The notes under the pieces: generated by a model | What the model saw: only the letters and a program-made list of their open reading frames with translations | Database searches by the model: none | Told to the model about the DNA's origin: nothing | Made by a program: the position numbers and the translations under genes | DNA from: Fibrobacter sp. UWR2 | GTDB lineage: Bacteria > Fibrobacterota > Fibrobacteria > Fibrobacterales > Fibrobacteraceae | Direction of reading: 5' to 3' | Assembly: GCF_002210285.1 (NCBI RefSeq) | Contig: NZ_MWQE01000001.1 | Location: forward strand, 496,001-560,000 | Length of the DNA stretch: 64,000 nt | Shown here: one piece after another, positions 1 to 64,000 of the stretch | How the letters are laid out: the number at the start of each line of letters is the position of its first letter | Numbering within the stretch: position 1 is the stretch's first letter

Positions 1-339
<339 letters not shown>

Positions 340-346
340 AAAGGAA

Positions 347-352
347 AATATA
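347..352 (-). promoter_or_regulatory. -10-like box of the ferredoxin gene, 7 nt from the start codon
   Basis: Read on the minus strand this is TATATT, followed by seven bases and then ATG (339). The spacing puts the expected transcription start at or next to the start codon. A second box, TATCTTTG, lies just upstream. Confidence 0.5.
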
Positions 353-360
353 CAAAGATA

Positions 361-380
361 TCGCCGCAAGAGTGCGGCGA
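361..380. terminator. Perfect 8-bp hairpin between two minus-strand genes
   Basis: TCGCCGCA pairs with TGCGGCGA around the loop AGAG. It sits downstream of the lipoprotein gene that ends at 411. There is no clear T-run on the minus strand, so it may be a weak terminator or an mRNA-end stabiliser. Confidence 0.4.
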
Positions 381-410
381 CAATCACAAAGAATCAGGAA
401 TAAACAGATT

Positions 411-1964
411 CTAGTCTAGGATGGCGGGTTCTTTTTGCAACTCGTAAAAAACGCTGAGCCAGCTTTGCAGTTGCTGCCAGGTGGTGTCGCCTTTGGCCCG
501 GATGGAATCGTCGAAAGACGTGAGGAAGATTTCGTCGATTTCTCCATTGAAGGCGTTTTTCCCTCCGATACCAATGTTGAACTGCAATTCAGAAAAATCG
601 TCGCTAATTTTGATATCGGTGTTGCGGATGGTTTTCCCGTCAACGGCAATGGTCAGGTGCTTTTGCACAAAAACGACAAAGTAGTGGTGCCAGGAACCAT
701 CGAGAATTTTGGCGCTTCCGTAGAGGGTTGTGTCGGTGGATGCGGATTCAAGGCCACTATAGATTCTTGTGCAGATGGTGGCGGGGTCCTTTGAACATTG
801 CCTGATTTCAAAGCCTCCGTTGACGGAGGGTGTAGATGAAAAGATAGTGAACCCGGTGTCGGCAGGGGTTTCTCCCTTGATCCAAAAACTGAACCCTAGA
901 CTTCCGTCTTCGAACAGCGGGAATCCATCGGCATATTTGTGGACCTTGAGGTCTTTTTTTGTTGAATCCAGGTGTAGGCCGGTTCCGTAGAAGCCTTCGC
1001 TGTCGTATTCGTCCAGGTTGTAAAAGGTGTAGGGGTGGGGCCCGAAGGAAAGGTAGGTGGGCTCGATTTCGCGCAGGCTTAATACGTTTCCGTCCAGCAT
1101 GTTTGCCGAAATTTCGGGAAGGTCCATCAGCAACACTTCTTTTCCCTTGGCGGATTTTGCATCCAGCAGGTAATCGATTTCGTAGCCGTTGGCATCGATC
1201 AGGGTTGGGACTGTTTCGGACTTACTTTCCACCAAGATGGGTATGTGCTTCAGCGTGATGCCTGCATCCATGGCCTTGAGGGTTGCCACGACACTGTCGT
1301 TGAATGTCATTTTGCGGAGTCCCACCAAATAGCCGGGCTTGTTCCTGGTCACAAGGAGGGTGTCTTCAGAGCGGAAGCTCCAGTAGACGGAATCCGTCTC
1401 CGTTTCGCCTTCTGCAGTCATGATGGTGATTTTCTCAAAATAAGCATTGGGAATGCCATCGGCCAGTATGTAGCCACGGTCCACGTCTTCGGAATTCACG
1501 ACGAAGCAATTCAGCGAGCCGTCGATGCATATCGTGTCGCCAAGAGCGAGGTCGTAGGCGTTCAGTTCCAGCTTCAGGTTCGAGCCTTCGGAGACCTCAA
1601 AGCGATAGACGGAATCCTCAGGCTTCGTGATGTCGAGAATATTCCTGAAGTCCAGCAATCCGTCGGATGAGACCTGGATGTTGAAGGAGTCGCTTTTTAT
1701 ATCTTCAAAAGAGAATTTCCCGGAATCGTCGGTGGTCGTCTCCATTTCGGGATTGTCTCTCACGGCAATGAAGTCTCTCCGCATGAGGGCGACTTTGGCG
1801 CCCTTGATGGTGTTGCCGTCAAAGTCCGTCACGATGCCCGCGATGGTCTTCCCCGATTCCGTCTCGGAAATCACGCCCGCGGTGTCTTCGCCGTTGCTGC
1901 ACGCCATAAACAGCGACAGCAGTGCCGCCGCGCTAAAAAAGGAAATTTTATTTACTCCAATCAT
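411..1964 (-). CDS. Lipoprotein with regulatory-like beta domain and C-terminal LamG domain (module 1)
   Basis: A 517-aa predicted lipoprotein. The hydrophobic signal ends in a lipobox with Cys 22 (LFMACSNG). Right after it comes the stretch AGVISETES, a motif shared with the two other regulator-linked lipoproteins in this window. Residues about 37-110 resemble a carboxypeptidase-regulatory-like (transthyretin-type) beta domain. Residues about 350-500 look like a concanavalin/LamG-like jelly roll, with blocks GFSFWIKG, GSWHHYFVVF and the final FNGEIDEIF. LamG domains often bind glycans. The ATG at 1964 follows the stop of the upstream TIGR02147 gene by 2 nt, so the two are translationally linked. 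A longer in-frame reading into the regulator gene is rejected because the signal peptide starts here. The ligand is unknown. Confidence 0.82.
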   Translation of the reverse strand: MIGVNKISFFSAAALLSLFMACSNGEDTAGVISETESGKTIAGIVTDFDGNTIKGAKVALMRRDFIAVRDNPEMETTTDDSGKFSFEDIKSDSFNIQVSSDGLLDFRNILDITKPEDSVYRFEVSEGSNLKLELNAYDLALGDTICIDGSLNCFVVNSEDVDRGYILADGIPNAYFEKITIMTAEGETETDSVYWSFRSEDTLLVTRNKPGYLVGLRKMTFNDSVVATLKAMDAGITLKHIPILVESKSETVPTLIDANGYEIDYLLDAKSAKGKEVLLMDLPEISANMLDGNVLSLREIEPTYLSFGPHPYTFYNLDEYDSEGFYGTGLHLDSTKKDLKVHKYADGFPLFEDGSLGFSFWIKGETPADTGFTIFSSTPSVNGGFEIRQCSKDPATICTRIYSGLESASTDTTLYGSAKILDGSWHHYFVVFVQKHLTIAVDGKTIRNTDIKISDDFSELQFNIGIGGKNAFNGEIDEIFLTSFDDSIRAKGDTTWQQLQSWLSVFYELQKEPAILD

Positions 1965-1966
1965 CC

Positions 1967-2791
1967 CTACTCCAAATTCGAAAACAGGTGGATGTTCATC
2001 TGGTAGACGCCGTCGGCCTTTTCCTTGTCTTCGCCGATGATGCGCCTTGCCTTCGCCTTGAATTCCTGCAGTTCTGCCTCGAGTTTCTTGTATGCCTCGC
2101 TCGAGATGCTGAACGTGAGCGTGCTCATGACGGTCGGCTTTTTCGGGGGCGTCATCAGCGCCTGCTTCGAGAGCTCGAAACACTGCAACTGGTATTGCTT
2201 GATCAGGTCCGCGTTGTTGTACGGCCCGCTGCTGATGCTTTCCTTGGTGGGCTTCCAGAAGCCTTCCTCGTTCTTGCGTGCAAGCCCGAGCCTCTCCAGC
2301 AGGGCGAGCGATTCCTTGAGTTTGCCGAGCGGAACCTTCGGGAATATGCGCTTTTGCACCGGCGCCATGTCGTCGGTCACGTCCATCGCATCGAGGATGG
2401 CGAAGAGCGCGCTATTGTACCAGCGGCTGTAGTATTCGTAGGCATCCTCGTTCACGATGTGCTGCGGGTTCGGGTGCAACTTCAGTATTTCCTGCATCGC
2501 GGCATTGCGGGCGGCGTCGCTTTTCGCCTGGTCGAGCTGCACCAGCGTTTCGAAGTACTTGGCCTCTTTCTTGTCGAGTTCCAGCACCTCGATGAACTTT
2601 GCCACCATGCGGGGGGAGACCTTCTTGCCGCGGAGCACGTCGGCGAAGTAGCTGCGGCTCTTCTCGAGCCCGAGCATGTTGCAGATTTCGGTACGGGTAA
2701 AGGCCGGCTCCACCTTGGCGCGGGCGGCCTGGTATTCTTCCAGGAACTTGCGGAAGTGCGTAAACTGGAATATGTCTAAAAAACGATTCAC
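1967..2791 (-). CDS. TIGR02147/DUF4423 family predicted regulator (module 1)
   Basis: A 274-aa protein of the Fibrobacter 'second paralogous family' TIGR02147. It opens with an IFQFTHFRKFLEEY block, followed by an XRE-like helix-turn-helix (about residues 31-75, with FTRTEICNMLGLEKSRSYFADVL split by the recognition turn). The rest is an all-helical DUF4423-type domain containing the conserved aromatic YEYYSRWYNSALF region. The likely role is DNA-binding control of the adjacent lipoprotein gene, but this is inferred from the fold and coupling only. The start is GTG at 2789-2791, with TATATT 6 nt upstream and no usable Shine-Dalgarno. The lipoprotein follows after 2 nt. It is divergent from the M6 protease gene. 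Confidence 0.85.
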   Translation of the reverse strand: MNRFLDIFQFTHFRKFLEEYQAARAKVEPAFTRTEICNMLGLEKSRSYFADVLRGKKVSPRMVAKFIEVLELDKKEAKYFETLVQLDQAKSDAARNAAMQEILKLHPNPQHIVNEDAYEYYSRWYNSALFAILDAMDVTDDMAPVQKRIFPKVPLGKLKESLALLERLGLARKNEEGFWKPTKESISSGPYNNADLIKQYQLQCFELSKQALMTPPKKPTVMSTLTFSISSEAYKKLEAELQEFKAKARRIIGEDKEKADGVYQMNIHLFSNLE

Positions 2792-2797
2792 GCTCTA

Positions 2798-2803
2798 AAT
2801 ATA
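2798..2803 (-). promoter_or_regulatory. -10-like TATATT box, 6 nt before the GTG of regulator 1
   Basis: On the minus strand TATATT is followed by TAGAGC and then the GTG start. The AAGGGA further upstream is about 20 nt away and would be untranscribed or too distant to serve as a ribosome site. This predicts a leaderless message. Confidence 0.5.
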
Positions 2804-2966
2804 TATAATTCCCTTCTGAAAATGAGAATTTTTTTGAGAACATTTACGTATTTTCTCCCAAAAAAGCCAAAAAACGGCCATGATGAAAATCCGGTGTGAT
2901 TTTTCGCATAATTTTTATTATTTTCAAGATTACACGGAATAGGTCCGTTTTGGAAAAGGGATTGGA

Positions 2967-4916
2967 ATGGGTTGTTTTCTGAAAAAAAGTGTTGTTGTCG
3001 CCCTGGCAATTTGTGCCGGGGTCGTTTTTGCGCGTCCGGCCAGCATGGCGGTGCAGACGGTGCAGAACAAGGACGGCAGTTCGGTCTCTATCCGCCATTT
3101 CGGCGATGAACATTACCACTTTACCGAAACGGCCGACGGCTACCTGGTCACGGGAGACGGCGAAGGAAACTACGTATATGTGGATGCGTCGGGGAAGCCG
3201 AGTTCCGTGGTCGCGAAGAATGCGGTAGACCGCAGTGATGCCGATGTGAAATTCCTGGAAGGGCTGGATCAGGAGGCGGTCCGCAAGAACCACAAAAATT
3301 TGAACGGGGGACGATTTCCCGCTCCCGAAGAAACCTCGGGACAACTAAACTTTTCGCACCTTCCCTTGATGGCCTACGACCAGGCTGGAATGCCTGCGCG
3401 GATGCTCAGACCCAAGCCCAAGAGCTGGGTGACGGGCGAACGCTGGATACCCGTGCTGCTCGTGGGTACTACGGACAAGGCGTATGGCGATTCTGCTGCG
3501 TTCCATGCCTTCCTGAACCAGGAAGGCTACAACAAGAACGGCAATATTGGAAGCCTCCGCGATTACTACCTGTATTCGTCAGGTGGCAGGTTTAACCCGC
3601 ATTTCGATGTGTATCCGGTACAAATTAATGCGGCTCTGACCAGTTTCGGTATGGGGGACAGTTTCAGCGAGGGGCGCTTTATGGCGGAGGGTGTCAAGGT
3701 GCTGACCCAACGTCCGGACTTCCTTGCGAATGCTGACAAGTATTGCTCGAGCGGCAAGAGTGTTGACGGTTTCATATTCCTGTTCCCGGGCATGGAAGAG
3801 GATGCGCTCAAGCAGAGCCGGAACTTCTGGGGACATGCGTACCAGATGATGTACAACGGTTCTGGGTCAGGGTATGAGGCCTATAAGTCTAACGGCTATT
3901 CCTTCGACAAGTACCTCTTTATTGCCCAGTATGCCGACGGTTCCAGCAATTCGCAGATTAACCAGATGGGTATCTTTGCGCACGAGTTCAGCCATGTGCT
4001 CGGGCTCAAGGACCATTACGCCAAAGATGACAATGGCAAGATGATTGTAGGGCCCGACAAGTACGACGTGATGTCGCAGGGAATGTACAACGGGACGAGC
4101 TGGAATGCTGGCAACATCCCTGCCGCCTTTTCTGCATTCGAGAGGGAGGCCGTGGGCTGGCTTACGCTTTCCGAGATCTCTGTGGAAGATTCGGTATATG
4201 GCGTGAAGAAACTGGTGGACATGCAGGCGTACTCGATTACGAATCCGAAGCAGTCCGACGAGTACTATATAGTGGAGTACCGCCCTTCCGAAAAATACGA
4301 TGCGAAACTGGGGAACAACGGCGTGTTTGTATGGTATATCGATTACGACAGGGACCTGTACGAATACGAGAACGCCATCAACAAGGATAGCGACCACCAG
4401 CGTATCGCGGTGAAGAGTGTATTGAAGGCGGGGGCGAAGTTCAGTGACTTCTCGTTCGTCAATGGAGGGGGGAAGGCTGGCATTTCGGGCATATACAGCG
4501 TGGCCCTTGACGGGGATGCCCGTGCGTGCTTCACGCCCAATGCCTCCCGCAGCATAGGGGAGTGCTCGGAAGAATCGAGTTCGTCTGTGGAGAGTTCGAA
4601 CAGCGTGAGGTCGTCTTCTAGTGAAGCGTTGTCTTCTGGTGCGGTGTCTTCGTCGACGGTCGCGATTGCGGGCGTGGCGGCTGCCGACCCGCGGGTGCGC
4701 GTTTCGCTTTCGGGCAATACGCTCAATGTGGCCGCCCCGGATGCGGGCAAAAAAACGGTGCGCCTGTTCGACATGCAGGGGAACCTCCTGCTCGTGAAAT
4801 CCTTTGCCGGAACGGCCTTTTCGGCCCCCCTTCCGAGGCTTGTGCGCGGGGTGTATATTGTGCGAGTCGAATCGGACAATCGTCTGCTGAAAACTTTGCG
4901 TGCCGTAAGGCGTTGA
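2967..4916 (+). CDS. Secreted M6 family zinc metalloprotease with C-terminal sorting-type domain
   Basis: A 649-aa protein with an N-terminal signal peptide ending near VFARPAS. A pro-region follows (about residues 25-110) of the type found before M6 domains, with the GDEHYHFTETADGY pattern. The M6 catalytic domain carries the zinc motif HEFSHVLGLKDHY (His339, Glu340, His343). After it comes a serine-rich linker (about 530-560), typical of Fibrobacter secreted enzymes. The last 75 residues are a beta domain like T9SS type A sorting domains (VRLFDMQGNLLL and RGVYIVRV). It should act outside the cell on proteins. The ATG is preceded by AAGGGATTGGA, a plausible ribosome site. The next gene downstream is nuoB, 127 bp away and probably a separate unit. 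Confidence 0.87.
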   Translation: MGCFLKKSVVVALAICAGVVFARPASMAVQTVQNKDGSSVSIRHFGDEHYHFTETADGYLVTGDGEGNYVYVDASGKPSSVVAKNAVDRSDADVKFLEGLDQEAVRKNHKNLNGGRFPAPEETSGQLNFSHLPLMAYDQAGMPARMLRPKPKSWVTGERWIPVLLVGTTDKAYGDSAAFHAFLNQEGYNKNGNIGSLRDYYLYSSGGRFNPHFDVYPVQINAALTSFGMGDSFSEGRFMAEGVKVLTQRPDFLANADKYCSSGKSVDGFIFLFPGMEEDALKQSRNFWGHAYQMMYNGSGSGYEAYKSNGYSFDKYLFIAQYADGSSNSQINQMGIFAHEFSHVLGLKDHYAKDDNGKMIVGPDKYDVMSQGMYNGTSWNAGNIPAAFSAFEREAVGWLTLSEISVEDSVYGVKKLVDMQAYSITNPKQSDEYYIVEYRPSEKYDAKLGNNGVFVWYIDYDRDLYEYENAINKDSDHQRIAVKSVLKAGAKFSDFSFVNGGGKAGISGIYSVALDGDARACFTPNASRSIGECSEESSSSVESSNSVRSSSSEALSSGAVSSSTVAIAGVAAADPRVRVSLSGNTLNVAAPDAGKKTVRLFDMQGNLLLVKSFAGTAFSAPLPRLVRGVYIVRVESDNRLLKTLRAVRR

Positions 4917-5043
4917 TAATCACCAAATTACGCGTCTCCGTATCAAATTCGTGATGGTTTTGTAATGCTCCAATCGGGTGTAAATTCTCCCGGCTTTTTG
5001 GCGTTTTTTCTATCTTTTACGCGCATTTTACGAGGTACCCTCT

Positions 5044-5679
5044 ATGACAGCTGAGGCAGAAAAGCCAAACATCATAACGACCTCCCTGGACTTTTTAGTC
5101 AACTGGGGCAGGACGAATTCTCTTTGGCCGTTCCCTTACGGTACGGCATGTTGCGCTATCGAATTCATGAGTACGGAAGTGGGTCGTTACGACCTTTCCC
5201 GTATCGGTTCAGAATATGTTCGTTTTACGCCGCGCCAGTCCGACGTCTTGCTCGTCGCGGGCACGATTACCTACAAGCAGGCTCCGATTCTGAAGCGTAT
5301 CTACGAGCAGATGGCAGAACCCCGCTGGGTTATCGCGATGGGCGCCTGCGCCTGTTCCGGCGGTTTCTATGACTGCTACTGCACGGTCCCGGGTATCGAC
5401 CATATCATTCCGGTGGACGTGTATATCGGCGGTTGCCCTTCCCGTCCGGAGGCGTTCTTCGACGCGATGTTTGACCTGCAGAAGAAGATCAAGGACGAAT
5501 CCTACATGAAGCAGCGAGCCGACCGCGTCAAGGAACAGCTCGAGATGATTAAGGCGAAGACTGCCGAGGCCAAGGCCAACGCCCAGGATTTTGCCCATGG
5601 TAAGGTCGCGGAACTCAAGGATTTTGTGAAGGAAAAAGAGCAGAACCTTGTAAAAAAAGCACAGTTCTGGAAGGAGTAG
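5044..5679 (+). CDS. nuoB: NADH-quinone oxidoreductase subunit B
   Basis: This 211-aa peripheral-arm subunit holds cluster N2, the last iron-sulfur centre before quinone. The ligand pattern is visible: adjacent cysteines in GTACCAIEF, the cysteine in GACACSGG, and GGCPSRPE. The core ends near residue 152. The last 59 residues are an added charged helix rich in Lys, Glu and Ala, likely a coiled coil, which standard NuoB (about 160-190 aa) lacks. It is the first gene of the nuo operon, which is odd because nuoA normally precedes nuoB and is absent here. Upstream are a TATCTTTT box (about 5012) and the ribosome site ACGAGG before ATG. nuoC follows after 3 nt. Confidence 0.96.
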   Translation: MTAEAEKPNIITTSLDFLVNWGRTNSLWPFPYGTACCAIEFMSTEVGRYDLSRIGSEYVRFTPRQSDVLLVAGTITYKQAPILKRIYEQMAEPRWVIAMGACACSGGFYDCYCTVPGIDHIIPVDVYIGGCPSRPEAFFDAMFDLQKKIKDESYMKQRADRVKEQLEMIKAKTAEAKANAQDFAHGKVAELKDFVKEKEQNLVKKAQFWKE

Positions 5680-5682
5680 AAG

Positions 5683-6288
5683 ATGAAGACTGCAGAAGAA
5701 ATCTTCACCGCCCTGGAAGAGAAATTCGGTGCCAAGAGGGAAACGCTTGACAAGTGGAGCGTGACCGCCATCGTGAGTGCGGGCTACCTGCGCAACGCGG
5801 TGCAGTTCCTCAAGGAAGATGCCGATGTGAAACTCGAGATGCTCGTGGATATCGCGGGTATCGACTACCTGACTTACCCGAACCACGAAGGCCCGCGCTT
5901 TGCTGTTTCCTATTCCTTCAAGAGCATTTCGAACCCGGGACTGCGCTTCCGTCTTAAGGTGCTGGTCTCCGAGGAATGCCCGAAGGTGCCTACGCTCTGT
6001 GACTTCTATGCGAACGCCAACTGGTACGAGCGCGAAGTGTTTGACCAGTTCGGAATCGTGTTCGAGGGCCATCCGGACCTCCGCCGCCTGTTGAACCACG
6101 TGGAATTTGTGGGCCATCCGCTTCGCAAGGATTACCCTGCCCAGAAGCGCCAGTGGCTTTCCACCAACGACTACCTTCTCCCGGCCCTGGAAAAGCGCCT
6201 GGAAGATCTCGGCTACAAGGTTATCCAGCGTAGCAAGGAAGTCGGGACCAACGATAACGAATTTTTGGAAGGGAGTATCAAAGAATGA
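5683..6288 (+). CDS. nuoC: NADH-quinone oxidoreductase subunit C
   Basis: A 201-aa peripheral subunit of complex I, the 30-kDa homologue, which supports the NuoD/NuoB quinone site. The family signature is intact: EREVFDQFGIVFEGHPDLRR, followed by the H-P-L-R-K-D-Y-P block. It is separate from NuoD, unlike the NuoCD fusion of E. coli. Its last four bases (ATGA) contain the start of nuoD, so translation is coupled. Confidence 0.96.
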   Translation: MKTAEEIFTALEEKFGAKRETLDKWSVTAIVSAGYLRNAVQFLKEDADVKLEMLVDIAGIDYLTYPNHEGPRFAVSYSFKSISNPGLRFRLKVLVSEECPKVPTLCDFYANANWYEREVFDQFGIVFEGHPDLRRLLNHVEFVGHPLRKDYPAQKRQWLSTNDYLLPALEKRLEDLGYKVIQRSKEVGTNDNEFLEGSIKE

Positions 6289-7478
6289 TCGTACTGGATC
6301 CTAATGGCGAAAAGCTGAACTTGATGCCCTTGAACGTGGGCCCGAGCCACCCGGCGACTCACGGCTGCTTGCGCTTTATGGCCGCCATGGACGGCGAGAC
6401 CATCGTCGCAAGTGTTGAAGAAATCGGTTACCTGCACCGCGGGTTCGAGAAGATGGTGGAGCGCGGTACCTGGCAGCAGGTGGTTCCGTATACCGACCGC
6501 CTCAACTACTGCTCGGCCATCATGAACAACATCGCGTACTGCCGTGCGGTGGAAAACATGTTCGGCATCGAACTGCCTGAGCGCACCAAGGTGCTCCGCG
6601 TAATCGTGAACGAACTTAGCCGTATCAACGACCACTTCGTGTGCGTCGCTGCGGCCTTCCAGGACTTGGGCGGTACGACCCCGTTCATGTACGCGTTCAA
6701 CCCGCGTGAAGAAATCATGTGCATTTGGGAAAAGCTCACGGGTGCACGTCTTACGAACAGCTTTGCCCGTATCGGCGGCCTCTACCGCGACAGTTACGCG
6801 GGTTTCGAAGCCGATGTGCTTGCCGCTCTCGATTCTACCGAGAAGGCCCTGAAGGACTTGCATGCCTGCTTGGATCGAAACCGCATCTTCCTCGACCGTA
6901 CGGTGGGTATCGGCAAGATCAGTGCCGAGAAGGCTATCAGCTACGGCTGGACGGGCCCGTGCCTGCGTGCCTCCGGTGTTGCATCCGACCTGCGCAAGGA
7001 TGAACCTTACTACGATTACGAGACCTACGACTGGGAAGTCGTGGTCGGCACCCAGGGCGACTGCAACGACCGCCTGCAGGTGCGCCTCGCCGAAATCGAG
7101 GAATCCGTGAAGATCGTGCGCCAGGCCCTGTTGCGCCTTACGCCAGGGCCGGTCGACATCGTCGACCCACGCATCCGCGTGCCGGCGCACAAGCTCGCCT
7201 ACCAGGATATGGAAGGCCTTATCGGTCGCTTCAAGAGCGTGTACGAAGGCATCCGCGTACCGGAAGGCGAATACTACTGCGGTAGCGAATGCGCTAACGG
7301 CGAACTCGGTTTCACGATTGTTTCTGACGGCAGCGGCCATCCGTACCGCATCAAGGTACGCCCGCCTTGCCTTACGCAGTTCGCTGCTTTCCACGAACTC
7401 GTGGAAGGTGGCCAGCTTGCCGACTCCATGGCCGTACTTTCGGGCCTCAACATTATCGCTGGAGAACTTGACCGATGA
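6285..7478 (+). CDS. nuoD: NADH-quinone oxidoreductase subunit D
   Basis: A 397-aa homologue of the 49-kDa subunit, which forms the quinone-binding cavity with NuoB. Hallmarks are the VGPSHPATHGCLRF block near the N-terminus (the quinone-site His), EIGYLHRGFEK, the D-I-V-D-P segment and the C-terminal GELDR. The length is normal for a non-fused NuoD. It overlaps nuoC and nuoE by 4 bases each (ATGA), showing strong translational coupling in this operon. Confidence 0.96.
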   Translation: MIVLDPNGEKLNLMPLNVGPSHPATHGCLRFMAAMDGETIVASVEEIGYLHRGFEKMVERGTWQQVVPYTDRLNYCSAIMNNIAYCRAVENMFGIELPERTKVLRVIVNELSRINDHFVCVAAAFQDLGGTTPFMYAFNPREEIMCIWEKLTGARLTNSFARIGGLYRDSYAGFEADVLAALDSTEKALKDLHACLDRNRIFLDRTVGIGKISAEKAISYGWTGPCLRASGVASDLRKDEPYYDYETYDWEVVVGTQGDCNDRLQVRLAEIEESVKIVRQALLRLTPGPVDIVDPRIRVPAHKLAYQDMEGLIGRFKSVYEGIRVPEGEYYCGSECANGELGFTIVSDGSGHPYRIKVRPPCLTQFAAFHELVEGGQLADSMAVLSGLNIIAGELDR

Positions 7479-8536
7479 GAGATCACATTACTGGTGCAGT
7501 TCAGTTTGTCTCCAATAACCGCCTGAAGTTCGACGGCCCGGCAGCGTCTATCGATGCTCTCCCGGATCCGGCGCAGACTTTTGGCCATGTGCACAAGGCT
7601 GTCCCGCAGCCACCCACGAAGGAAGTGCTCGATAAGCTCAACACTCCCGAAATCAAGGAACGTTGCGCCGACTTGCTCAGCCGTTACCCGGTGGGGCAGG
7701 GCGCACTGCTTGAAGTGCTCTGGCTCGTGCAGGGCGTGTTCGGCTGGGTCCCGACGGAAGGTATCCGCTGGGCGGCTAACGTTTGCGGTTGCGCTCCGGC
7801 ACATGCGCTCGGTGTCGCGACCTTCTATACCATGTATAACCACGCCCCGAAGGGCAAGTTCCTGTTGCAGTTCTGCCGCAACATTAGTTGCACTATCAAG
7901 GGCGCCATGCCGCTTATCAAGTATGTGGAAAACAAGCTCGGCATCAAGAGCGGCGAGACCACTCCCGACGGCATGTTCACTATCCTCCAGGTGGAATGCC
8001 TGGGCAGCTGCGGCAACGGCCCGATGATGCTCGTGAACGACGACTTCGCGACCGACGTCGTGGACGGCCAGCTCAAGATGAAGCGTGGCACGACCCTTAC
8101 CGAAGAAAGCATCGACCGCATCATTGACTGGTGCAAGGCTCACGTGAACGACATGCCGAAGCACGATGTTCTCGGCGGTACGGTGAAGGGCCACGGCGGC
8201 CATCCCGGCGCTCCGGGTGCAACTGCCAAGCCGCAGGTTGCCGACTACGCTCCGCCTTCTCCGGTTTTGAATGTGAAGGCCGAAGCCGACGAGAACGGCG
8301 CCACCCTCACATGGAAGGGCGCTCCCGAATTCACGAAGATCGTGGTGGAAAAGAAGAACGGTTCCAAGTGGGAAGCTGTTGGCGAGCCCGGCGTGAAGGA
8401 CAAGGCGTTTGTGGACGCTGCCGGCAAGGTCGGCGACGTGTACCGCATGATTGCCACTTCGGGCGAACGCACGGCCAAGCCCTCTAACGAGGCTGTGACC
8501 ACCCAGAAGCCGGCTCCGGTCGAGGAGGCTAAGTAA
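7475..8536 (+). CDS. nuoE: NADH-quinone oxidoreductase subunit E with extra C-terminal fibronectin-III-like domain
   Basis: A 353-aa protein, about twice the usual NuoE length (about 160-180 aa). The thioredoxin-like 2Fe-2S core spans about residues 55-225, with ligands in CRNISC and CLGSC (cluster N1a of the NADH module). A Gly/Pro/Ala linker (about 235-259) leads to residues 260-343. These have the strand and aromatic pattern of a fibronectin type III fold: P-P-S-P-V-L-N-V start, T-L-T-W, G-S-K-W-E-A-V, V-Y-R-M-I-A. FN3 domains are common in secreted proteins and unexpected on a cytosolic complex I subunit. It overlaps nuoD by 4 bases and is followed 2 nt later by nuoF, its functional partner. 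Confidence 0.93.
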   Translation: MRDHITGAVQFVSNNRLKFDGPAASIDALPDPAQTFGHVHKAVPQPPTKEVLDKLNTPEIKERCADLLSRYPVGQGALLEVLWLVQGVFGWVPTEGIRWAANVCGCAPAHALGVATFYTMYNHAPKGKFLLQFCRNISCTIKGAMPLIKYVENKLGIKSGETTPDGMFTILQVECLGSCGNGPMMLVNDDFATDVVDGQLKMKRGTTLTEESIDRIIDWCKAHVNDMPKHDVLGGTVKGHGGHPGAPGATAKPQVADYAPPSPVLNVKAEADENGATLTWKGAPEFTKIVVEKKNGSKWEAVGEPGVKDKAFVDAAGKVGDVYRMIATSGERTAKPSNEAVTTQKPAPVEEAK

Positions 8537-8538
8537 TT

Positions 8539-9846
8539 ATGGCTGAATGTGTAAAAGTTTGTACGCAAAACTTTGGCAAGGGCGCCCAGGACATCGAAGT
8601 CTACAAGAAGCTGGGCGGCTACGCGAATATTTCTGAACGCCTGTTCAACATGAGCCAGTTCGAACTCATCGACTACGTGCAGCGCTCTAACCTGCGTGGC
8701 CGTGGTGGTGCAGGCTTCCCGACCGGCATGAAGTGGAGCTTTGTGCCCCGCAATTCCGGCAAGCCCGTGTACATCGTGGTGAACGCCGACGAAGGCGAAG
8801 GCGGTACGTTCAAGGACCACTTCCTGATGATGGAAGATCCTCACCGCCTCATCGAAGGCCTGATTATCGCGGCTTGGGCACTCGGTTCCCGTGCGGCTTA
8901 CATCTACTGCCGTGGCGAATTCCTGCCCTGCATCGAGAGCATCAACAAGGCGCTGAACCAGGCATACGCTGCCGGTTACCTCGGCGAAAATATCATGGGC
9001 ACCAAGTTCTGCTTCGATATCTTCGTGCATCGCGGTGCTGGTGCCTACATTTGCGGTGAAGAAACTGCTCTTATCAACTCGCTCGAAGGCCAGAAGGGTC
9101 AGCCCCGCCTGAAGCCGCCTTTCCCGGCGGTGAGTGGCGCCTGGAAGTCCCCGACCTGCGTGAACAACGTGGAGACCATCATGGCCCTCCCGTGGATCCT
9201 GCAGCACGACCCGAGTGAATATGCCAAGATGGGTACGCCCCGTGCCGGTGGTACGAAGGTGTTCTGCATCTCGGGCGACGTGAAGAATCCGGGCGTGTAC
9301 GAGGCTCCTCTCGGAACCCCGATGATGACGATGATTAACGAGTATGCCGGCGGCGTCGTGGGCGGAAAGCTCAAGGCCGTGCTGCCGGGCGGTTCCTCTT
9401 GCGCACCTTTGACAGCCGAAGAAGCCGCTGTCGCGACGATGGATTACGAATGCCTTGCCTCGATGAAGACGATGTTCGGTTCGGGCGCCATGATTGTGAT
9501 TAACGATACGCACAACATGGTGGACCTGCTGAACTGCCTCGGCAACTTCTACAGCCACGAAAGTTGCGGCCAGTGCACTCCGTGCCGCGAAGGTACGGGC
9601 CTGTTGCACCGCATGCTGAACCTGATTGTCGATGGCAAGGGCCACGACGGCGACGTGGAACTGATGCAGAGCCTCTGCGGCGGTTTCGGCGGCGTGACGA
9701 TTTGCCCGCTGTCTATTTCGCTTGGCGGTCCGGTGTCCAGCTACACCGCAAAGTTCCGTGCGGACTTTGATGAGTATATCGCAAAGAATCCCGACCACGC
9801 CAAGCCGCGTGTTCAAGAAACCTACCGTCCTGGAATTTTCTGGTAA
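8539..9846 (+). CDS. nuoF: NADH-quinone oxidoreductase subunit F (NADH- and FMN-binding)
   Basis: A 435-aa subunit that oxidises NADH and passes electrons through FMN to cluster N3. Visible motifs are the glycine-rich RGRGGAGFPTGMKW for FMN/NADH, NADEGEGGTFKD (the usual NADEGEPGTFKD with Pro replaced by Gly), GAGAYICGEETALINSLEG, and the 4Fe-4S ligands SCGQCTPCREG plus the cysteine in TICPLS. The length is normal. It follows nuoE by 2 nt, which suits the NuoEFG dehydrogenase module. Confidence 0.96.
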   Translation: MAECVKVCTQNFGKGAQDIEVYKKLGGYANISERLFNMSQFELIDYVQRSNLRGRGGAGFPTGMKWSFVPRNSGKPVYIVVNADEGEGGTFKDHFLMMEDPHRLIEGLIIAAWALGSRAAYIYCRGEFLPCIESINKALNQAYAAGYLGENIMGTKFCFDIFVHRGAGAYICGEETALINSLEGQKGQPRLKPPFPAVSGAWKSPTCVNNVETIMALPWILQHDPSEYAKMGTPRAGGTKVFCISGDVKNPGVYEAPLGTPMMTMINEYAGGVVGGKLKAVLPGGSSCAPLTAEEAAVATMDYECLASMKTMFGSGAMIVINDTHNMVDLLNCLGNFYSHESCGQCTPCREGTGLLHRMLNLIVDGKGHDGDVELMQSLCGGFGGVTICPLSISLGGPVSSYTAKFRADFDEYIAKNPDHAKPRVQETYRPGIFW

Positions 9847-9850
9847 TAAT

Positions 9851-11443
9851 ATGAGTAACTACTACAACATGCCGAAACTCCCGACCGAGAACAGCCCGAA
9901 GGTGGAAATCTTCGTGGACGACAAGCCGGTCATGGTTCCTGGCGATACGAACCTCCTCGAGGCCCTCAAGGCTGTCGGGATTGAAACTCCCCACGTATGT
10001 TACCATCCTTACCTCCCGGTATCGGGTAACTGCCGCCAGTGCCTGGTGGAACAGGAAGGCCCGCGCGGCCGCATGCTGGTGATTGCCTGCTACACGCCTG
10101 TCGCCCCGGGTATGAAGATTTATACGCCGGCTTCCAGCGCCCGCGTCAAAAACGCCCGCAAGGCCACCCAGGAATTCATGCTGGTGAACCACCCGCTCGA
10201 TTGCCCCATCTGCGACAAGGCCGGTGAATGCACCCTGCAAGAGAACTACATGGAAGCGGGCCAGAACGAATCCCGCATGCGCCCCGAATACGGCAAGAAC
10301 TACCACGGCAATCCGGAACATCAGTTCATTGATGCGAAGGGACAGGTTCGTGGCGGTAAGCACGTAGACTTAGGCCCCCGTGTTTTGCTCGACGAAGAAC
10401 GCTGCGTGCAGTGCGACCGTTGCGTGCGCTTTATGCGTAGCATCGCCGGTTCCGAACAGCTGCAGCTCGCTGGCCGTGCCGACCATACTTACATTACTAC
10501 GTTCCCGGGCGAAAAGCTCGACCACGAATACGACCTGTGCGTGACGGATGTGTGCCCGGTGGGCGCCATGACAGCGAAGTACTTCCGTTTCCAGAAGCGC
10601 GTTTGGCTGCTTTCCCACACGCCGACGATTTCGATGGACGATTCCCTCGGTGCGAACATCTGGCTCGACCATGCCGACGGCCACATCTACCGCGTGATGC
10701 CGCGTTGCAACCCGGTGGTGAACCGCAGCTGGCTTTCTAACACGAGCCGCCTCGCGTTCCAGAACTTTGACAAGAACCGCATTCCGGCGATGGACGTGCA
10801 CAAGGTTACCTTCGGTAACGGCAAGGTCGCTATCGTTGCTGGCGGTTCTTGCACCATCGAAGACCTCGCTGCAATCCGCGTGCTCAAGGAATCGCTCGGT
10901 GACCGCGCCGAAGTCTTTGGCGGCTCGCTCCTCAAGGTGGGTGAACCCGACGGTATCGCGAAGAGCGGTGACCCGGTGGCGAACCGCGCCGGCATGAAGC
11001 TCTTGGGTTTCGCCGACGTTTCTGAATTCATGAAGCGTACTGCGGAATTCGAAACGCTCGTGACCGTGAACGCGAACCTCTTCGGCGAGGACCCGGCAGC
11101 GGCCAAGGCCCTCGAGAAGGTGAACTGCCGTGTGGCACTCTCGGCATTCGATGACGATACGGTGAAGAACGCGACTATTTCCATCGGTGTTCGCCACTGG
11201 AGCGAAGTCCAGGGCACGATGGTGAACAGCCTGAATATTCTGCAGAAGTTGAACGCCTGCCCGGTATGCCCCGACGAAAAGCTCTGGGCTCCGTACGAGG
11301 TTATTTCGCACATGGCCGGAGCCAAGTTCGAGACCGCTGCTGACGCCTTCAAGAAGGCGGGCGAGTATGCGCCGGTCCTTGCCGGCCTCAGCTACGATGC
11401 AATCAAGAGTACAGGCAAGTTGCTCGAAGGAGGTAACGCCTAA
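9851..11443 (+). CDS. nuoG: NADH-quinone oxidoreductase subunit G, short form
   Basis: A 530-aa protein. The N-terminal third has all expected iron-sulfur ligands: a 2Fe-2S set (HVC, GNCRQC, VIAC), the His/Cys set HPLDCPICDKAGEC (cluster N5) and RCVQCDRC with DVCPVGA (cluster N4). The molybdopterin-oxidoreductase-like C-terminal part is about 250 residues shorter than in many NuoG proteins (about 680-910 aa), so the degenerate cofactor-free domain is reduced. The start at 9851 is used because the ferredoxin domain begins soon after it; an upstream in-frame extension overlaps nuoF and shows no homology. The stop overlaps the nuoH start (TAATG). Confidence 0.95.
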   Translation: MSNYYNMPKLPTENSPKVEIFVDDKPVMVPGDTNLLEALKAVGIETPHVCYHPYLPVSGNCRQCLVEQEGPRGRMLVIACYTPVAPGMKIYTPASSARVKNARKATQEFMLVNHPLDCPICDKAGECTLQENYMEAGQNESRMRPEYGKNYHGNPEHQFIDAKGQVRGGKHVDLGPRVLLDEERCVQCDRCVRFMRSIAGSEQLQLAGRADHTYITTFPGEKLDHEYDLCVTDVCPVGAMTAKYFRFQKRVWLLSHTPTISMDDSLGANIWLDHADGHIYRVMPRCNPVVNRSWLSNTSRLAFQNFDKNRIPAMDVHKVTFGNGKVAIVAGGSCTIEDLAAIRVLKESLGDRAEVFGGSLLKVGEPDGIAKSGDPVANRAGMKLLGFADVSEFMKRTAEFETLVTVNANLFGEDPAAAKALEKVNCRVALSAFDDDTVKNATISIGVRHWSEVQGTMVNSLNILQKLNACPVCPDEKLWAPYEVISHMAGAKFETAADAFKKAGEYAPVLAGLSYDAIKSTGKLLEGGNA

Positions 11444-12798
11444 TGGATATTATTGAATCCAAAACCTGGGTGGAATGGCTGATTACCATCGCCAAGTTCG
11501 GGTTCTGCTTTGTTCCGGTTCTCTACATCCTGTTGCTCATCCCGATGGAACGTCGTGGTGCGGGCTTCATGCAGGACCGTCAGGGGCCGAACCGCTCCTA
11601 CATCAAGATTCCGTTCTTTGGCAAGATCCGCTTGTTGGGCTATGTGCAGAACATGTGCGACGGCACCAAGCTGTTCTTCAAGGAAATGTTTGCCCCTGCT
11701 GGCGTGAACAAGGTGCTCTACTACGTGGCACCGGCTATCCCGTTTGCCATCGTGTTCCTTAGCCCCTGCGTCATTCCGTGGTTCGGCCCGATGGTGTTCG
11801 AATGGGGCGACAAGACCGTCCGCATTGCAGGTTCCATCATTGATTCCGATGTGGGCGTGCTCCTGTTGTTCGGTTTCAGCTCGCTTTCTGCCTACGGTGC
11901 CGTGCTTGCGGGTTGGGCTTCCAAGTCCAAGTACAGCTTCCTCGGTGCGCTGCGTACGAGTTCCATGACCATCAGTTACGAAGTGTGCCTCGGCCTTTCG
12001 ATGATGGGCATCTTGCTCCTTGCGGGTTCCTTCAACCTGACCGATATCGTGAACTGGCAGGAACACCATGTGTGGGGTATCGTTGCCCAGCCGGTGGCGT
12101 TCTTCTGCTTCCTTATCGCTAGCATCGCCGAAACCGGCCGCGCCCCGTTCGACGTCGCCGAAGGCGAACCTGAACTCGTTGCTGGTTACCATACCGAATA
12201 TGGCGCCATGCAGTTCGGTTTGTTCTACATGGGTGAATACTCCCACATCTGCATCAACAGCTTCCTGATTGCGACTCTCTTCCTTGGCGGTTACGCCGTC
12301 CCGTTCGTGACGACCGAGACGATGCAGGCCCACATGGGCGGTTCGCTCGCCATCCTCTGCGGTGTGCTCGTGTTCCTGGCGCTTGCGTTCCTCCACATGA
12401 TTTACCGCTATTCCAAGAAGCTCGCTGCGACCAAGCTGACGAACCGCTTCGAAGTCCTCCAGGAATACAAGCTCTACAAGATTGTCGCCTGGGCTGCTGT
12501 CGCCGTGCTCGTAATTCTCGGTGTGGCTGCCTGGTTCTTCTATAATCCGGCCAACATGGTCGTGAACGGTGTTGCCGTGGGTAGCCTCGCTACTGCAATC
12601 GGTACAGCGCTCATCCACCTGCTCGTGCTTGTCGCGAAGAGCGTGCTCTTCTGCTGGGTGTGGATTTGGGTCCGCTGGACTCTCCCGCGCTTCCGCTATG
12701 ACCACGTGATGCACCTGGGCTGGAAGATTATCTTGAACATCGCCCTCATCAACCTCGTGGTGACTGCCGTCATCGCAAAACTCGTAGGGGGTAACTAA
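11443..12798 (+). CDS. nuoH: NADH-quinone oxidoreductase subunit H with an internal membrane insertion
   Basis: A 451-aa membrane subunit that forms the quinone-entry channel. Conserved blocks are ERRGAGFMQDRQGPNR, the loop AETGRAPFDVAEGEPELVAGYH-like segment (about 229-250, shown here in outline) and RWTLPRFRYDHVM before the last helix. Typical NuoH is 320-350 aa. The excess is an insertion of about 100 residues (about 288-395) between the penultimate helices, containing two further hydrophobic segments and a Lys-rich loop. It overlaps nuoG and nuoI by one base each. Confidence 0.95.
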   Translation: MDIIESKTWVEWLITIAKFGFCFVPVLYILLLIPMERRGAGFMQDRQGPNRSYIKIPFFGKIRLLGYVQNMCDGTKLFFKEMFAPAGVNKVLYYVAPAIPFAIVFLSPCVIPWFGPMVFEWGDKTVRIAGSIIDSDVGVLLLFGFSSLSAYGAVLAGWASKSKYSFLGALRTSSMTISYEVCLGLSMMGILLLAGSFNLTDIVNWQEHHVWGIVAQPVAFFCFLIASIAETGRAPFDVAEGEPELVAGYHTEYGAMQFGLFYMGEYSHICINSFLIATLFLGGYAVPFVTTETMQAHMGGSLAILCGVLVFLALAFLHMIYRYSKKLAATKLTNRFEVLQEYKLYKIVAWAAVAVLVILGVAAWFFYNPANMVVNGVAVGSLATAIGTALIHLLVLVAKSVLFCWVWIWVRWTLPRFRYDHVMHLGWKIILNIALINLVVTAVIAKLVGGN

Positions 12799-13364
12799 TG
12801 CGCGTTATTAAACAGAGGCCCATGAACTGGGTCGAACGCCTCTACATTTTTGAAGCCCTTCGTGGCTTGTTCACTACGTTGAAGCATGCTGCTCGCGGCT
12901 TGTTCCGTTACGAGACTCTCCCGACGATTTCGTACCCGGAAGGCCAGCCGGAAGTCCGCAATACCTACCGTGCAAAGCACCGCCTGATGTTGCGCCCCGA
13001 TGGCACTCCGCGTTGTGTTGCCTGCGGTATGTGTGCTGCGGCTTGCCCTGCGCACTGCATCTTCATTGAAGCCACTGCGAGCGATGACCCGCGTATCGAA
13101 AAGAAGGTCAAGCGCTTCGATATCGACCACTTGACTTGCGTGTTCTGCGGCCTGTGTGCGGAAGCCTGCCCGGTGGATGCACTGCGCATGGATACGAAGG
13201 AAATCGTGTTCGAACACCGCACCCGCGACGAGTTCGTGGCGACGCTTGAAACTCTTACCGCCTGGGATCCGAAGGATTACCCCGACGACGCGCAGAGCCA
13301 GGTGGCTCCGGGCGGGACCAAGAATGCCGAGGCCCTCAAGGTCTGGGGAATGGAGGTTAAGTAA
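12798..13364 (+). CDS. nuoI: NADH-quinone oxidoreductase subunit I (two 4Fe-4S clusters)
   Basis: A 188-aa peripheral subunit that carries clusters N6a and N6b between NuoG and NuoB. Both CxxCxxCxxxCP motifs are clear: CVACGMCAAACP and CVFCGLCAEACP. An N-terminal amphipathic stretch fits its docking on the membrane arm. It starts inside the nuoH stop (TAATG) and ends inside the nuoJ start, so the genes are cotranslated. Confidence 0.96.
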   Translation: MRVIKQRPMNWVERLYIFEALRGLFTTLKHAARGLFRYETLPTISYPEGQPEVRNTYRAKHRLMLRPDGTPRCVACGMCAAACPAHCIFIEATASDDPRIEKKVKRFDIDHLTCVFCGLCAEACPVDALRMDTKEIVFEHRTRDEFVATLETLTAWDPKDYPDDAQSQVAPGGTKNAEALKVWGMEVK

Positions 13365-13906
13365 TGCTTGCCCTGATTTATTTCATCATTCTCGCCGTGA
13401 TTACCCTCGGGGCTGCCGTGTGCGTGCTCCTGAGCCGTCATCCCCTTTACGGCGCACTTTCCCTGGTGACATCCATGGTTTCCCTGGCCGGTATCTACGG
13501 TCTTATCGGGAGCCCGTTCCTCGGAGTCGTGCAGGTCATGGTCTATGCCGGCGCCATCATGATGCTCGTGACGTTCGTGATCATGGTGCTGAACGGTGCC
13601 CGTGATTCGAAGACGCCGATGTTCGACAAGGTCTCGCTGTTCATTGTGCCTGCGGTGGCCGTGCTCGCTGGCCTTGTCGGGTTTGCGCTCGTTCGTGCCC
13701 CGATTGCCTTTGACACGACGGCGCTCCGCGGCTCCGTGGCGCTCACGTCCAAGACTCTCTTCGACGTGGCCCAGACCGGCCCTGGCTACTTTATCCTTTT
13801 CGAAATCCTCGGCCTCTTGCTCCTTTCTGCCATGGTTGCTGCAGTGCTCATGGCCAAGAAGCGCCTCGGGTCTATCGAAACTGAAAATACGGAGGATAAT
13901 CACTGA
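13364..13906 (+). CDS. nuoJ: NADH-quinone oxidoreductase subunit J
   Basis: A 180-aa membrane subunit with five predicted helices. The conserved third-helix region (VQVMVYAGAIMMLVTFVIM), which holds the pi-bulge typical of NuoJ, is present. The C-terminus reads GYFILFEILGLLLLSAMVAAVLMAKK-like, as in the family. One-base overlaps with nuoI and nuoK. Confidence 0.94.
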   Translation: MLALIYFIILAVITLGAAVCVLLSRHPLYGALSLVTSMVSLAGIYGLIGSPFLGVVQVMVYAGAIMMLVTFVIMVLNGARDSKTPMFDKVSLFIVPAVAVLAGLVGFALVRAPIAFDTTALRGSVALTSKTLFDVAQTGPGYFILFEILGLLLLSAMVAAVLMAKKRLGSIETENTEDNH

Positions 13907-14220
13907 TGGAACTCCAACCCATTTTCATCCAGATTCTTTCGCTCGCCATTTATGCTATCGGCATTGTGGTCGCCATTTCCCGCAGGAATATCTTCTTCGT
14001 GCTCATGGGTATTGAACTTGCCCTGAACGCGGTGAACCTCTCCTTTGTGGGATTCGCGAAGACGCTCCCCGCAGAACTGAGTGTCACGGGCCAGATCGTT
14101 CCGCTGTTTACCATTGCCATTGCCGCCGCCGAAGCGTGCGTCGGTTTCGCGATGGTCATCTTGATTTTCCGCAACCGCGAAAGCATCGATGCGGATTCCT
14201 ATTCCAACATGAGGGGCTAA
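13906..14220 (+). CDS. nuoK: NADH-quinone oxidoreductase subunit K
   Basis: A 104-aa, three-helix membrane subunit of the proton-translocating arm. The family core RRNIFFVLMGIELALNAVNL carries the conserved glutamate in helix 2, and a second glutamate lies in the AEACVGFAMV helix. The length is normal. nuoL starts 3 nt after its stop. Confidence 0.95.
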   Translation: MELQPIFIQILSLAIYAIGIVVAISRRNIFFVLMGIELALNAVNLSFVGFAKTLPAELSVTGQIVPLFTIAIAAAEACVGFAMVILIFRNRESIDADSYSNMRG

Positions 14221-14223
14221 TCG

Positions 14224-16251
14224 ATGACGAATATTCCTTTGTGGCTAATTCCGTTGTTCCCGTTGCTGGGAACGATTATCCTGGGCGCAATCGCCGTCTC
14301 CTCTTCGGGTAACAAGAAGGGCGCCCCCGAAGGCATCATCGGTGCAATTGCCGTGCTGCTCCCTGCGCTCTCGTTTGCCTGCGTGACGGTTCTTGCACTG
14401 AACATGCCCGTATCCGGATTCCGCGAAACGATTTGCAACTGGATCGATATTCCTCTCCTGAAGGTGGATATCGGATTCCAGTTCGATGCCCTCTCACGCA
14501 TCATGTTGCTGTTCGTGACTGGTATCGGCACGCTCATCACGCTCTACTCCATAGGCTACATGCATGGCGACCGCGGTTTCACGCGTTTCTTCGCCTACAT
14601 CAACCTGTTCCTGTTCAGCATGATCGTGCTCGTGCTTTCGGACAACCTGCTCCTTACGTTCCTCGGTTGGGAAGGTGTGGGCCTCTGCTCTTACCTGCTC
14701 ATCGGTTTCTGGAACAAGGACCTCAATAATTGCAAGGCTGCGAACAAGGCCTTCATCGTGAACCGCGTGGGTGATATCGGGTTCTTGCTCGGTATGCTCA
14801 GCCTCGTGACTATCGGTGGTGCAGGTGTCCTCAATTACGACATGCTCAACCATTTCATCAGCATGCTGATGGCCGGCGGTCACGTCGAACTCATCATGCC
14901 GATGCTCTTCATTACATGCTTGCTGTTCTTTGTGGGTTGCACGGGTAAGTCTGCGCAGATTCCGCTCCTCACTTGGTTGCCCGATGCCATGGCGGGTCCG
15001 ACTCCGGTTTCGGCCCTCATCCATGCTGCGACCATGGTCACGAGTGGCGTGTACCTGGTGGCCCGTCTTTCGAACTTGTTTGTCGTTTGCCCCGATGTAC
15101 TGAACATCATTCTTGTCGTGGGTGCCCTCACTGCCTTCTGGGCCGCCTTTGCGGGCCTGTTCCAGAATGACATCAAGAAGGTGCTTGCCTACTCGACGAT
15201 TAGCCAGCTTGGCTACATGTTCATGGCCGCGGGCGCATCGGCGTTCGATGCCTCCATCTTCCACGTGTTTACGCATGCCTTCTTCAAGGCATCCCTCTTC
15301 CTCGGTGCCGGTGCCGTTATCCACGCACTGGGTGGCGAGCAGGACATGCGCAATATGGGCGGCCTTATCAAGAAGACGCCTGTTACCGCCTGCGTGATGA
15401 TTTTTGCGTTCCTCGCGATTGTCGGCTTCCCGGGATTTGCGGGCTTCTGGTCCAAGGACCTCATCCTTGAACGCATCTTCACGGATTGCACCTGGGTGAT
15501 TACCGGTTCCTGGCTTGCTCCTGTCGTTCCGATGAACAAGATTTTCTATATCGTCGGTCTGTTCACAGCGGTTGTTACGGCTGTCTACATGGGCCGTCTC
15601 ATCATTATGACCTTCTTCGGCAGCTACCGCGGTAGCAAGGAAAGCGAAGCCCATATTCACGAGGCTCCCGCCGTGATGCTTATCCCGATGGTCATACTCA
15701 CGTTCGGTTCTATCTTTGCCGGTTACCTCTGGGCAGATTCCATGGGCGTGCGCTTCTTCGCCGATACGCTTGCTCCGGTGCTTAGTGCGGCACAGGGCTT
15801 TGACCCGGCTAGGGCTCTCAATCCTGAAGTCCTGCTGAGCGAATTCATTCCGCGTTCTGTTGAACACGTGAACCCGATTATCTTTGCCGCGCTCGGCACG
15901 CTTGCCGCACTGTTCGGTATGTTTATCGCCTGGAAGGGCTGGATGCATGCGCATATTCCGGCTGCCAAGGGCTCTAGCGCTCCTGAAGGCTATGCTGCCG
16001 GCTGGACGTTCATGTGGGATTACGTGCACGGCTTCTTCGTGAAGTGCGTGAATGTGGCTGCCTGGATTTGCGAAAAGATTGTCGACACGCTTCTGCAGGC
16101 TTTCCAGTGGACACTCGGTGCCATCACCACTATTCTGGGTGACGGAGCAACGGTGTTCCAGGTGCGCAAGGTGCGCTTGCAACTAGGTCTTAGTATCCTA
16201 GGTGTCGTCGCTCTAGTTGTCGTTGTTCTTTTGACTGGAGGTTTGGTCTAA
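14224..16251 (+). CDS. nuoL: NADH-quinone oxidoreductase subunit L (antiporter-like)
   Basis: A 675-aa polytopic subunit of the distal membrane arm. Typical motifs include the helix-5 region FLGWEGVGLCSYLLIGFW, GKSAQIPLLTWLPDAMAGPT, PVSALIHAATMVTSGVYL, and the lysine-containing HAFFKASLFLGAG. The C-terminal part includes the long lateral helix and an extra stretch ending VVVLLTGGLV. It overlaps nuoM by one base. Confidence 0.96.
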   Translation: MTNIPLWLIPLFPLLGTIILGAIAVSSSGNKKGAPEGIIGAIAVLLPALSFACVTVLALNMPVSGFRETICNWIDIPLLKVDIGFQFDALSRIMLLFVTGIGTLITLYSIGYMHGDRGFTRFFAYINLFLFSMIVLVLSDNLLLTFLGWEGVGLCSYLLIGFWNKDLNNCKAANKAFIVNRVGDIGFLLGMLSLVTIGGAGVLNYDMLNHFISMLMAGGHVELIMPMLFITCLLFFVGCTGKSAQIPLLTWLPDAMAGPTPVSALIHAATMVTSGVYLVARLSNLFVVCPDVLNIILVVGALTAFWAAFAGLFQNDIKKVLAYSTISQLGYMFMAAGASAFDASIFHVFTHAFFKASLFLGAGAVIHALGGEQDMRNMGGLIKKTPVTACVMIFAFLAIVGFPGFAGFWSKDLILERIFTDCTWVITGSWLAPVVPMNKIFYIVGLFTAVVTAVYMGRLIIMTFFGSYRGSKESEAHIHEAPAVMLIPMVILTFGSIFAGYLWADSMGVRFFADTLAPVLSAAQGFDPARALNPEVLLSEFIPRSVEHVNPIIFAALGTLAALFGMFIAWKGWMHAHIPAAKGSSAPEGYAAGWTFMWDYVHGFFVKCVNVAAWICEKIVDTLLQAFQWTLGAITTILGDGATVFQVRKVRLQLGLSILGVVALVVVVLLTGGLV

Positions 16252-18041
16252 TGCTGTTACATCTCCTTGTCCTCGCCCCGTTTGCTGCCGCCATCCTGAT
16301 GGTCCTCAATTCCAAGGAGGATTTCAAGGCGGCGACCCATATGGCAATCCTTTTCGGACTCGTGTTCCTGGGTATGTCCGTTGTTCTCGTCTCTGGCGGG
16401 AATATCGCCACATCTCCTGTGGAATGGCTCTGGATTCCTGGTTGCAAGGGTCCTTCCTACTATTACCTGTATAGTCACGGTCTGGGCTCCTGGATGGTGT
16501 TCCTGTCTTGCGGACTTTCGCTGGTCGCCCTGATTTCGGCCCGCGGGCTCCTGGGCGTGAACTACCGCAATTTCGCCATCGGCATTTTTGCCTTGATGGG
16601 CGCGATGAACGGAACATTCCTTGCCGCAGACGCCGTGCTGTTCTTCTTCTTCTTTGAAGCTATGGTGATTCCGGCTGCTATTCTCATTGCCAGTTTCGGC
16701 GGTGAGGACCGCAAGAAGGCAGCGATGACGTTCGCGATTTACACGCTTGTCGGTTCTGCCCCGATGATGGTCGCCCTGTGGTACCTGCTTACCATTGCCG
16801 ACAATTCTCTGCTGATGTCCCTTGCGATTGCGATCCAGGGCGTTCCGGAGTCGACCCAGCTGGTTGTCCTCATGAGCTTCCTGATTGCGTTTATCGTGAA
16901 GACTCCGATATTCCCGTTCCACGGCTGGCAGGCTATCACGTATTCCGAGGCCCCGGCTCCGCTTTCTGCAATCCTCACGGGTGCGATGAGTAAGGCTGGC
17001 GTGTTCGGCTTTATAGCTTGGGTGCTTCCGATTTTCCCGTTCAACATGCAGGAAATTTCCACGATGGTCTGGCTCGGCCTTGGTTCCGCCATTTACGGCG
17101 CGTTCATGGCCCTGCGTGCAACCGACGGCAAGAAACTCCTTGCCTTCAGTTCCATGAGCCATCTGGGCATTGCTGTTGCGGGTGTGTTTAGCCTTTCCGA
17201 GGCGATGCTCCCCGCGGTGCTCGTGCTCCTGGTTGCCCATGGTATTTCGGCCGGCGTACAGTACTACCTGATTGGTGTTGCCGAACGCATGACGGGCACT
17301 CGCAATATCGAAGAGATGGGCGGCCTTGCCCACAAGAACCCTGCGTTCAGCTTCCTGTTCGGTGCTGCAGGCGTCATGGCGCTTGCCGTTCCTGGAACTG
17401 CTGGATTTGTCGGAGAATTCTCCGTTCTCCTTTCCCTCTGGGACCTGAGCGCGGTTTGCGCAATCATCATGGGCTTTGTCATGATCCTTTCGGCGGCCTA
17501 TGTGCTTCGCTTTATCCAGAAGGTCATCTTCGGTAAGCCTGCTCGTGAATACACCGAGGGCAAGCTCTGCGGCCATCTCGAAGGCTTTGCCTATGGCGTG
17601 ATGCTCGTTCTGCTTCTCGTGTTCGGCTTCCATCCGTCGTTCATTACGAATGCCCTGCATGTCTACGAAGACGATGTCATTGAACAGGTCGTGGAAGAAA
17701 ATGCGGACGCTGTTCCTGTAGATGAAATTGACGAAGAAATGGAAGAGGAATCCGAACCTCTCGAGTCCCACATCGTTTCTTCTGCTGATATCGCAAAGCT
17801 CGATTCCTCGCTGACCCAGGCCGGTTTCTCCGAGGAAGAACGCAAGGAACTGATCAAGCAGGTAATTGAGACCGAGGCCAATATGGCCAAGGCGACTGCA
17901 GTTGCTGCCGAAAAACAGCAGCGCGAAGAAGAAGAGGCTCGGATCCGCGACGCCGCGAACAAGGCTTACGAGGAATTCGATGTCCCGATGGAAAGTCAAG
18001 ATGAATCTGCTGTGAAGAGCGAGGAGGTTTCCAATGACTAG
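16251..18041 (+). CDS. nuoM: NADH-quinone oxidoreductase subunit M with acidic C-terminal tail
   Basis: A 596-aa antiporter-like subunit. The membrane core ends near residue 470 and has the family blocks FFFFEAMVIPAAILI, KTPIFPFHGWQ, and the GAMSKAGVFGF region. Residues about 472-596 are an added hydrophilic tail that is very acidic (runs such as EIDEEMEEESEP) and then strongly helical, with Lys/Glu/Ala-rich coiled-coil character. Standard NuoM ends at about 500 aa without such a tail. The tail should lie on the cytoplasmic face, but its role is unknown. It overlaps the start of nuoN by 8 bases. Confidence 0.94.
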   Translation: MLLHLLVLAPFAAAILMVLNSKEDFKAATHMAILFGLVFLGMSVVLVSGGNIATSPVEWLWIPGCKGPSYYYLYSHGLGSWMVFLSCGLSLVALISARGLLGVNYRNFAIGIFALMGAMNGTFLAADAVLFFFFFEAMVIPAAILIASFGGEDRKKAAMTFAIYTLVGSAPMMVALWYLLTIADNSLLMSLAIAIQGVPESTQLVVLMSFLIAFIVKTPIFPFHGWQAITYSEAPAPLSAILTGAMSKAGVFGFIAWVLPIFPFNMQEISTMVWLGLGSAIYGAFMALRATDGKKLLAFSSMSHLGIAVAGVFSLSEAMLPAVLVLLVAHGISAGVQYYLIGVAERMTGTRNIEEMGGLAHKNPAFSFLFGAAGVMALAVPGTAGFVGEFSVLLSLWDLSAVCAIIMGFVMILSAAYVLRFIQKVIFGKPAREYTEGKLCGHLEGFAYGVMLVLLLVFGFHPSFITNALHVYEDDVIEQVVEENADAVPVDEIDEEMEEESEPLESHIVSSADIAKLDSSLTQAGFSEEERKELIKQVIETEANMAKATAVAAEKQQREEEEARIRDAANKAYEEFDVPMESQDESAVKSEEVSND

Positions 18042-19503
18042 TATCGTCAACTTTTTCCCGGTAATCCTGGTCGCGCTCGGTGCGCTTGCATCCCTCGCTG
18101 CAGAACCTTTCCTCAAGGACGAAAACAAGCATAAGATCATTCCCTGGATTGCATCGGTGTTCGTTGCCCTTGGTATGGCTTCGTTCTGCCTGGTCAATAC
18201 GGGTACGTGCCATGATTTGTTTGCGATGGATCCGATTCGTCGAGTGCTCGGCGTGACGGTGCTGCTTTGCGCCCTCCTGGGTGTCGCAGGCCTCCAGTGG
18301 ACCCTCGCTCACGAGAAGCATAAGGGTGGCGAAGCCTACGGGCTCCTGCTCCTTGCTTCGTGCGGTGCCGTACTCATGACTCAGGCCATCGATTTCCTCG
18401 CCCTGTTCGTTGCAATGGAACTTACGAGTTTCCCGGTGTATGCCCTTGTGGGTATCCGCCGCAAGGATCAGAACGCAGGTGAAGGCGTGTTCAAGTATTT
18501 CGTCTCGGGCTCCATATTCAGCGCCATTTTCCTTTACGGTGTATCGCTCGTGTACGGCGCTACCGGCACGACGCACTTCAGCACCACGATTATCGATGGC
18601 CGCGAAACACTCTATGCCGTGGGTACGCTGCTTGCAATCTTCGGGTTGCTCTTCAAAGCGGGTGCTGCTCCGGTGCATTACTGGGTTGCCGATGTCTATA
18701 CGGGTGCTTCTGTCGCGGTGACGGGCTTCATGGCTGCGGTCGTGAAGGTCGGTGCCCTTGCTGCTCTCGGTTCCCTCTGGATTGGCATGCTCGTGACGCG
18801 TGCCGGCGTTGCGGGTGCCTGGAACCTGGCTGAACCTGTTACAGCTGCAGGCCAGTGGCCTTCCTTGTACCATGTGGTGGTCATTGTCGCTGTGCTCTCG
18901 ATTATCATCGGCGCCTTCAGTGGTCTTGCCCAGAAATCCATTCGCCGCATTATCGCCTTCTCTGCCGTGATGAACGCGGGCTTCATTGTGCTTGGCCTCT
19001 TGCTCCCGAATTACCTGGGCGAAGGTACCGTGCAGCTTGGCTCCATGTTCTACTTCCTCGTTACCTATGCCATCGCCAGTGCAGGCGCCCTCACGGGTAT
19101 TGCCTACCTCGCCGGCAAGGAAGACAAGAACGAGAACCTCGAAGACATCCAGGGTGCCGGCCGCAGGCATCCGTTCGTGGCGCTTGGCGTCGCGGTGTGC
19201 CTTGCAAGCCTTGCCGGCCTTCCGCCTGCATCTGGCTTCCTCGCAAAGTTCGCCCTCTTTACGGGTGCATTTTCTGCGGGCCTTAGCAAGGTGGCGATTT
19301 TTGCCTTCGTGCTTTCGCTGGTGGCCGCAGTCTACTACCTGCGTATCGCCTTCGTGCTGTTCGCTCCTCGCAAAAAGCAGTGCGAATGCAAGTGCAGCTG
19401 CATGTCGTCTTCGTACAGTTACATGCTCAAGTTCATGGTGGCCGTGGCGGCTATCGCCCTGCTTGCACTGAGCATTGTTCCCGGCTTTGCACTGATTGGC
19501 TAG
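18034..19503 (+). CDS. nuoN: NADH-quinone oxidoreductase subunit N with a cysteine-cluster loop
   Basis: The last gene of the operon, a 489-aa antiporter-like membrane subunit. Family features are the FVAMELTSFPVYALVG helix, FKAGAAPVHYWVADVYTGA, and LAGLPPASGFLAKF. Near the C-terminus, in the loop before the last helix, four cysteines alternate (residues 450, 452, 454, 456 in QCECKCSCMSS), which is not usual in NuoN. A rho-independent-type hairpin follows at 19551-19578. Confidence 0.95.
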   Translation: MTSIVNFFPVILVALGALASLAAEPFLKDENKHKIIPWIASVFVALGMASFCLVNTGTCHDLFAMDPIRRVLGVTVLLCALLGVAGLQWTLAHEKHKGGEAYGLLLLASCGAVLMTQAIDFLALFVAMELTSFPVYALVGIRRKDQNAGEGVFKYFVSGSIFSAIFLYGVSLVYGATGTTHFSTTIIDGRETLYAVGTLLAIFGLLFKAGAAPVHYWVADVYTGASVAVTGFMAAVVKVGALAALGSLWIGMLVTRAGVAGAWNLAEPVTAAGQWPSLYHVVVIVAVLSIIIGAFSGLAQKSIRRIIAFSAVMNAGFIVLGLLLPNYLGEGTVQLGSMFYFLVTYAIASAGALTGIAYLAGKEDKNENLEDIQGAGRRHPFVALGVAVCLASLAGLPPASGFLAKFALFTGAFSAGLSKVAIFAFVLSLVAAVYYLRIAFVLFAPRKKQCECKCSCMSSSYSYMLKFMVAVAAIALLALSIVPGFALIG

Positions 19504-19550
19504 TCGCTATTTGGCGATTGCCAACTGCAAAAAAAAACGCTGAATTTCGC

Positions 19551-19578
19551 AAGGAACTGCCTTTCGGGGCGGTTCCTT
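19551..19578 (+). terminator. Terminator of the nuo operon
   Basis: AAGGAACTGCC pairs with GGCGGTTCCTT (one G-T pair) around a six-base TTTCGG loop. A short T-rich stretch (GTCGTTTT) follows. It lies 48 bases after the nuoN stop. Confidence 0.75.
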
Positions 19579-19631
19579 GTCGTTTTATCGGGGTTCTTGG
19601 TGCCGGTTACCTTATTTGTACGGGTTGAATG

Positions 19632-19637
19632 TATATT
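19632..19637 (+). promoter_or_regulatory. TATATT box 6 nt before a lipoprotein start
   Basis: TATATT, then TAGGGT, then ATG at 19644. The spacing predicts a leaderless transcript for the lipoprotein pair that follows. Confidence 0.5.
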
Positions 19638-19643
19638 TAGGGT

Positions 19644-20306
19644 ATGAAGTTGAAAATATGCGTTTTGTTTTTGTTTGCTGTGGCATGTCTCGTCATGGAG
19701 GGGTGCTCGGCATACGATTATACCGAACATGAGAGCACATTGGATTCGGCTAAGGTTTATTCCGCATGCTGGCCGGCAGCAGATTCAGCCCTGCTAGATT
19801 TCCTTGCCGACACGGCTTATTCCGGAATGGTTGTCTACGGCAACTATATGGCACGCTCAAAAGAAATGAAACGCGATACCTCGAAGAATTCTACGATATA
19901 CAGGTTTTCTGTCGCGGGCGATGTCAAGCCGGAAAAGGATGTCTTTTCCATTAAGCTTGTCTTGGAATACAAGGTAGTGGATGATGCCTACGGAACCCAG
20001 GAATATGGTGACTCACTGTTTGTCGATATCTACGGGTGTCGCGATTATGGATGTAAGCTGGCTGAAAAGGTTGTGCTCCGTAATGGCGATTACAGTTTTA
20101 CCAAGTTGCTCAAGAAGGGTGAGTTTGAAATATCTAGCCCGAAAGGCGATTTCTTTTCGGTTGAAGCCGGGTACGATTGCGATGTGGTCAAGGAATACTT
20201 TTTCCACCTGAATATCGACCTGGACGATGTCAAGATTGATCTGGATGCACAGAAGGGTTCTGAAACTTGTTCCTATAGGTCTTCGAAATGGTGTCTTTAT
20301 TGCTGA
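19644..20306 (+). CDS. Hypothetical lipoprotein, first gene of a two-gene unit
   Basis: A 220-aa protein with a hydrophobic signal and a lipobox at Cys 21 (VMEGCSAYDY). The mature part is acidic and beta-rich, and has several cysteines (for example in DIYGCRDYGCKL and the terminal SKWCLYC) that could form disulfides outside the cytoplasm. I recognise no domain. Its stop codon shares one base with the start of the next lipoprotein gene, which has the same Y-x-E-N/H style acidic beginning after the lipobox. The two probably act together at the envelope. Confidence 0.75.
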   Translation: MKLKICVLFLFAVACLVMEGCSAYDYTEHESTLDSAKVYSACWPAADSALLDFLADTAYSGMVVYGNYMARSKEMKRDTSKNSTIYRFSVAGDVKPEKDVFSIKLVLEYKVVDDAYGTQEYGDSLFVDIYGCRDYGCKLAEKVVLRNGDYSFTKLLKKGEFEISSPKGDFFSVEAGYDCDVVKEYFFHLNIDLDDVKIDLDAQKGSETCSYRSSKWCLYC

Positions 20307-23236
20307 TGAAATCAATGCGCAAGATGCGACTGAATTGTGCCGTACTGCTGATGGCGATAGCCCTTGTCGGCTGTTGTGAGGATTACTATTACGAGAATGC
20401 GGACACGGACTACACGAAGGTGAGTTCGCATGATGTCTCGGGAGCAATTTCTATAAAGGACCGAGCCCTCGGAGGGAAAATAGTTATCCCTTCGGATAAG
20501 GGTAAAGATATATTCGTTCCCGAAAAGGTCCGGCTTGTCCTACTGGATAGTTCCCTTGCTGCTACAGACACCTTGAAGGGGAGCATTGTCAAGGACGATG
20601 CTATCGGTTATGAGTTTTCTGCACGCAACTACAAGTCCCCGTATGTGAAGATTCTTGTCAAGGGAAAGTGGAAACTCTATGGATCCAAGGCGGTCTCGAC
20701 GACGTTTGAGACCATCAGCGATATTTCGAACGAGATGAATCCGCTTGTAGACCTGATGACGCATCTGGAAGTCCCGCTGGTAGAAGCGCTCGTAGACGAA
20801 GGCTACCCTTTCAAGGCGGCCAAGCAACTTGCCATGCAGAAGTTTAGCGAGAATTTCGGCCTTAAGTATGTGAATGCACCGGCGGAATCGTACGAAAGGG
20901 AATTTGTCGAAGTCGGAACGATGTATGCATTCCTGTTGCGTGGCAGGTCGGATAGCGAATTCCTGGAGAATATCGAAGATTTCCGTTTGGACATGGAAGA
21001 CGGAGTTCTTGACGATACGCTCGCTATGATTGATTTTGCGGATTATGCCGTGGAAGACTGGCTCCGTCTGGACTCGCTGTTGCGACAGCTGAACCCTGCC
21101 TCAGGCCACTGGAACTGGAAACTCGCAGGGAGGCTTGTTGAACGCGCGTATGGCCTTTCTTCCTGTGAAAATGACTCCACTGGGAAAGTTGGCAAAGTCA
21201 AGGCGAAAGGGTCCAAATACAAGGGGGATTCCCTGGTGTGTGATGTGGCTAAGCCTGGCGATGACTACTTCTATCGGGCCCTTACTCCGCTGGAACGTGA
21301 ACTAGGCCCTTGCGGATATCGTGCTGACGGCAAGGACAAGTTCGCTTCTATCGGTGATTCCCTGTTCTATGTCTGCAACTATCAGCCCATCTGGATTGAT
21401 GAACTTGAAGATTCTGGCAGTATCGAGAAATGGCGCGAGGCTTCGTGGGGCGTTACTCTTAACAAGGTGCTGGGACCTTGCAACAAGGAAGTGCTGAAGG
21501 TAGAAGGTTCGGAGAATGAGTATAGGTCCCTGATTAGGAAAAAACTAGGGGATACCGTTTATGTATGCCAGTACGATTATCTGTTCTGGAAAAACGAAGG
21601 TACGGATTCCTTGCTTTATTTCTTGGGAGACTGTGGTGTCAAGAATCTCTGGAGCCTAGAAAAGTTGGGTGATTCATCGGAATATGTTTGCACATATGAT
21701 TCGTGGGTGAGCGCGAACGATACGCTCAAGTTCCTTTCGGAACAGCGTCGCTGTGATAAGGAGACCGATAGCCTGCGTACGTTCTCGTTCGGTTCGACCT
21801 ACTATATATGTGACGATGTGAAATGGGGCAAGGACTCCGTGTACACTTTCAAGGATACGACGCAGGCATATGCGGATTCGCTTGACAAGGTCTATTTTTT
21901 CAAAAAAGAGTGTTCTGTCCTTGCTGATACAGTGAAGTATTATTATGACTCGTTAAGCAGTCAGTATTACCACTGTGAAATCCGGAATAACAAGATCAAG
22001 TTCTACGAGGTCGAGGAAGAGAAAGGGCGGACGTATTTCTGCGGAGAGTTCGCCAAGACCTTGACGGGTTGCTCTGCTGAATCCGATACTACGGAAGTTG
22101 TCAGCTGCCCGTACAATACCAAGGAAACTTGGGTCAATGCCGAGAGCGACGGCTACTACCATTGCTCGCATGTCGATGATGGCTATACTTACGTTCAGAT
22201 TCCTTATTGGGAAGTGAATTACTACAATAGCCTGCATGAGTCGGGGAACCTCGAGCCTTGTAACCCGCAGTCAGATACGCTCGAGTACAAGCGGGATTCC
22301 TACGGGTATTACTATTACTGCGTAGAAGAAGGAGGCGAGTGGAAAAATGAACTTATCGAGCTAGACTCCCTGAAAGAAAAACTTGTCGACGAGTGGGTAA
22401 AGACCTTGGAACCGTGTAATGCGGAAAATGCAAGATGGAAGCGCTATTATAAAAGTTTCCTGTACGAAAAACGCTATGTCGTATGCGATTATGACATGGA
22501 TTCGAATTTCACGTTGCTGAAGGTGGATGAACCATACTACTCCAATTATCCGGAACGCGAATACCTCATGAAGGTCAAGCCCCCTCTGGAGGCCTGTAGC
22601 GAAGAGCAGATGGCTGCACGGGGGACGCCGGTAGAGGTGGTGAACGGTTCCATAACTGACCCGCGTGATGGACGCAATTATCGCGTCGTGACTATCGGAG
22701 AACAGACCTGGATGGCCGAGAACCTCGGTTACTACGATACGCTTGCCGCGCCCAATCTGGTTAATCGTTCGGATTGCTCCAAGGTTCCGACCCTGTGCTC
22801 TACGACGGGTCGGCTGTATTTCTGGGATGCGGTTGTGGGCGTTCCCTCGGATTTCAATGCGGATACGATTCAGACGAGACTCTGCGCACCAGTCCAGGGA
22901 ATATGCCCTGCAGGCTGGCATGTTCCTTCGGTAGAGGAATGGTCGCGGTTGTTCCAGTATGTATCGTACCACAATAATGGCGCAGGTTATGGAGGTTCCC
23001 TGAAGGCCGAAACAGGCTGGGCCGTGAACCCGAGGGTCAAGGATATATTCGGCTTTTCTGTGGCGCCGGTTTCCTGGACTACCGATGCTTCGGCCTATTT
23101 TGCCACGTCGGAAATCGATGCGAGTTCGAGGATAAGGCGTAATGCTGTAATACAGTTTACCTATTCTTCTGGGAGCCCGACGATAAATGAAGATTCTATG
23201 AGCCGTTCGTTCTCCGTGCGCTGCGTGAAGGACTAG
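20306..23236 (+). CDS. Large lipoprotein: eight two-cysteine repeats plus C-terminal TIGR02145 domain
   Basis: A 976-aa lipoprotein whose signal ends at a Cys in ALVGCCED. The start at 20306 overlaps the previous stop (TGATG); an ATG six codons upstream lies inside the neighbour. After a unique N-terminal region, residues about 333-770 hold eight degenerate repeats of about 45-70 aa. Each runs Leu-x-x-Cys, then an acidic stretch with a G-D-S-x-Y-like turn, then Tyr-x-Cys, often followed by Trp. The C-terminus (about 783-976) is the F. succinogenes major paralogous domain, with [40 protein letters not shown] and the final FSVRCVKD. The function is not established; a surface or fibre-associated role is inferred. 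Confidence 0.87.
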
Positions 23237-23274
23237 GATGTTTTTTTAGATTTGTGAAAAAAGCAGGTTTATTT

Positions 23275-23760
23275 ATGGATAAGATTTATCGCTCGGGTAT
23301 CGGTTTTGACGTTCACAAATTGGTGGAAGGCCGCAAGTGCATTATCGGCGGGGTGGATATCCCGTACGAGAAGGGCCTCTTGGGCCATAGCGATGCCGAC
23401 GTGTTGCTGCATGCGATAAGCGATGCCCTGCTGGGCGCTGCTGGCCTCGGCGATATCGGCACGTACTTCCCGGATACGGACCCCGCGTTCAAGGGCGCCG
23501 ACAGCCTGGAGCTGCTGCGCAAGGTGGGCGAGGAAGTCCGCAAAGCCGGTTACGAGATTGTCAATATCGATAGCATCGTGATGTGCGAACGCCCGAAGGT
23601 GAACCCGCACAAGGATGCCATGAAGGCAAACATCGCCCGCGTGCTCGGGATTGACGTAAAGCAGGTCGGCATCAAGGGGACCACGACCGAAAAGCTCGGG
23701 TTTACGGGCAGGGGCGAAGGCATTGCGAGCCAGGCTATCGCGATGGTCCGCAGTTTATAG
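23275..23760 (+). CDS. ispF: 2-C-methyl-D-erythritol 2,4-cyclodiphosphate synthase
   Basis: A 161-aa enzyme of the MEP isoprenoid pathway that cyclises the CDP-ME diphosphate intermediate to MEcPP in the cytoplasm. The zinc-site signature GIGFDVHKL, the [19 protein letters not shown] block, [10 protein letters not shown] and the C-terminal [17 protein letters not shown] are all intact. The ATG at 23275 is chosen because AGCAGG lies about 8 nt upstream; a GTG at 23254 would add seven residues with no support. It is a single-domain IspF, not fused to IspD. Confidence 0.96.
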
Positions 23761-23790
23761 TTTGTATAAAATTTTCGGGGACAAAAAGAC

Positions 23791-23800
23791 TATATTTAGG
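23791..23800 (+). promoter_or_regulatory. Promoter-like box of the GLUG protein gene
   Basis: TATATTTAGG lies 36 nt before the ATG at 23827, which has its own ribosome site (GGAGGA). This is a conventional leadered arrangement with the same -10-like element seen elsewhere in the window. Confidence 0.45.
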
Positions 23801-23826
23801 ATAGTCTCAAGAATGGAGGAAAAATA

Positions 23827-26800
23827 ATGAGAAAATGGCTTGCCATATGTGCCGTATCTGCTTTGGCTCAGTTGTCCTTTGCGGCCTGGGACGGTACTGC
23901 GAAACTCCCGAAGGTTGTGTCAGGTGCCTACGAAATTACATCTCCCGAGGAACTGATCGGCTTTCTCGAATCCGTGACGACTTCGAACAGGGCCGACGAG
24001 ACTCTACGTGCCTACCTGAAGAACGACATCGTGTTCGGTGCCGATACCTCCACGCTGGCCACAAAGAGGTGGACGACCACGAAGCGCAACGAGTACTTCG
24101 TGGGTGATTTCGACGGCAGGGGCCATACGGTTTATGGCCTGAATGCGGAACAGGCGCTGTTCGATGTCGTGGGCACGAGCGCGGGCTCAATCCACGACCT
24201 GAACGTGGCTAACAGTTCCTTCGGTAGCGATACGGCAGGCTATGCAGCCGCGGTCGTGACCGAACTGCATGCGGGCCTCTGGAACGTGAATGTCTACAAT
24301 ACGGATGTGCGTGCCGTCTATTATGCGGGCGGCATTGCGGCCAACATGTCGAGCCCGGCGGATGACCAGATAGCGTATATCCTGAACGGCAACGTCGTCG
24401 GGGGCTCCGTCAAGGCGGGCGGTTATGTGGGCGGCATTGTCGGGTATGCTGCGGGCCGTGTCGCCGGCTGTAGCAATTCGGCGAAGGTCTCCTTTGCCGA
24501 TGCGGAAGGGAGTACTAAGGATTCTGAGGCCTATATCGGCGGTATTGTCGGGTATGCCGACGGCACGGACGGCACTGCCGTCGAGAACAGCGTCAACCGT
24601 GGCGAAGTCGAACTCAAGACGGTGAACGGCAATATTTATGTGGGCGGTATCGTCGGCTTTGTGCTGGGGAATGTTTCTAACCTGCAGAACTACGGGAAGG
24701 TCCTTGCCGACATTTCGTATGCGGGCGAAAGCTTTTCCGAAACGAGTAAGGTGAATGTCTATGTCGGTGGCGTTGCCGGTACCAAGCATTTCCGCAAGAA
24801 CGAATATGGCGAAATCCGCGACTTCGTGAACGAGGGCGAAGTTGAACTCCTTGCCAAGACGCGGGGCTACGAAGAGAAATTCTTTGTTGGTGGAGTCTTT
24901 GGCGAAAGCAAGGCCCACTACCGCAATGCGATGAACAAGGGTGCGGTCAATGTCAAGGTGAAAAGCCTTAGCGATTACACGAAGTTTAAGGTGGGCGGTG
25001 TTGCCGGCTATTCGTCCACTTTCCTCAACTTGCCCGGTATTGAAGGGCTCTCGAATCGCGGCAATGTCAATGTCGAGGCTTCGGGCGAGGTCTATGTGGG
25101 AGGCCTTCTGGGCGAACTGGAACGGTTCTCGTCCGACAAGCCCGTATTGTCGCGTTCCTTTAACTACGGCAATGTGACGGGGAGTATCCCCGATGACGTA
25201 GTCTCGGCCGAGGCGCTGGAAGTTGGCGGCCTTGTAGGTAACTGCCTTACGGACATTCTCGAAGATGTCTATAACCGGGGGGCAGTGGTTGCCAAGGGTA
25301 AGGTTGTCGGAGCTTCTAGCCATGCCGGCGGATTTTTTGGCTCCTACAATTATTCTGAATACTCGGTCCGTAATTCGTATAGCGCAACTCCCTACATCAA
25401 GGGCGAAGCCATCGGCACTATTGCCGGATGGTTCGGATCTCCGAATTGGCCCCTCATTACCTATTTCGACAGTACCCTTGCCGATATTGGAGCCTTTGGT
25501 GTGTCTAGTTATTCTGTGAAGTGCGATGGATGCGCGAAGTCTACGAAGCAGCTCCAGAGCGACGAGATGCTTGCCATGCTGAATACGTCGAACGGTACGG
25601 TGGCGGACCGCAAGATATGGGTGCGTCGCGGTGGTTATCCCGTGTTGACTTTCGACAGCTTGTACATGAACGATTCTGCCTACTCCGATATCCAGCGATA
25701 TGCGATGCCTCCGTCGAGTGTCGAGAACGACACGCTGGTCTATACCGTCTCTACGGCCGAAGAACTGGCGACTTTCCTCGCGATGCCTAACCTCTTTGTT
25801 GCGCCGAGCCGGAAGGGGGTCAGGGTCCAGCTGGCAAAAGATATCGTGATGGGTAGGGATTCGACCCACTTGCCTACGCACCAGATGTCCATCGATACAA
25901 ATTCAAAGTGTGTGGACGTCGATTTCGACGGTCAGGGTCATACGATTTATGGGCTCAATATGTCGCGTGCGATGTTCAACTGCATAGCGCAGGGGGCGGT
26001 GATGCGGCGATTCACGATTGCGAACAGCCGTTTTGAAAACGAGCTTGAATTGCCTGTCGCGGGTGTTGCCATCAGGAATGGCGGTACCATCGTAAACGTG
26101 AATATCCGCAACAGCCTGGTGCACGGAGGCCATGCCGGAGGGCTTGTCGTCTACAATTATGACCAGAATACGGGTGTAATCCTGAGTTCGAAAAACGAGA
26201 ACACGACGGTAATCGCCTGTAATTACTGCAGTGCTGGCGGTATTGCCGTGACATCTGCTGGCGTGCTGAGCGACTTGAGTAATTCCGGTCGGGTGTCTGG
26301 CGATGTTGTGGGTGGCATTGTGGGCACTACGTTCAGCCTTGCTCAGGGTGCGTCGAACCTTGTCAGCACTTGCTCCAATACGGGAAAGGTGCTTTCCTAT
26401 GTAAAAAAGAATTTTTCCCTTGCCGGAGGTATTGTGGGTGTTGCCCAAGCGACGACCATATCCAATAATTTTAATTCGGGCCTTGTCGAGGTTTCGTCGG
26501 ACCAGTTTGTTTACGTAGGCGGCATTGTGGGTTGGATTGACTCTTCCGGTTCCGTGACGAATAGCGGAAACTGGGGCCGCGTGCATGCACTTTCCGGTGA
26601 AAAAGTTTGGGCGGGAGGCCTTGTCGGCTATGTAGAAGGTCAGATAATGTACACGGATGACACGTATTTCATTGTTACGACCTTGGCGAATGATTTTAAC
26701 TACGGCCCGGTGCATGTCAAGTCCGCAAGTGTGAAATCCTATGTGGGCGGCCTTGTTGGTGAGGGGAAGGGTTTCCTCCTGCAGAAAGTCTATAACAGGG

Positions 26801-27534
26801 GCGGCGTCATAAATGAGGTGGATTTGGATTCGTCTGCGACGGGTGGCTTTGCCGCGGCGGTGGATTCCTCAATTGTCTGGAACGCCTATTCCTATATCGA
26901 TACGTTGTACGGGAAGAACGTGGCCAACGTATTCTACAAGGTGACCGGCTCGCGTTCCTTCAAGGAAGCGATTTACGGGTCGAACACGGGAAATCTACCG
27001 ACGTTTGTCATCGAGGATGCTGGCGCTGCAGCCCAGGATTCCTTGATTGAGGCGCTCACGTTCGAAGAGATGATGTATCCGTCCATCACGCAGGTGTCCC
27101 GGAGCTTTGCTGATGCCGACTGGGTGGACAAGGGCTGCATGCCGGTGGCCAAGAGCGACACGACCTCTACCTGTGCCGTAAGCGTGGTCAAGGACTTCTT
27201 CGGCGATGCTGAGGAACCGTACAAGGTGGGCTACGTCGTGACCGTCGTCATGGCGGATTCCAGCGCGGGCGAGATTAACGATGGCCCGACTCCTGTGGCC
27301 CCGAAGACGGCCGACCCGAAGGTGAAACTGCTCCCGATGCAGGTCGAGGTTTCGGCGAGGGATATCGCGGTCTTTGGCCTTATGGAGAACAGCCCGGTGC
27401 TCGTGCTCGACCTGAAGGGGCGCCTGGTGGCTTCGGCCCGCATTCATGGCGGCATGGCGAACTTGTCTGTCCCGAGGGCAGGGCGTTACCTGGTACGTAG
27501 CGGCAAGTCGTCGCGCCTGGTAAACGTGCGGTAG
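23827..27534 (+). CDS. Large secreted GLUG-repeat surface protein
   Basis: A 1,235-aa protein with a signal peptide ending near LSFAAWDG. The body is made of many repeats ending in GGIVGY, GGLVG or GGVAG, typical of GLUG-type adhesin or beta-helix proteins. There is a large internal duplication. Residues about 35-110 (ITSPEELIGFLE, then DFDGRGHTVYGLN) reappear from about 638 (VSTAEELATFLA, then DFDGQGHTIYGLN). The last 75 residues are a beta domain ending GRYLVRSGKSSRLVNVR, like a T9SS type A sorting signal and similar to the end of the M6 protease. A role in adhesion or surface structure is inferred. A strong ribosome site, GGAGGA, precedes the ATG. Confidence 0.82.
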   Translation: MRKWLAICAVSALAQLSFAAWDGTAKLPKVVSGAYEITSPEELIGFLESVTTSNRADETLRAYLKNDIVFGADTSTLATKRWTTTKRNEYFVGDFDGRGHTVYGLNAEQALFDVVGTSAGSIHDLNVANSSFGSDTAGYAAAVVTELHAGLWNVNVYNTDVRAVYYAGGIAANMSSPADDQIAYILNGNVVGGSVKAGGYVGGIVGYAAGRVAGCSNSAKVSFADAEGSTKDSEAYIGGIVGYADGTDGTAVENSVNRGEVELKTVNGNIYVGGIVGFVLGNVSNLQNYGKVLADISYAGESFSETSKVNVYVGGVAGTKHFRKNEYGEIRDFVNEGEVELLAKTRGYEEKFFVGGVFGESKAHYRNAMNKGAVNVKVKSLSDYTKFKVGGVAGYSSTFLNLPGIEGLSNRGNVNVEASGEVYVGGLLGELERFSSDKPVLSRSFNYGNVTGSIPDDVVSAEALEVGGLVGNCLTDILEDVYNRGAVVAKGKVVGASSHAGGFFGSYNYSEYSVRNSYSATPYIKGEAIGTIAGWFGSPNWPLITYFDSTLADIGAFGVSSYSVKCDGCAKSTKQLQSDEMLAMLNTSNGTVADRKIWVRRGGYPVLTFDSLYMNDSAYSDIQRYAMPPSSVENDTLVYTVSTAEELATFLAMPNLFVAPSRKGVRVQLAKDIVMGRDSTHLPTHQMSIDTNSKCVDVDFDGQGHTIYGLNMSRAMFNCIAQGAVMRRFTIANSRFENELELPVAGVAIRNGGTIVNVNIRNSLVHGGHAGGLVVYNYDQNTGVILSSKNENTTVIACNYCSAGGIAVTSAGVLSDLSNSGRVSGDVVGGIVGTTFSLAQGASNLVSTCSNTGKVLSYVKKNFSLAGGIVGVAQATTISNNFNSGLVEVSSDQFVYVGGIVGWIDSSGSVTNSGNWGRVHALSGEKVWAGGLVGYVEGQIMYTDDTYFIVTTLANDFNYGPVHVKSASVKSYVGGLVGEGKGFLLQKVYNRGGVINEVDLDSSATGGFAAAVDSSIVWNAYSYIDTLYGKNVANVFYKVTGSRSFKEAIYGSNTGNLPTFVIEDAGAAAQDSLIEALTFEEMMYPSITQVSRSFADADWVDKGCMPVAKSDTTSTCAVSVVKDFFGDAEEPYKVGYVVTVVMADSSAGEINDGPTPVAPKTADPKVKLLPMQVEVSARDIAVFGLMENSPVLVLDLKGRLVASARIHGGMANLSVPRAGRYLVRSGKSSRLVNVR

Positions 27535-27623
27535 TTTTTTGATACAATGCGTTCCGCTTGCCTTGAGGAACGCTAATTGTATTTAATTATTGCCATCTTG
27601 GTGACAAGAAAATACACATATGT

Positions 27624-27645
27624 AAACCCCGCTTTTACGGGGTTT
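27624..27645 (+). terminator. Hairpin downstream of the GLUG protein gene
   Basis: AAACCCCG pairs with CGGGGTTT (8 bp) around CTTTTA, followed by a T-rich stretch. It lies 90 bases after the stop and just before the promoter-like box of the Na/Pi transporter gene. Confidence 0.65.
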
Positions 27646-27650
27646 ATTTC

Positions 27651-27755
27651 TATATTTTACGCCAGCATTACAAATAAACAATTCACCGCCATGAGCCCGA
27701 ACTAGCTGAAAGGCAGCGACGATGATCCGGTAGTGGCGTTCCGTAGGAATGTCCT
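27651..27755 (+). promoter_or_regulatory. Long leader of the Na/Pi cotransporter gene with tiny ORFs and a hairpin over the ribosome site
   Basis: A TATATTTT box at 27651-27658 predicts an untranslated leader of about 90 nt. The leader holds two tiny ORFs (four codons starting at 27691, three codons starting at 27722), a GCTG/CAGC hairpin, and a GTTCC/GGAAT hairpin whose 3' arm contains the probable AGGA ribosome site. Masking of the site suggests translational control. It matches no riboswitch class I can recognise by eye. Confidence 0.35.
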
Positions 27756-29462
27756 ATGACACTTATGATTCTCAAAATGATTGGTTGCCTTGCGCTGCTC
27801 ATGTTCGGCATGAAGACGATGAGCGAAGGCTTGCAGAAACTCACCGGCGGTCACCTCCGCGCAGTCCTTGGCACCATGACCAAGCACCGTATCGGAGGCC
27901 TCCTTACAGGCACGTTCGTCACGGCCTCGGTGCAGTCTTCTACCGCTACGACCGTCCTTACCGTAAGCTTCGTTAACGCTGGCCTGCTCACATTGAGTCA
28001 GGCCATTCCTGTTATCATGGGCGCGAACATCGGTACCACGGCCACGGCGTGGATCATGTCCATATTCGGGTTCCAGTTCAACATGAGCTCGGTGGTGTGG
28101 CCCTTCTTCGCCCTCGGCATCATCCTTTCTTACACCAAGAAGAACTCGACCAAGAGTATCGGCGAATTCGTGTTCGGTTTCGCGTTCATGTTCCTGGGCC
28201 TTACCACGCTGCGCGAAAATGCGGTGGCGATGGACCTGGCCCACAACCAGGCGGTCATCAACTTCTTTTCGACGACCGGCGGTTGGGGTATCTTCAGCAC
28301 ACTCCTCTTCCTGTTGCTGGGTAGCATCCTTACCATGTGTGTGCAGTCCTCTGCCGCCATCATGGCGATTACGCTCTTGCTCTGCAGTAGCGGCGTGCTC
28401 CCGATTTACCAGGGCATCGCGCTCGTGATGGGCGAAAACATCGGTACCACGGTCACCTCGAACCTGGCGGCCCTTTCGGCAAGTACGCAGGCGAGGCGCG
28501 CGGCCTTGGCGCACATGCTCTTCAACGTGTTCGGCGTGGTGTGGGTATTGATAGTGTTCCGCCCGTTCGTGAACATGGTGTGCAGCATCGTGGGGTTCGA
28601 CCCGACGTTCGTGCCGCATACCGAAGAAGAAGTTGCCCAGGCGAGCGTCCGTGTGACCTACGCGCTATCTGCCTTCCATACGGCATTCAACCTCTGCAAC
28701 GTGCTTATCCTCATCTGGTTCATCAAGCCGATGGAAAAAATCATCTGCAAGATTATCCGTGAGAAGGAAGATGGCGAGGATTTCAAGGTCAAGTTCATCA
28801 GCGCGGGCCTCATGAGTACCGCAGAACTTTCGCTCTTCGAAGCCCGCAAGGAAATTAACTTGTTTGCGGCCCGCACGCAGAAGATGTTCCGCATGGTGCC
28901 CGAACTGCTCGAGATGAAGGACGAAAACGACTTCGTCAAGTTGTTTGCCCGCATCGAGAAGTACGAAGGCATTAGCGACAACATGGAAATCGAGATTGCG
29001 AACTACCTGAACAAGGTTTCTGAAGGCCGCCTGAGTCCCGAAAGTAAGACGAACATCCAGTCGATGCTCAGGGAAATTTCTGAAATCGAAAGCATCGGCG
29101 ACTCCTGCTACAACATGGCGCGCGCGATCAACCGCAAGTTCCGCAGCAAGGAAGACTTTACGGAGAACCAGTACGGCCATATCAAGCATATAATGCAGCT
29201 GTGCGATAACGCGCTCACGAACATGATCGATGTCATTAGCGACCATGCATCGGCTGATGCGAACCGCACACTGAACCTGGAGAACGAAATCAACGACTAC
29301 CGCAAGCTCCTCAAGGAGAAGAACGTCACTGATATCGAGAACCAGGAATACAGCTACCAGATGGGTGTCCACTACATGGACGTGGTGAACGACTGCGAAA
29401 AGCTCGGCGACTACGTGGTGAATGTTGTCGAAGCTCATGCGAATAAAAAGTTCTCCACCTAA
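27756..29462 (+). CDS. Na/Pi-cotransporter II-related protein with C-terminal PhoU-like domain
   Basis: A 568-aa inner-membrane protein. The N-terminal 320 residues form the inverted-repeat Na/Pi cotransporter fold, with the two paired signature motifs TASVQSSTATT and TMCVQSSAAIM and the repeated G(A/E)NIGTT loops (GANIGTTATA, GENIGTTVTS). The rest (about 340-560) is a cytoplasmic helical PhoU-like domain, as in the YjbB/NptA class. It probably exports or imports phosphate coupled to sodium. The ATG at 27756 has AGGA 7 nt upstream. Confidence 0.92.
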   Translation: MTLMILKMIGCLALLMFGMKTMSEGLQKLTGGHLRAVLGTMTKHRIGGLLTGTFVTASVQSSTATTVLTVSFVNAGLLTLSQAIPVIMGANIGTTATAWIMSIFGFQFNMSSVVWPFFALGIILSYTKKNSTKSIGEFVFGFAFMFLGLTTLRENAVAMDLAHNQAVINFFSTTGGWGIFSTLLFLLLGSILTMCVQSSAAIMAITLLLCSSGVLPIYQGIALVMGENIGTTVTSNLAALSASTQARRAALAHMLFNVFGVVWVLIVFRPFVNMVCSIVGFDPTFVPHTEEEVAQASVRVTYALSAFHTAFNLCNVLILIWFIKPMEKIICKIIREKEDGEDFKVKFISAGLMSTAELSLFEARKEINLFAARTQKMFRMVPELLEMKDENDFVKLFARIEKYEGISDNMEIEIANYLNKVSEGRLSPESKTNIQSMLREISEIESIGDSCYNMARAINRKFRSKEDFTENQYGHIKHIMQLCDNALTNMIDVISDHASADANRTLNLENEINDYRKLLKEKNVTDIENQEYSYQMGVHYMDVVNDCEKLGDYVVNVVEAHANKKFST

Positions 29463-29537
29463 GAAAATTCGTCTATAAACTTCGCGATATGGCGTCATGT
29501 GAACTTACTCGCCGCATGACATAATCTTTTTCCATAC

Positions 29538-29565
29538 AAAAAAGCCCCAGTTATCAAACTGGGGC
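29538..29565 (-). terminator. Rho-independent terminator, minus strand
   Basis: On the minus strand a perfect 9-bp stem GCCCCAGTT/AACTGGGGC with a four-base loop is followed directly by six T. It is the final terminator of the structured 3' region. Confidence 0.85.
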
Positions 29566-29638
29566 GATTGCGACCTTTGGACACTTGGCAACTTGTTGCC
29601 TTAGTGTACATGGCCACCTTTAGGTGGGAGCGAGCACC

Positions 29639-29680
29639 TACCGGAGTAATTCAATACCCGGATGAAGCGCGAACGGTCTT
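29639..29680 (-). repeat. Direct repeat copy B (42 bp), hairpin-forming
   Basis: Identical to copy A at 29735-29778 except for a 2-base deletion (GAAGCGCG here, GAAGAGCGCG there). Its centre is an imperfect palindrome (CCGG-x-GTA, loop, TAC-x-CCGG). It is followed on the minus strand by further stems and the terminator at 29538-29565. Confidence 0.8.
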
Positions 29681-29693
29681 CTGTGAACAACAA

Positions 29694-29715
29694 ACGCCTC
29701 GTATTAACGAGGCGT
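29694..29715 (-). terminator. Perfect 9-bp terminator-like hairpin between the two repeat copies
   Basis: ACGCCTCGT pairs with ACGAGGCGT around a four-base loop. On the minus strand it is followed by TTTGTTGTT. It ends the first repeat unit. Confidence 0.7.
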
Positions 29716-29734
29716 GGTTGTGAGAGTGAGTGCA

Positions 29735-29778
29735 TACCGGAGTAATTCAATACCCGGATGAAGAGCGCGAACGGTCTT
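29735..29778 (-). repeat. Direct repeat copy A (44 bp), hairpin-forming
   Basis: This copy starts 5 bases after the stop of the Ala-rich protein gene (read on the minus strand). It carries the same central imperfect palindrome as copy B, and its flank on the far side also resembles the flank of copy B (GAG-x-GAG). Confidence 0.8.
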
Positions 29779-29783
29779 TTAAC

Positions 29784-30434
29784 TTAGTCCCCGGTGAAGA
29801 TAATCACGAGGACAGAAGCAACGAACAGCGCGGAGACCACGAGGAATTCCCACGGGTTTTCCATGATGGTGGTCTTAGCAGAACCCATGGAAGCGGTTTC
29901 CATCTTCTGCTGTTCTTCGGCCTTGGCCTTAGCTTCGGCTTCGGCAGCCTTCTTTTCTTCTTCAGCCTTGGCGAGAGCAGCGCTGTCGACCGTGGCTTCT
30001 TCCTTCTTGGCTTCGAGAACTTCGGTTTCGGCCTTTGCAGTGTCAGCAGCAGCAGCTTCAGCAGCAGGAGCGGCTTCGGCAGGAGCGGCAGCCTCAGCAG
30101 CAGGAGCGGCTTCGGCAGGAGCAGCAGCTTCGGCAGCAGGAGCGGCTTCGGCAGGGGCAGCTTCGGCAGCGGGTGCGGCTTCAGCAGCAGGAGCAGCGGC
30201 GGGTGCGGCGGCAGGAGCGGCTTCGGCAGGGGCTGTAGCCTCAGCGGCAGGAGCGGCAGCAGGAGCAGCAGCCTCAGCAGGGGCGGCAGCTTCGGCCTTC
30301 GGGGCTTCAGCGGCAGGGGCGGCTTCGGCAGCAGGAGCGGCCTTGGCGGCGGGAGCAGCCTTGGCAGCCTTGGCCGGAGCGGCGAAAGCAACAGCAACGG
30401 CCACTGCAGTTGCAAGCAAGATCTTCTTCATCAT
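29784..30434 (-). CDS. Ala/Pro/Glu-rich envelope protein with N-terminal signal and C-terminal membrane anchor
   Basis: A 216-aa protein of extreme composition. A signal peptide (KKILLATAVAVAVAFAAPAKA) is followed by about 110 residues of A-A-P-A-x-E-A type low-complexity repeat. A charged helical stretch follows (about 140-180, rich in Ala, Glu and Lys), and then one C-terminal membrane segment ending in FTGD. It may span the periplasm like a linker. Start choice: AGGA lies 9 nt before the ATG at 30434, whereas an ATG three codons earlier is only one base from it. No catalytic domain is visible. The gene is followed by the unusual tandem structured element. Confidence 0.72.
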   Translation of the reverse strand: MMKKILLATAVAVAVAFAAPAKAAKAAPAAKAAPAAEAAPAAEAPKAEAAAPAEAAAPAAAPAAEATAPAEAAPAAAPAAAPAAEAAPAAEAAPAEAAPAAEAAAPAEAAPAAEAAAPAEAAPAAEAAAADTAKAETEVLEAKKEEATVDSAALAKAEEEKKAAEAEAKAKAEEQQKMETASMGSAKTTIMENPWEFLVVSALFVASVLVIIFTGD

Positions 30435-30683
30435 AGGTTCCATTCCTCGTTAGGGTTTGTTTTTAAAACTTTAGGTAAAAAATAACTCTTCTAGCGACGT
30501 TTTGCCAAAAAAAAAGAAAAAAAAGTCAAAAAAGCGCGAAATTTGTCGCTTTATCGGCGTTTTTTGCAAAAAAAAGTCCCCTCGTCGGGTTTAAACACTC
30601 TTCGAGAGAACGGTTGACCGAGAGCAGATGCGAAAGAATTTAAATTTTACGGCAAAAATCAACCCACAAAAAGAGACACTATT

Positions 30684-32321
30684 ATGGCATTCAAATACGA
30701 AGCTACCGTCCAGCACGGTGAAGATACTACCGAATACGTAAACCTCGGTAAAGATGGCGTTTCTGTCGCCGAATTCGAAGGCAAGAAGATTCTGAAGGTC
30801 GCCCCCGAGGCGCTCACCAAGATTGCCCAGGCCGCTTTTGAAGAAGTCGAATTCTGCCTGCGCCCGGCCCACACGGCGAAGGTCGCAAAGATTCTCCAGG
30901 ATCCGGAAGCTTCGGACAACGACAAGTTTGTCGCCCTCACCATGCTCAAGAACGCATGCGTTGCCGCTAAGGGCATCCTCCCGTTCTGCCAGGACACCGG
31001 TACGGCAATCTGCGTTGCCCACAAGGGCCAGCAGGTCTGGACTGGTTTTGACGATGCCGAAGCGATTTCTGAAGGTATCTACAACGCTTACACCACGAAG
31101 AACCTTCGCTACAGCCAGATTGCACCGCTCACGATGTACGAAGAAAAGAACACCGGCTGCAACCTCCCGGCCCAGATCGACATCCACGCCGAAGAAGGTG
31201 CCGAAATGAAGTTCTTGTTCGTCGCTAAGGGCGGTGGCTCTGCCAACAAGACTTACTACTGGCCGATGACCAAGGCGCTCCTCAACCCGAAGTCCTTGGA
31301 AAAGTTCCTCGCCGAAAAGGTGAAGACGCTCGGTACTGCCGCTTGCCCTCCGTACCACCTAGCCATCGTGATTGGCGGAACCTCTGCCGAAATGAACACG
31401 CACATGGTGAAGCTCGCCAGCTGCGGCTACCTCGACGATATTCCGACGAGCGGTTCCGAAGGCGGTCGTATTTTCCGCGACCTCGAAATGGAAGAAAAGG
31501 TTCTCCACATTTGCCAGAAGACAGGCATTGGCGCCCAGTTCGGCGGCAAGTACCTTGTGCACGACGTTCGCGTGATTCGCGCTCCGCGCCATGCTGCAAG
31601 CTGCCCGGTTTCTATCGGCGTTTCTTGCTCCGCTGACCGTAACATCAAGGCAAAGATTGACGAAAACGGCCTCTGGCTCGAAAAGATGGAACACCATCCG
31701 GAAAACTACATCCCGTCTGGCAATGCCGTGAACCTCGCTCCGGCAGTCGAAATCGACCTTGACCGCCCCATGAAGGAAGTGCTCGCCGACCTCACCAAGT
31801 ATCCGGTGAAGACGCGCCTCAGCCTCAAGGGCACGATGATTGTGGCCCGCGACATGGCCCACGCGAAGATTGCTGAAATCTTTGACAAGCAGGAACGTGG
31901 CGAAGAACTCACCGACGAAGAAAAGACCGTGCTCAAGGTCGTTTCGGACCACCCGATTTACTACGCCGGCCCGGCTAAGACTCCGGCAGGCATGCCCACA
32001 GGTAGCTTCGGCCCGACGACGGCTAACCGCATGGACCCGTACGTGATGCGCTTCCAGAGCAAGGGTGCTTCGATGATCATGGTCGCGAAGGGCAACCGCA
32101 GCCAGGACGTCACCGACGCCTGCAAGAAGTACGGCGGATTCTTCCTCGGATCTATTGGCGGCCCGGCAGCCATCCTCGCTGAACAGAACATCCTCAGCAA
32201 CGACATCGTGGCCTTCCCGGAACTCGGCATGGAAGCCATCCGCAAGATCACCATCAAGGACTTCCCGGCATTCATCCTCGTGGATGACAAGGGCAACAAC
32301 TTCTTTGAAGGCCTGATCTAG
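30684..32321 (+). CDS. Fumarate hydratase, class I (iron-sulfur)
   Basis: A 545-aa enzyme of the single-chain FumA/FumB type, interconverting fumarate and malate with a 4Fe-4S cluster. N- and C-terminal catalytic domains are both present: [38 protein letters not shown], then [17 protein letters not shown] and [15 protein letters not shown]. In Fibrobacter it would work in the reductive branch to succinate, the main fermentation product. The codon use resembles that of highly expressed neighbours such as pgk. It stands alone, with an AT-rich promoter region and a terminator at 32376-32412. Confidence 0.95.
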
Positions 32322-32324
32322 CGT

Positions 32325-32364
32325 CGTCATTCCCGCTTATCGTCATTCCCGCGAAGGCGGGAAT
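32325..32364. repeat. REP-like palindromic element
   Basis: A partial copy CGTCATTCCCGC (32325-32336) is followed by a full hairpin ATTCCCGC/GCGGGAAT (32345-32364). This is the CGTCATTCCCGCGAAGGCGGGAATC type found between genes in many bacteria. It lies directly after the fumarase stop. Confidence 0.6.
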
Positions 32365-32375
32365 CTTTCGCAACT

Positions 32376-32412
32376 AAAAAATCCCACCGGAACAACCGGC
32401 GGGATTTTTTTG
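32376..32412 (+). terminator. Terminator of the fumarase gene
   Basis: A long stem (AAATCCC-x-CCGG with CCGG-x-GGGATTT) around AACAA is followed by seven T. Confidence 0.88.
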
Positions 32413-32604
32413 TGTGGAAATGAAACTCTAATGCTGGAAATTATTTCCTAGATATTAAATTACCTACTCGAAAAGTCAAAAAGGCTGTGTTTTAGAACAA
32501 TTCATTGTATTTTTTTCAATGGCGATGTTTTCTTTAGGGGCTTTTTGGGCTAGGAATAGATTATTTTATTGATTGGATAGTTGTCTTTTTTCGAGAACTG
32601 GCCT

Positions 32605-33459
32605 ATGCTCAACATTGACGAAATCAGCGATTACAGGGATTTGCTCAAGAACTACTATACCCAGCGCAAGCTGGATATGCCCTTGTATTCCTATAAGATG
32701 ATGGGCCAGAAGCTTGGGCTCGAGACGAGCCAGATGTTCCGTGTGCTGAACAAGGAACTTCACCTGCCGAACCGCAGCATTCCGCTGGCGAAGGACCTGC
32801 TGGACCTGAAGGGTCGCAGTGGTGAAATTTTCGAAATCCTGGTGGCGGCATCCAAGACGAAGTCGCCTGCGAAGAAGGATAAGCTCTACAAGATGGCGCT
32901 TTCGCTCCAGGATGTGGACCTTCGCAAGTTCAATGCCAGCGAGTACCTGTTCCTGAGCAAGTGGTGGATACCCGTGGTGCGAGCGCTTATCGAGATGAAT
33001 GGAGGGCATGCCGAGGTCTCGCGCCTGGTAAAGCAGATATCTCCGGCCGTCTCGGAAGACCAGGTGCGCGAAGCCATAAAGGTACTCAAGGATTTGAATC
33101 TCATAACGCCGCTTGCTTCGGAACGCTATGCCGCGACGACCGCCAATTTTACGTCGGCAGGTTCGCCGACGAAGACGTCGGCTATCCGTAGTTACCAGAA
33201 TCAGCTTTTGTCGCTTGCCCAGAACGCCCTCGTTTCGGTAGAGCCTGCCAAGCGCAATATCTCGTCGTTGCTTGTGGGTGTCGACGAAGATTGCTTTGCC
33301 GACCTGAACGAAATGACGCTGGAATTCCGCCGCCAGGTACAAAAGAGGGTGGCTGAAGTCGACAAGCCGAATCGCGCGATGCAGTTCGTGTTTGCACTAT
33401 ATCCGGTCGCGGATGTTTCCAATAGCCCGCGGACAAAGAAAGAGGGGGTAAAGGTATGA
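32605..33459 (+). CDS. TIGR02147/DUF4423 family predicted regulator (module 2)
   Basis: A 284-aa member of the same family as the genes at 1967-2791 and 44299-45132. It has the opening DEISDYRDLLKNYY block, a putative XRE-like HTH (about 28-65, SYKMMGQKLGLETSQMFRVL), and the helical DUF4423 region with FLSKWWIPVVRALIEM. A TTG at 32581 would add eight residues. The ATG at 32605 is preferred because the DYR block then sits at residues 9-11, as in the third copy. No strong ribosome site is visible for either, so the start is uncertain. Its last four bases overlap the lipoprotein start (ATGA). Confidence 0.82.
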   Translation: MLNIDEISDYRDLLKNYYTQRKLDMPLYSYKMMGQKLGLETSQMFRVLNKELHLPNRSIPLAKDLLDLKGRSGEIFEILVAASKTKSPAKKDKLYKMALSLQDVDLRKFNASEYLFLSKWWIPVVRALIEMNGGHAEVSRLVKQISPAVSEDQVREAIKVLKDLNLITPLASERYAATTANFTSAGSPTKTSAIRSYQNQLLSLAQNALVSVEPAKRNISSLLVGVDEDCFADLNEMTLEFRRQVQKRVAEVDKPNRAMQFVFALYPVADVSNSPRTKKEGVKV

Positions 33460-34655
33460 AAAAGTTGCTTTTACTCCTGATGGTTCTGCTGTTTGTCGCC
33501 TGCTCGAACGATAAGGTGGCCGGTATCAGTACGGTCGAGACCGAAAACGCCTACCTGATCCAGATTGTTCACGAGGATTCCTTGCCCGCGGTCGGTGTCT
33601 TGGCCCGCATGCGTGCGGCAAGTTTTGTCCGCAGTGTTGAAGAAGATTCCGCAGGGGCGGAATACTACGAGGAATTCGTGACCGATTCCTTGGGGCAGAT
33701 TCGCATTGATAGCCTCGGCGTAAAAGAGGCTACGATTGAAATTGTCGATGCAGACGAAGGTTTGTTCACCAGGATCCGCGCCAAGGATATCAGGAGCGGA
33801 GACTCCGTACAGTATGCTCTCGAAAAAACAGGCCGCCTGCGTGGCAAGGTTTACTTGCCTGCGGGCGTTGACTACGCTTGGGTACAGGTGTATGGTTCCG
33901 ACCGCCTTGTAAAGACCGATAGCGAGGGCTTCTACGAGATGGATTCGTTGCCGCCGTATGAATACGGCCTGCGCGTCATTGTGGGTGACAGTGTTGTTGA
34001 AAATTCGGCGAAGGTTGGTGCCGGCGAGGAGGCTCGCGCGAATGTTTGCGCGTTCGAACCGGATTCCATCAAGGTGCTGGACTTTGAATCTGCGGATGCG
34101 CAGTTTGTTATCCGCGAGCTCGGTATAAGCGAGGCGGGTTACATGTCTTCTACGGATACGAGCGTGAAGACGACACCCGAGGTGGCGATGGTACCCGAGA
34201 CGCGCAAGGACATTGCGGATTTCTTTGTAGAAGCGGATGCCGGCCGCGCCGGTAACGCCTTGCACTGGATGTCTTCTGCGGGGCAAGGACGCTGGTCGTT
34301 CTACGGAATCTGGGTTTGTACGGAGGAATCGCCGTGCGATTTGTCTGCAACGGATTCCATCGTGTTCTATGCCCGCGGGAACGGAGTCATTTCGATTGCG
34401 CTCGAGACGCTCGGCAGTTCGAACGAAGAAGGCAAGACTTTGGCTTACGATACCCTCAATACAGACGAATGGCAGCGTCGCGTCATAAAGCCTGCTAATT
34501 TCAAGCCGCGCGACGACATGTACGGCAATCTCGGCTGGAATGTTGTCAGCAGGGCGGTGACGACCATCTCGATAGCCTCCTACGACGAGACCGAATTCTG
34601 GATAGACGATGTCGTGTTCTACGGCATCAAGCCCAGCGACTTCATCGTCAAATAA
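33456..34655 (+). CDS. Lipoprotein with a carbohydrate-binding-like C-terminal domain (module 2)
   Basis: A 399-aa lipoprotein with its lipobox at Cys 16 (LLFVACSNDK). Immediately after comes VAGISTVETENA, the AG..ET motif shared by the three regulator-linked lipoproteins. Residues about 30-190 contain two short beta domains like carboxypeptidase-regulatory repeats (for example GRLRGKVYLPAG, SEGFYEMDSLP). Residues about 205-395 form a jelly-roll resembling CBM11/CIA30-type galactose-binding domains, with blocks NALHWMSSAGQG, DSIVFYARGNG, EWQRRVIKP and EFWIDDVVFYG. Sugar binding is plausible but unproven. The 3' end overlaps the convergent pseudouridine synthase gene by 8 bases. Confidence 0.82.
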   Translation: MKKLLLLLMVLLFVACSNDKVAGISTVETENAYLIQIVHEDSLPAVGVLARMRAASFVRSVEEDSAGAEYYEEFVTDSLGQIRIDSLGVKEATIEIVDADEGLFTRIRAKDIRSGDSVQYALEKTGRLRGKVYLPAGVDYAWVQVYGSDRLVKTDSEGFYEMDSLPPYEYGLRVIVGDSVVENSAKVGAGEEARANVCAFEPDSIKVLDFESADAQFVIRELGISEAGYMSSTDTSVKTTPEVAMVPETRKDIADFFVEADAGRAGNALHWMSSAGQGRWSFYGIWVCTEESPCDLSATDSIVFYARGNGVISIALETLGSSNEEGKTLAYDTLNTDEWQRRVIKPANFKPRDDMYGNLGWNVVSRAVTTISIASYDETEFWIDDVVFYGIKPSDFIVK

Positions 34656-35199
34656 CTTTATCTGTAATCGCTTTCCATTCCCCGGGCGCTAAGTTGCCGA
34701 GGGGAATGTTTCCTATTTGCACGCGGACAAGCCGGAGCGTGGGGAAGCCTACTGCCGCTGTCATGTGGCGCACCTGACGGTTCTTGCCTTCGATGAGCGT
34801 AAGCTTTACCCAGCTGGTGGGGATGTTCGCACGGAAGCGGACGGGCGGCACCCTTTCCCAGATCCAGTCCGGCGCTTCAACGATTTCTGCCTTGCAGGGT
34901 TTGGTGTGGTAGCCCTTGATGTCCACGCCTTTGCAGAGTTTGCGAATAGCCTCTTCCGTAATTTGCCCATCAACTTGCGCGAGGTAAGTGCGCGGGTGTT
35001 CGAATTTCGGGTCGAGCAGTTTCTTGATGAGTTTCCCGTTATCGGTCAATAGCAACGCGCCTTCGCTGTCGTGGTCGAGGCGGCCTGCAGAGTACACTCC
35101 CGGCGGAAACCCGAATTCATCGAGCGCGCGGTGGCCTGCTTCTGGTGTAAACTGGCTCAGTACTCCGAAGGGCTTGTTGAACAATATGACGGTGGACAT
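34648..35199 (-). CDS. 23S rRNA pseudouridine synthase, RsuA/RluE type
   Basis: A 183-aa enzyme that isomerises a specific uridine in rRNA. The catalytic-aspartate motif is GRLDHDSEGALLLTDNG, and the C-terminal family blocks LIEGKNRQVRHMTAAVGFPTLRLVRV and NLAPGEW (quoted in part) are present. There is no N-terminal S4 domain, which fits the short RluE subgroup. The start at 35199 (MSTVILFNKPFG) is chosen because upstream codons give a Phe-rich run unlike the family. The exact target base cannot be told. Confidence 0.88.
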   Translation of the reverse strand: MSTVILFNKPFGVLSQFTPEAGHRALDEFGFPPGVYSAGRLDHDSEGALLLTDNGKLIKKLLDPKFEHPRTYLAQVDGQITEEAIRKLCKGVDIKGYHTKPCKAEIVEAPDWIWERVPPVRFRANIPTSWVKLTLIEGKNRQVRHMTAAVGFPTLRLVRVQIGNIPLGNLAPGEWKAITDKVI

Positions 35200-35331
35200 C
35201 GGCCAAAAGGTAGGAAATGTATTCCAACTTGTAGCGAAAAAAAAGAAAAACTTTTTCAAAAGGCTGGTTTTGTAAACATTATTTTTCGTACCTTGTTTTT
35301 AGGGTTAACAAACAGGTAAGGAGGTAACACC

Positions 35332-35778
35332 ATGAAACGCTCAACGTTCACAATGGTAACCGCTGTCGCGATGCTTGCTACATCGGCGATCGCTGCTGGA
35401 AATCTGGTTAAGTCCAAACAGGGCGATCTCGATTTGACAGAACAGCGCGGTGGCGGAGGAGTGGTCTGCACGGCCGGCTTTTATGACGAGTTAAAAATCG
35501 TCAGGGAAGCGGACGCGGAAGTTCTCGTCAAGGGGGCTTGCGGTCAGGGCTGGGTTGACAAGTCGAAGGTCGTCTATGTAGCCGCTAAACCCGGAGACAA
35601 GTCGTTCACTTTCGATAAAATCAATGTGCAGGCCTGGACAGACAACCGGTCGCTCGTCGGGATCATCAACGATAACTACGAAGATTTCGACGGCGTAACT
35701 ATCGATCGCGATTTCAAGGAATATCTGGTTCACACATTGGATCGCGAAAAAATGGAAATGAGCCGCGGGGAAAACTGA
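35332..35778 (+). CDS. Small secreted protein of unknown function
   Basis: A 148-aa protein with a clear signal peptide (cleavage near AIAAGN). The mature part has a Gly-rich turn (RGGGGVVCTAGFYDEL), two cysteines (about 46 and 70) that could form a disulfide, and an acidic C-terminus. No family is recognised. The ribosome site AAGGAGG, 7 nt from the ATG, is the strongest in this neighbourhood, which suggests high expression. It stands alone, with a TACCTTG promoter-like box upstream and a GC-rich hairpin downstream. Confidence 0.68.
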   Translation: MKRSTFTMVTAVAMLATSAIAAGNLVKSKQGDLDLTEQRGGGGVVCTAGFYDELKIVREADAEVLVKGACGQGWVDKSKVVYVAAKPGDKSFTFDKINVQAWTDNRSLVGIINDNYEDFDGVTIDRDFKEYLVHTLDREKMEMSRGEN

Positions 35779-35824
35779 GCCCAACTAGCCAGAACCTGAC
35801 GGAAAACATTCCTGACAAATTATT

Positions 35825-35860
35825 CCCCGGTAGGCGCCGCCGGGGTTTACGTTTTTATAG
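35825..35860 (+). terminator. Weak terminator-like hairpin
   Basis: CCCCGG pairs with CCGGGG around a nine-base loop that contains the self-complementary GGCGCC. A short T-run and a later TTTTT follow. Confidence 0.5.
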
Positions 35861-35890
35861 GTGATTTCTTGATTTTAGCGCCAAATAATA

Positions 35891-35896
35891 TATATT
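35891..35896 (+). promoter_or_regulatory. TATATT box 6 nt before the thioesterase start
   Basis: TATATT, then AGTAGT, then ATG at 35903. There is no Shine-Dalgarno, so a leaderless mRNA is predicted. Confidence 0.5.
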
Positions 35897-35902
35897 AGTA
35901 GT

Positions 35903-36658
35903 ATGATAGATATTTATGCATTGTCCAAAAATCCGCTTGTGTTCCAAAAGCAGAGGACCATCACCTCGGCATACATCGACGTCTCGGGCAAGATGGGCAT
36001 CGCGCAGACGGTACTCATGGTGCAGGACAACTTCACCGAGAATTTCGGTGCCATCAAGCAGGATAACTTCTGTGTCCACGAGAAGGGCGCCTACTGGGTT
36101 ATCTACAAGGCGAAATTCAAGTTCTTCCAGCGTCCGTTCTGGCGCGACAAGGTGGTCACCACCTCGTTCCCTGCCGACAACGCACCTATCCGTACATATG
36201 AGAATACGGCCATCACCACGCTGGAGGGCGAACCGATTATCCTCGCCGTGCAGGAGGCGTGCTGCCTGGATTTGGAACGTCACCGCCCTGTAAAGCTTTC
36301 GGCGGTCGAATTCCCGACGGAAGGCGCCCCGGAGCCGTTCATGGACAGCAAGTTTACGAAGTTCCCGGTAGAACCCGCGGAATACGTGGAGGTCTACCGC
36401 CAGAAGGTATTGCCCCAGCACATCGACATGTCGCACCACATGAACAACATCGAGTACGTGAAGCTTGCGTTGAACGTGTTCAGTTCCGAAGACTTGGAAC
36501 TCTGCATTCCTTCGATGCTCGAGGTGCACTTTATGGGCGAGACGCACGAAGGCCAGGAAGTCAAGATTTTCCGTGCCGACAAGATGGGCGCGACCTACAT
36601 GAAAATCGAGGACGACGAAGGTCGCCAGGTTTTCGAGATGAAAATTAAGATGAAGTAA
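35903..36658 (+). CDS. Acyl-ACP thioesterase family protein
   Basis: A 251-aa double hotdog-fold protein. The second hotdog carries the thioesterase signature region IDMSHHMNNIEYVKLAL, like the D-x-N-x-H-x-N-N motif of bacterial acyl-ACP thioesterases. The first hotdog (about 15-130) includes the typical YWVIYKAKFKFFQRP strand. It probably releases fatty acids from acyl-carrier protein in the cytoplasm, setting chain length or lipid supply. It ends one base from the stop of the convergent CBM9-like gene. Confidence 0.85.
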   Translation: MIDIYALSKNPLVFQKQRTITSAYIDVSGKMGIAQTVLMVQDNFTENFGAIKQDNFCVHEKGAYWVIYKAKFKFFQRPFWRDKVVTTSFPADNAPIRTYENTAITTLEGEPIILAVQEACCLDLERHRPVKLSAVEFPTEGAPEPFMDSKFTKFPVEPAEYVEVYRQKVLPQHIDMSHHMNNIEYVKLALNVFSSEDLELCIPSMLEVHFMGETHEGQEVKIFRADKMGATYMKIEDDEGRQVFEMKIKMK

Positions 36659-36659
36659 T

Positions 36660-37211
36660 TTAAATCAGGATATCGAAGAATTCAGGCCGGTGAAAATCCG
36701 GCTTTTCTGTTTCTATCGGGAAGGCGCTCAGGTAGTGTGGTGTCTTCGCCTTGTCGGCACACTTGTATAAGTTTCCGCGCAGCTGCACGCCCTCGAAGGT
36801 TTTGAGCCCGAAGATGCCTGCAGGAATGCGGATGCTTACGCTCCAGCTGATAAAGTCCCCGATGATGCTGGCGAGTTGCTTGGTGCGCTCAATTTTTGCA
36901 AGCTGTGCGCTGTCGAGCTGGCTGCGGTTTTCGCGGTCGGGCCCGTGGGCGGCGAGGATGAATCCGCGGCTTGTCGTCTCGAAGTTGAAGTACTCCGAGC
37001 GGTTTGCCGGATTCTCGATGAAAATTTCTACGCAGGAATCTTCCCAGCTGTGGCCGCCGTCTTCCATGACTTCGGCGCGGAAGCAGTCGAGAGGCTCTTC
37101 GACAAAGAATTCGACTTGCAGGAATTCTCCGTCGGGGTTGACGTTGGCCATCACTGTCGGGAGCGCGATTCCGCAGTTCTTTTCCCAGTTCATGTTTGGT
37201 TTCAGGAGCAT
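36660..37211 (-). CDS. CBM9-like (DOMON-type) domain protein without a signal peptide
   Basis: A 183-aa single-domain protein resembling the carbohydrate-binding family 9-like group. Matches are HSWEDSCVEIFIENP, the Y-F-N-F-E strand, the SWSVSIRIPAGIFGL block and the late LRGNLYKCADK region. Such domains usually sit on secreted xylanases or lipoproteins. Here there is no signal peptide or lipobox, so it should be cytoplasmic unless the start is wrong. A TATTTT box 6 nt before the ATG supports the chosen start. Confidence 0.75.
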   Translation of the reverse strand: MLLKPNMNWEKNCGIALPTVMANVNPDGEFLQVEFFVEEPLDCFRAEVMEDGGHSWEDSCVEIFIENPANRSEYFNFETTSRGFILAAHGPDRENRSQLDSAQLAKIERTKQLASIIGDFISWSVSIRIPAGIFGLKTFEGVQLRGNLYKCADKAKTPHYLSAFPIETEKPDFHRPEFFDILI

Positions 37212-37217
37212 GTGATT

Positions 37218-37223
37218 AAAATA
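37218..37223 (-). promoter_or_regulatory. TATTTT box 6 nt before the CBM9-like gene start
   Basis: On the minus strand TATTTT is followed by AATCAC and ATG (37211), the same spacing as at several other genes here. Confidence 0.42.
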
Positions 37224-37331
37224 GATAAATCAGTGATTTAAGCGATTAATCACTTGAAGGCCTGCTACCGATATGGCGATTCCTGCGCAAAAATGACGTT
37301 TTTGTTTTGGCATGCATCTTGCAAATAGAGT

Positions 37332-37372
37332 GTAGCCCGAGGTTCCCCGACGAAAGGGGTGCTACCTGCGGG
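37332..37372 (+). promoter_or_regulatory. Structured leader of spoVG
   Basis: A stem-loop is predicted with the outer stem GTAGC/GCTAC and an inner CCCC/GGGG closed by GACGAAA. The CCCG in its internal loop (37336-37339) can also pair with CGGG just downstream (37369-37372), a possible pseudoknot. It lies about 30 nt before the strong ribosome site AGGAGG of spoVG. Confidence 0.4.
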
Positions 37373-37399
37373 TTCACTCAAACTATAGGAGGCCATAAA

Positions 37400-37771
37400 A
37401 TGGCAGAAAAAAACGATGCCACCGTCCAGGTGGAAAAATCCAAGGGCGCCGAAGTCAAGGACGTCCAGATGAAGGACAAGCAGTCCTCCGCATTCGATTG
37501 CCTTGCCGTGACGCAGGTGCAGGTGTTTCCGTTCAAGGAAGGTCCGAGCCTCGGACACATGAAGGGCCTTGCGCAGATTGTCCTCAACGACCAGATGGTC
37601 ATTCGTGGCCTGCGCATCATGGACGGTGAGTACGGGCTTTTCGTGAGTTACCCGTTGGACCCGTTCTACAAGGGTGAAGATTTCAAGTCTATCTGCAATC
37701 CGGTTACGCGCCAGTTGCGTGAACATATCGAGAATTGCGTTCTTGAAAAGTACCAGGCTGCTGTAGCATAG
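37400..37771 (+). CDS. spoVG: SpoVG family RNA/DNA-binding regulator
   Basis: A 123-aa protein. After a charged, low-complexity N-terminal extension (about residues 1-30), the SpoVG core is clear: FDCLAVTQVQVFPFKEG, then LAQIVLNDQMVIRGLRIMDGEYGLFVSYP and a final helix (quoted in part). SpoVG proteins are small nucleic-acid-binding regulators of gene expression and septation in several phyla. The start is set by AGGAGG 9 nt before the ATG at 37400; a longer upstream reading is rejected. comM follows after 9 nt, probably in one transcript. Confidence 0.92.
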   Translation: MAEKNDATVQVEKSKGAEVKDVQMKDKQSSAFDCLAVTQVQVFPFKEGPSLGHMKGLAQIVLNDQMVIRGLRIMDGEYGLFVSYPLDPFYKGEDFKSICNPVTRQLREHIENCVLEKYQAAVA

Positions 37772-37780
37772 GGGTACACC

Positions 37781-39310
37781 TTGTTCCATAGAATCCGCTC
37801 GTACTGTCTGTTTGGAATCAAGGCTGTTCCTGTGAGCGTTGAGGTGGACGCATCGCAGGGGCTGCCCGGCTTTACCTTGGTTGGGCTTCCCGACAATGCT
37901 GTTCGCGAATCTCGCGAACGTGTGGTGTCGGCGATAAGGTCCATCGGCAAGGTCGTTACCGGATTCCGGACAACAGTGAATCTTTCACCGGCGGATTTGC
38001 GGAAAGAGGGGAGTGCCCTTGACCTTCCACTTGCGATAGGGATGCTTGTATCGACCGGCGAGATATGCGTTGAGGGGATTGAACGCTTTGTCTTTGTCGG
38101 GGAATTGTCGCTAGACGGGCTTCTGAAGCCGGTAAGAGGGGTCTTGTCCATTGCGATGAGCCTGCCTCGCGACGACAAGAACATCCTGGTAATCCCGAGG
38201 GCGAATGCCTCCGAGGCTTCGCTGGTGGAAGGTCTTCGCTACGCCTGCTTTGATACTCTGGGTGAGTGTGTTGAGTTTTTGGAAAGCGGGAACTTGGAAC
38301 TTGTAGCCATCGCAAAGGGAATGTCGCGGGAAGATTGCTCTGCGGTCTCCCGCGATATTCCTGACTTCAGGAATGTGGTCGGGATGGAAGGTGTGAAGCG
38401 GGCCCTCGAGGTGGCGGCCGCGGGTTCCCACAATTTTCTGCTGGTCGGTTCGCCTGGCGCGGGCAAGACACTCTGTGCCCGGTGCTTACCGGGAATTCTA
38501 CCCGATATGACGGACGAGGAAATTCTCGAGACGACGCGGATTCATTCATGTGCTCGCCGGGCGGGCGATTCCTCGGGATTCAGGCCTGTTGTCAATCGCC
38601 CGTTCCGCACGCCCCACCATAGCGCCTCGATGGTGTCGCTGGTGGGCGGCGGCTCCCGGCTTTCGCCGGGAGAGGCGAGCCTTGCACATAACGGGGTGCT
38701 GTTTCTGGACGAACTTCCGGAATTCAACCGGAGTGTCCTGGAGGCCTTGCGCGAACCGATGGAGGATGGTTTTATCTCGGTGAGCCGCGCCAGCGGGACT
38801 GTCGTTTGGCCCGCGCGCTTCATGATGGGAGCGGCGATGAACCCGTGCCCCTGTGGATTCTCGATGGATCCGAAACGCGTGTGCACGTGCTTGCCCGATG
38901 CGCGCAAGCGCTACCGCGAAAAAATCTCGGGCCCGCTCCTGGACCGCATAGACATCCAGGTGAGCGTACCGCCGATGGAAGCGGGTGCGCTTGTAGACAA
39001 TGGCCGGCGTGAAAGTTCTGCCGACATTCGCAAGCGCGTGTGTGCGGCGCGAGCTATCCAGCGCCGGAGGTTCGCGGACTTGCCTTTCAAGTCGAATGCC
39101 GAGATGACGTCTGAATACGCGAAGAAGTTTGCGGGCATGTCGCCCGAGGTGGAACGCTTCGCCGTGTCTGCCGCCGACAATATGAACCTGAGTGCACGTG
39201 GCTTTTACCGCATGCTCAAGGTCTCTCGCACCATCGCCGATATGAAAAGTGCAGAGAATGTGGAAATCGAGGATATCTCGGAAGCCCTGCGCTACAGGAC
39301 CATGAACTGA
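37781..39310 (+). CDS. comM: YifB/ComM family Mg-chelatase-like AAA+ ATPase
   Basis: A 509-aa protein of the YifB/ComM group, hexameric helicases that act in recombination of incoming DNA during natural transformation in other bacteria. The order is an N-terminal Lon-type fold (SVEVDASQGLPGFTLVGLPD), Walker A GSPGAGKT, Walker B VLFLDELPEF, the PCPCGF segment and the C-terminal Mg-chelatase lid. The start is TTG at 37781 with AGGGG upstream, and the MFHRIRSYCLFGI beginning fits the family. A terminator follows at 39311-39340. Confidence 0.93.
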   Translation: MFHRIRSYCLFGIKAVPVSVEVDASQGLPGFTLVGLPDNAVRESRERVVSAIRSIGKVVTGFRTTVNLSPADLRKEGSALDLPLAIGMLVSTGEICVEGIERFVFVGELSLDGLLKPVRGVLSIAMSLPRDDKNILVIPRANASEASLVEGLRYACFDTLGECVEFLESGNLELVAIAKGMSREDCSAVSRDIPDFRNVVGMEGVKRALEVAAAGSHNFLLVGSPGAGKTLCARCLPGILPDMTDEEILETTRIHSCARRAGDSSGFRPVVNRPFRTPHHSASMVSLVGGGSRLSPGEASLAHNGVLFLDELPEFNRSVLEALREPMEDGFISVSRASGTVVWPARFMMGAAMNPCPCGFSMDPKRVCTCLPDARKRYREKISGPLLDRIDIQVSVPPMEAGALVDNGRRESSADIRKRVCAARAIQRRRFADLPFKSNAEMTSEYAKKFAGMSPEVERFAVSAADNMNLSARGFYRMLKVSRTIADMKSAENVEIEDISEALRYRTMN

Positions 39311-39340
39311 AAAAGCCTGCGTTTGCGCAGGCTGTACTTT
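39311..39340. terminator. Bidirectional terminator between comM and folB
   Basis: AGCCTGC(G) pairs with (C)GCAGGCT around TTTG. An A-run on the left and a T-rich right side serve both convergent genes. Confidence 0.7.
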
Positions 39341-39359
39341 GGAAAAATAATGGAATGCC

Positions 39360-39725
39360 TTACCGGCGGACGCGGATACTGGATTCGGCGCCCGCACAAT
39401 TTGGTATAGCTTGCGGCTTGCGGATGCTGACCTCGGCCATCTGCGCCTTGGGGTAGTTCGCGAGGATATGCTTTGCCGTCTCGAGTACGAGGGTTTCCTC
39501 GAGCTGGAACCTGGACATGCGGATGAAGTCTTGCAGGTCCTGCGAGAGCTGCGCATAGTCTATAGAGTGGATCAGGTCATCGTTCCTGGCGGCAAGGGAA
39601 AAATCGAGCCATACGGAAACGTTCAAGACAACGGGCTGCTCTTTTTCCCTTTCAAAGGGGAGCGTCCCGAGGATACAGTTGAACTGAATGTCTTTGAGCG
39701 AGATCTTTCCGGTTTCGATTACCAT
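39360..39725 (-). CDS. folB: Dihydroneopterin aldolase
   Basis: A 121-aa folate-pathway enzyme that converts dihydroneopterin to hydroxymethyl-dihydropterin. Hallmarks are CILGTLPFEREKEQPV, the DDLIHSIDYAQL block with the active-site Tyr, and LEETLVLETAKHIL. The start overlaps the stop of the upstream envelope-protein gene by 7 bases, so its translation may depend on that gene. This is an unusual pairing, since the neighbour is not a folate gene. Confidence 0.92.
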   Translation of the reverse strand: MVIETGKISLKDIQFNCILGTLPFEREKEQPVVLNVSVWLDFSLAARNDDLIHSIDYAQLSQDLQDFIRMSRFQLEETLVLETAKHILANYPKAQMAEVSIRKPQAIPNCAGAESSIRVRR

Positions 39726-40813
39726 ACGAAGAGTACGATAGCCGCGGTTAAGGAGACCGCAGTTACGCCGAACCAGAGGTTGCGGGCGAACGCGTAGGAA
39801 TCCTGGGTGTTCTTGTTGGTCTTCATGCGGCTTTCGAGGTTGGCGAGAGTGTACTTTTCGCCGGTTTCGTCGTTCGTGAGACCGAAGTCTGCGTATTTTT
39901 TCAGCGCGACTTCACAGGCACCGGGTTCCTTGTCTGAGGCGCAGTCTTCCTTGATCTTCTGGATGACGCCGGAACGCACTTCGTTCAACTCGTCGTAAGC
40001 GTCGCCGGCCTTGTTGGCTTCCATGTGCTGCATCACGCCGATAACGGCGCCGGTGACGGCGAGGGCGGAAAGGCCTACGGCGGTCCAGAAACGCACTTCG
40101 TCAGCAATACCGAAACGGTCGGTCGCGTTTTCGGCTGCTCCGCTGGCGGCGTAGTCACGTGCGTCGGCACGGGCGTTGGAGGCATCGAGGTCGCCGGCGA
40201 CATCGACGTCTTCGTCCTCGTCTTCATCCTCGTCTTCATCCTCGCAGTCCGGATCGTAGTCGTCGCATTCCTCTTCTTCGCTGGAGGCGACGGCGGGTTT
40301 CGGGGATTCCTCTTCGTCATCGCTGGAAGATGCAGCTGCGGCTGCGGATTCGTCGGCCTTCAGTTGGACCATGTTGCCGTCAATAAAGGCGATGGCGGTC
40401 GAGTAGCCAGGGATATAGACAGCCTTGCCGTCGAAGTAAATCTTTTCGATATCATCATCAAAGGGCATTCCGCGGCGGGCATAGATACGCGTGGTGACGA
40501 GCTTGCTGTAGTCAACGCCTTCGGCAGTCAGGGGCACCAGGGAAGAGATGTCGCCTTTGCCGCCCTGGTAGAGCTGGTAGGCAGTGGGCTGCTCGCCGAA
40601 CGGGTCGGTGAACTTCTGACGTACGACCAGGCGGCCTTCCTGGAGGGAACTGACCTCGTCTGCCGGAGCGGTCTTGAGCTGGCCGCCGAATTCGGCAGTG
40701 ATATAGTTGTCGGGACTTCCGACGTCTTGCGCGGTAAATTCTTCAATATCGTAAGAACCGGCGAATGCCGTTGCGATGGAGAGGCAGATTGCCAAGAGTG
40801 TTAAACGCTTCAT
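39719..40813 (-). CDS. Hypothetical envelope protein with polyacidic tract and two C-terminal membrane segments
   Basis: A 364-aa protein with a signal peptide (cleavage near AFAGSYD). A folded N-terminal region of about 150 aa is followed by an Ala/Ser/Asp/Glu linker that includes a run of alternating Glu-Asp (about residues 190-205). Near the C-terminus two membrane segments (FWTAVGLSALAVTGAVIGVM and the last 20 residues) flank a helical domain with two cysteines. I do not recognise the family. GGAG lies 7 nt before the ATG, and folB overlaps its 3' end. It is divergent from pgk. Confidence 0.72.
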   Translation of the reverse strand: MKRLTLLAICLSIATAFAGSYDIEEFTAQDVGSPDNYITAEFGGQLKTAPADEVSSLQEGRLVVRQKFTDPFGEQPTAYQLYQGGKGDISSLVPLTAEGVDYSKLVTTRIYARRGMPFDDDIEKIYFDGKAVYIPGYSTAIAFIDGNMVQLKADESAAAAASSSDDEEESPKPAVASSEEEECDDYDPDCEDEDEDEDEDEDVDVAGDLDASNARADARDYAASGAAENATDRFGIADEVRFWTAVGLSALAVTGAVIGVMQHMEANKAGDAYDELNEVRSGVIQKIKEDCASDKEPGACEVALKKYADFGLTNDETGEKYTLANLESRMKTNKNTQDSYAFARNLWFGVTAVSLTAAIVLFVW

Positions 40814-41008
40814 TATATTACTCCAAATGGACTAATTTTTAAGGAAATATATAAAAAAAAAGCCAAATGTTTAAAAAAGTAAGGAAAATTGAGTGTTTTA
40901 ACCCCATTTTATGACATAGAACAATCTTTATTGCGATTTTACAGGTTTTTTCTGCAAAAAATTCTAATTTTTAGCCCGTAAATTTTAACCATAAAAGAGG
41001 AATCCATA

Positions 41009-42265
41009 ATGGCAAAGCTCTCTATCGAAGATCTCGAACTCGCCGGCAAGCGCGTGTTCATCCGTGTTGACTTCAACGTTCCGCAGGACAAGGTGACTGG
41101 CGAAATCACCAACACCAAGCGTATCGAAGCCGCTCTCCCGACCATCCAGTACGCTCTCGACAAGGGTGCAGCCGTCGTGCTCGCTTCCCACCTCGGCCGT
41201 CCGAATGGCGAAAAGAACATGAAGTACACGCTCGCCCCGGTTGCCAAGAAGCTCGAAGAACTCATCAAGAAGCCGGTGAAGTTCCTCTCCGACTGCGTGG
41301 GTCCGGAAGTCGAAGCTGCCTGCGCCGCTATCAAGCCGGGTGAAATCATCCTCCTCGAAAACCTCCGCTTCCACATCGAAGAAGAAGGCAAGCGCAAGAT
41401 CAAGAACGCCGATGGCACCGAAACTAAGGAAAAGGCCGACAAGGAAGCCGTGAAGGCATTCCGCGCAAGCCTCACCAAGCTCGCTGACGTCTACGTGAAC
41501 GACGCTTTCGGTACCGCTCACCGCGACCACTCCTCCATGACTGGTGTTGAACTTCCGCAGCGCGCTGCCGGTTTCCTCATGAACAAGGAACTCAAGGCAT
41601 TCGACCAGGTGCTCAACAATCCTCCGCGTCCGTTCCTCGCCATCCTCGGCGGTGCAAAGGTCGCTGACAAGATCCAGCTCATCAACAACCTCCTCGACAA
41701 GGCCGACAAGATCATCATCGGCGGTGGCATGGCTTTCACCTTCAAGAAGGTTCTCAACAACATCGAAATCGGTTCTTCTCTGTTCGACGAAGAAGGCGCC
41801 AAGCTCGTTCCGGATCTGATGGCTAAGGCTAAGGCTGCCGGCAAGGAAATCATCCTCCCGGTCGACTACATCGCTGCCGACAAGTTCGCTGCCGACGCTG
41901 CCACGAAGGCTGTTTCTGACGCCGAAGGCATTCCGGCTGGCTGGATGGGCCTCGATGTGGGTGCCGAGTCCACCAAGCTCTTCGTTGACGCTATCAAGTC
42001 CGCAAAGACCATCGTCTGGAACGGCCCTGCAGGCGTGTTCGAATTCGAAGCCTTCGAAAAGGCTACCAAGGCTATGGCTGATGCTATCGTTGAAGCTACC
42101 GCTGCTGGCGCAATCACCGTGATCGGTGGTGGCGATACCGCTACGGCTGCCAAGAAGTACGGTGCTGACAAGAAGGTGACCCACACCTCTACGGGTGGTG
42201 GCGCTTCCCTCGAACTTCTTGAGGGAAAAACCTTGCCTGGTGTAGCAGTGCTTACTGACAAGTAA
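41009..42265 (+). CDS. pgk: Phosphoglycerate kinase
   Basis: A 418-aa glycolytic enzyme that makes ATP from 1,3-bisphosphoglycerate in the cytoplasm. Family signatures are [22 protein letters not shown], the hinge region [11 protein letters not shown], and the C-terminal nucleotide-binding [11 protein letters not shown]. The length is normal. Codon use is strongly biased, as expected for high expression. AGAGGA lies before the ATG. The upstream 195 bp shared with the divergent envelope gene is AT-rich and must hold both promoters. A strong terminator follows. Confidence 0.97.
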
Positions 42266-42294
42266 TTCGGATTAAATTCCTGGTTTTTATAAAG

Positions 42295-42326
42295 ACTCCG
42301 CAATTAATGTTTGCGGAGTTTTTTTT
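42295..42326 (+). terminator. Rho-independent terminator of pgk
   Basis: A perfect 9-bp stem ACTCCGCAA/TTGCGGAGT with a 7-base loop is followed by eight T. Confidence 0.92.
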
Positions 42327-42366
42327 CAAATAGGCAATCTTTTTTTCCCGTTTGTCTTTTTTAGTG

Positions 42367-42372
42367 TATATT
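42367..42372 (+). promoter_or_regulatory. TATATT box 7 nt before the ATG at 42380
   Basis: TATATT followed by seven bases and ATG at 42380. An earlier ATG (42374) is only one base away from the box, so the spacing rule favours 42380. Confidence 0.42.
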
Positions 42373-42379
42373 AATGTAT

Positions 42380-43006
42380 ATGGGATTTCTTGGTAAGGCA
42401 TTGGCGTTTGTTCTTTTTGCGGCGGGAGTGAGCTCTGCTCAGTTGCTTTCCCTCCTGTTGTTCCTGATTCCGGAAAAGACGCTGGACGAAAAGTTTGAGG
42501 ATGTGCGCCCGCCGGCGGATACCCTTACCGATGCGCAGATTGAGGCGATGCCCTTAGTGGACCTCGCTTATGACAGTTCGCAGATTTACAAGAAACTGAT
42601 TGTCGAAGAAAACGAGAGGGCGGATGTCAGTGTTTTCCCTTCGATAGTCTTGGGCACGATGGACGCCATCTGGCTATTTTTCCTTTTTGCAGCCGTTGCA
42701 GCTGAGGAAGATGACCCCGGGAGCGTAGCCGAGGGGGTGGGGAAGGCCTTTAGTGTACCATTGTTGTACTTGATGGGGGTTACTGGCCTGGTAGTAACGA
42801 CGCCGTTCTTTATTTATCAGGTCTACAAGGTTTCGACACGTGGTTTGCATGCGCGTAGGCGGGATGATTACTACCGCTCTTATGTCGCCTATGAGAAACG
42901 CCGCGCCAGAAGTAAATGGGGGCCGCCTCGGGCGGAAGTCTATGTGGCTCCGATAATCGATGTGGCCAACGTGGGTGCGGGCGTGAATGTCCTCGTGACG
43001 TTCTAG
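42380..43006 (+). CDS. Hypothetical membrane protein
   Basis: A 208-aa protein beginning MGFLGKALAFVLF, with a signal-like first segment (to about residue 28). Two further hydrophobic segments follow (about 85-105 and 120-145), then a basic C-terminus rich in Arg and Tyr (RRRDDYYRSYVAYEKRRARSK). No family is recognised. The start at 42380 follows the box spacing seen at other leaderless-type genes; 42374 is the alternative. A separate gene for a redox-type protein follows 32 nt later. Confidence 0.68.
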   Translation: MGFLGKALAFVLFAAGVSSAQLLSLLLFLIPEKTLDEKFEDVRPPADTLTDAQIEAMPLVDLAYDSSQIYKKLIVEENERADVSVFPSIVLGTMDAIWLFFLFAAVAAEEDDPGSVAEGVGKAFSVPLLYLMGVTGLVVTTPFFIYQVYKVSTRGLHARRRDDYYRSYVAYEKRRARSKWGPPRAEVYVAPIIDVANVGAGVNVLVTF

Positions 43007-43038
43007 TTTTTCTACATTGGTGGGAAAAAGGATTTTGT

Positions 43039-43392
43039 ATGGCAGAAAAGATTTCCGAAATTTCGAAAAAATTCCATGCGGACAAGCGCGGTAACTGCGC
43101 GATGTCGGTGGCTTATGGCTACGCCCGTGCTACAGGCAAGTCCGAGGCGGAGGCGGTGGAAACAGCCGAGATGTTCCGCAATTTTGGTGGCGGTCGTGCC
43201 CCCGATGGCCAGTGCGGGGCGCTCTATGCGGCGAAGATGATGCAGCCCGACCATGCCGAGGCTATCGAGGAATTTTTTAAGCGCGGGGCGCAGGGCTGTA
43301 CCAAGTGTAAGGAAATCCGCCCGGCGGCAGTGATTCCCTGCAATCGCTGTGTGGAACTTGCGGGCGAGGCGCTTGATTTTCTGAACGGGTAA
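43039..43392 (+). CDS. C_GCAxxG_C_C family putative redox protein
   Basis: A 117-aa cysteine-rich protein of the C_GCAxxG_C_C type (TIGR01909-like). The cysteines fall in GNCAMSVAYGYA, GGGRAPDGQCGALYAAKM, GCTKCKEI and PCNRCVELAGEA. Such proteins are small, cytoplasmic, and thought to bind a metal or take part in redox, but no reaction is established. The ATG at 43039 follows AAAAGGA; upstream in-frame codons lie inside the previous gene and are ignored. hisH follows 54 nt later. Confidence 0.8.
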   Translation: MAEKISEISKKFHADKRGNCAMSVAYGYARATGKSEAEAVETAEMFRNFGGGRAPDGQCGALYAAKMMQPDHAEAIEEFFKRGAQGCTKCKEIRPAAVIPCNRCVELAGEALDFLNG

Positions 43393-43446
43393 CGTTTTTC
43401 CCGGGCTCGAAAATTTTTTATCTTTGCTCCTGCAAAGAGAGGTTTT

Positions 43447-44070
43447 ATGTCCGCTAATCCCATAATCGTCGTTGACTACAATGCCGGTAACCTGACGTCC
43501 GTGATGAATGCGCTTGCGCATATCGGCGTGGATGCGAAGTCTAGCCGCGATGCAGGCGAGATTGCGAAGGCGACGCGCCTGATTTTCCCGGGTGTGGGTG
43601 CCGCCGCTTCTGCCATGGAAACGCTTACGCGCACGGGCATCGGTGATGCCATCAAGGCCGTGGTGAAGGCGGGCAACCCGGTGCTCGGAATCTGCATCGG
43701 TTGCCAGATTATCCTCGAAGAGAGCGAGGAGGATGGCGGCGTCAAGACCCTCGGGCTCATCCCCGGCAAGGCGGTTCGCTTCAAGGACGAACCGGGCCTC
43801 AAGATTCCGCACATGGGCTGGAACCAGGTGAACTTCACCCGCGAACACCCGATTATGAAGGGCATCCGCAGTGGTTGCGATTTTTACTACGTGCATTCGT
43901 ACCACCCGGTGGTGCCTGCGGAATACGCTTTTGCCGAAACGACCTACGGTACCCAGACGTTCCAGGGGCTCATCGGCAAGGATAACCTGATTGCAAGCCA
44001 GTTCCACCAGGAAAAAAGTGGCGATGTGGGCCTCGCCATGCTAAAAAATTTCTGCGAATGGATCCCGTAA
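43447..44070 (+). CDS. hisH: Imidazole glycerol phosphate synthase, glutaminase subunit
   Basis: A 207-aa class I glutamine amidotransferase that supplies ammonia to HisF in histidine synthesis. The nucleophile Cys lies in LGICIGCQIIL, and the His/Glu pair in SQFHQEKSG. The N-terminal VDYNAGNLTSV block is typical of HisH. It is not in a his operon here; its partner hisF must be elsewhere. Ribosome site GAGAGG and a TATCTTTG box lie upstream. Confidence 0.95.
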   Translation: MSANPIIVVDYNAGNLTSVMNALAHIGVDAKSSRDAGEIAKATRLIFPGVGAAASAMETLTRTGIGDAIKAVVKAGNPVLGICIGCQIILEESEEDGGVKTLGLIPGKAVRFKDEPGLKIPHMGWNQVNFTREHPIMKGIRSGCDFYYVHSYHPVVPAEYAFAETTYGTQTFQGLIGKDNLIASQFHQEKSGDVGLAMLKNFCEWIP

Positions 44071-44097
44071 AGGGGCGGAAAACCCGTTTTTTACATT

Positions 44098-44121
44098 CCC
44101 GGGCCTTTGGTCCGGGTTTTT
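44098..44121 (+). terminator. Terminator of hisH
   Basis: An 8-bp stem CCCGGGCC/GGTCCGGG with a TTT loop is followed by five T. Confidence 0.85.
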
Positions 44122-44259
44122 CATAGTTACGGTTTTTCTGAGGTGTAGGCCTAATTTCTCAAATTTGGCCGTTTTTGTATCATAGATTTTGAGATTTTTT
44201 CAATTACAACAAAAAACAACGAAATTTTGCAAAAAACACAAATTTTGTATCGCAAAATA

Positions 44260-44288
44260 TTGACAAACGAATAAAAATAAACTATATT
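44260..44288 (+). promoter_or_regulatory. Consensus sigma70-type promoter of regulator 3
   Basis: TTGACA (44260-44265), a 17-base spacer, then TATATT (44283-44288). The expected transcription start is only about 3-4 nt before the ATG at 44299, and no Shine-Dalgarno exists in the 10 bases between. This is the best -35/-10 pair in the window. Confidence 0.75.
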
Positions 44289-44298
44289 CCTGTATACA

Positions 44299-45132
44299 AT
44301 GAAGCCGATAACCGATTATGTGGATTACCGACGCTACATGCAGGACTTTTACGATGAACGTAAGAGGACTTCTGCGTTTACGTGGCGCGAATTTGCACGC
44401 TTGGCCGGCTTTGTGTCGCCGACGTATTTGAAGCTCGTCTGTGAGGGGAAGACGAGACTAAAGAACGATGGCGTGGAACGGACCGCATTGGCTATGAGGC
44501 TGGTGGGTTACGAAGTGGATTACTTCCGCATGATGGTCAGATATGCCCATGCAAAGACGGACTACGAACGTAAAAAGGCGTACGACGAAATGCTGAGCAT
44601 AGCGGGGGAGCATAAGGTTAAGGTTGTCGATGAAGACGCTTTCGCCTACTTTGAGACCTGGAAGAATCCCGTAATCCGTGAACTGGCGCCCATAATGCCA
44701 GGGGCGAAGCCCGGGGATATCGCGAAACTCTGCTGTCAGGGGGTTTCTGCGGGCGATGTGCGCGAATCCTTGGACTTTATGACCAAAGCAGGCCTCCTGA
44801 AGAAGGACAGGAAGGGCAACTACACCCAGACCGATAAGGCTCTAAGAGGTGATTCCGAGGTCATGCCCGTGGCGATCCGTTCCATGCATCGTGAAATGGC
44901 TAAATTCGGCCTTGCCGCTATCGATGACTTTGCCCTGTCGGACCGAAATATTTCGGGTGTCACCATGGGCGTGGACCGGGCCGCCTACGAACAAATTCTG
45001 CAGGAACTCGAAGCTTTTCGCCGTAGGATTGTGACCATAGCGAACGCTACGAAGAAAGTAACACAGGTATATAGACTAAATTTGCAGTTGTTCCCCCTTT
45101 CGTGGACTGTACCTGATGAGAAGAACGATTGA
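44299..45132 (+). CDS. TIGR02147/DUF4423 family predicted regulator (module 3)
   Basis: A 277-aa member of the same family as the genes of modules 1 and 2. The start block ITDYVDYRRYMQDFY is followed by an HTH-like region (about 28-62, FTWREFARLAGFVSPTYLKLV) and the helical DUF4423 part with EDAFAYFETWKNPVIREL, matching YEYYSRWYNSAL in copy 1. The C-terminal TQVYRLNLQLFPLS also matches GVYQMNIHLFSNL of copy 1. It has a strong promoter (TTGACA-17-TATATT). Its end overlaps the lipoprotein gene by 17 bases. Confidence 0.86.
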   Translation: MKPITDYVDYRRYMQDFYDERKRTSAFTWREFARLAGFVSPTYLKLVCEGKTRLKNDGVERTALAMRLVGYEVDYFRMMVRYAHAKTDYERKKAYDEMLSIAGEHKVKVVDEDAFAYFETWKNPVIRELAPIMPGAKPGDIAKLCCQGVSAGDVRESLDFMTKAGLLKKDRKGNYTQTDKALRGDSEVMPVAIRSMHREMAKFGLAAIDDFALSDRNISGVTMGVDRAAYEQILQELEAFRRRIVTIANATKKVTQVYRLNLQLFPLSWTVPDEKND

Positions 45133-45952
45133 CAACTGGAAAACGTTGTTGGGCATTGTCGCCTTGCTGAGTTTCGCATGCACGCGCGACGTGGCGGGAA
45201 CAACCGAAGAAACCAATGCGCTTGCGCATGATGAATCGTCGTCGTCGCTTGGTGGAAAATCGAGTTCTTCTTACAGCGAATTGCCTAGTTCTTCAGGATC
45301 TGTTGGCATATCGTCTGGAGTTTCCGATTCGTCCCAGGTGCCTTCGGATTCGCTGAACGACAATGTGCTGAATGGCCGATACTGGAATACCTTCAGGAAG
45401 GAAGACGGTGTTTCTGACCTTGTGTCGGTGAATATGGAGGTTGATGAACAGGAAGGCGTCTATGTCTCGTATGCGTTAGCGGGCTCGCCTTATGGTGGTG
45501 TGGTCGGTGCGTCGAGAAAGACAACCTTCGGTGTTTCCATCAAGGTTGACGGAAGTGAAGAAAATGCGTATTCCGATATGAAGACCTGGACAAGTGGCGC
45601 GTGCTACATGGTGACGTCTGATGCGCCGATTATCCTGAAGATGGGTATGTCGCCGGAGAAGGAAAGGGAACTGGAGTATGACCTGCCGCAGGCGACACTT
45701 GTTGGGCCTGGCGAGGTTGGCAATCTGGTACTTCGTTGCCTGAGCTGGCTTGATTTCGAACAGCAGGGATTTGGCCCGAGCATAACCATTGAAGAAGCCT
45801 TCTTCGATTACATGACTGAACTTCGGTTTGAACTGCAAATTGAAGGGGACAACTTCGAAGGATCGTTTAAGATAAGCCAGATCCGTCGTGGCGGCACGGG
45901 TATCAGTGCGGATGTCGACGGCACGGAAGTCCATTTAAACGACGGTGAATAA
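45116..45952 (+). CDS. Lipoprotein with serine-rich linker and unknown C-terminal domain (module 3)
   Basis: A 278-aa lipoprotein with its lipobox at Cys 22 (LLSFACTRDV), then AGTTEETNA, the shared AG..ET motif. Residues about 40-80 are a Ser-rich linker (ESSSSLGGKSSSS and similar), typical of Fibrobacter surface proteins. The C-terminal 190 residues form a beta-rich domain (GRYWNTFRKEDG, FGVSIKVDGSEENAYSD, CYMVTSDAPI), perhaps a carbohydrate-binding jelly roll like its module 2 counterpart, though I cannot assign a family. It begins within the regulator gene, so their synthesis is coupled. A terminator follows. Confidence 0.78.
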   Translation: MRRTIDNWKTLLGIVALLSFACTRDVAGTTEETNALAHDESSSSLGGKSSSSYSELPSSSGSVGISSGVSDSSQVPSDSLNDNVLNGRYWNTFRKEDGVSDLVSVNMEVDEQEGVYVSYALAGSPYGGVVGASRKTTFGVSIKVDGSEENAYSDMKTWTSGACYMVTSDAPIILKMGMSPEKERELEYDLPQATLVGPGEVGNLVLRCLSWLDFEQQGFGPSITIEEAFFDYMTELRFELQIEGDNFEGSFKISQIRRGGTGISADVDGTEVHLNDGE

Positions 45953-45959
45953 AAAGAAA

Positions 45960-45992
45960 GCGGCTTCTTGTGTAGAAACCGCAAATCTTTTT
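45960..45992 (+). terminator. Terminator between module 3 and rph
   Basis: GCGG-x-TTCT pairs with AGAA-x-CCGC (one mismatch), followed by ATCTTTTT. Confidence 0.65.
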
Positions 45993-46032
45993 ATCGGAGC
46001 GCAAGAGCCAGAGTTTGGCGCGAGCGGTTTCT

Positions 46033-46758
46033 TTACGGGAGTTCGCCGCCGATCAGTTCCATCTGCTTCTTGAAGATATCCTTGCAGGCGTTCTCGCCGA
46101 GGTCGAGGAGCGTGTTGAGCATGCTGCGGTCGAAACTTGCGTGTTCGCCGGTGCCCTGAACCTCGATGAAGTTCTTTGCGTCCTGCATCACGACGTTCAT
46201 GTCGACGTCGGCGGCGGAATCTTCCACATAGCAAAGGTCGCAGAGCGGCTTGCCGTTTACGACGCCTACCGAGATGGCGGTAATTCCATGCTTTAGAATT
46301 TGCTGCGTGATGCCGAGACGTTCCTTGATTTTCTTGAGGGCGATGGCAAGGGCCACGAAGCCGCCGATGATGCTCGCGGTACGCGTGCCACCGTCGGCTT
46401 CGATCACGTCGCAGTCGACCACGATGGCGTTTTCACCGAGTGCTGCCAGGTCGGCTGCGCCGCGAAGCGAGCGGCCCACCAGGCGCTGGATTTCTTGCGT
46501 ACGGCCGCTTGCGCCCTTGCGCTCGCGTTCTACGCGCTTGCCCGTGCTCTGCGGGAGCAGGGAATATTCAGCGGTAATCCATCCGGTGCCGCGGCCGGCG
46601 AGCCAGTCGGGGACTTTCGGCAAGAGGGTCGCATTGCAGATGACGCGGGTGCGTCCCATTTCGATGAGGACGGAGCCGTCGGCGCTAGAGATGAAGCCGG
46701 TGGTCATCTTGAGATTGCGGTATTCGTCAAACTTTCTGTCGGTACGTTCGTATGCCAT
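46033..46758 (-). CDS. rph: Ribonuclease PH
   Basis: A 241-aa phosphorolytic 3' exoribonuclease that trims tRNA precursors. Family motifs are GSVLIEMGRTRVICNA, GWITAEYSLLPQST, and the catalytic region DCDVIEADGGTRTASIIGG (quoted as seen). The length is standard. AGGGA lies before the ATG. It is 9 nt downstream of pheA and probably cotranscribed. Confidence 0.96.
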   Translation of the reverse strand: MAYERTDRKFDEYRNLKMTTGFISSADGSVLIEMGRTRVICNATLLPKVPDWLAGRGTGWITAEYSLLPQSTGKRVERERKGASGRTQEIQRLVGRSLRGAADLAALGENAIVVDCDVIEADGGTRTASIIGGFVALAIALKKIKERLGITQQILKHGITAISVGVVNGKPLCDLCYVEDSAADVDMNVVMQDAKNFIEVQGTGEHASFDRSMLNTLLDLGENACKDIFKKQMELIGGELP

Positions 46759-46767
46759 AATGTTTCC

Positions 46768-47619
46768 CTAATACGTTAGTTTCTCTGTAGTGCCTTCGCG
46801 GAAACTGCCCAGGCGGTACACGAAATCGCAGTAGGTCTGCAATTCCTTGAGGGCTTCGATGACGGCCGGGTCCTTCGGGCTACCTTCGAAGGAAAGGTGG
46901 AATATGTATTCCCACGGGCGGTCAGGGTGCGGGCGGCTCTCAATGCGGGTGAGGTTCAGGTCGCGTTTTGCGAAGCACCCGAGGGCGGCGTGCAATGCGC
47001 CGGACTTGCCTGAATCGCTGAGCATAAAGAGAAGCGTCGTCTTGATGGTTCCTGTTTCCGGGAGCGGGTTCGCCGTCTTCTGGATGGCGTAAAACCGGGT
47101 GAAGTTCACCCCCGGCAAGTTCTCTATGCCTTCGGCCAAGATATCCAGGCCGTAGAACTTGCCGGCGTAGGCGCTCGCAATCGCGCCTACGGTTTTATCG
47201 CCACGCTTTGCAACTTCTTCGGCACTGCCTGCGGTATCGTAAAACGCGGTGCTCTTGATTTGCGGGTTACGCCCGAAAAAGCGGCTGCACTGTGCAAGCC
47301 CTTGCGGGTGGCTCAGCACTTCTTTCAGGTCGGCAAGTTTTGTTCCGGGCAGTGCGCACAGGCTGTGCGAAATCTGCAACTTGACTTCGCCTACGATGGG
47401 GTGGCGCCACTTGTAAAGCAGGTCGTAGTTGTCGTAGATGGAACCTGCGGTGGAGTTCTCTATGGGGATAGCCCCGCCGTCCACGGCGCCGGTTTCGATG
47501 CCCTGGAAAATCTGTTCGAAAGTGTCCATCGGGACGACTTCGATATCGTTTCCGAATAGGTGGTAGGCGGCGCTTTCGCTGTAGGCCCCGCGACGGCCCT
47601 GGAATGCGATTTTCTTCAT
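46768..47619 (-). CDS. pheA: Prephenate dehydratase with ACT domain
   Basis: A 283-aa enzyme that turns prephenate into phenylpyruvate for phenylalanine synthesis. The N-terminal IAFQGRRGAYSESAA, AIPIENSTAGSIYDNYDLL, SHPQGLAQC and the NFTRFYAI segment form the catalytic domain. Residues about 195-275 are the regulatory ACT domain (ESRPHPDRPWEYIFHLSFEG region), which usually binds phenylalanine for feedback control. There is no chorismate mutase domain. A TATCTT box lies 7 nt before the ATG. Confidence 0.95.
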   Translation of the reverse strand: MKKIAFQGRRGAYSESAAYHLFGNDIEVVPMDTFEQIFQGIETGAVDGGAIPIENSTAGSIYDNYDLLYKWRHPIVGEVKLQISHSLCALPGTKLADLKEVLSHPQGLAQCSRFFGRNPQIKSTAFYDTAGSAEEVAKRGDKTVGAIASAYAGKFYGLDILAEGIENLPGVNFTRFYAIQKTANPLPETGTIKTTLLFMLSDSGKSGALHAALGCFAKRDLNLTRIESRPHPDRPWEYIFHLSFEGSPKDPAVIEALKELQTYCDFVYRLGSFREGTTEKLTY

Positions 47620-47626
47620 GGTGGGA

Positions 47627-47632
47627 AAGATA
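47627..47632 (-). promoter_or_regulatory. TATCTT box 7 nt before pheA
   Basis: On the minus strand TATCTT, then TCCCACC, then ATG. It fits the TAnnTT pattern and short spacing seen at other genes. Confidence 0.42.
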
Positions 47633-47879
47633 GTAAATGGAGGAATTGTGGCAGACGGTGGAAATCCTGTCTACATCTTTCGCGCTTTTTTAAGGCTTTT
47701 TTTGTGCTGAAAAATTGTTTTATGGCGTTTTATAGAATGGTTATCAAGGTGAAAAAGAGGGGGTAAATGAGTGTGAGAACTTTTGGAGAACACTTTTTTG
47801 TTACGAAAAAAATATATCGGTATGGTTTCGCTTTTTTAGAGATAAATTTATGTTGTTGGGAAAAAATAGGAGGGGACTT

Positions 47880-50800
47880 ATGTCCTTAAAGAATGGTCTT
47901 TTGCCATTTTTGTTGTTCGTGGTTGTGGCCACGGCGGCAATGCAGGAGCAGCCGACACCATATGACTTAATACGGCCGGTATGGCCACTTTCGTGGGACA
48001 GTACCGTATTCTCTAACCGTTTCGTTGCCGGCCCCAAGCGTAACTCTCTGCCAGATATTAACACTCCGGCGGCGTATGCGCCTAACGAGATGATTCCGGA
48101 TACGCTGAACCAGGCGTTTATCGATGCCATGCTGGTGGATATTTCGCCCATACGCGTCAACCAGGCCGGCTATCGCCCGCAAGATGTCAACAAGTCGGTC
48201 TATTACGTCGGCTCGGCTACGAGTTTCCAGGTGGTCAATGCGGCTGGCGATGTCGTGGGACAGGGAAATTTTTCAGAGACGCTCGCCAGCAGCGTCTCGT
48301 CATCCCTGACTATCAGGGCTTCGAATAACGCCCAAATAACGACGGGCGGCGACACCCGCTATACGGTTTCCGGTACTGGCCCTTCGGGGGCTCTCAAGAA
48401 GGGTCAGCTCCCCGATGGTCTGCCTGAAAATGAACGCCTCCGTATCAAGGTGGGGGATGAGTATTCGTCTACGTTTATCATCAGCGACAGGGTGTATTCC
48501 ATGCTGCGCGATGCCGTGCTCAAGTTCTATGGAGTGAATCGCAGTGGCAATTCCGAATCGTGGTTCCATGAGCCGAGCCACTTGAAAGACGGCTCGCTTG
48601 CCAACGTGGATATGACGGGCGGTTGGTACGATTGTGGCGACCACCTTAAGGAAAGCCAGACGATTGCCTATAGTTTTGTCCAGCTTGCGCTTATGGATGC
48701 CGTCTATGCGGAACGTGATCAGGACAACTATGCGTTTAACCAGGGCGAAACGGAGAATACCGACGGTGTGCCGGATATTCTCAGGGAAGCGAGGTTTGGT
48801 GCCGAATATGTGTTGAAGGCTTACGATGCTGCAAATGGTGTAATTTCTGCGATGCCGGTCTCTGTTGGCCGTATCGGCGCGGATCATGGATGGTGGGGGC
48901 CTCCCCAGGCTCAGGACGGAACTCTCGAAGATAGGGGCGGGCCTACGAGCAGAATTCTGAGAAGTGATGATCATCCTGATTCAAAAGCGGAACTCGCGAG
49001 TTCTGCCGGAGGCAACTTTGCTGCGGGTTTGGCCCTGTTGGCCAAGCGGTTTTCCGATACGACATCCCTGCTTGTTCCGGATACCGCATTTGCGCAGAAG
49101 TGCCTGAAGGTGGCGAGGGAACTTTATGAATACGGCAAGTCAAAAAAGGGTAACGCAAGTACGATGGCTTATAGCGGCGCGACCAAGTTCTATGATGAAA
49201 TGGGCTTGGCAGCAATAGCTCTTTTCTATGCGACTGGCGAGAAGAAGTACCTGAACGATGCCGTGGAGGAATCTTCCATGGCGAGTGGGCAGACGAAGAA
49301 GGACTTTGCCAATGCCGACAAGAAGGGCGCCGGTATGTTCAATGGCGGATGGTTCGCTTATGAAGAGGCTTCTTTCCTTAAAGGGACTACGGCATCCGAC
49401 TGGGCGAGCCTTTTCACGAGCGCTCTTTATGCTTTCTATAAACTGATTCTGGAAACCCGCGAAAAGGCTGAATCCTATGGCCTTTCGGACGAACAGAGAA
49501 TGATTTACGTCGAGGATGTCGCCTTTACCATGGCGGCAAATCTTGGTGCAGTCATGTCGGGTGGATCGCAAAAAATTCTGCTTCCTTCGGGGCAAGCCAG
49601 TTGGGTCGGGGCCACGGTGACTTACGATTCGGTTTGGGGATTGACAAACTCCGTAAATCCTGAGCAGTGGTGGACAAAATACGAAGCTTCCAATATCTTT
49701 GAACTGTTGGCGTATTACGACGTGACGAAGGATTTGGAAAATGTCATCATGCCTCAGACCGGGACTTTCCAGGATTGGAAATCGGAAGAAATTCTGAATC
49801 TCGCCGTTTCGCACATGAATTACTTCCTTGGCATGAACCCGTGGGATGTTTCCCTTGTTTATGGCGTGGGTGACAAGAACCATTCGCATCCGCATCACCG
49901 CGGTTCCAACCCGGAGGGGAAAAATGTCGCCGGATTTACGGATACGTACAAGTACCGCCCGCCGGTGGGTGGCTTGGGTCCGGCGAAGCATGGAACGGGA
50001 ATGGATGACTTGTCAGTCCACTTCGATGACTATCACCTGACGGAAAATACCTGTATCGATGCCGTTTCGAACTTTTTGCCGGCTACGGTCATTCTGTCCA
50101 AGTCGGAGGACCTCAATCGCGCGCCGTCGATGAAGGTGGAAATACGTCACGTGAGCATGGACTCGGCTATCGTTGTTGTAAAACTCGACCTGAACGGATA
50201 TGCCTATATTGCGCTTGATACTGCAGATAACGTTGCTCAACCTACGATTGTTTCTTCCGAGACGCCGTCGAACAATCACCAGATTGTCTTGCGCGATTTG
50301 TTGCCGGGAACGACTTACTATTTCTATGCGATATCGACGAACCCGAGAAGTGGAAATACCTCGAAAAAGTGGCTGGTGGATAGCCTGCAGACTCCCTTCA
50401 GTTTTACTACGCTAAACATGGTCGAGAATGCGGATATCCAGAATGTTACGGTGTGTAACCTGAGTGCAGACAGTGCCGAAATCATGTGGTACACTCCAAA
50501 CGGCGAATACGAATCCAAGGTGTACTGGGATACGGTTCCGCATACGAATCCGAACGAATTTGCCCACAATACTGGAGCGGGCAATGCGGATGTTTCTGGC
50601 GTGCCGACCAAGTTCCATTATGTAAAGATCGGTGGACTCAAGGAAAGGACCACATACTACTATGCTGTGGAAAGCAACGGTGCTTATACGAATACTGATT
50701 CTTCTGGCAGTATCTTGAAGTTCACGACGCCCGTGACACAGTACGACTTTGCTGTTCGCATGTCCCAGTACGTGTGGGACCCGATGCCTGCGCTAGAAAT

Positions 50801-53800
50801 CAATGTCATCAATAACGAGGAACGCCCGTTTGACAGCCTGACCCTTCGCCTCTACATGCGCGGTACCGATGAAATCTATTACGATGTCGGAATCAGGCGC
50901 GATATTTGCCAGGCCTACAGCGAAGCTGCCTTTAATTTGCCCTGTTCTCCGGAAACCCAGGCTGAATTGGATGGGCTTTTCCGTGTGACGTTCCCGAAGA
51001 AGATTGAGGATACTTATGACCCGACGGACGGTACGTGGCAATGGTATTTCCCGATTCCGCTTGGCTCGACCGTCATCAAGTCATCAAGCCGTATGAGAAT
51101 CGATGTGGTGTTCGACAGGCGCAGCGAATGGGAACCGCATCTGGACCTGATGAACGATACGCCCAAGAAGCGGTTCTACTGTAACGATAACGGGACCTGG
51201 GAATCCCAGGCGGGTGATCATCTGCCGCAGAATCCGGGTGACTGGAGCTGGATGCCGCACAGCAAGGCGAACGGCGATTATGCCGATTTTGAAGGTATAC
51301 CGTGCCTGCCCAAGAATTTTGGTGACGATGATCTTGCTCCTATAAATCCCTACGTTTCCGTTTACCGCAAGGACGAATTCGTGTGGGGGTATAGCCCATC
51401 TAAATCGGAAATGTCGACCAAGAAGGCCAACTACAAGCTGGAAGTTACTTTGGATGCTCCGTTCAATGTGTCCAACGGCAGTTACGTAGAAATTGACCAG
51501 ACGAGCAAGACAGTGAATGTGAAGGGCCACGCCCATATTACCGAGAACGGCTACATCACGCAAATCTGGGCAAACGGCGTGAAGCTTGAAACGGAATACA
51601 TGCTCCAGGATAACGAAAGCTACCTCTTGCACGATGGTAAAATCATCGCGCATTACAATCTTGCCACGGACCTTTGGGATTTGGATATCCCCGTGCGCAT
51701 GAATGTGGGTAGCAACAAAATTGACATAACTGTATTTGCCGGCCCCAACCCCGAATGTGCTGAATGCGCCGAGAATGGCGGCTGCGCTTTTGAAAACCGC
51801 AGTTATTACGTGCGCTTCAACCGCCCGAATATGACGGAGGGTGTGCTCACGGTGAAGGATATTGCCGGTGGGCCTGTCGGCAACAACGGTGTTGTGGACC
51901 CCGAGGCGAGGCAGAAGTTCTATGTCTACTTGAATGATAAGGACAAGGCGAATACGTCGAGTACAATCACAGTAAACGTAATCAACGGCAAAAAGCAGGA
52001 TACGCTGAAGGTCGTGATGGAATCGATCGGGGAAGGTCTCTTCCGCAGCAAGAACCCGATTGTGGCGGTGCCTACGGTGAAGGGGAGCCATGGCTCTGAC
52101 GAGATAACGTTCTTTGCCGGCGATACCATTTATGTAGAGTACCAGGATCCGGACGATGACGAGGACTATAGCCGGATTACGGCGTTCTTTGCCGAATCAA
52201 ACTACCCGACTCCGCAGAAGGTCGTCGCCATGGATTCCGATTGCGACGACAGGGCGGACAAGCTTGTCGTGTACTTCAGCAACGTCCTTGATGAAAACTA
52301 TTCGTTTACGCAGATGAAGGTGCTTGTGGATGGAATGGCGGATACGGCGTTGATTGACGTTCCTCAGCCTGTGACGGGCCTTTCCGAGGTAACGGTTCCA
52401 CTAGGTGCAAGTCTCGGAATCGCAAAGACGGCAAGCCCGGGCGGTGCTGCCGTAGTGTTCCTCAAGAATGGCGGTGAAGTAGTCGAAGAGAAGGTCAAGA
52501 TTACGGACGGTATTGCTCCGCAACTCCTGAGTGTCACTATCCTCGAGAATCCTGGCCACGAGGTGGAGCAGGACACGGTGATGGTCGCTTTCAACGAGCC
52601 GGTTGAACTGCAGTCGCTTACCACATGGCCGCTTGAGATTGCGGGCGCCCCTGCGGGTGTGTCGCTGAATGTCGTGGGCAAGGCGACCACAACCACGAAT
52701 GGGAAGAGCTGGCTGTATGTGGTAACGGACAACGATAATGGAGCCGTTATCCCGCTGGGTGGCAAGGCGACGGTCAAGGCCGGGTTCGGAGTGATGGACA
52801 ATGCCATGAATGCGCTGGACCCTGCGGCAGCATGCAAGGTGGTGCGTGTTGCCGAGACGCCGAGACCTGTTCCGGTGAAACTTGCAGAGATGCGTGATTT
52901 CGAAGGCGACGGATATGCCGATGAATTCTACATGCTTTTCGAGAAGCGCCTGCGTCCTAGGGACATGCTCGATAGTTTTGTTGTGGACTGGGGCATGAAT
53001 GCCGTCGAGAAGAGTTTTGTCACGGAGGCGGATACCAGTTCGGGGAAGATTGTCCCGAAGGACAATTCCTGGACCATCAGGGATTCCCTTTCCGCTCCTT
53101 ACGACAAGTGGATTGATTCTACCACGAAGGTTACGGCTGTAGATACGTTCAGCATCGTGACCATCGGAATGAATCCGTCGAACGGATTCGGGGAAGGGCT
53201 TACCAGCGGTGCGTACGATGGATACGGGCGTGTTACACCGAGGCTTGGCCCCGAAGGAGGATTCTTCGATAGGTTCTATTATGTGGTGGACAAGTGCCCG
53301 CCGGTGCTTATGGGGGGCAAGGCTGATTCTGCCGGCGAGTATCTGAATCTTACCGTTACTGCGTCTGAACCGTTGGCTCTTCTGGATAACGAACAGCTTG
53401 AGTATGTCGAGCGCGAACGTGGTGGTGTGGCGGGAGTGTTCCTGCGTAGTGCACGATCGGTCCGCCAGAGTGGCGCAAGACAGTTGTTCACCTATAAGGC
53501 TGATGCTGACGATGCCATCCGTGCCGGCGATTCTATTCGCCTGCCGGTACTTGCAAGCCGCTACAGGGATGTGACGGGCAATGCTCCGACGGCGCAGAAC
53601 CCATGGCGCATGGTTACGGGTGCGACAGGCAAGACGAAGTTCGTGGTCACCCTGGAAAAGGGCGTTACCGGTGCCTCTGGGGATGCTTCCGGCTATGGTA
53701 TGTTCCAGCCCGATGCTGACGAATACTTCCGTATCAGCGTGGTGAAGGATGGACAGGAACGGTTGACGAGTCTTGTGGACAACTCGCTAGTTCCTGGCAT

Positions 53801-54227
53801 GGATGTCGATTCGCTGAACTACAGGCATTCTGGCCCTGTGTTCAATATCGATATCACGTTGCCGCTGGCGCTAATGACGGATACCGCCAACGGGGGCGGG
53901 ACAGCCATGTTCGCCGTCAAGGTGTCTTTCAGCGTCGATGTCTATGACAACCTAGGCCAGTATATCAATACGCTGCATGTCAATATCGATGCGGAGACGG
54001 TACGGGAAATCATTTCGTCGGATGGAGTCATCCACCTGCATCTGGAATGGCTTGCCCACGATGGTGAGGCGCCCAAGTCCAAGGCGGGCAAGAAGGTCGG
54101 AACAGGAGCATATATAGCGAAGTTTAAGTTCAAGGCCCGCGAGGTGAACCTGAAAACGCAGGACACTCACATGATAACGGACGACAAGACGAAAACGTTC
54201 GGCTTTAAGCGTGCTAGGAGAAGATAA
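47880..54227 (+). CDS. Giant secreted GH9 family protein (cellulase-type) with FN3 and other accessory domains
   Basis: A 2,115-aa secreted protein. The ATG at 47880 is chosen because AGGAGGGGA lies just upstream and the signal peptide (LLPFLLFVVVATAA) starts there. Next come the CelD-type Ig-like domain (about 90-180, RVNQAGYRPQ) and the GH9 catalytic domain (about 200-740). The catalytic aspartates lie in GGWYDCGDH (Asp251, Asp254), the HPHHRGS motif is near 670, and the general-acid Glu722 is in HLTENTCIDAVSNF. Two FN3-like domains follow (about 750-930), then about 1,000 residues of beta domains. The tail has FlgD-like features (VDVYDNLGQYINTL, then GTGAYIAKF). It should cleave beta-1,4-glucans at the cell surface. 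A terminator follows at 54241. Confidence 0.9.
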   Translation: MSLKNGLLPFLLFVVVATAAMQEQPTPYDLIRPVWPLSWDSTVFSNRFVAGPKRNSLPDINTPAAYAPNEMIPDTLNQAFIDAMLVDISPIRVNQAGYRPQDVNKSVYYVGSATSFQVVNAAGDVVGQGNFSETLASSVSSSLTIRASNNAQITTGGDTRYTVSGTGPSGALKKGQLPDGLPENERLRIKVGDEYSSTFIISDRVYSMLRDAVLKFYGVNRSGNSESWFHEPSHLKDGSLANVDMTGGWYDCGDHLKESQTIAYSFVQLALMDAVYAERDQDNYAFNQGETENTDGVPDILREARFGAEYVLKAYDAANGVISAMPVSVGRIGADHGWWGPPQAQDGTLEDRGGPTSRILRSDDHPDSKAELASSAGGNFAAGLALLAKRFSDTTSLLVPDTAFAQKCLKVARELYEYGKSKKGNASTMAYSGATKFYDEMGLAAIALFYATGEKKYLNDAVEESSMASGQTKKDFANADKKGAGMFNGGWFAYEEASFLKGTTASDWASLFTSALYAFYKLILETREKAESYGLSDEQRMIYVEDVAFTMAANLGAVMSGGSQKILLPSGQASWVGATVTYDSVWGLTNSVNPEQWWTKYEASNIFELLAYYDVTKDLENVIMPQTGTFQDWKSEEILNLAVSHMNYFLGMNPWDVSLVYGVGDKNHSHPHHRGSNPEGKNVAGFTDTYKYRPPVGGLGPAKHGTGMDDLSVHFDDYHLTENTCIDAVSNFLPATVILSKSEDLNRAPSMKVEIRHVSMDSAIVVVKLDLNGYAYIALDTADNVAQPTIVSSETPSNNHQIVLRDLLPGTTYYFYAISTNPRSGNTSKKWLVDSLQTPFSFTTLNMVENADIQNVTVCNLSADSAEIMWYTPNGEYESKVYWDTVPHTNPNEFAHNTGAGNADVSGVPTKFHYVKIGGLKERTTYYYAVESNGAYTNTDSSGSILKFTTPVTQYDFAVRMSQYVWDPMPALEINVINNEERPFDSLTLRLYMRGTDEIYYDVGIRRDICQAYSEAAFNLPCSPETQAELDGLFRVTFPKKIEDTYDPTDGTWQWYFPIPLGSTVIKSSSRMRIDVVFDRRSEWEPHLDLMNDTPKKRFYCNDNGTWESQAGDHLPQNPGDWSWMPHSKANGDYADFEGIPCLPKNFGDDDLAPINPYVSVYRKDEFVWGYSPSKSEMSTKKANYKLEVTLDAPFNVSNGSYVEIDQTSKTVNVKGHAHITENGYITQIWANGVKLETEYMLQDNESYLLHDGKIIAHYNLATDLWDLDIPVRMNVGSNKIDITVFAGPNPECAECAENGGCAFENRSYYVRFNRPNMTEGVLTVKDIAGGPVGNNGVVDPEARQKFYVYLNDKDKANTSSTITVNVINGKKQDTLKVVMESIGEGLFRSKNPIVAVPTVKGSHGSDEITFFAGDTIYVEYQDPDDDEDYSRITAFFAESNYPTPQKVVAMDSDCDDRADKLVVYFSNVLDENYSFTQMKVLVDGMADTALIDVPQPVTGLSEVTVPLGASLGIAKTASPGGAAVVFLKNGGEVVEEKVKITDGIAPQLLSVTILENPGHEVEQDTVMVAFNEPVELQSLTTWPLEIAGAPAGVSLNVVGKATTTTNGKSWLYVVTDNDNGAVIPLGGKATVKAGFGVMDNAMNALDPAAACKVVRVAETPRPVPVKLAEMRDFEGDGYADEFYMLFEKRLRPRDMLDSFVVDWGMNAVEKSFVTEADTSSGKIVPKDNSWTIRDSLSAPYDKWIDSTTKVTAVDTFSIVTIGMNPSNGFGEGLTSGAYDGYGRVTPRLGPEGGFFDRFYYVVDKCPPVLMGGKADSAGEYLNLTVTASEPLALLDNEQLEYVERERGGVAGVFLRSARSVRQSGARQLFTYKADADDAIRAGDSIRLPVLASRYRDVTGNAPTAQNPWRMVTGATGKTKFVVTLEKGVTGASGDASGYGMFQPDADEYFRISVVKDGQERLTSLVDNSLVPGMDVDSLNYRHSGPVFNIDITLPLALMTDTANGGGTAMFAVKVSFSVDVYDNLGQYINTLHVNIDAETVREIISSDGVIHLHLEWLAHDGEAPKSKAGKKVGTGAYIAKFKFKAREVNLKTQDTHMITDDKTKTFGFKRARRR

Positions 54228-54240
54228 TCCAAAGTGTAGA

Positions 54241-54268
54241 AAAGCCTGCCTTTCGGGGCGGGCTTTTT
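54241..54268 (+). terminator. Terminator of the GH9 gene
   Basis: AAAGCCTGCC pairs with GGCGGGCTTT (one G-T pair) around TTTCGG, followed by more T. Confidence 0.85.
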
Positions 54269-54284
54269 CCATATGGCGCGATTG

Positions 54285-54950
54285 CTAGCGGAACCTTCTC
54301 GCGCCCTGATACTTGTTCTTGTAATATTTCTCGTTCAGGTTCGAGATGACGACGCCTCTGCTGGAACTTGCGTGGATGAACCTGTCGCCGCTCAGGTAGA
54401 TGCCTACATGGCTGATGTTCCAGAAGCTTCCGAAGAAAAGCAGGTCGCCTTCGCGCAGGCTGCCGCGGCCTACACTTTTCCCGCGGGGGTCCTTGTACAT
54501 CCTTGCCGCACTGTGGTCTAGTGCGATATTGTAGTAGCCCTTGAATACCTGCATCACAAACCCGGAGCAGTCTGTCTGGGTCTTGCTTGCCGCGCCGTAC
54601 ACGTATTTTGCACCGAGCCATCCTTTGGCGTAGGTTTCGAAGTCCGGTGTCGGGAGCGCCCTTTGTGCGGCCTTTTCCGCTTCTTTCCTGTTCGCCGCGG
54701 CTCTCGCCTTGTCGGCAGAATTCATGTGCTTCGGCTTGGGTTCGCTAGCCGTGGAATCCGGTTTTGCTGCGGTATCTTCCGCCTTGTGCGTTTCTTGTGC
54801 CGGAACTTCTGTAACCTGCTCAGTTGCGTGAATGGGTTTGTAGTCGCCGATGTTGCGGTCGTAACCCGTGCGTTCGGGAAAGGTGCAGCAGAGCAACCCT
54901 GCGCAGAACGGCAAAAGCATTAGGCTTGCGATTTTTGAAGACAGACCCAT
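54285..54950 (-). CDS. NlpC/P60 family lipoprotein peptidase
   Basis: A 221-aa envelope protein. A signal with an adjacent Cys pair (GLLCCTF) suggests lipid attachment. A Pro/Lys/Ala-rich linker (about 45-100) is followed by the NlpC/P60 domain with the catalytic Cys in QTDCSGFVMQVF, His in NISHVGIYLSG, and a third polar residue in RFIHASS. Such enzymes cut stem peptides of peptidoglycan (gamma-D-Glu-diaminopimelate bonds) and help cell separation or wall turnover. It lies 29 nt downstream of the BACON-like lipoprotein gene. Confidence 0.92.
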   Translation of the reverse strand: MGLSSKIASLMLLPFCAGLLCCTFPERTGYDRNIGDYKPIHATEQVTEVPAQETHKAEDTAAKPDSTASEPKPKHMNSADKARAAANRKEAEKAAQRALPTPDFETYAKGWLGAKYVYGAASKTQTDCSGFVMQVFKGYYNIALDHSAARMYKDPRGKSVGRGSLREGDLLFFGSFWNISHVGIYLSGDRFIHASSSRGVVISNLNEKYYKNKYQGARRFR

Positions 54951-54979
54951 TGCTGTGAAATGTAATTAAAAAAAGGCAA

Positions 54980-55438
54980 CTATTCCTGATAGATAGTAAT
55001 GCTTTCGAATATATCGCCTGCGGTCATGATGATAATGGCCTTTCTCGGGAAAACTTCTTTGCCGCAGTCTTCGGATAGGCATGTCTCGGCGGCGTTTACT
55101 GTAATGTTGAGAGTGTTTGACTTGCCCTTCGGAACCTCGGCATTCCACCAGCCTCCACTGATGAACCTGTTGTTGGTAAGTCCTGAATCAAGGGAAACGG
55201 GAAGAATGTAATTGGAGTCGGCACACTTTTCGTTGCATGCCGAATTGATCCACCACGAGTTGTAATTTTTGACATAAATGGTTTCTAAGCCGCCCTTGAG
55301 GTCGAAGTGGACTTCTTTTTTGTTCAGGTTCATTTCTGCCCAATTTCCATCAGCCTCCTCGCTGACGAAGTCGAGGTCGACGGAGCAGGCTGTAAAAAAC
55401 AGGGCGAGGGATAATAGGCAGAGTTGAAGTCCTTTCAT
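54980..55438 (-). CDS. Lipoprotein with a BACON-like domain
   Basis: A 152-aa lipoprotein with its lipobox at Cys 18 (LFFTACSVDL). The mature part resembles a BACON domain. A strand with G-G-L-E-T-I-Y-V is followed by an aromatic site (YNSWWIN), a second tryptophan pair (GGWWNAEVPKGKSNTLNITVNAA), then Arg and the closing SITIYQE (blocks quoted in part). Four cysteines (about 68, 72, 120 and 125) could form disulfides. BACON domains occur on glycan-degrading lipoproteins of Bacteroidota. No enzyme domain is attached here. AAGGA precedes the ATG. Confidence 0.72.
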   Translation of the reverse strand: MKGLQLCLLSLALFFTACSVDLDFVSEEADGNWAEMNLNKKEVHFDLKGGLETIYVKNYNSWWINSACNEKCADSNYILPVSLDSGLTNNRFISGGWWNAEVPKGKSNTLNITVNAAETCLSEDCGKEVFPRKAIIIMTAGDIFESITIYQE

Positions 55439-55573
55439 TTTAGCATTCCTTCTTTGAACTGTTTTTGAACAAATTCATGCATTATGCAATATATCTTTTT
55501 AAAACGCAAAAACAACCCCTTTTTTACGGGAAAGGGTGTTCTTTTGTACCAAAAAGAAAAAGGGCGTTTCATA

Positions 55574-55592
55574 TAGGCCCTTTTGGGGCCTA
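55574..55592 (-). terminator. Hairpin downstream of bioB
   Basis: TAGGCCC pairs with GGGCCTA around five bases, 12 nt after the bioB stop on the minus strand. There is no immediate T-run, so efficiency is doubtful. Confidence 0.45.
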
Positions 55593-55604
55593 AGGAATGT
55601 ACTG

Positions 55605-56576
55605 CTAGTTCAGAAAACCGTGCGGCGTAAATCCGAGCCCCTTTACGAGCTCGAAATCCTTGCAGCTGTTGACGCCTGCTGTGGTGAGCATGTCGTCGGT
55701 GATGGCGGCGTTTGCGCCGCTCTGGAATGCGCGCTTACCGTCGTCACCAAGTACGCCGCGTCCGCCCGCGAGGCGGATGAACGCTTTCGGGTTGATAAAA
55801 CGGTAAATCGCCACGATGCGACAGAATTCGTCATTCGTGAGTTTGGGCAAGTTCTCGTACGGCGTGCCGGGAATTGCGTTCAGCACGTTCACAGGCGTGG
55901 ATTTTACTCCGAGTTTGCGCAGGTCGAGGCACATGTCGATGCGGTCCTCCATCGTCTCGCCGAGCCCCATGATGCCTCCGCTGCAAATCTCGAGCCCTGC
56001 GGCGAGCGCGTTTTGCAATGCGCCAATCTTGTCGTCGTAGGTGTGCGTGGTGCACACGTCTGGGAAGTGCCTGCGGTAAGTTTCCAGGTTGTTGTGGAAG
56101 CGGGTGAGTCCGGCTTCTTTCAGCTTGTCGAACTGCTCACGGTTCAGGAGCCCTGCCGAAAGGCATACGGAAAGTTTTGTCTCCTTTTTGAGACGGCGAA
56201 TGGCTTCACTAATCTGTTCCACGTCGCGGTTCGAGAGCGTGCGTCCCGAGGTCACGATGGAATAGCGCGGGATTCCTGCGGCTTCTTTCTTCTTGGCGTC
56301 TTCGACGATTTCGTCGGCGCTGAGGAGCTTGTATTCCGGTGCGCCGGTGTGGTAGTAGCTGCTCTGGGCGCAGTACTTGCAGTTTTCGGAGCAGCGCCCG
56401 CTGCGGGCGTTCACGATGGAGCAGAAGTCGAAATCGTTGCCGTGGAACTTTTCGCGGATTTCGTTTGCTGCTTTCGTAAGTTCGTCGAGGTCGGCTTCCA
56501 GCAGGCGGACAGCCTCTTCGCGGTTGATTTCGTAACCGTCAATAACCTTTTTTTTGAGTTCTTGAACAAAAGACAT
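55605..56576 (-). CDS. bioB: Biotin synthase
   Basis: A 323-aa radical SAM enzyme that inserts sulfur into dethiobiotin. The 4Fe-4S/SAM motif CSENCKYCAQS is intact, as are the downstream blocks LSAGLLNREQFDKLKEAGL, NNLET and GLEICSGGIMGLGET (parts), and NAIPGTPYEN. Biotin supports carboxylases of fatty-acid and propionate/succinate metabolism. The gene is isolated from other bio genes. TATATTTG lies so close that only TGACGC separates TATATT from the ATG, suggesting a leaderless mRNA. It is divergent from the barrel-protein gene at 56636. Confidence 0.96.
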   Translation of the reverse strand: MSFVQELKKKVIDGYEINREEAVRLLEADLDELTKAANEIREKFHGNDFDFCSIVNARSGRCSENCKYCAQSSYYHTGAPEYKLLSADEIVEDAKKKEAAGIPRYSIVTSGRTLSNRDVEQISEAIRRLKKETKLSVCLSAGLLNREQFDKLKEAGLTRFHNNLETYRRHFPDVCTTHTYDDKIGALQNALAAGLEICSGGIMGLGETMEDRIDMCLDLRKLGVKSTPVNVLNAIPGTPYENLPKLTNDEFCRIVAIYRFINPKAFIRLAGGRGVLGDDGKRAFQSGANAAITDDMLTTAGVNSCKDFELVKGLGFTPHGFLN

Positions 56577-56582
56577 GCGTCA

Positions 56583-56588
56583 AATATA
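56583..56588 (-). promoter_or_regulatory. TATATT box 6 nt before bioB
   Basis: On the minus strand TATATT, TGACGC, ATG. The wider sequence TATATTTG matches the Bacteroidota TAnnTTTG element. Confidence 0.52.
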
Positions 56589-56635
56589 GAAAAAGGCGCT
56601 TTAGCGGCACCAAAGCCTCATTCTTTTTTTAATTT

Positions 56636-57517
56636 ATGGGTGTGCGAATATTCTTGGCGATATTCCTGCTTGTTATGAGTGCCTTCGCGGCCGAGGCTGC
56701 GGAGGATTCCTCCGTTGTGGCCGATTCTGTTGTTGCTGCGCAGGATTCTGCGGGTGTTGAACAGGTTGCTGTTGCGGACACTCTTGCAAAGGATTCTACG
56801 GCAAAGGATTCCTCCAGGCACAAAGGCAACAGCATTCCTCTTCCGCGCCAGTCGGCATATACGGGCTACGGGTTGCTGGTCGGCCTTGCGGCGGGCGTTT
56901 TCAACCCGACAAAGGAATGCGACTGCCTGGGCGTGTGGCAGGGACAGATAGAATATTTCTATAGCGACTGGATTAGTGCCGGGTTCGATGTGCGTTTTTT
57001 TGGAGGAGACCTCGATACCGACATGATGTTGCGCTACCAGCGCTACAGGGCGAATGTCCGTTTCCTATTCCCTCGCGAGCGCTGGTCTTGGTACGTCAGT
57101 CCGATAATCGGGTTCGAGTCTACCGACCTTGAGGATTTCCGCGAGGAATGGCACAATCGCGACGATGAGTGGTGGATTCCGCTTGCACCAAAGGATACTG
57201 TCCGGGAGGTCGAAGATTGCGAGAAGATGTTCTCGCTCGACGGGCTTTCTATAGGTGTCGATTTCGGTGCCGGCGTGAATATCTCCAAGTATTTCGGTTT
57301 GACGGGCAGTGTCTTGTACGAATACAATTTCGGCGGTGCGCAGATGCTCACGCTCTCGCCGGGAATAGCTTTTAATCTTCGCCAAGTGTGGCGGTGGGCC
57401 AACCGAAACCTCTCCGCTTCCTGGGTCTCGGTCGAATCCGGTTTCCAGCGGTATTTTAATAGGTCCGTGGATTCCTGGGCGATGTCGGTGTACCTTGGCA
57501 CCACGATTGGTTTTTAA
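56636..57517 (+). CDS. Predicted outer-membrane beta-barrel protein
   Basis: A 293-aa protein with a signal peptide (cleavage near AFAAEA). A Ser/Asp/Val/Ala-rich spacer (about 22-65) is followed by repeated amphipathic strands (YGLLVGLAAGVF, WISAGFDVRFFGG, YVSPIIGFEST) ending in a hydrophobic residue (LGTTIGF), as in small outer-membrane porin-like proteins. No specific family is recognised. The 59-bp gap to bioB must hold both promoters. argG follows 44 nt later but has its own promoter-like box and ribosome site. Confidence 0.75.
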   Translation: MGVRIFLAIFLLVMSAFAAEAAEDSSVVADSVVAAQDSAGVEQVAVADTLAKDSTAKDSSRHKGNSIPLPRQSAYTGYGLLVGLAAGVFNPTKECDCLGVWQGQIEYFYSDWISAGFDVRFFGGDLDTDMMLRYQRYRANVRFLFPRERWSWYVSPIIGFESTDLEDFREEWHNRDDEWWIPLAPKDTVREVEDCEKMFSLDGLSIGVDFGAGVNISKYFGLTGSVLYEYNFGGAQMLTLSPGIAFNLRQVWRWANRNLSASWVSVESGFQRYFNRSVDSWAMSVYLGTTIGF

Positions 57518-57561
57518 TTCTATATTTGGTTCGTCTAAAATTTTCCTAAAGGACATTCAAA

Positions 57562-58833
57562 ATGGCTAAGAAAGAATCCAAGAAAAAAGTGGTCCTCGCC
57601 TATAGCGGTGGACTCGATACCAGCATCATCATCCCCTGGCTCAAGGAAAACTACGACTGCGAAGTGATCGCTTTCGCCGCCGACCTCGGTCAGAACGACT
57701 TCCCGGATGCCAAGGCCCTCGAAGACAAGGCCCTCAAGACTGGCGCCAGCAAGTGCTACGTTCTCGACCTCAAGAAGGAATTCCTCGAAGACTACGTTTG
57801 GCCGACCGTCCGCGCCGGTGCCAAGTACGAAGGCACGTACCTCCTAGGTACTTCTTTTGCCCGTCCGCTCATCGCCAAGTACCAGGTGAAGATTGCCGAG
57901 AAGGAAGGTGCTTACGCCGTGGCTCACGGTGCTACCGGTAAGGGTAACGACCAGGTCCGTTTCGAACTGACCTACGCCGCCCTCAATCCGAAGCTCCAGA
58001 TTATCGCTCCGTGGAAGGACCCGAAGTGGACGTTCCATAGCCGCGAAGACGCTATCGACTACGCTGCCGCCCACAAGATTCCGCTCAACGGCATCAGCAA
58101 GAAGAAGATCTACTCCGAAGACGGCAACCTGTGGCACCTCTCTCACGAAGGTGGTGTCCTGGAATTCCCGGAACAGGAACACAAGTACGAATTCCTCAAG
58201 CACACCGCCACGTATGAGAAGGCCCCGAACAAGGCCGACCACGTGACGATTACCTTCGAAAAGGGTAATCCGGTGGCTATCGACGGCAAGAAGATGGGCG
58301 CTGTCGAACTCCTCGAATACCTGAACAAGATTGGCGGCAAGAACGCTTGCGGCCTCCTCGACATCGTTGAAAACCGCCTCGTCGGCCTCAAGAGCCGCGG
58401 CGTGTACGAAACTCCGGGTGGCACGCTCCTGTACAAGGCTCACGAATGCCTGCAGCAGCTCGTGCTCGACAAGGAAACTTTGTTCGAAGCCCAGAAGATG
58501 TCCATGACGTACGCGAACCTCGTGTACAATGGCCAGTGGTTCACTCCGCTCCGCCAGGCTATGGACGCCTTCTTCAACGAAGTCAACTCTGTTGTGACCG
58601 GTGAAGTGACGCTCAAGCTCTACAAGGGCAACATCATTCCGGCCGGCATCAAGAGCCCCTACAGCCTCTACGACATGGGCCTCGGTGGATTCACCGACGT
58701 TGACATGTACGACCAGAAGGACGCCACGGGCTTCATCCGCTGCTATGGCCTCCCGCTCAAGACTCGCGCCCTGTTGCTCGGCAACAAGACGAATGTCGAC
58801 TTCGGCAAGGAAGTCAAGCTCCCGAAAAAGTAG
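57562..58833 (+). CDS. argG: Argininosuccinate synthase
   Basis: A 423-aa ATP-dependent enzyme joining citrulline and aspartate in arginine synthesis. The pyrophosphate loop [15 protein letters not shown], the citrulline/aspartate site [14 protein letters not shown], and the [13 protein letters not shown] block are intact. It has an N-terminal Lys-rich extension (AKKESKKK). AAAGGA precedes the ATG, and a TATATTTG box lies about 40 nt upstream. Codon bias indicates high expression. A terminator follows. Confidence 0.97.
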
Positions 58834-58854
58834 TCGGTAAAGACAATTGTCAAA

Positions 58855-58892
58855 AAATCTCTCGGTTTGCCTTGCGCACCCGAGGGATTTTT
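58855..58892 (+). terminator. Terminator of argG
   Basis: AAATCTCTCGG pairs with CCGAGGGATTT around a 14-base loop, followed by T residues. Confidence 0.75.
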
Positions 58893-58926
58893 CATTTTAC
58901 ATTCCACATCTCACATTACACATTCG

Positions 58927-59436
58927 CTAGAATTCTACCAGGTACCCGATGCGCCAGAGCATATCAGGAGCATCATGTTCCATGAAGTTGTACAGGGGAA
59001 TGTCTATCTGGGTGAAGAACCCGAACAAATGAATGCGCATTTCGGCGGAGACGTCTAGGCTTTCCTTGTAGTTGTAGGGGTAGAGGTATTTCGCCTTGTT
59101 CGCCTTGTTTACGGCCTGGTGCATCTTGTTGGGAGCTTGCGCGTATTCATAGCCTGCGCCAATGCCTGCATCGATGTGGAATGGCAGGTGGCGTAGGAAC
59201 GTCCAGTCGAGCCCTCCGCGCACGCCACACCAGAAATCGTTGGCGTCATTGTGGAAGCCGAATCCGCCTACGTGTAGGAGCGCGGCCTTGTACCCGATAC
59301 CGGTTTCGATCATTACCGGCGTGAGCCTGCCTGCCGAAACGCCCGCCTGGAATCTCCAGGGGGACTCGGCGTGCGCGGCTGTTACACAGAGCGCAATCCC
59401 GAGCGCGGCCACAATTTTCTTGCAGGTGCTGAACAT
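58927..59436 (-). CDS. Small predicted outer-membrane protein
   Basis: A 169-aa protein with a signal peptide (cleavage near TAAHAES). Beta strands follow (WRFQAGVSAGRL, IGYKAALLHVGGFGF, FHIDAGIGAGYEY), ending in the hydrophobic IGYLVEF, typical of short barrels. No named family. The ATG at 59436 is chosen because the signal peptide begins there and a TATAAT box lies 7 nt upstream; an ATG 36 bases earlier lies in the promoter. Confidence 0.7.
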   Translation of the reverse strand: MFSTCKKIVAALGIALCVTAAHAESPWRFQAGVSAGRLTPVMIETGIGYKAALLHVGGFGFHNDANDFWCGVRGGLDWTFLRHLPFHIDAGIGAGYEYAQAPNKMHQAVNKANKAKYLYPYNYKESLDVSAEMRIHLFGFFTQIDIPLYNFMEHDAPDMLWRIGYLVEF

Positions 59437-59443
59437 GTGCCTA

Positions 59444-59449
59444 ATTATA
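59444..59449 (-). promoter_or_regulatory. TATAAT box 7 nt before the outer-membrane protein start
   Basis: On the minus strand TATAAT, TAGGCAC, ATG. It is a perfect -10 hexamer at leaderless spacing. Confidence 0.5.
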
Positions 59450-59594
59450 GTAAACCGCATGTATTTCCACAAAAAAAGGCCTTTTTTAGGGCCTGTTTTG
59501 CCAATACCGTTTACAAAAGGGGCAAAAGTGCTATCTTTAAAATCAGAAACCGGCCCAGGAAGGCAAAAACCAGGGCCATAACGAGGATAACAAT

Positions 59595-60467
59595 ATGAAG
59601 ATTAAAAAACTTCTTTTAGCCTGTGTCGCCGCTTGCACTTTTGCAGCCCCGGCTATGGCAGAAGGCGGCATGTTCTCAAGCGTTCTTGACTCGAACTGGA
59701 CTGCCGACGTAGTCGCCGCTGTCAAGTGGAACTACTACAACTTCAGCAATTGGCAGCAGGATGGGACGTCCAACTACTCCTGGTTGGTCACCTATGATGC
59801 CGATGTGCAGGGCAAGTGGAAGGTGGCCAACTGGCGCAACCTCGTGAACCTTGCTGTGGGCAAGACCTGGACTGAGGGTCTCGGCCAGCGCAAGAGCGCC
59901 GACAAGATCTTCTGGGAATCCATGGTTGACTTCAACGTGACCGACATCTTCAAGATTTACGCCGGTAACCGTTTCGAAACCCAGTTCCTCGCCGGTTACA
60001 CTTATAGCGAAGACGAAGATGGCAACGAAGTGAAGAAGGCCGTTTCCAGCTTCATGGACCCCGCCTACGAAACTCAGGTGGCCGGTGTCGCCTATATCCC
60101 GAACGAAATGTTCAGCCAGCGTATCGGTTTTGCTAACCGCATGACGATTTCCAACGGCTACGGTTTTGCCGATGACAAGGATACCAAGAAGTTCGAAAAG
60201 TTCAAGGATGAACCGGGCTTGGAATCCATCACGGAATTCAAGTACTCTTACAACGAGTTTGCGACCTTCAAGAGCCGCCTGTGGGCGTTCGTGAACTTCA
60301 AGGGTGTCGACGAGATTGACGGCAAGTGGGAAAACCTCCTCGCTGTGACCCTCGTCCCGTATGTGGAACTCCAGGTCGGCTTCGACATGGCCTACGATAA
60401 GGACCTCGATCTTGACGCTCAGTACAAGACGATGGTGCTCTTCGGCCTGACCTGGCGCTGGTTTTAA
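59595..60467 (+). CDS. DUF3078-like outer-membrane beta-barrel protein
   Basis: A 290-aa protein with a signal peptide (cleavage near AMAEGG). The pattern NFSNWQQDGTSNYSWLVTYD, then DVQGKWKVANWRNLVNLAVG, and the terminal GLTWRWF matches DUF3078-type outer-membrane proteins, in which N-x-S-N-W and the final aromatic residue are typical. Transport or structural role is unknown. GAGGA lies before the ATG, and a TATCTTTA box about 60 nt upstream. A terminator follows at 60491. Confidence 0.82.
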   Translation: MKIKKLLLACVAACTFAAPAMAEGGMFSSVLDSNWTADVVAAVKWNYYNFSNWQQDGTSNYSWLVTYDADVQGKWKVANWRNLVNLAVGKTWTEGLGQRKSADKIFWESMVDFNVTDIFKIYAGNRFETQFLAGYTYSEDEDGNEVKKAVSSFMDPAYETQVAGVAYIPNEMFSQRIGFANRMTISNGYGFADDKDTKKFEKFKDEPGLESITEFKYSYNEFATFKSRLWAFVNFKGVDEIDGKWENLLAVTLVPYVELQVGFDMAYDKDLDLDAQYKTMVLFGLTWRWF

Positions 60468-60490
60468 GTAAAGTCACTGATGATAGTTTA

Positions 60491-60520
60491 AAATCCCTGC
60501 CTTCGGGCGGGGATTTTTTT
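60491..60520 (+). terminator. Terminator of the DUF3078-like gene
   Basis: AAATCCCTGCC pairs with GGCGGGGATTT around TTCG, followed by T7. Confidence 0.9.
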
Positions 60521-60552
60521 TGTTGCCTAGACCGGCAGTGCTAGTTTGTCTG

Positions 60553-61170
60553 TTATCGGTCGACGGTGAGGAGGTCTTCAATCCAGGCGTCGCGCTTCTT
60601 GCGCAGGGCCTCGAGGGACTTGTCGTCGGCACCGCTTGTGTCGCGGGCTTCCATGAGCGCACGGTAGTCGGCCTGCAGCTTCGAAGCCTTGCCGTAGAGG
60701 GGGGAGAGTTTCTCCAACGCTGCAATGATGGCTTCGTCGGAGTACAGGCGAGAAATGCCTTCCAGGCTGCGTTCGATAAAGGTAGCCGAGTCTCCTTCCG
60801 TTCTGGCCTTTTCTGCCTCGGCAAACTCCAGCGGCGCTATGCGGTCCATCCAGGCGGACTCTGCGGCGTACAGTTCGTTGTCCTCGGCGATGGCATTTTT
60901 TTTGTGGGTCAACTGCAACTGCTTGTCCATGAAAGACTTGTAGCTTTCTACGTCGGCAGGGATCTCTTCCGATTTCAAGAAGTCGGCGAGGTTTGCAAGG
61001 TTTGTCCGGGTGGGGTTGTTCAGGAGGCACTCCTTGAGTACGGCGAGCTTGTCCTTCGAGTTCATGTTCTTGAAGGAATCGGAGTGCATGCTGTTGGCCT
61101 TGAGGCGGAGGTAAAGGACGCGCAGGAGGATGAATGCGATGACGATAGCGAAAATTATGGACCAGTTCAT
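60553..61170 (-). CDS. Hypothetical protein with N-terminal membrane anchor and helical soluble domain
   Basis: A 205-aa protein. The first 20 residues form one hydrophobic segment (NWSIIFAIVIAFILLRVLYL), and the rest is charged and alpha-helical with short repeat-like helix pairs (DKLAVLKECLLNNP, TRTNLANLADFLKS), somewhat like TPR-type helices. It probably faces the cytoplasm or periplasm from the inner membrane. The ATG at 61170 is preferred because the hydrophobic segment starts there and TATATT lies 6 nt upstream. No family is recognised. Confidence 0.7.
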   Translation of the reverse strand: MNWSIIFAIVIAFILLRVLYLRLKANSMHSDSFKNMNSKDKLAVLKECLLNNPTRTNLANLADFLKSEEIPADVESYKSFMDKQLQLTHKKNAIAEDNELYAAESAWMDRIAPLEFAEAEKARTEGDSATFIERSLEGISRLYSDEAIIAALEKLSPLYGKASKLQADYRALMEARDTSGADDKSLEALRKKRDAWIEDLLTVDR

Positions 61171-61176
61171 ACCCCA

Positions 61177-61182
61177 AATATA
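61177..61182 (-). promoter_or_regulatory. TATATT box 6 nt before the membrane-anchored protein start
   Basis: On the minus strand TATATT, TGGGGT, ATG. The wider TATATTTG equals the TAnnTTTG type. A palindrome containing ACCATGGT lies just upstream. Confidence 0.5.
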
Positions 61183-61355
61183 GACGTCTGACCGACCATG
61201 GTGGTCCAAAGTCCTTGTTTTGAGTCACGGGAAACCGCAAAAACCCCTGTTTTGGGGTATTTTACAAAAATATAAGTATTGATATCGACGATTTTGGTTT
61301 ATATTTAGGGTTGTATATTGTAGACCTATTTTCGAGTAGGTGGAGATTGGAACGT

Positions 61356-64000
61356 ATGAAAAAAAATATTGCAGCTGGACTGGCTCTTACGGCAGTATCC
61401 TTTGGTTTGGTCTGTATCGCACCGGCACACGCCGATGTGGCTGGGGCCGCTAACCTCGACATCGTGGTGCGCGACTTCCCCGTGAACCATCCCGACTTTG
61501 AAAACTTCTCCGAAGAATTCGCTAGTACGGGTGACAAGGACGGTGGTAGATATTGCAGGAATAATGGCGCTACCGGTACCGGATTGTGCGGCGAATTGAT
61601 CTATAATACCGGCAAGCCCGGTTATGACATCAACTGGATGAACCTGGCTTCGATGCATAACTCCTGCGGTAACAAGCGTTCCAAGGCCGGTGCTTGGATT
61701 GGCCTGGACGGCTACCCCAACGTAGCGAACATGTTCTTGCCCTCTTACCTGCAGATGGTGTCGACCAAGGATACCCTCCAGTACGGTGAATGCAAGGACA
61801 AGGTTAACAACCGTATCCAGCGTGGTTACAAGACTTACATAGACGGCATGGTCAGTGGTACCAAGTGCGGCAATGGCGGCGTTGCATGGTCCAACCCCGT
61901 GTACTACACGCCGGGCATGGTTCAGTCTTACCTCTCCTTCGATAGGGGCCCGACTGGCGATATCGATATGCTTGATGGTGTGCATATCCTGAAGGCTCAG
62001 GACTTGTGCGACAACACCTACTTTGATCAGTGGTATTCCGATGGAAACGGTTTTGCCAAGCGCAGTAACACGATTCTTGTGCTCCCGGCAGTAAACACGG
62101 GTACGTCTTCGAAGAACATCTATTCCATTGACTACAACTACAGTAACGGTGGTTACTTCCCGCTCGATATCGTTGATACGACGACGCAGGTCCGTTCGGG
62201 CATGGCGACCAAGGCGAATGGCGGCTGTACAACGGACCAGTGTGACCAGTGGGGCCCGCAGACATACTCCATCTTCTGCCCGCCGTACAAGTACGAATAC
62301 GACTCTACCCAGACCGACATGATGGGTACCAACACGTTTAACCTGTGCCAGCGTTGGCTCGCTGCCGGTGGCCCGAGGGATCCGAACGCCGCTCTGAACG
62401 CATTCCAGATGGGCTCTGATGTCGATGCTCGCCACTTGCGCAACTACGGCTTCACCATGATGGGCTACGCCAAGTTCAAGTACCATTCCAAGAACCAGGT
62501 CAATGCCACCACAGGCCAGCCTGATCCGGAAATCTTCGAGTTCACGGGTGACGACGACATGTGGATCTTCGTGGACGGCGTGCTGGTGGTGGACCTCGGC
62601 GGTACTCACCTTGCTACTCCGGGCCGTGTGGATATTTCCGTGCTTGCCAAGAATGGCCACGGCTGCTCGACCGACCCGATGCTTGGTGCTGCAGGCTATG
62701 GCCTTCCGCCGCTTTCCGACCAGACCGCGACGGGCCAGAACTGCCAGTTGAAGCCTGATGGCTCTTGGGCCGACAACACCTGGCACCACTTGCACTTCTT
62801 CTATGCTGACCGTCAGTCCGATGGTTCCAACATGTACATGCGTACGTCCCTTGCTGAAATTGCCCCGACCAAGTATGGTCAGCCGACGGTTACCGGTGCC
62901 GAAGTGACCGTGACCGACGGTGTTGCGACGACAAGCCTTATCTTGAATACCGAACTCTCTGATGAGACCTTGGCTGCTATGATGGCCGGAGGCCAGAGCG
63001 AAACGGTTCCGTCCCTCGTTGTTACTCACTGCTCTAACTTCGATATCGCGTCGTCTTCTTGCTTGGCCTACGATACTTTGGGCCTGTACGTCAAGGACAT
63101 TCACTTCGTTATCGACAAGGGTGCCGACGGTATCGTTTACGACATCCAGGGTGTCGTGAAGGACAAGGCGGGTAACGAAGTTACCATCCAGTCGGGTGAC
63201 CAGATTGCGTTCAACTACCCGAACCAGGATCCGCTGAGCGAAACCTACAACGTCTGGACGCAGTCGATGACTTTCTACATTACCTCGAAGGCCGGCAAGG
63301 TTGTGGATGCCTTCCCGACGGAATGGGCTACGGCGACATTGCTCGTGAACCCGACGACGGTTATCGAGATGAAGGATACGACCCTTGTGCGTCCGGAATT
63401 CGACAACAAGACTCTCACCGACAAGGCTAGCAGCAATGGCGGAGACCTCGAACCTAATTCTACGGGTGAACTCCTGATTACGCCGCTTCCGGCTGCATTC
63501 ATTGACGGCGGTGACCAGAATACTTGGCTCAAAGATCACTGGACTGACATCACTGCTGCTGCAACGGGTGCAAATGGACATCCTGCTGGCGGTGTGAGCG
63601 ACAGGCTTTTCCCGGGTGTGATGATTGATGACGACAATCCCAATGGCGCCGTTTCCGCTCGTTGTTATGCCGATGCCGCTGGCACCGAAAGCTGCTCTAG
63701 CATTTCGTTCCGTACATCGCAGCCGTTCCAGGTTAACGTGCGTGTGTTCGACCACCTCGGCCACTTCATTGGCCAGTACACGGAAGGTGTTACCGATGTG
63801 ACGAAGTTCCAGACTATGATGAAGGCCCAGACTGTCCCCAATGCAACGTCGAACGTTTGTGTTGACGCTTCTACTGGTCAGTCGGCAGAAGTGACTGGTG
63901 TTGGTGAAATGATGGTCACGATCAAGATGTACCCGATTTCCCAGCAGGGTCGCAAGATTGCTACTGGCCCGTACATCTACCAGGTGTCCATTATTAAGGA
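61356..64000 (+). CDS. Fibro-slime domain surface protein (3' end outside window)
   Basis: At least 881 codons, open to the end of the window. The signal peptide ends near APAHADVAG. Residues about 30-480 hold the Fibrobacter fibro-slime region, with the PA14-like core EFTGDDDMWIFVDGVLVVDLGG preceded by many cysteines and aromatic residues (core quoted in part). The later part has beta domains, and near the end of the window a FlgD-like tail (VNVRVFDHLGHFIGQY, then IATGPYIYQV) similar to the GH9 protein tail. Fibro-slime proteins of F. succinogenes have been linked to attachment to cellulose; that role here is inferred. GGTGGAG lies about 13 nt before the ATG, with TATATTTAGG boxes further up. 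Confidence 0.88.
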   Translation, partial: MKKNIAAGLALTAVSFGLVCIAPAHADVAGAANLDIVVRDFPVNHPDFENFSEEFASTGDKDGGRYCRNNGATGTGLCGELIYNTGKPGYDINWMNLASMHNSCGNKRSKAGAWIGLDGYPNVANMFLPSYLQMVSTKDTLQYGECKDKVNNRIQRGYKTYIDGMVSGTKCGNGGVAWSNPVYYTPGMVQSYLSFDRGPTGDIDMLDGVHILKAQDLCDNTYFDQWYSDGNGFAKRSNTILVLPAVNTGTSSKNIYSIDYNYSNGGYFPLDIVDTTTQVRSGMATKANGGCTTDQCDQWGPQTYSIFCPPYKYEYDSTQTDMMGTNTFNLCQRWLAAGGPRDPNAALNAFQMGSDVDARHLRNYGFTMMGYAKFKYHSKNQVNATTGQPDPEIFEFTGDDDMWIFVDGVLVVDLGGTHLATPGRVDISVLAKNGHGCSTDPMLGAAGYGLPPLSDQTATGQNCQLKPDGSWADNTWHHLHFFYADRQSDGSNMYMRTSLAEIAPTKYGQPTVTGAEVTVTDGVATTSLILNTELSDETLAAMMAGGQSETVPSLVVTHCSNFDIASSSCLAYDTLGLYVKDIHFVIDKGADGIVYDIQGVVKDKAGNEVTIQSGDQIAFNYPNQDPLSETYNVWTQSMTFYITSKAGKVVDAFPTEWATATLLVNPTTVIEMKDTTLVRPEFDNKTLTDKASSNGGDLEPNSTGELLITPLPAAFIDGGDQNTWLKDHWTDITAAATGANGHPAGGVSDRLFPGVMIDDDNPNGAVSARCYADAAGTESCSSISFRTSQPFQVNVRVFDHLGHFIGQYTEGVTDVTKFQTMMKAQTVPNATSNVCVDASTGQSAEVTGVGEMMVTIKMYPISQQGRKIATGPYIYQVSIIK

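Follow-up and report, generated by a model that had tools for sequence, protein, structure and literature searches.

TIGR02147/DUF4423 regulator genes in Fibrobacter are directly followed by a lipoprotein gene, and the partner lipoproteins share a short box close behind the lipidated cysteine. The explanation that we favour, which as a whole has roughly an even chance of being correct, treats each pair as a surface-display unit under autoregulation, whose regulator would recognise the box of its own prelipoprotein. The same two-gene unit is present at dozens of places per Fibrobacter genome.

Regulator–lipoprotein pairs in the window, the genome, and the phylum

The window, the whole 64,000-nucleotide stretch of Fibrobacter sp. 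UWR2 DNA analysed here (G000:C1:496001-560000), belongs to a 3.28-Mb genome with 31 TIGR02147 genes and contains three regulator–lipoprotein pairs, with gaps of +2, −4, and −17 nt and coordinates exactly as in a preliminary description of this DNA. Cassette 1, on the minus strand, comprises a regulator gene (1967..2791; 289.5 bits against TIGR02147; DUF4423 E 1.7e-25; GTG start, kept in orthologues) and a gene for a lipoprotein with lipidated Cys22 and CarboxypepD_reg and Laminin_G_3 domains (411..1964), in which the box AGVISETESG (1851..1880) lies 7 residues past the lipidated cysteine. Cassette 2, on the plus strand, comprises a regulator gene (32605..33459; 152.9 bits against TIGR02147; ATG start, kept in orthologues) and, with a 4-nt overlap, a lipoprotein gene (33456..34655; Cys16), with the box AGISTVETEN (33519..33548) read from the sequence. 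Cassette 3, also on the plus strand, comprises a regulator gene (44299..45132; 306.1 bits) and, with a 17-nt overlap, a lipoprotein gene (45116..45952; Cys22), and its box AGTTEETN (45194..45217) matches the box profile with E 2.1e-12, this box being in the model's training set. For regulator 1, the putative cognate peptide is AGVISETESGKTIA, and the boxes of cassettes 2 and 3 would be non-cognate. DUF4423 is found in all three regulators, and all three pass the TIGR02147 cut-off (50 bits) over their full length; by score, they are members of the 'Fsuc_second' paralogous family (TIGR02147, NCBIfam; DUF4423, Pfam PF14394). An M6-like metalloprotease gene (2967-4916), divergent from cassette 1, stands beside the orthologue in 18 of 30 loci. 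Cassette 3 lies in the hisH-rph interval (43447-46758), which in many Fibrobacter genomes is a fixed cassette site; the TIGR02147 regulators found there are as little as ~60% identical, and one to three lipoproteins accompany them.

The outer parts of the three lipoproteins really differ, as the preliminary description held, and LamG is present in lipoprotein 1. Its 'unknown beta domain' in lipoprotein 3 has to be revised: the protein has no Pfam match, but its model contains a predicted CBM11/CIA30-like beta-sandwich (45374..45919, plus strand; AF2 model, domain pLDDT mostly >80), for which the top Foldseek hits are the CBM11 structures 1v0a, 6r31, and 6r3m (E 5.7e-5 to 4e-4). Lipoprotein 2 gives a weak CarboxypepD_reg match only. 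Among the 30 partners in the window genome, CarboxypepD_reg-type domains occur in 10 (E <0.01), and some partners also carry LamG, CBM_4_9, or a pectate-lyase beta-helix. FISUMP (PF09603) occurs in 9 of the 30, is missing from most, and is in none of the three window lipoproteins.

Across the window genome, a lipoprotein gene lies downstream on the same strand of 30 of the 31 TIGR02147 genes (gap −41 to +22 nt), 28 of the 30 partners being called by our own lipobox and hydrophobicity rule, not SignalP, and two by eye. As a background, 132 further same-strand pairs with tight spacing were taken from ~660 kb of this genome; in 25 of them the second gene is lipoprotein-like, a count that the permissive caller inflates. 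The difference (binomial P ~1e-20) indicates that the pairing is not due to chance. A one-genome-per-species scan, which used a narrower sequence set, an alignment of all 23 paralogues being too diverse, returned 79 related loci, all of them in other Fibrobacter genomes, and a partner stands beside 79 of 79 regulators. The family is present in 157 of 168 genomes of the phylum, and under a relaxed lipoprotein rule a partner accompanies 92 of 104 regulators sampled from 13 families. First-look TIGR02147 counts reach 88 in a relative. These censuses bear out the pairing proposed in the preliminary description, and the outcome that it had named as a sign of chance pairing was not seen. Of its suggestion of an undescribed Fibrobacter system, the recurrent, undescribed unit stands and the restriction to Fibrobacter falls, since the unit extends over the whole phylum, with one hint from Bdellovibrio.

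One genome (G025), counted as an exception, has the reversed order, with the lipoprotein gene before the regulator, and keeps the box AGGSGTETPN. The sole unpaired regulator of the window genome (C10:52957) lies ~2.8 kb from a box-bearing lipoprotein gene without an adjacent regulator. Tandem cassette duplications are present at C1:83261/86104/89820 and C3:58477/61358/64367. Several families outside Fibrobacter (L104, L116, L148, L158, L160, L190, and others) have R, Q, N, D, or H, in place of A, G, or S, before the lipidated cysteine of the partner, and the lipobox therefore seems relaxed in those families.

Outside the phylum, one relative was found: a DUF4423 gene (E 1.9e-25) on a plasmid of Bdellovibrio sp. 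HAGR004 (L357 3989-6286), with a 4-nt overlap with the gene for an exported, non-lipidated protein starting GNAKVIGNGGNEIAL. The end of the next gene on this plasmid resembles FISUMP proteins (VRCIE). A viral or plasmid origin of the cassettes was rejected, no relative being found in phages or viral contigs.

The box and its relation to the regulator

The signal-adjacent motif that the preliminary description saw in the three lipoproteins is a conserved box, approximately [AS]-G-x-[TS]-x-E-x-N, that usually starts 5–11 residues past the lipidated cysteine. A regular expression for the box matches 74 of 87 partners and 12 of 131 other lipoproteins, 5 of the latter 12 being products of second or third genes of cassette operons. 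A profile comprising signal peptide and box, built from partners and searched across the whole window genome, yields only two extra full-length matches at E <1e-3, one being encoded next to a cassette array, behind its last gene, and the other being the orphan lipoprotein near the unpaired regulator. The profile has no match in four TIGR02147-free genomes. The box is specific to TIGR02147 partner lipoproteins. A tandem double box seems to be present in partners from L249, L254, L256, and L257 (e.g. SWEETNAF...AGSSETEN).

To compare the box with the regulator, we used 291 non-redundant regulator–lipoprotein pairs. For regulators 80–90% identical, identity is 0.84 in the box, 0.31 in the signal peptide, and 0.23 in the body (first 20 residues). 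For regulators ≥75% identical whose lipoprotein bodies have no detectable similarity, identity is again 0.84 in the box and 0.15 in the signal peptide, a contrast to which a single group, window cassette 1 and its orthologues, contributes nearly all the data, which counts against the favoured explanation. Conversely, for regulators <60% identical with homologous bodies, box identity is 0.31–0.35, near background. The cassette 2 orthologue cluster (n = 28) has a box identity of 0.93 versus 0.31 for the signal peptide. Judged from these alignments, the box follows the regulator and not the rest of the lipoprotein. Box identity drops toward background once regulators are less than ~60% identical, as slow drift under shared inheritance likewise predicts. 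Mutual information picked out no regulator domain co-varying with the box. In the 29 cassette 1 orthologues, the box AGVxTETESG is nearly invariant, its codons vary synonymously, and signal peptides and bodies diverge. The combination of a fixed peptide and synonymously free codons points to selection on the peptide and not on DNA; the box as a DNA or RNA element was ruled out on the same 29 orthologues.

Two readings of the box that give it no contact with the regulator have to be weighed here. The first, which we consider unlikely though worth keeping in view, takes the box as a periplasmic sorting or surface-translocation signal, the regulator autoregulating the operon without touching it. 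Lipoprotein sorting signals lie beside the lipid anchor, as the box does, and absence of the box from other lipoproteins is what a dedicated export route needs; yet a common signal should not be regulator-specific, whereas the box flavour follows the regulator and not the body, the cassettes have no other invariant companion gene, and no candidate translocon was noticed. The Bacteroidota lipoprotein export signal (LES) is a short motif just past the lipidated cysteine, and the cassette box is likewise a short motif close behind it; unlike LES, the box is confined to TIGR02147 partners, is located 5–11 residues downstream, and co-varies with the regulator. A general, LES-like sorting signal was rejected, other lipoproteins being essentially without the box (12 of 131 by the loose regular expression, two extra full-length profile matches).

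The second, a simple autoregulated operon whose box would be left over at the N-terminus from cassette duplication, passed on by inheritance and without a regulatory role, is improbable. Cassettes do duplicate in tandem, with the regulator linked to the 5′ end of the lipoprotein gene, but the signal peptide, which lies between regulator and box, is far less conserved than the box, the synonymous saturation of the box codons indicates that the peptide is selected, and both pair and box persist in the reversed gene order.

Candidate operators and the predicted regulator fold

The cassette promoters have a recurrent operator architecture. In a survey of 84 non-redundant upstream regions, in which the best direct repeat was compared with that in shuffled sequences, the best repeat has a spacing of 68–76 nt in 35 of 84 promoters, versus 1–8 in shuffles. 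This fixed-spacing test is decisive; simply comparing repeated promoter words within and across cassettes gave a weak signal. The half-site words vary by cassette (GTATCAT, GTTGCAT, GTACTAT, GTTTCAT, and others). The proximal half-site abuts the −35 element, at about −50 relative to the start codon, and the distal half-site forms a perfect palindrome in 14 of 36 cases, versus 1% of controls. Many cassettes tend to carry a candidate private operator pair, the twin word being present in only 35 of the 84 promoters. Of the 31 regulator genes, 12 have a −10-like hexamer that ends 7–9 nt ahead of the start codon, compared with 10 of 167 control genes, and a hexamer so near the start codon suggests near-leaderless transcripts.

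Cassette 1 has a candidate operator GTTCTCAAAAAAATTCTCA (2823..2841, minus strand), which is conserved upstream of orthologues and for which 0 occurrences are expected in the window, and, from the sequence and the orthologue alignment, a −10-like TATATT (2798..2803, minus strand) 6 nt before the start codon. Elsewhere in the genome, this candidate operator is matched once more (G000:C8:130283-130301, L358), at a site ~64 nt ahead of a gene for a pectate-lyase-like protein. In the promoter of cassette 2, the twin word is not clear. Cassette 3, on the plus strand, has a distal candidate operator word TTTTGTATC (44173..44181), a proximal copy of it (44243..44251) 70 nt downstream, and a sigma-70-like promoter TTGACA-N17-TATATT (44260..44288; 11 of 12 consensus positions), all three conserved in orthologues. 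Among the other cassettes, C1:25639 has a perfect operator that is unique in the genome and lies in the promoter of this cassette. The C6:54344 operator has two copies, one in the cassette promoter and one ahead of an unlinked gene for a VWA-domain lipoprotein (G000:C2:111470-112720, L359). The latter copy is followed by a third half-site 73 nt downstream, and the encoded lipoprotein has a box-like AGMSEESYSA, making it a likely trans target.

The model of the cassette 3 regulator (pLDDT 85.9) contains an XRE-type helix-turn-helix (HTH) at residues 6-90, a winged helix at ~105-180, and a C-terminal helical part, and TIGR02147 regulators are accordingly predicted to be DNA-binding HTH proteins. 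A search of the PDB returned only HTH and winged-helix relatives; no match was seen for the C-terminal part, which is no proof of a new fold. The regulator has no transmembrane segment. From the operator architecture, autoregulation by the cognate regulator is likely.

The preliminary description read the pair as a surface-sensing or surface-display unit with a self-controlled partner. Control of the operon by its own regulator is the part that the operators make likely; surface sensing is unsupported, because the unit has no component that crosses the inner membrane: its regulator is a cytoplasmic protein, and the cassette encodes nothing to carry a signal across two membranes. A sensor in which polysaccharide binding by the ectodomain is relayed to the regulator would fit the carbohydrate-binding folds of the partners (CBM11-like, CBM_4_9, LamG, beta-helix) and the second copy of the cassette 1 operator before a pectate-lyase-like gene; with neither a transmembrane partner in the cassette nor a membrane segment in the regulator, and with similar regulators able to front unrelated bodies, we regard it as very unlikely.

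RRNPP regulators include PlcR, PrgX, and Rgg, and in enterococci lipoprotein signal peptides act as pheromones. The cassettes resemble these systems in their XRE-type HTH and in the adjacency of the regulator gene to an exported partner. Nevertheless, a circuit in which the regulator senses the signal peptide of the neighbouring lipoprotein is close to negligible and was rejected on signal-peptide divergence (0.15, against 0.84 for the box): although a cytoplasmic HTH regulator directly precedes an exported protein and the enterococcal precedent exists, signal peptides do not track regulators where these are similar and the bodies unrelated, the conserved element lies past the lipidated cysteine, and the predicted model is a winged helix plus helices with no evident TPR array and no TPR match in Pfam, PlcR and PrgX aligning only to the HTH part.

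Proposed mechanism and significance

In the autoregulated display unit that we favour, each cassette would be self-contained, with regulator and lipoprotein made from one short transcript and translationally coupled. The regulator would bind its own promoter at the cassette-specific operator, and the box just past the lipidated cysteine would have to match the cognate regulator. Since the box belongs to the mature N-terminus and the regulator stays in the cytoplasm, any contact must precede or accompany export, which favours an autoregulation that depends on how the cognate lipoprotein is exported. Specifically, we infer from the co-variation, more weakly than autoregulation, that the regulator may directly recognise the box in the cytoplasm, on the nascent or unexported prelipoprotein. 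Transcription would then be set by the amount of cognate lipoprotein awaiting export, an export-coupled feedback, and many surface lipoproteins could be kept under separate feedback without cross-talk, their outer parts free to diverge or swap.

FlgM-sigma28 and ExsE-ExsC-ExsD are export-coupled regulators, and the proposed unit is like them in that a regulator in the cytoplasm would learn the state of export from an exported protein. It differs in that the DNA-binding protein itself would read the mature N-terminal box of a Sec-exported lipoprotein, and in that the cassettes form dozens of parallel pairs per genome. A broader proposal, tentative and somewhat short of an even chance, is that TIGR02147 proteins are one-component regulators whose ligand is the box of their own prelipoprotein, dozens of orthogonal regulator–operator–tag sets per genome metering the export of interchangeable surface lipoproteins throughout the phylum.

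TIGR02147 is a large paralogous family (31 copies here), and its phylum has a central role in the breakdown of plant fibre. The TIGR02147/DUF4423 entries give no function, partner, operator, or box, and no mention of TIGR02147 was found in the literature searched; one paper lists a Bdellovibrio DUF4423 protein with no function given. For FISUMP/Fib_succ_major (TIGR02145, PF09603), a role in adhesion or as a cohesin-like domain has been considered (PMC4704652), and a link to TIGR02147 or the box was not found in the FISUMP literature examined. The family now has a partner, a candidate operator, and a testable candidate ligand, and part of the FISUMP family is tied to it. The S85 genome paper described few recognisable regulators near cellulases (PMC3079729), and the cassettes offer a handle on the regulation of Fibrobacter surface proteins, a question that it left open for cellulases. 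If box recognition is true, the cassettes would provide a ready set of orthogonal regulator–tag pairs, and they appear to represent an undescribed way to control each surface protein separately.

Follow-up and report, generated by a model that had tools for sequence, protein, structure and literature searches.

Three copies of a two-gene unit were found in the window, by which we mean the whole 64,000-nucleotide stretch of Fibrobacter sp. UWR2 DNA analyzed here. At each place a gene of the TIGR02147/DUF4423 family is followed, practically gaplessly, by a lipoprotein gene (Table 1). All three regulators score above the curated cut-offs of TIGR02147 (50) and PF14394 (30). A signal peptide and a lipobox Cys can be read in each partner, giving predicted lipoproteins of 518, 399 and 278 aa that carry CSNGEDTAGVISETES (module 1, Cys codon at 1901, minus strand), CSNDKVAGISTVETEN (module 2, Cys codon at 33501, plus strand) and CTRDVAGTTEETNA (module 3, Cys codon at 45179, plus strand). 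Searches of Pfam and NCBIfam with the module 3 lipoprotein returned zero matches. A preliminary description of this DNA reported a short motif just behind the lipidated Cys of the three partners; all three motif peptides lie at the positions claimed, and the motif is indeed absent from the lipoprotein-like ORFs at 19644, ~20306, 54285 and 54980. The span assigned to it, 44299–45952, covers the module 3 regulator and lipoprotein, but modules 1 and 2 fall outside. The ORF at 54285–54950 (minus strand) is an untagged lipoprotein with an NlpC/P60 domain, and 47850–54227 hold a 2125-residue ORF that resembles a cellulase of glycoside hydrolase family 9 to which many further domains have been added.

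Table 1 Features of the three modules and of the DNA upstream of module 3 (window positions unless stated otherwise).
Feature	Position	Strand	Basis and remarks
Module 1 TIGR02147/DUF4423 regulator	1967..2791	-	TIGR02147 289.6 bits, PF14394 90.2 bits; start codon uncertain
Module 1 lipoprotein, CarboxypepD_reg and Laminin_G_3 domains	411..1964	-	Domain matches, sequence reading
Module 1 tag AGVISETES, 7 residues after lipobox Cys	1854..1880	-	Profile 35.9 bits (training row)
Module 1 tag profile match	G000:C1:497830-497934		Contig coordinates
Module 2 TIGR02147/DUF4423 regulator	32581..33459	+	TIGR02147 152.9 bits, PF14394 74.1 bits
Module 2 lipoprotein	33456..34655	+	4 nt overlap with regulator stop; CarboxypepD_reg below cut-off
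Module 2 tag AGISTVETEN	33519..33548	+	Profile 43.6 bits (training row)
Candidate operator, direct repeat copy 1 TTTTTGTATC	44172..44181	+	Sequence reading
Direct repeat copy 2 ATTTTGTATC	44242..44251	+	70 bp on; 8 bp before TTGACA -35
Sigma70-like promoter TTGACA-17-TATATT	44260..44288	+	Read from sequence; start codon after 10 bp
Module 3 TIGR02147/DUF4423 regulator	44299..45132	+	TIGR02147 306.1 bits, PF14394 100.8 bits
Module 3 lipoprotein, Ser-rich linker after tag	45116..45952	+	Sequence reading
Module 3 tag AGTTEETN	45194..45217	+	Profile 39.6 bits (training row)

The pattern first proposed, AG-x(3,4)-ET, is real but represents the form that a longer motif takes here. That motif is approximately [AS]G-x(0-4)-[ST][ED]x[GETS]N (hereafter the tag), and its clearest form outside Fibrobacterota is G[TGS][ED]xGN[PGA], e.g., GTEVGNP. 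Of 281 partners, 223 had enough sequence for a strict-pattern count. The strict form G-x(0-5)-[STGVI][ED][TVIAEL][GETS]N occurred in 86/223 within the first 42 residues after the signal-peptide core and in 2/223 within the 42 residues that follow, which served as an internal control. A looser expression used to pick tags matched 179/223 first segments, yet also 56/223 control segments, and our claims are therefore based on profiles and strict patterns. The acidic residue of the tag lies a median of 11 residues behind the lipobox Cys (range 4–27, n = 109), and several tags are immediately followed by Ser-rich linkers.

The host genome (G000, 3.28 Mb) contains 31 TIGR02147 genes above the cut-off and likewise 31 for PF14394. 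Directly after 30 of these 31 genes stands an exported lipoprotein-like ORF, mostly a tagged lipoprotein; at the exception (C10:52957) the operon reads away from the regulator and a tagged gene lies ~2.8 kb off. A tag profile (A1) was built from 27 of the 30 own-genome partner N-termini, omitting as divergent L004, an IEIGNP variant, and L007 and L010, whose tags are doubtful. In G000 it gave 29 matches of at least 28 bits, namely the 27 training rows, C1:93214 and the C10 gene; the next matches scored 23.6 bits or less, and the one of these that was inspected (C1:485520, L060) proved to be an untagged lipoprotein. The gene at C1:93214 (L048) is a second tagged lipoprotein gene in tandem behind one regulator, and in G005, by coordinates only, tagged lipoprotein genes stand in a row behind one regulator (C62:64550, 67175 and 70429).

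Each of nine Fibrobacter genomes carries 23–45 copies of TIGR02147. Linkage was tested in three other species of the genus that had supplied zero training rows (G002, G004 and G006), which together have 85 TIGR02147 genes and yielded 75 tag matches at E ≤ 0.01. The proportion lying 0–300 bp downstream of TIGR02147 on the same strand was 10/10 for matches of at least 35 bits, 21/22 at 30 bits or more, 40/42 at 25 bits or more, 53/67 at 20 bits or more and 55/75 for all matches; in the reverse view, a tag was detected 0–300 bp behind 55/85 TIGR02147 genes. Two unlinked matches in these genomes proved to be divergent neighbors, 175 bp off. A true orphan tag (33.3 bits) is that of the lipoprotein L142 (G002:C4:93471), which has no TIGR02147 gene closer than 27.6 kb, and another tag stands alone at G006:C9:90342. 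Spacing within the pairs is tight, the partner starting no more than 25 nt behind the regulator stop in 265/281 cases, and divergent regulator–partner pairs retain the tag.

Linkage extends beyond the genus. By coordinates, 15/16 A1 matches (E ≤ 0.01) in four genomes from outside the genus, of which three also lie outside the family, fall directly behind TIGR02147; the sixteenth is in a 45-residue frame. A1 had zero matches in G015, though the tags of this genome are plain by eye. A wider profile (A5; 41 rows, some from G015 and none from G010, G013 or G030) was applied to five genomes with TIGR02147 and gave 29 matches at E ≤ 0.05, to which G019, with its two TIGR02147 genes, contributed none. 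TIGR02147 lies directly upstream, within 1.5 kb, of 27 of these 29 matches. The remaining two are L309, at a contig edge where a TIGR02147 fragment is left, and L319, a later gene ~1.9 kb behind G015:C13:107999-108826. The nine matches in G015 are not independent because some A5 rows came from that genome. Among 80 sampled Fibrobacterota genomes 73 have TIGR02147 (E ≤ 1e-20); in the seven that lack it, 0/7 had an A5 match at E ≤ 0.01, and there was one match at 0.04. We had to consider whether the tag is equally common in lipoproteins unlinked to TIGR02147. It is not, and nearly all tags are linked. The tag as a general lipoprotein feature was rejected, since profile matches are tied to TIGR02147, and the "module tag" of the preliminary description holds and is wider than first seen.

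Three Fibrobacterota regulators were used as queries against 84,980 species genomes and produced 65 loci. Judged by eye, with the weak cases L237 and L243 included, the tag is present at 41 of them (12/13 in Fibrobacterota and 29/52 in others); six loci have an exported neighbor without a tag and 18 have no exported neighbor. Carriers outside Fibrobacterota are assigned to Myxococcota, Bdellovibrionota, Thermodesulfobacteriota, one Nitrospira bin and bins titled Deltaproteobacteria, and since these cross-phylum genomes are mostly metagenome bins, single phylum names may be wrong. At L233 and L235 the tag is on a divergent gene. A DNA pattern for GT[ED][TVAIM]GNP had 14 matches in 16 non-Fibrobacterota genomes and its reversed control had one; 12 of the 14 are lipobox N-termini with TIGR02147 directly upstream, of which seven had led to the choice of these genomes and five are new, and two are not exported N-termini. 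A Bdellovibrio protein used as lone query gave no match. On a Bdellovibrio plasmid (L219; AP029177.1, 37256-38808) a TIGR02147-like gene overlaps by 4 nt an exported-protein gene whose product shows no clear tag. At two loci (L259 and L270, ~910–980 bp past the match start) a single exported protein bears the tag twice, as GGEMGNG..GAEMGNG in L259 and as two copies of GTEVGNGGP in the 71-residue protein of L270.

The description of the tag as a lipoprotein feature applies to the window partners but not to several partners outside Fibrobacterota, which carry it without a lipobox Cys; at L248, L250, L256, L269, L272 and L273, GGE-x-GN follows the signal peptide with no such Cys directly before it. 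This bears on the possibility that the tag directs sorting in the envelope or display at the surface and is read, once the protein has been exported, by a dedicated machine in the manner of the Bacteroidota lipoprotein export signal (LES); the class of surface proteins that bears it would then always be under TIGR02147. The tag does sit directly behind the lipidated Cys, includes an acidic residue and fronts unrelated bodies, and Fibrobacter tags often start CSD or CSN, recalling the SDDDD and SDDFE consensus given in part of the LES literature (PMC5080379). This likeness to the start of the Bacteroidota LES keeps sorting a serious rival. However, a sorting signal would be expected on many unlinked lipoproteins, and nearly all matches are linked; genomes without TIGR02147 have no tag match at E ≤ 0.01; exported proteins without a lipobox Cys bear it too; and its sequence misfits C-X-K-(D/E)2. 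We regard sorting as a somewhat unlikely explanation.

The constraint acts at the protein level, and synonymous sites are free. At the seven motif codons of 34 scan-locus tags, third-base identity is close to that expected from the genes' own codon usage (observed/expected 0.261/0.275, 0.346/0.299, 0.526/0.521, 0.273/0.282, 0.323/0.268, 0.513/0.509 and 0.336/0.295 for positions 1–7), with position 5 lying 1.8 sd above. Amino-acid counts at these codons are biased by the expression that selected them, a bias from which the codon test is free. The 54 bodies behind tags fall into 25 blastp clusters, with Pfam matches that include CarboxypepD_reg, Laminin_G_3, Beta_propel and Big_5. Thus a short peptide is kept as codons and bodies change. 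A tag that belongs to one domain fold was rejected on the same 25 clusters and on the Ser-rich linkers behind several tags. An operator, attenuator or leader in DNA or RNA at the start of the partner gene, with the peptide as its by-product, would account for the fixed place just behind the regulator stop, but the agreement of observed and expected third-base identity makes it the least probable of the explanations we weighed. Very improbable as well is hitch-hiking, by which an inert ancestral N-terminus was copied with the regulator whenever the pair duplicated. Pairs are mostly adjacent and co-inherited, as this would have it, yet the tag has been kept across phyla despite free synonymous sites, replaced bodies and sometimes divergent gene order.

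The predicted model of the module 3 regulator (mean pLDDT 90.9, pTM 0.58) has a DNA-binding fold, with a HigA-like HTH at residues 8–90, a winged helix from ~103 and then two long helices. Residues 8–89 align with the HigA antitoxin (9chn_C; Z 8.8, 74 residues, 2.3 Å) and residues 104–265 with CzrA of the ArsR/SmtB repressors (1r1u_A; Z 8.4, 83 residues, 4.2 Å), likenesses of structure only, with middling Z and a common arrangement. The best Foldseek hits of the model in the PDB were MarR proteins (E 0.023), and a sequence search of solved structures with the regulator gave nothing useful. By hydropathy, 306/307 regulators have no membrane-like segment.

Partnerless regulators differ from tag-paired ones at several columns. 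In a tree of 58 regulators (alignment A4; 55 of the 65 scan regulators plus the three from the window), 9/12 partnerless members fall in one Bdellovibrionota-rich clade with support 100/100, so the losses represent few independent events. Position 216 is R in 121/121 tag-paired regulators and in 2/12 partnerless ones, and H197, S219, R241 and P266 are likewise kept in the former and changed in the latter. Four related exported partners lack the tag, and their regulators retain R216. Tags with P at the sixth place pair with H197 in 40/40 cases. By DSSP, residues 190 and 197 share a helix at a distance of seven residues, as do 234 and 241 on the helix that follows, which places each pair on one helix face; together the four may form one pocket.

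Covariation was analyzed in the 121/281 pairs whose tag has the anchoring N. Beyond overall distance, tag distance correlates with single regulator columns up to r = 0.229 (permutation 95% 0.116), the top columns being 234, 259, 117, 147, 217, 190, 220 and 119. After thinning to 60% identity three columns pass, with 234, 259 and 197 at the top; among the 40 scan loci alone no column passes. The signal is strong against permutation and flanking hexamers, the latter being a weak control since they are near saturation (mean distance 0.90). Pseudo-tags made of six random HTH columns had maxima averaging 0.248 across the C-terminal columns, compared with 0.229 for the real tag, and the columns of the candidate patch, taken together, score no higher than those of the HTH (p 0.22 and 0.09). 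In the thinned set 7/10 top C-terminal columns lie within seven residues of H197, R216, S219, R241 or P266, a count that pseudo-tags reached in 5/400 and row-permuted tags in 31/400 trials; unthinned, 6/10 lie near these five loss columns (pseudo-tags 40/400, row-permuted tags 67/400). Covariation and loss patterns are therefore suggestive of one regulator patch, with the HTH-column pseudo-tag control not beaten.

The gene order makes it likely that the TIGR02147 regulator controls its own cassette. Upstream of module 3 there are two copies of the repeat TTTGTATC, and the regulator mRNA is possibly leaderless, to judge from a start codon 10 bp past the −10 box. Among the 31 regulators of the host genome, paired direct repeats upstream fall in the 70–74 bp spacing bin at 9/31 loci and in any other 5-bp bin at no more than six. 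The nine sets of ~70 bp-spaced repeats are similar in arrangement and different in wording.

The regulator shows no export signal and is apparently cytoplasmic, so any contact with the tag would have to precede export, unless the tag is re-imported as a peptide. Of the two roles suggested in the preliminary description, sorting and partner recognition, we favor the second, with the regulator itself as the putative partner. We hypothesize, with a probability of about 0.45, that the tag is recognized by the C-terminal domain of the cognate regulator before export. The module would then be a two-gene cassette of a TIGR02147 regulator and an overlapping or adjacent exported-protein gene, in which the partner's mature N-terminus carries a short tag, ancestrally perhaps close to G-T-E-x-G-N-P, as a putative recognition element for the neighboring regulator. 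The tag of the unexported precursor may be bound by regulator helices ~188–210 and ~227–250 with their connecting loop and by the final stretch at ~257–267, and DNA binding and cassette expression would track the amount of partner awaiting export. The near-exclusive pairing, the joint loss and the presence of the tag regardless of lipidation and body are more easily reconciled with an element at the service of the regulator than with one at the service of sorting.

Cross-talk is to be expected, because a genome may have up to ~30 paralogues with nearly the same tag, and this counts against recognition by the cognate regulator, as do the few tags that stand alone and the four untagged partners whose regulators retain R216. 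That many paralogues within a genome carry almost the same tag would fit better with a common periplasmic or outer-membrane partner, for which the tag would be a post-export ligand or docking strand, the regulator reporting on the pathway indirectly; doubled tags in one protein (L259, L270) and in tandem genes (L048) point the same way. Such a common envelope partner leaves one regulator per tagged gene unexplained, and we consider it quite unlikely. If recognition before export is correct, TIGR02147 proteins could be intracellular receptors of an export substrate's N-terminal "address" that sense the partner's exit. Because paralogues share nearly the same tag and operators seem private, overproduction of one tagged protein could simultaneously reset many cassettes, rationing or mutually excluding dozens of surface proteins, an extension we think unlikely.

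With the pairing described here, an unnamed paralogous family becomes a defined two-gene system, and the tag offers a means of finding and naming its exported partners in Fibrobacter, in myxobacteria and among relatives of Bdellovibrio. It also becomes testable whether a transcription factor binds the N-terminus of its own unexported partner. NCBIfam lists TIGR02147 (Fsuc_second; DUF4423, PF14394) only as a paralogous family, with no tag or partner in the model. In the one open-literature collection searched, no mention was found of TIGR02147, GTEVGNP, TETGNP or Fibrobacter together with DUF4423, and DUF4423 itself appears only in a table row for Bdellovibrio Bd3700. The portion of the Fibrobacter S85 genome paper drawn on here makes no mention of the TIGR02147 family (PMC3079729), and part of the S85 envelope proteome report lists cellulose-associated lipoproteins with carboxypeptidase regulatory-like domains (PMC6851124). 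In the open literature searched, no counterpart is described for a motif behind the signal peptide that pairs nearly one-to-one with a family of transcription factors across several phyla.

Two known systems invite comparison. Like the LES, the tag is short, acidic and placed directly behind the lipidated Cys of unrelated proteins. The Bacteroidota LES, in the portion of its description drawn on here, is of C-X-K-(D/E)2 or S-D-D type without a fixed G-N (PMC5080379), and the tag consensus shows neither C-X-K-(D/E)2 nor an S-(D/E)-rich stretch at +2 to +6. The tag differs in being G..[ED].[GETS]N, tied to one regulator family and present also without lipidation. 

RRNPP-type sensors (Rgg-SHP, PlcR-PapR, PrgX-cCF10) combine an HTH regulator, a C-terminal sensing domain and a short cognate sequence encoded next door. 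TIGR02147, with its HTH at the N-terminus (residues 8–90), may work in a like manner, a comparison of working only. Its partner, however, is a full-length exported protein rather than a short secreted pro-peptide, the model of the regulator has a winged helix and further helices in its C-terminal part, and the hosts are Gram-negative; among the structural matches listed for the module 3 regulator a TPR-type peptide-binding chain is absent, a listing that does not by itself exclude one.
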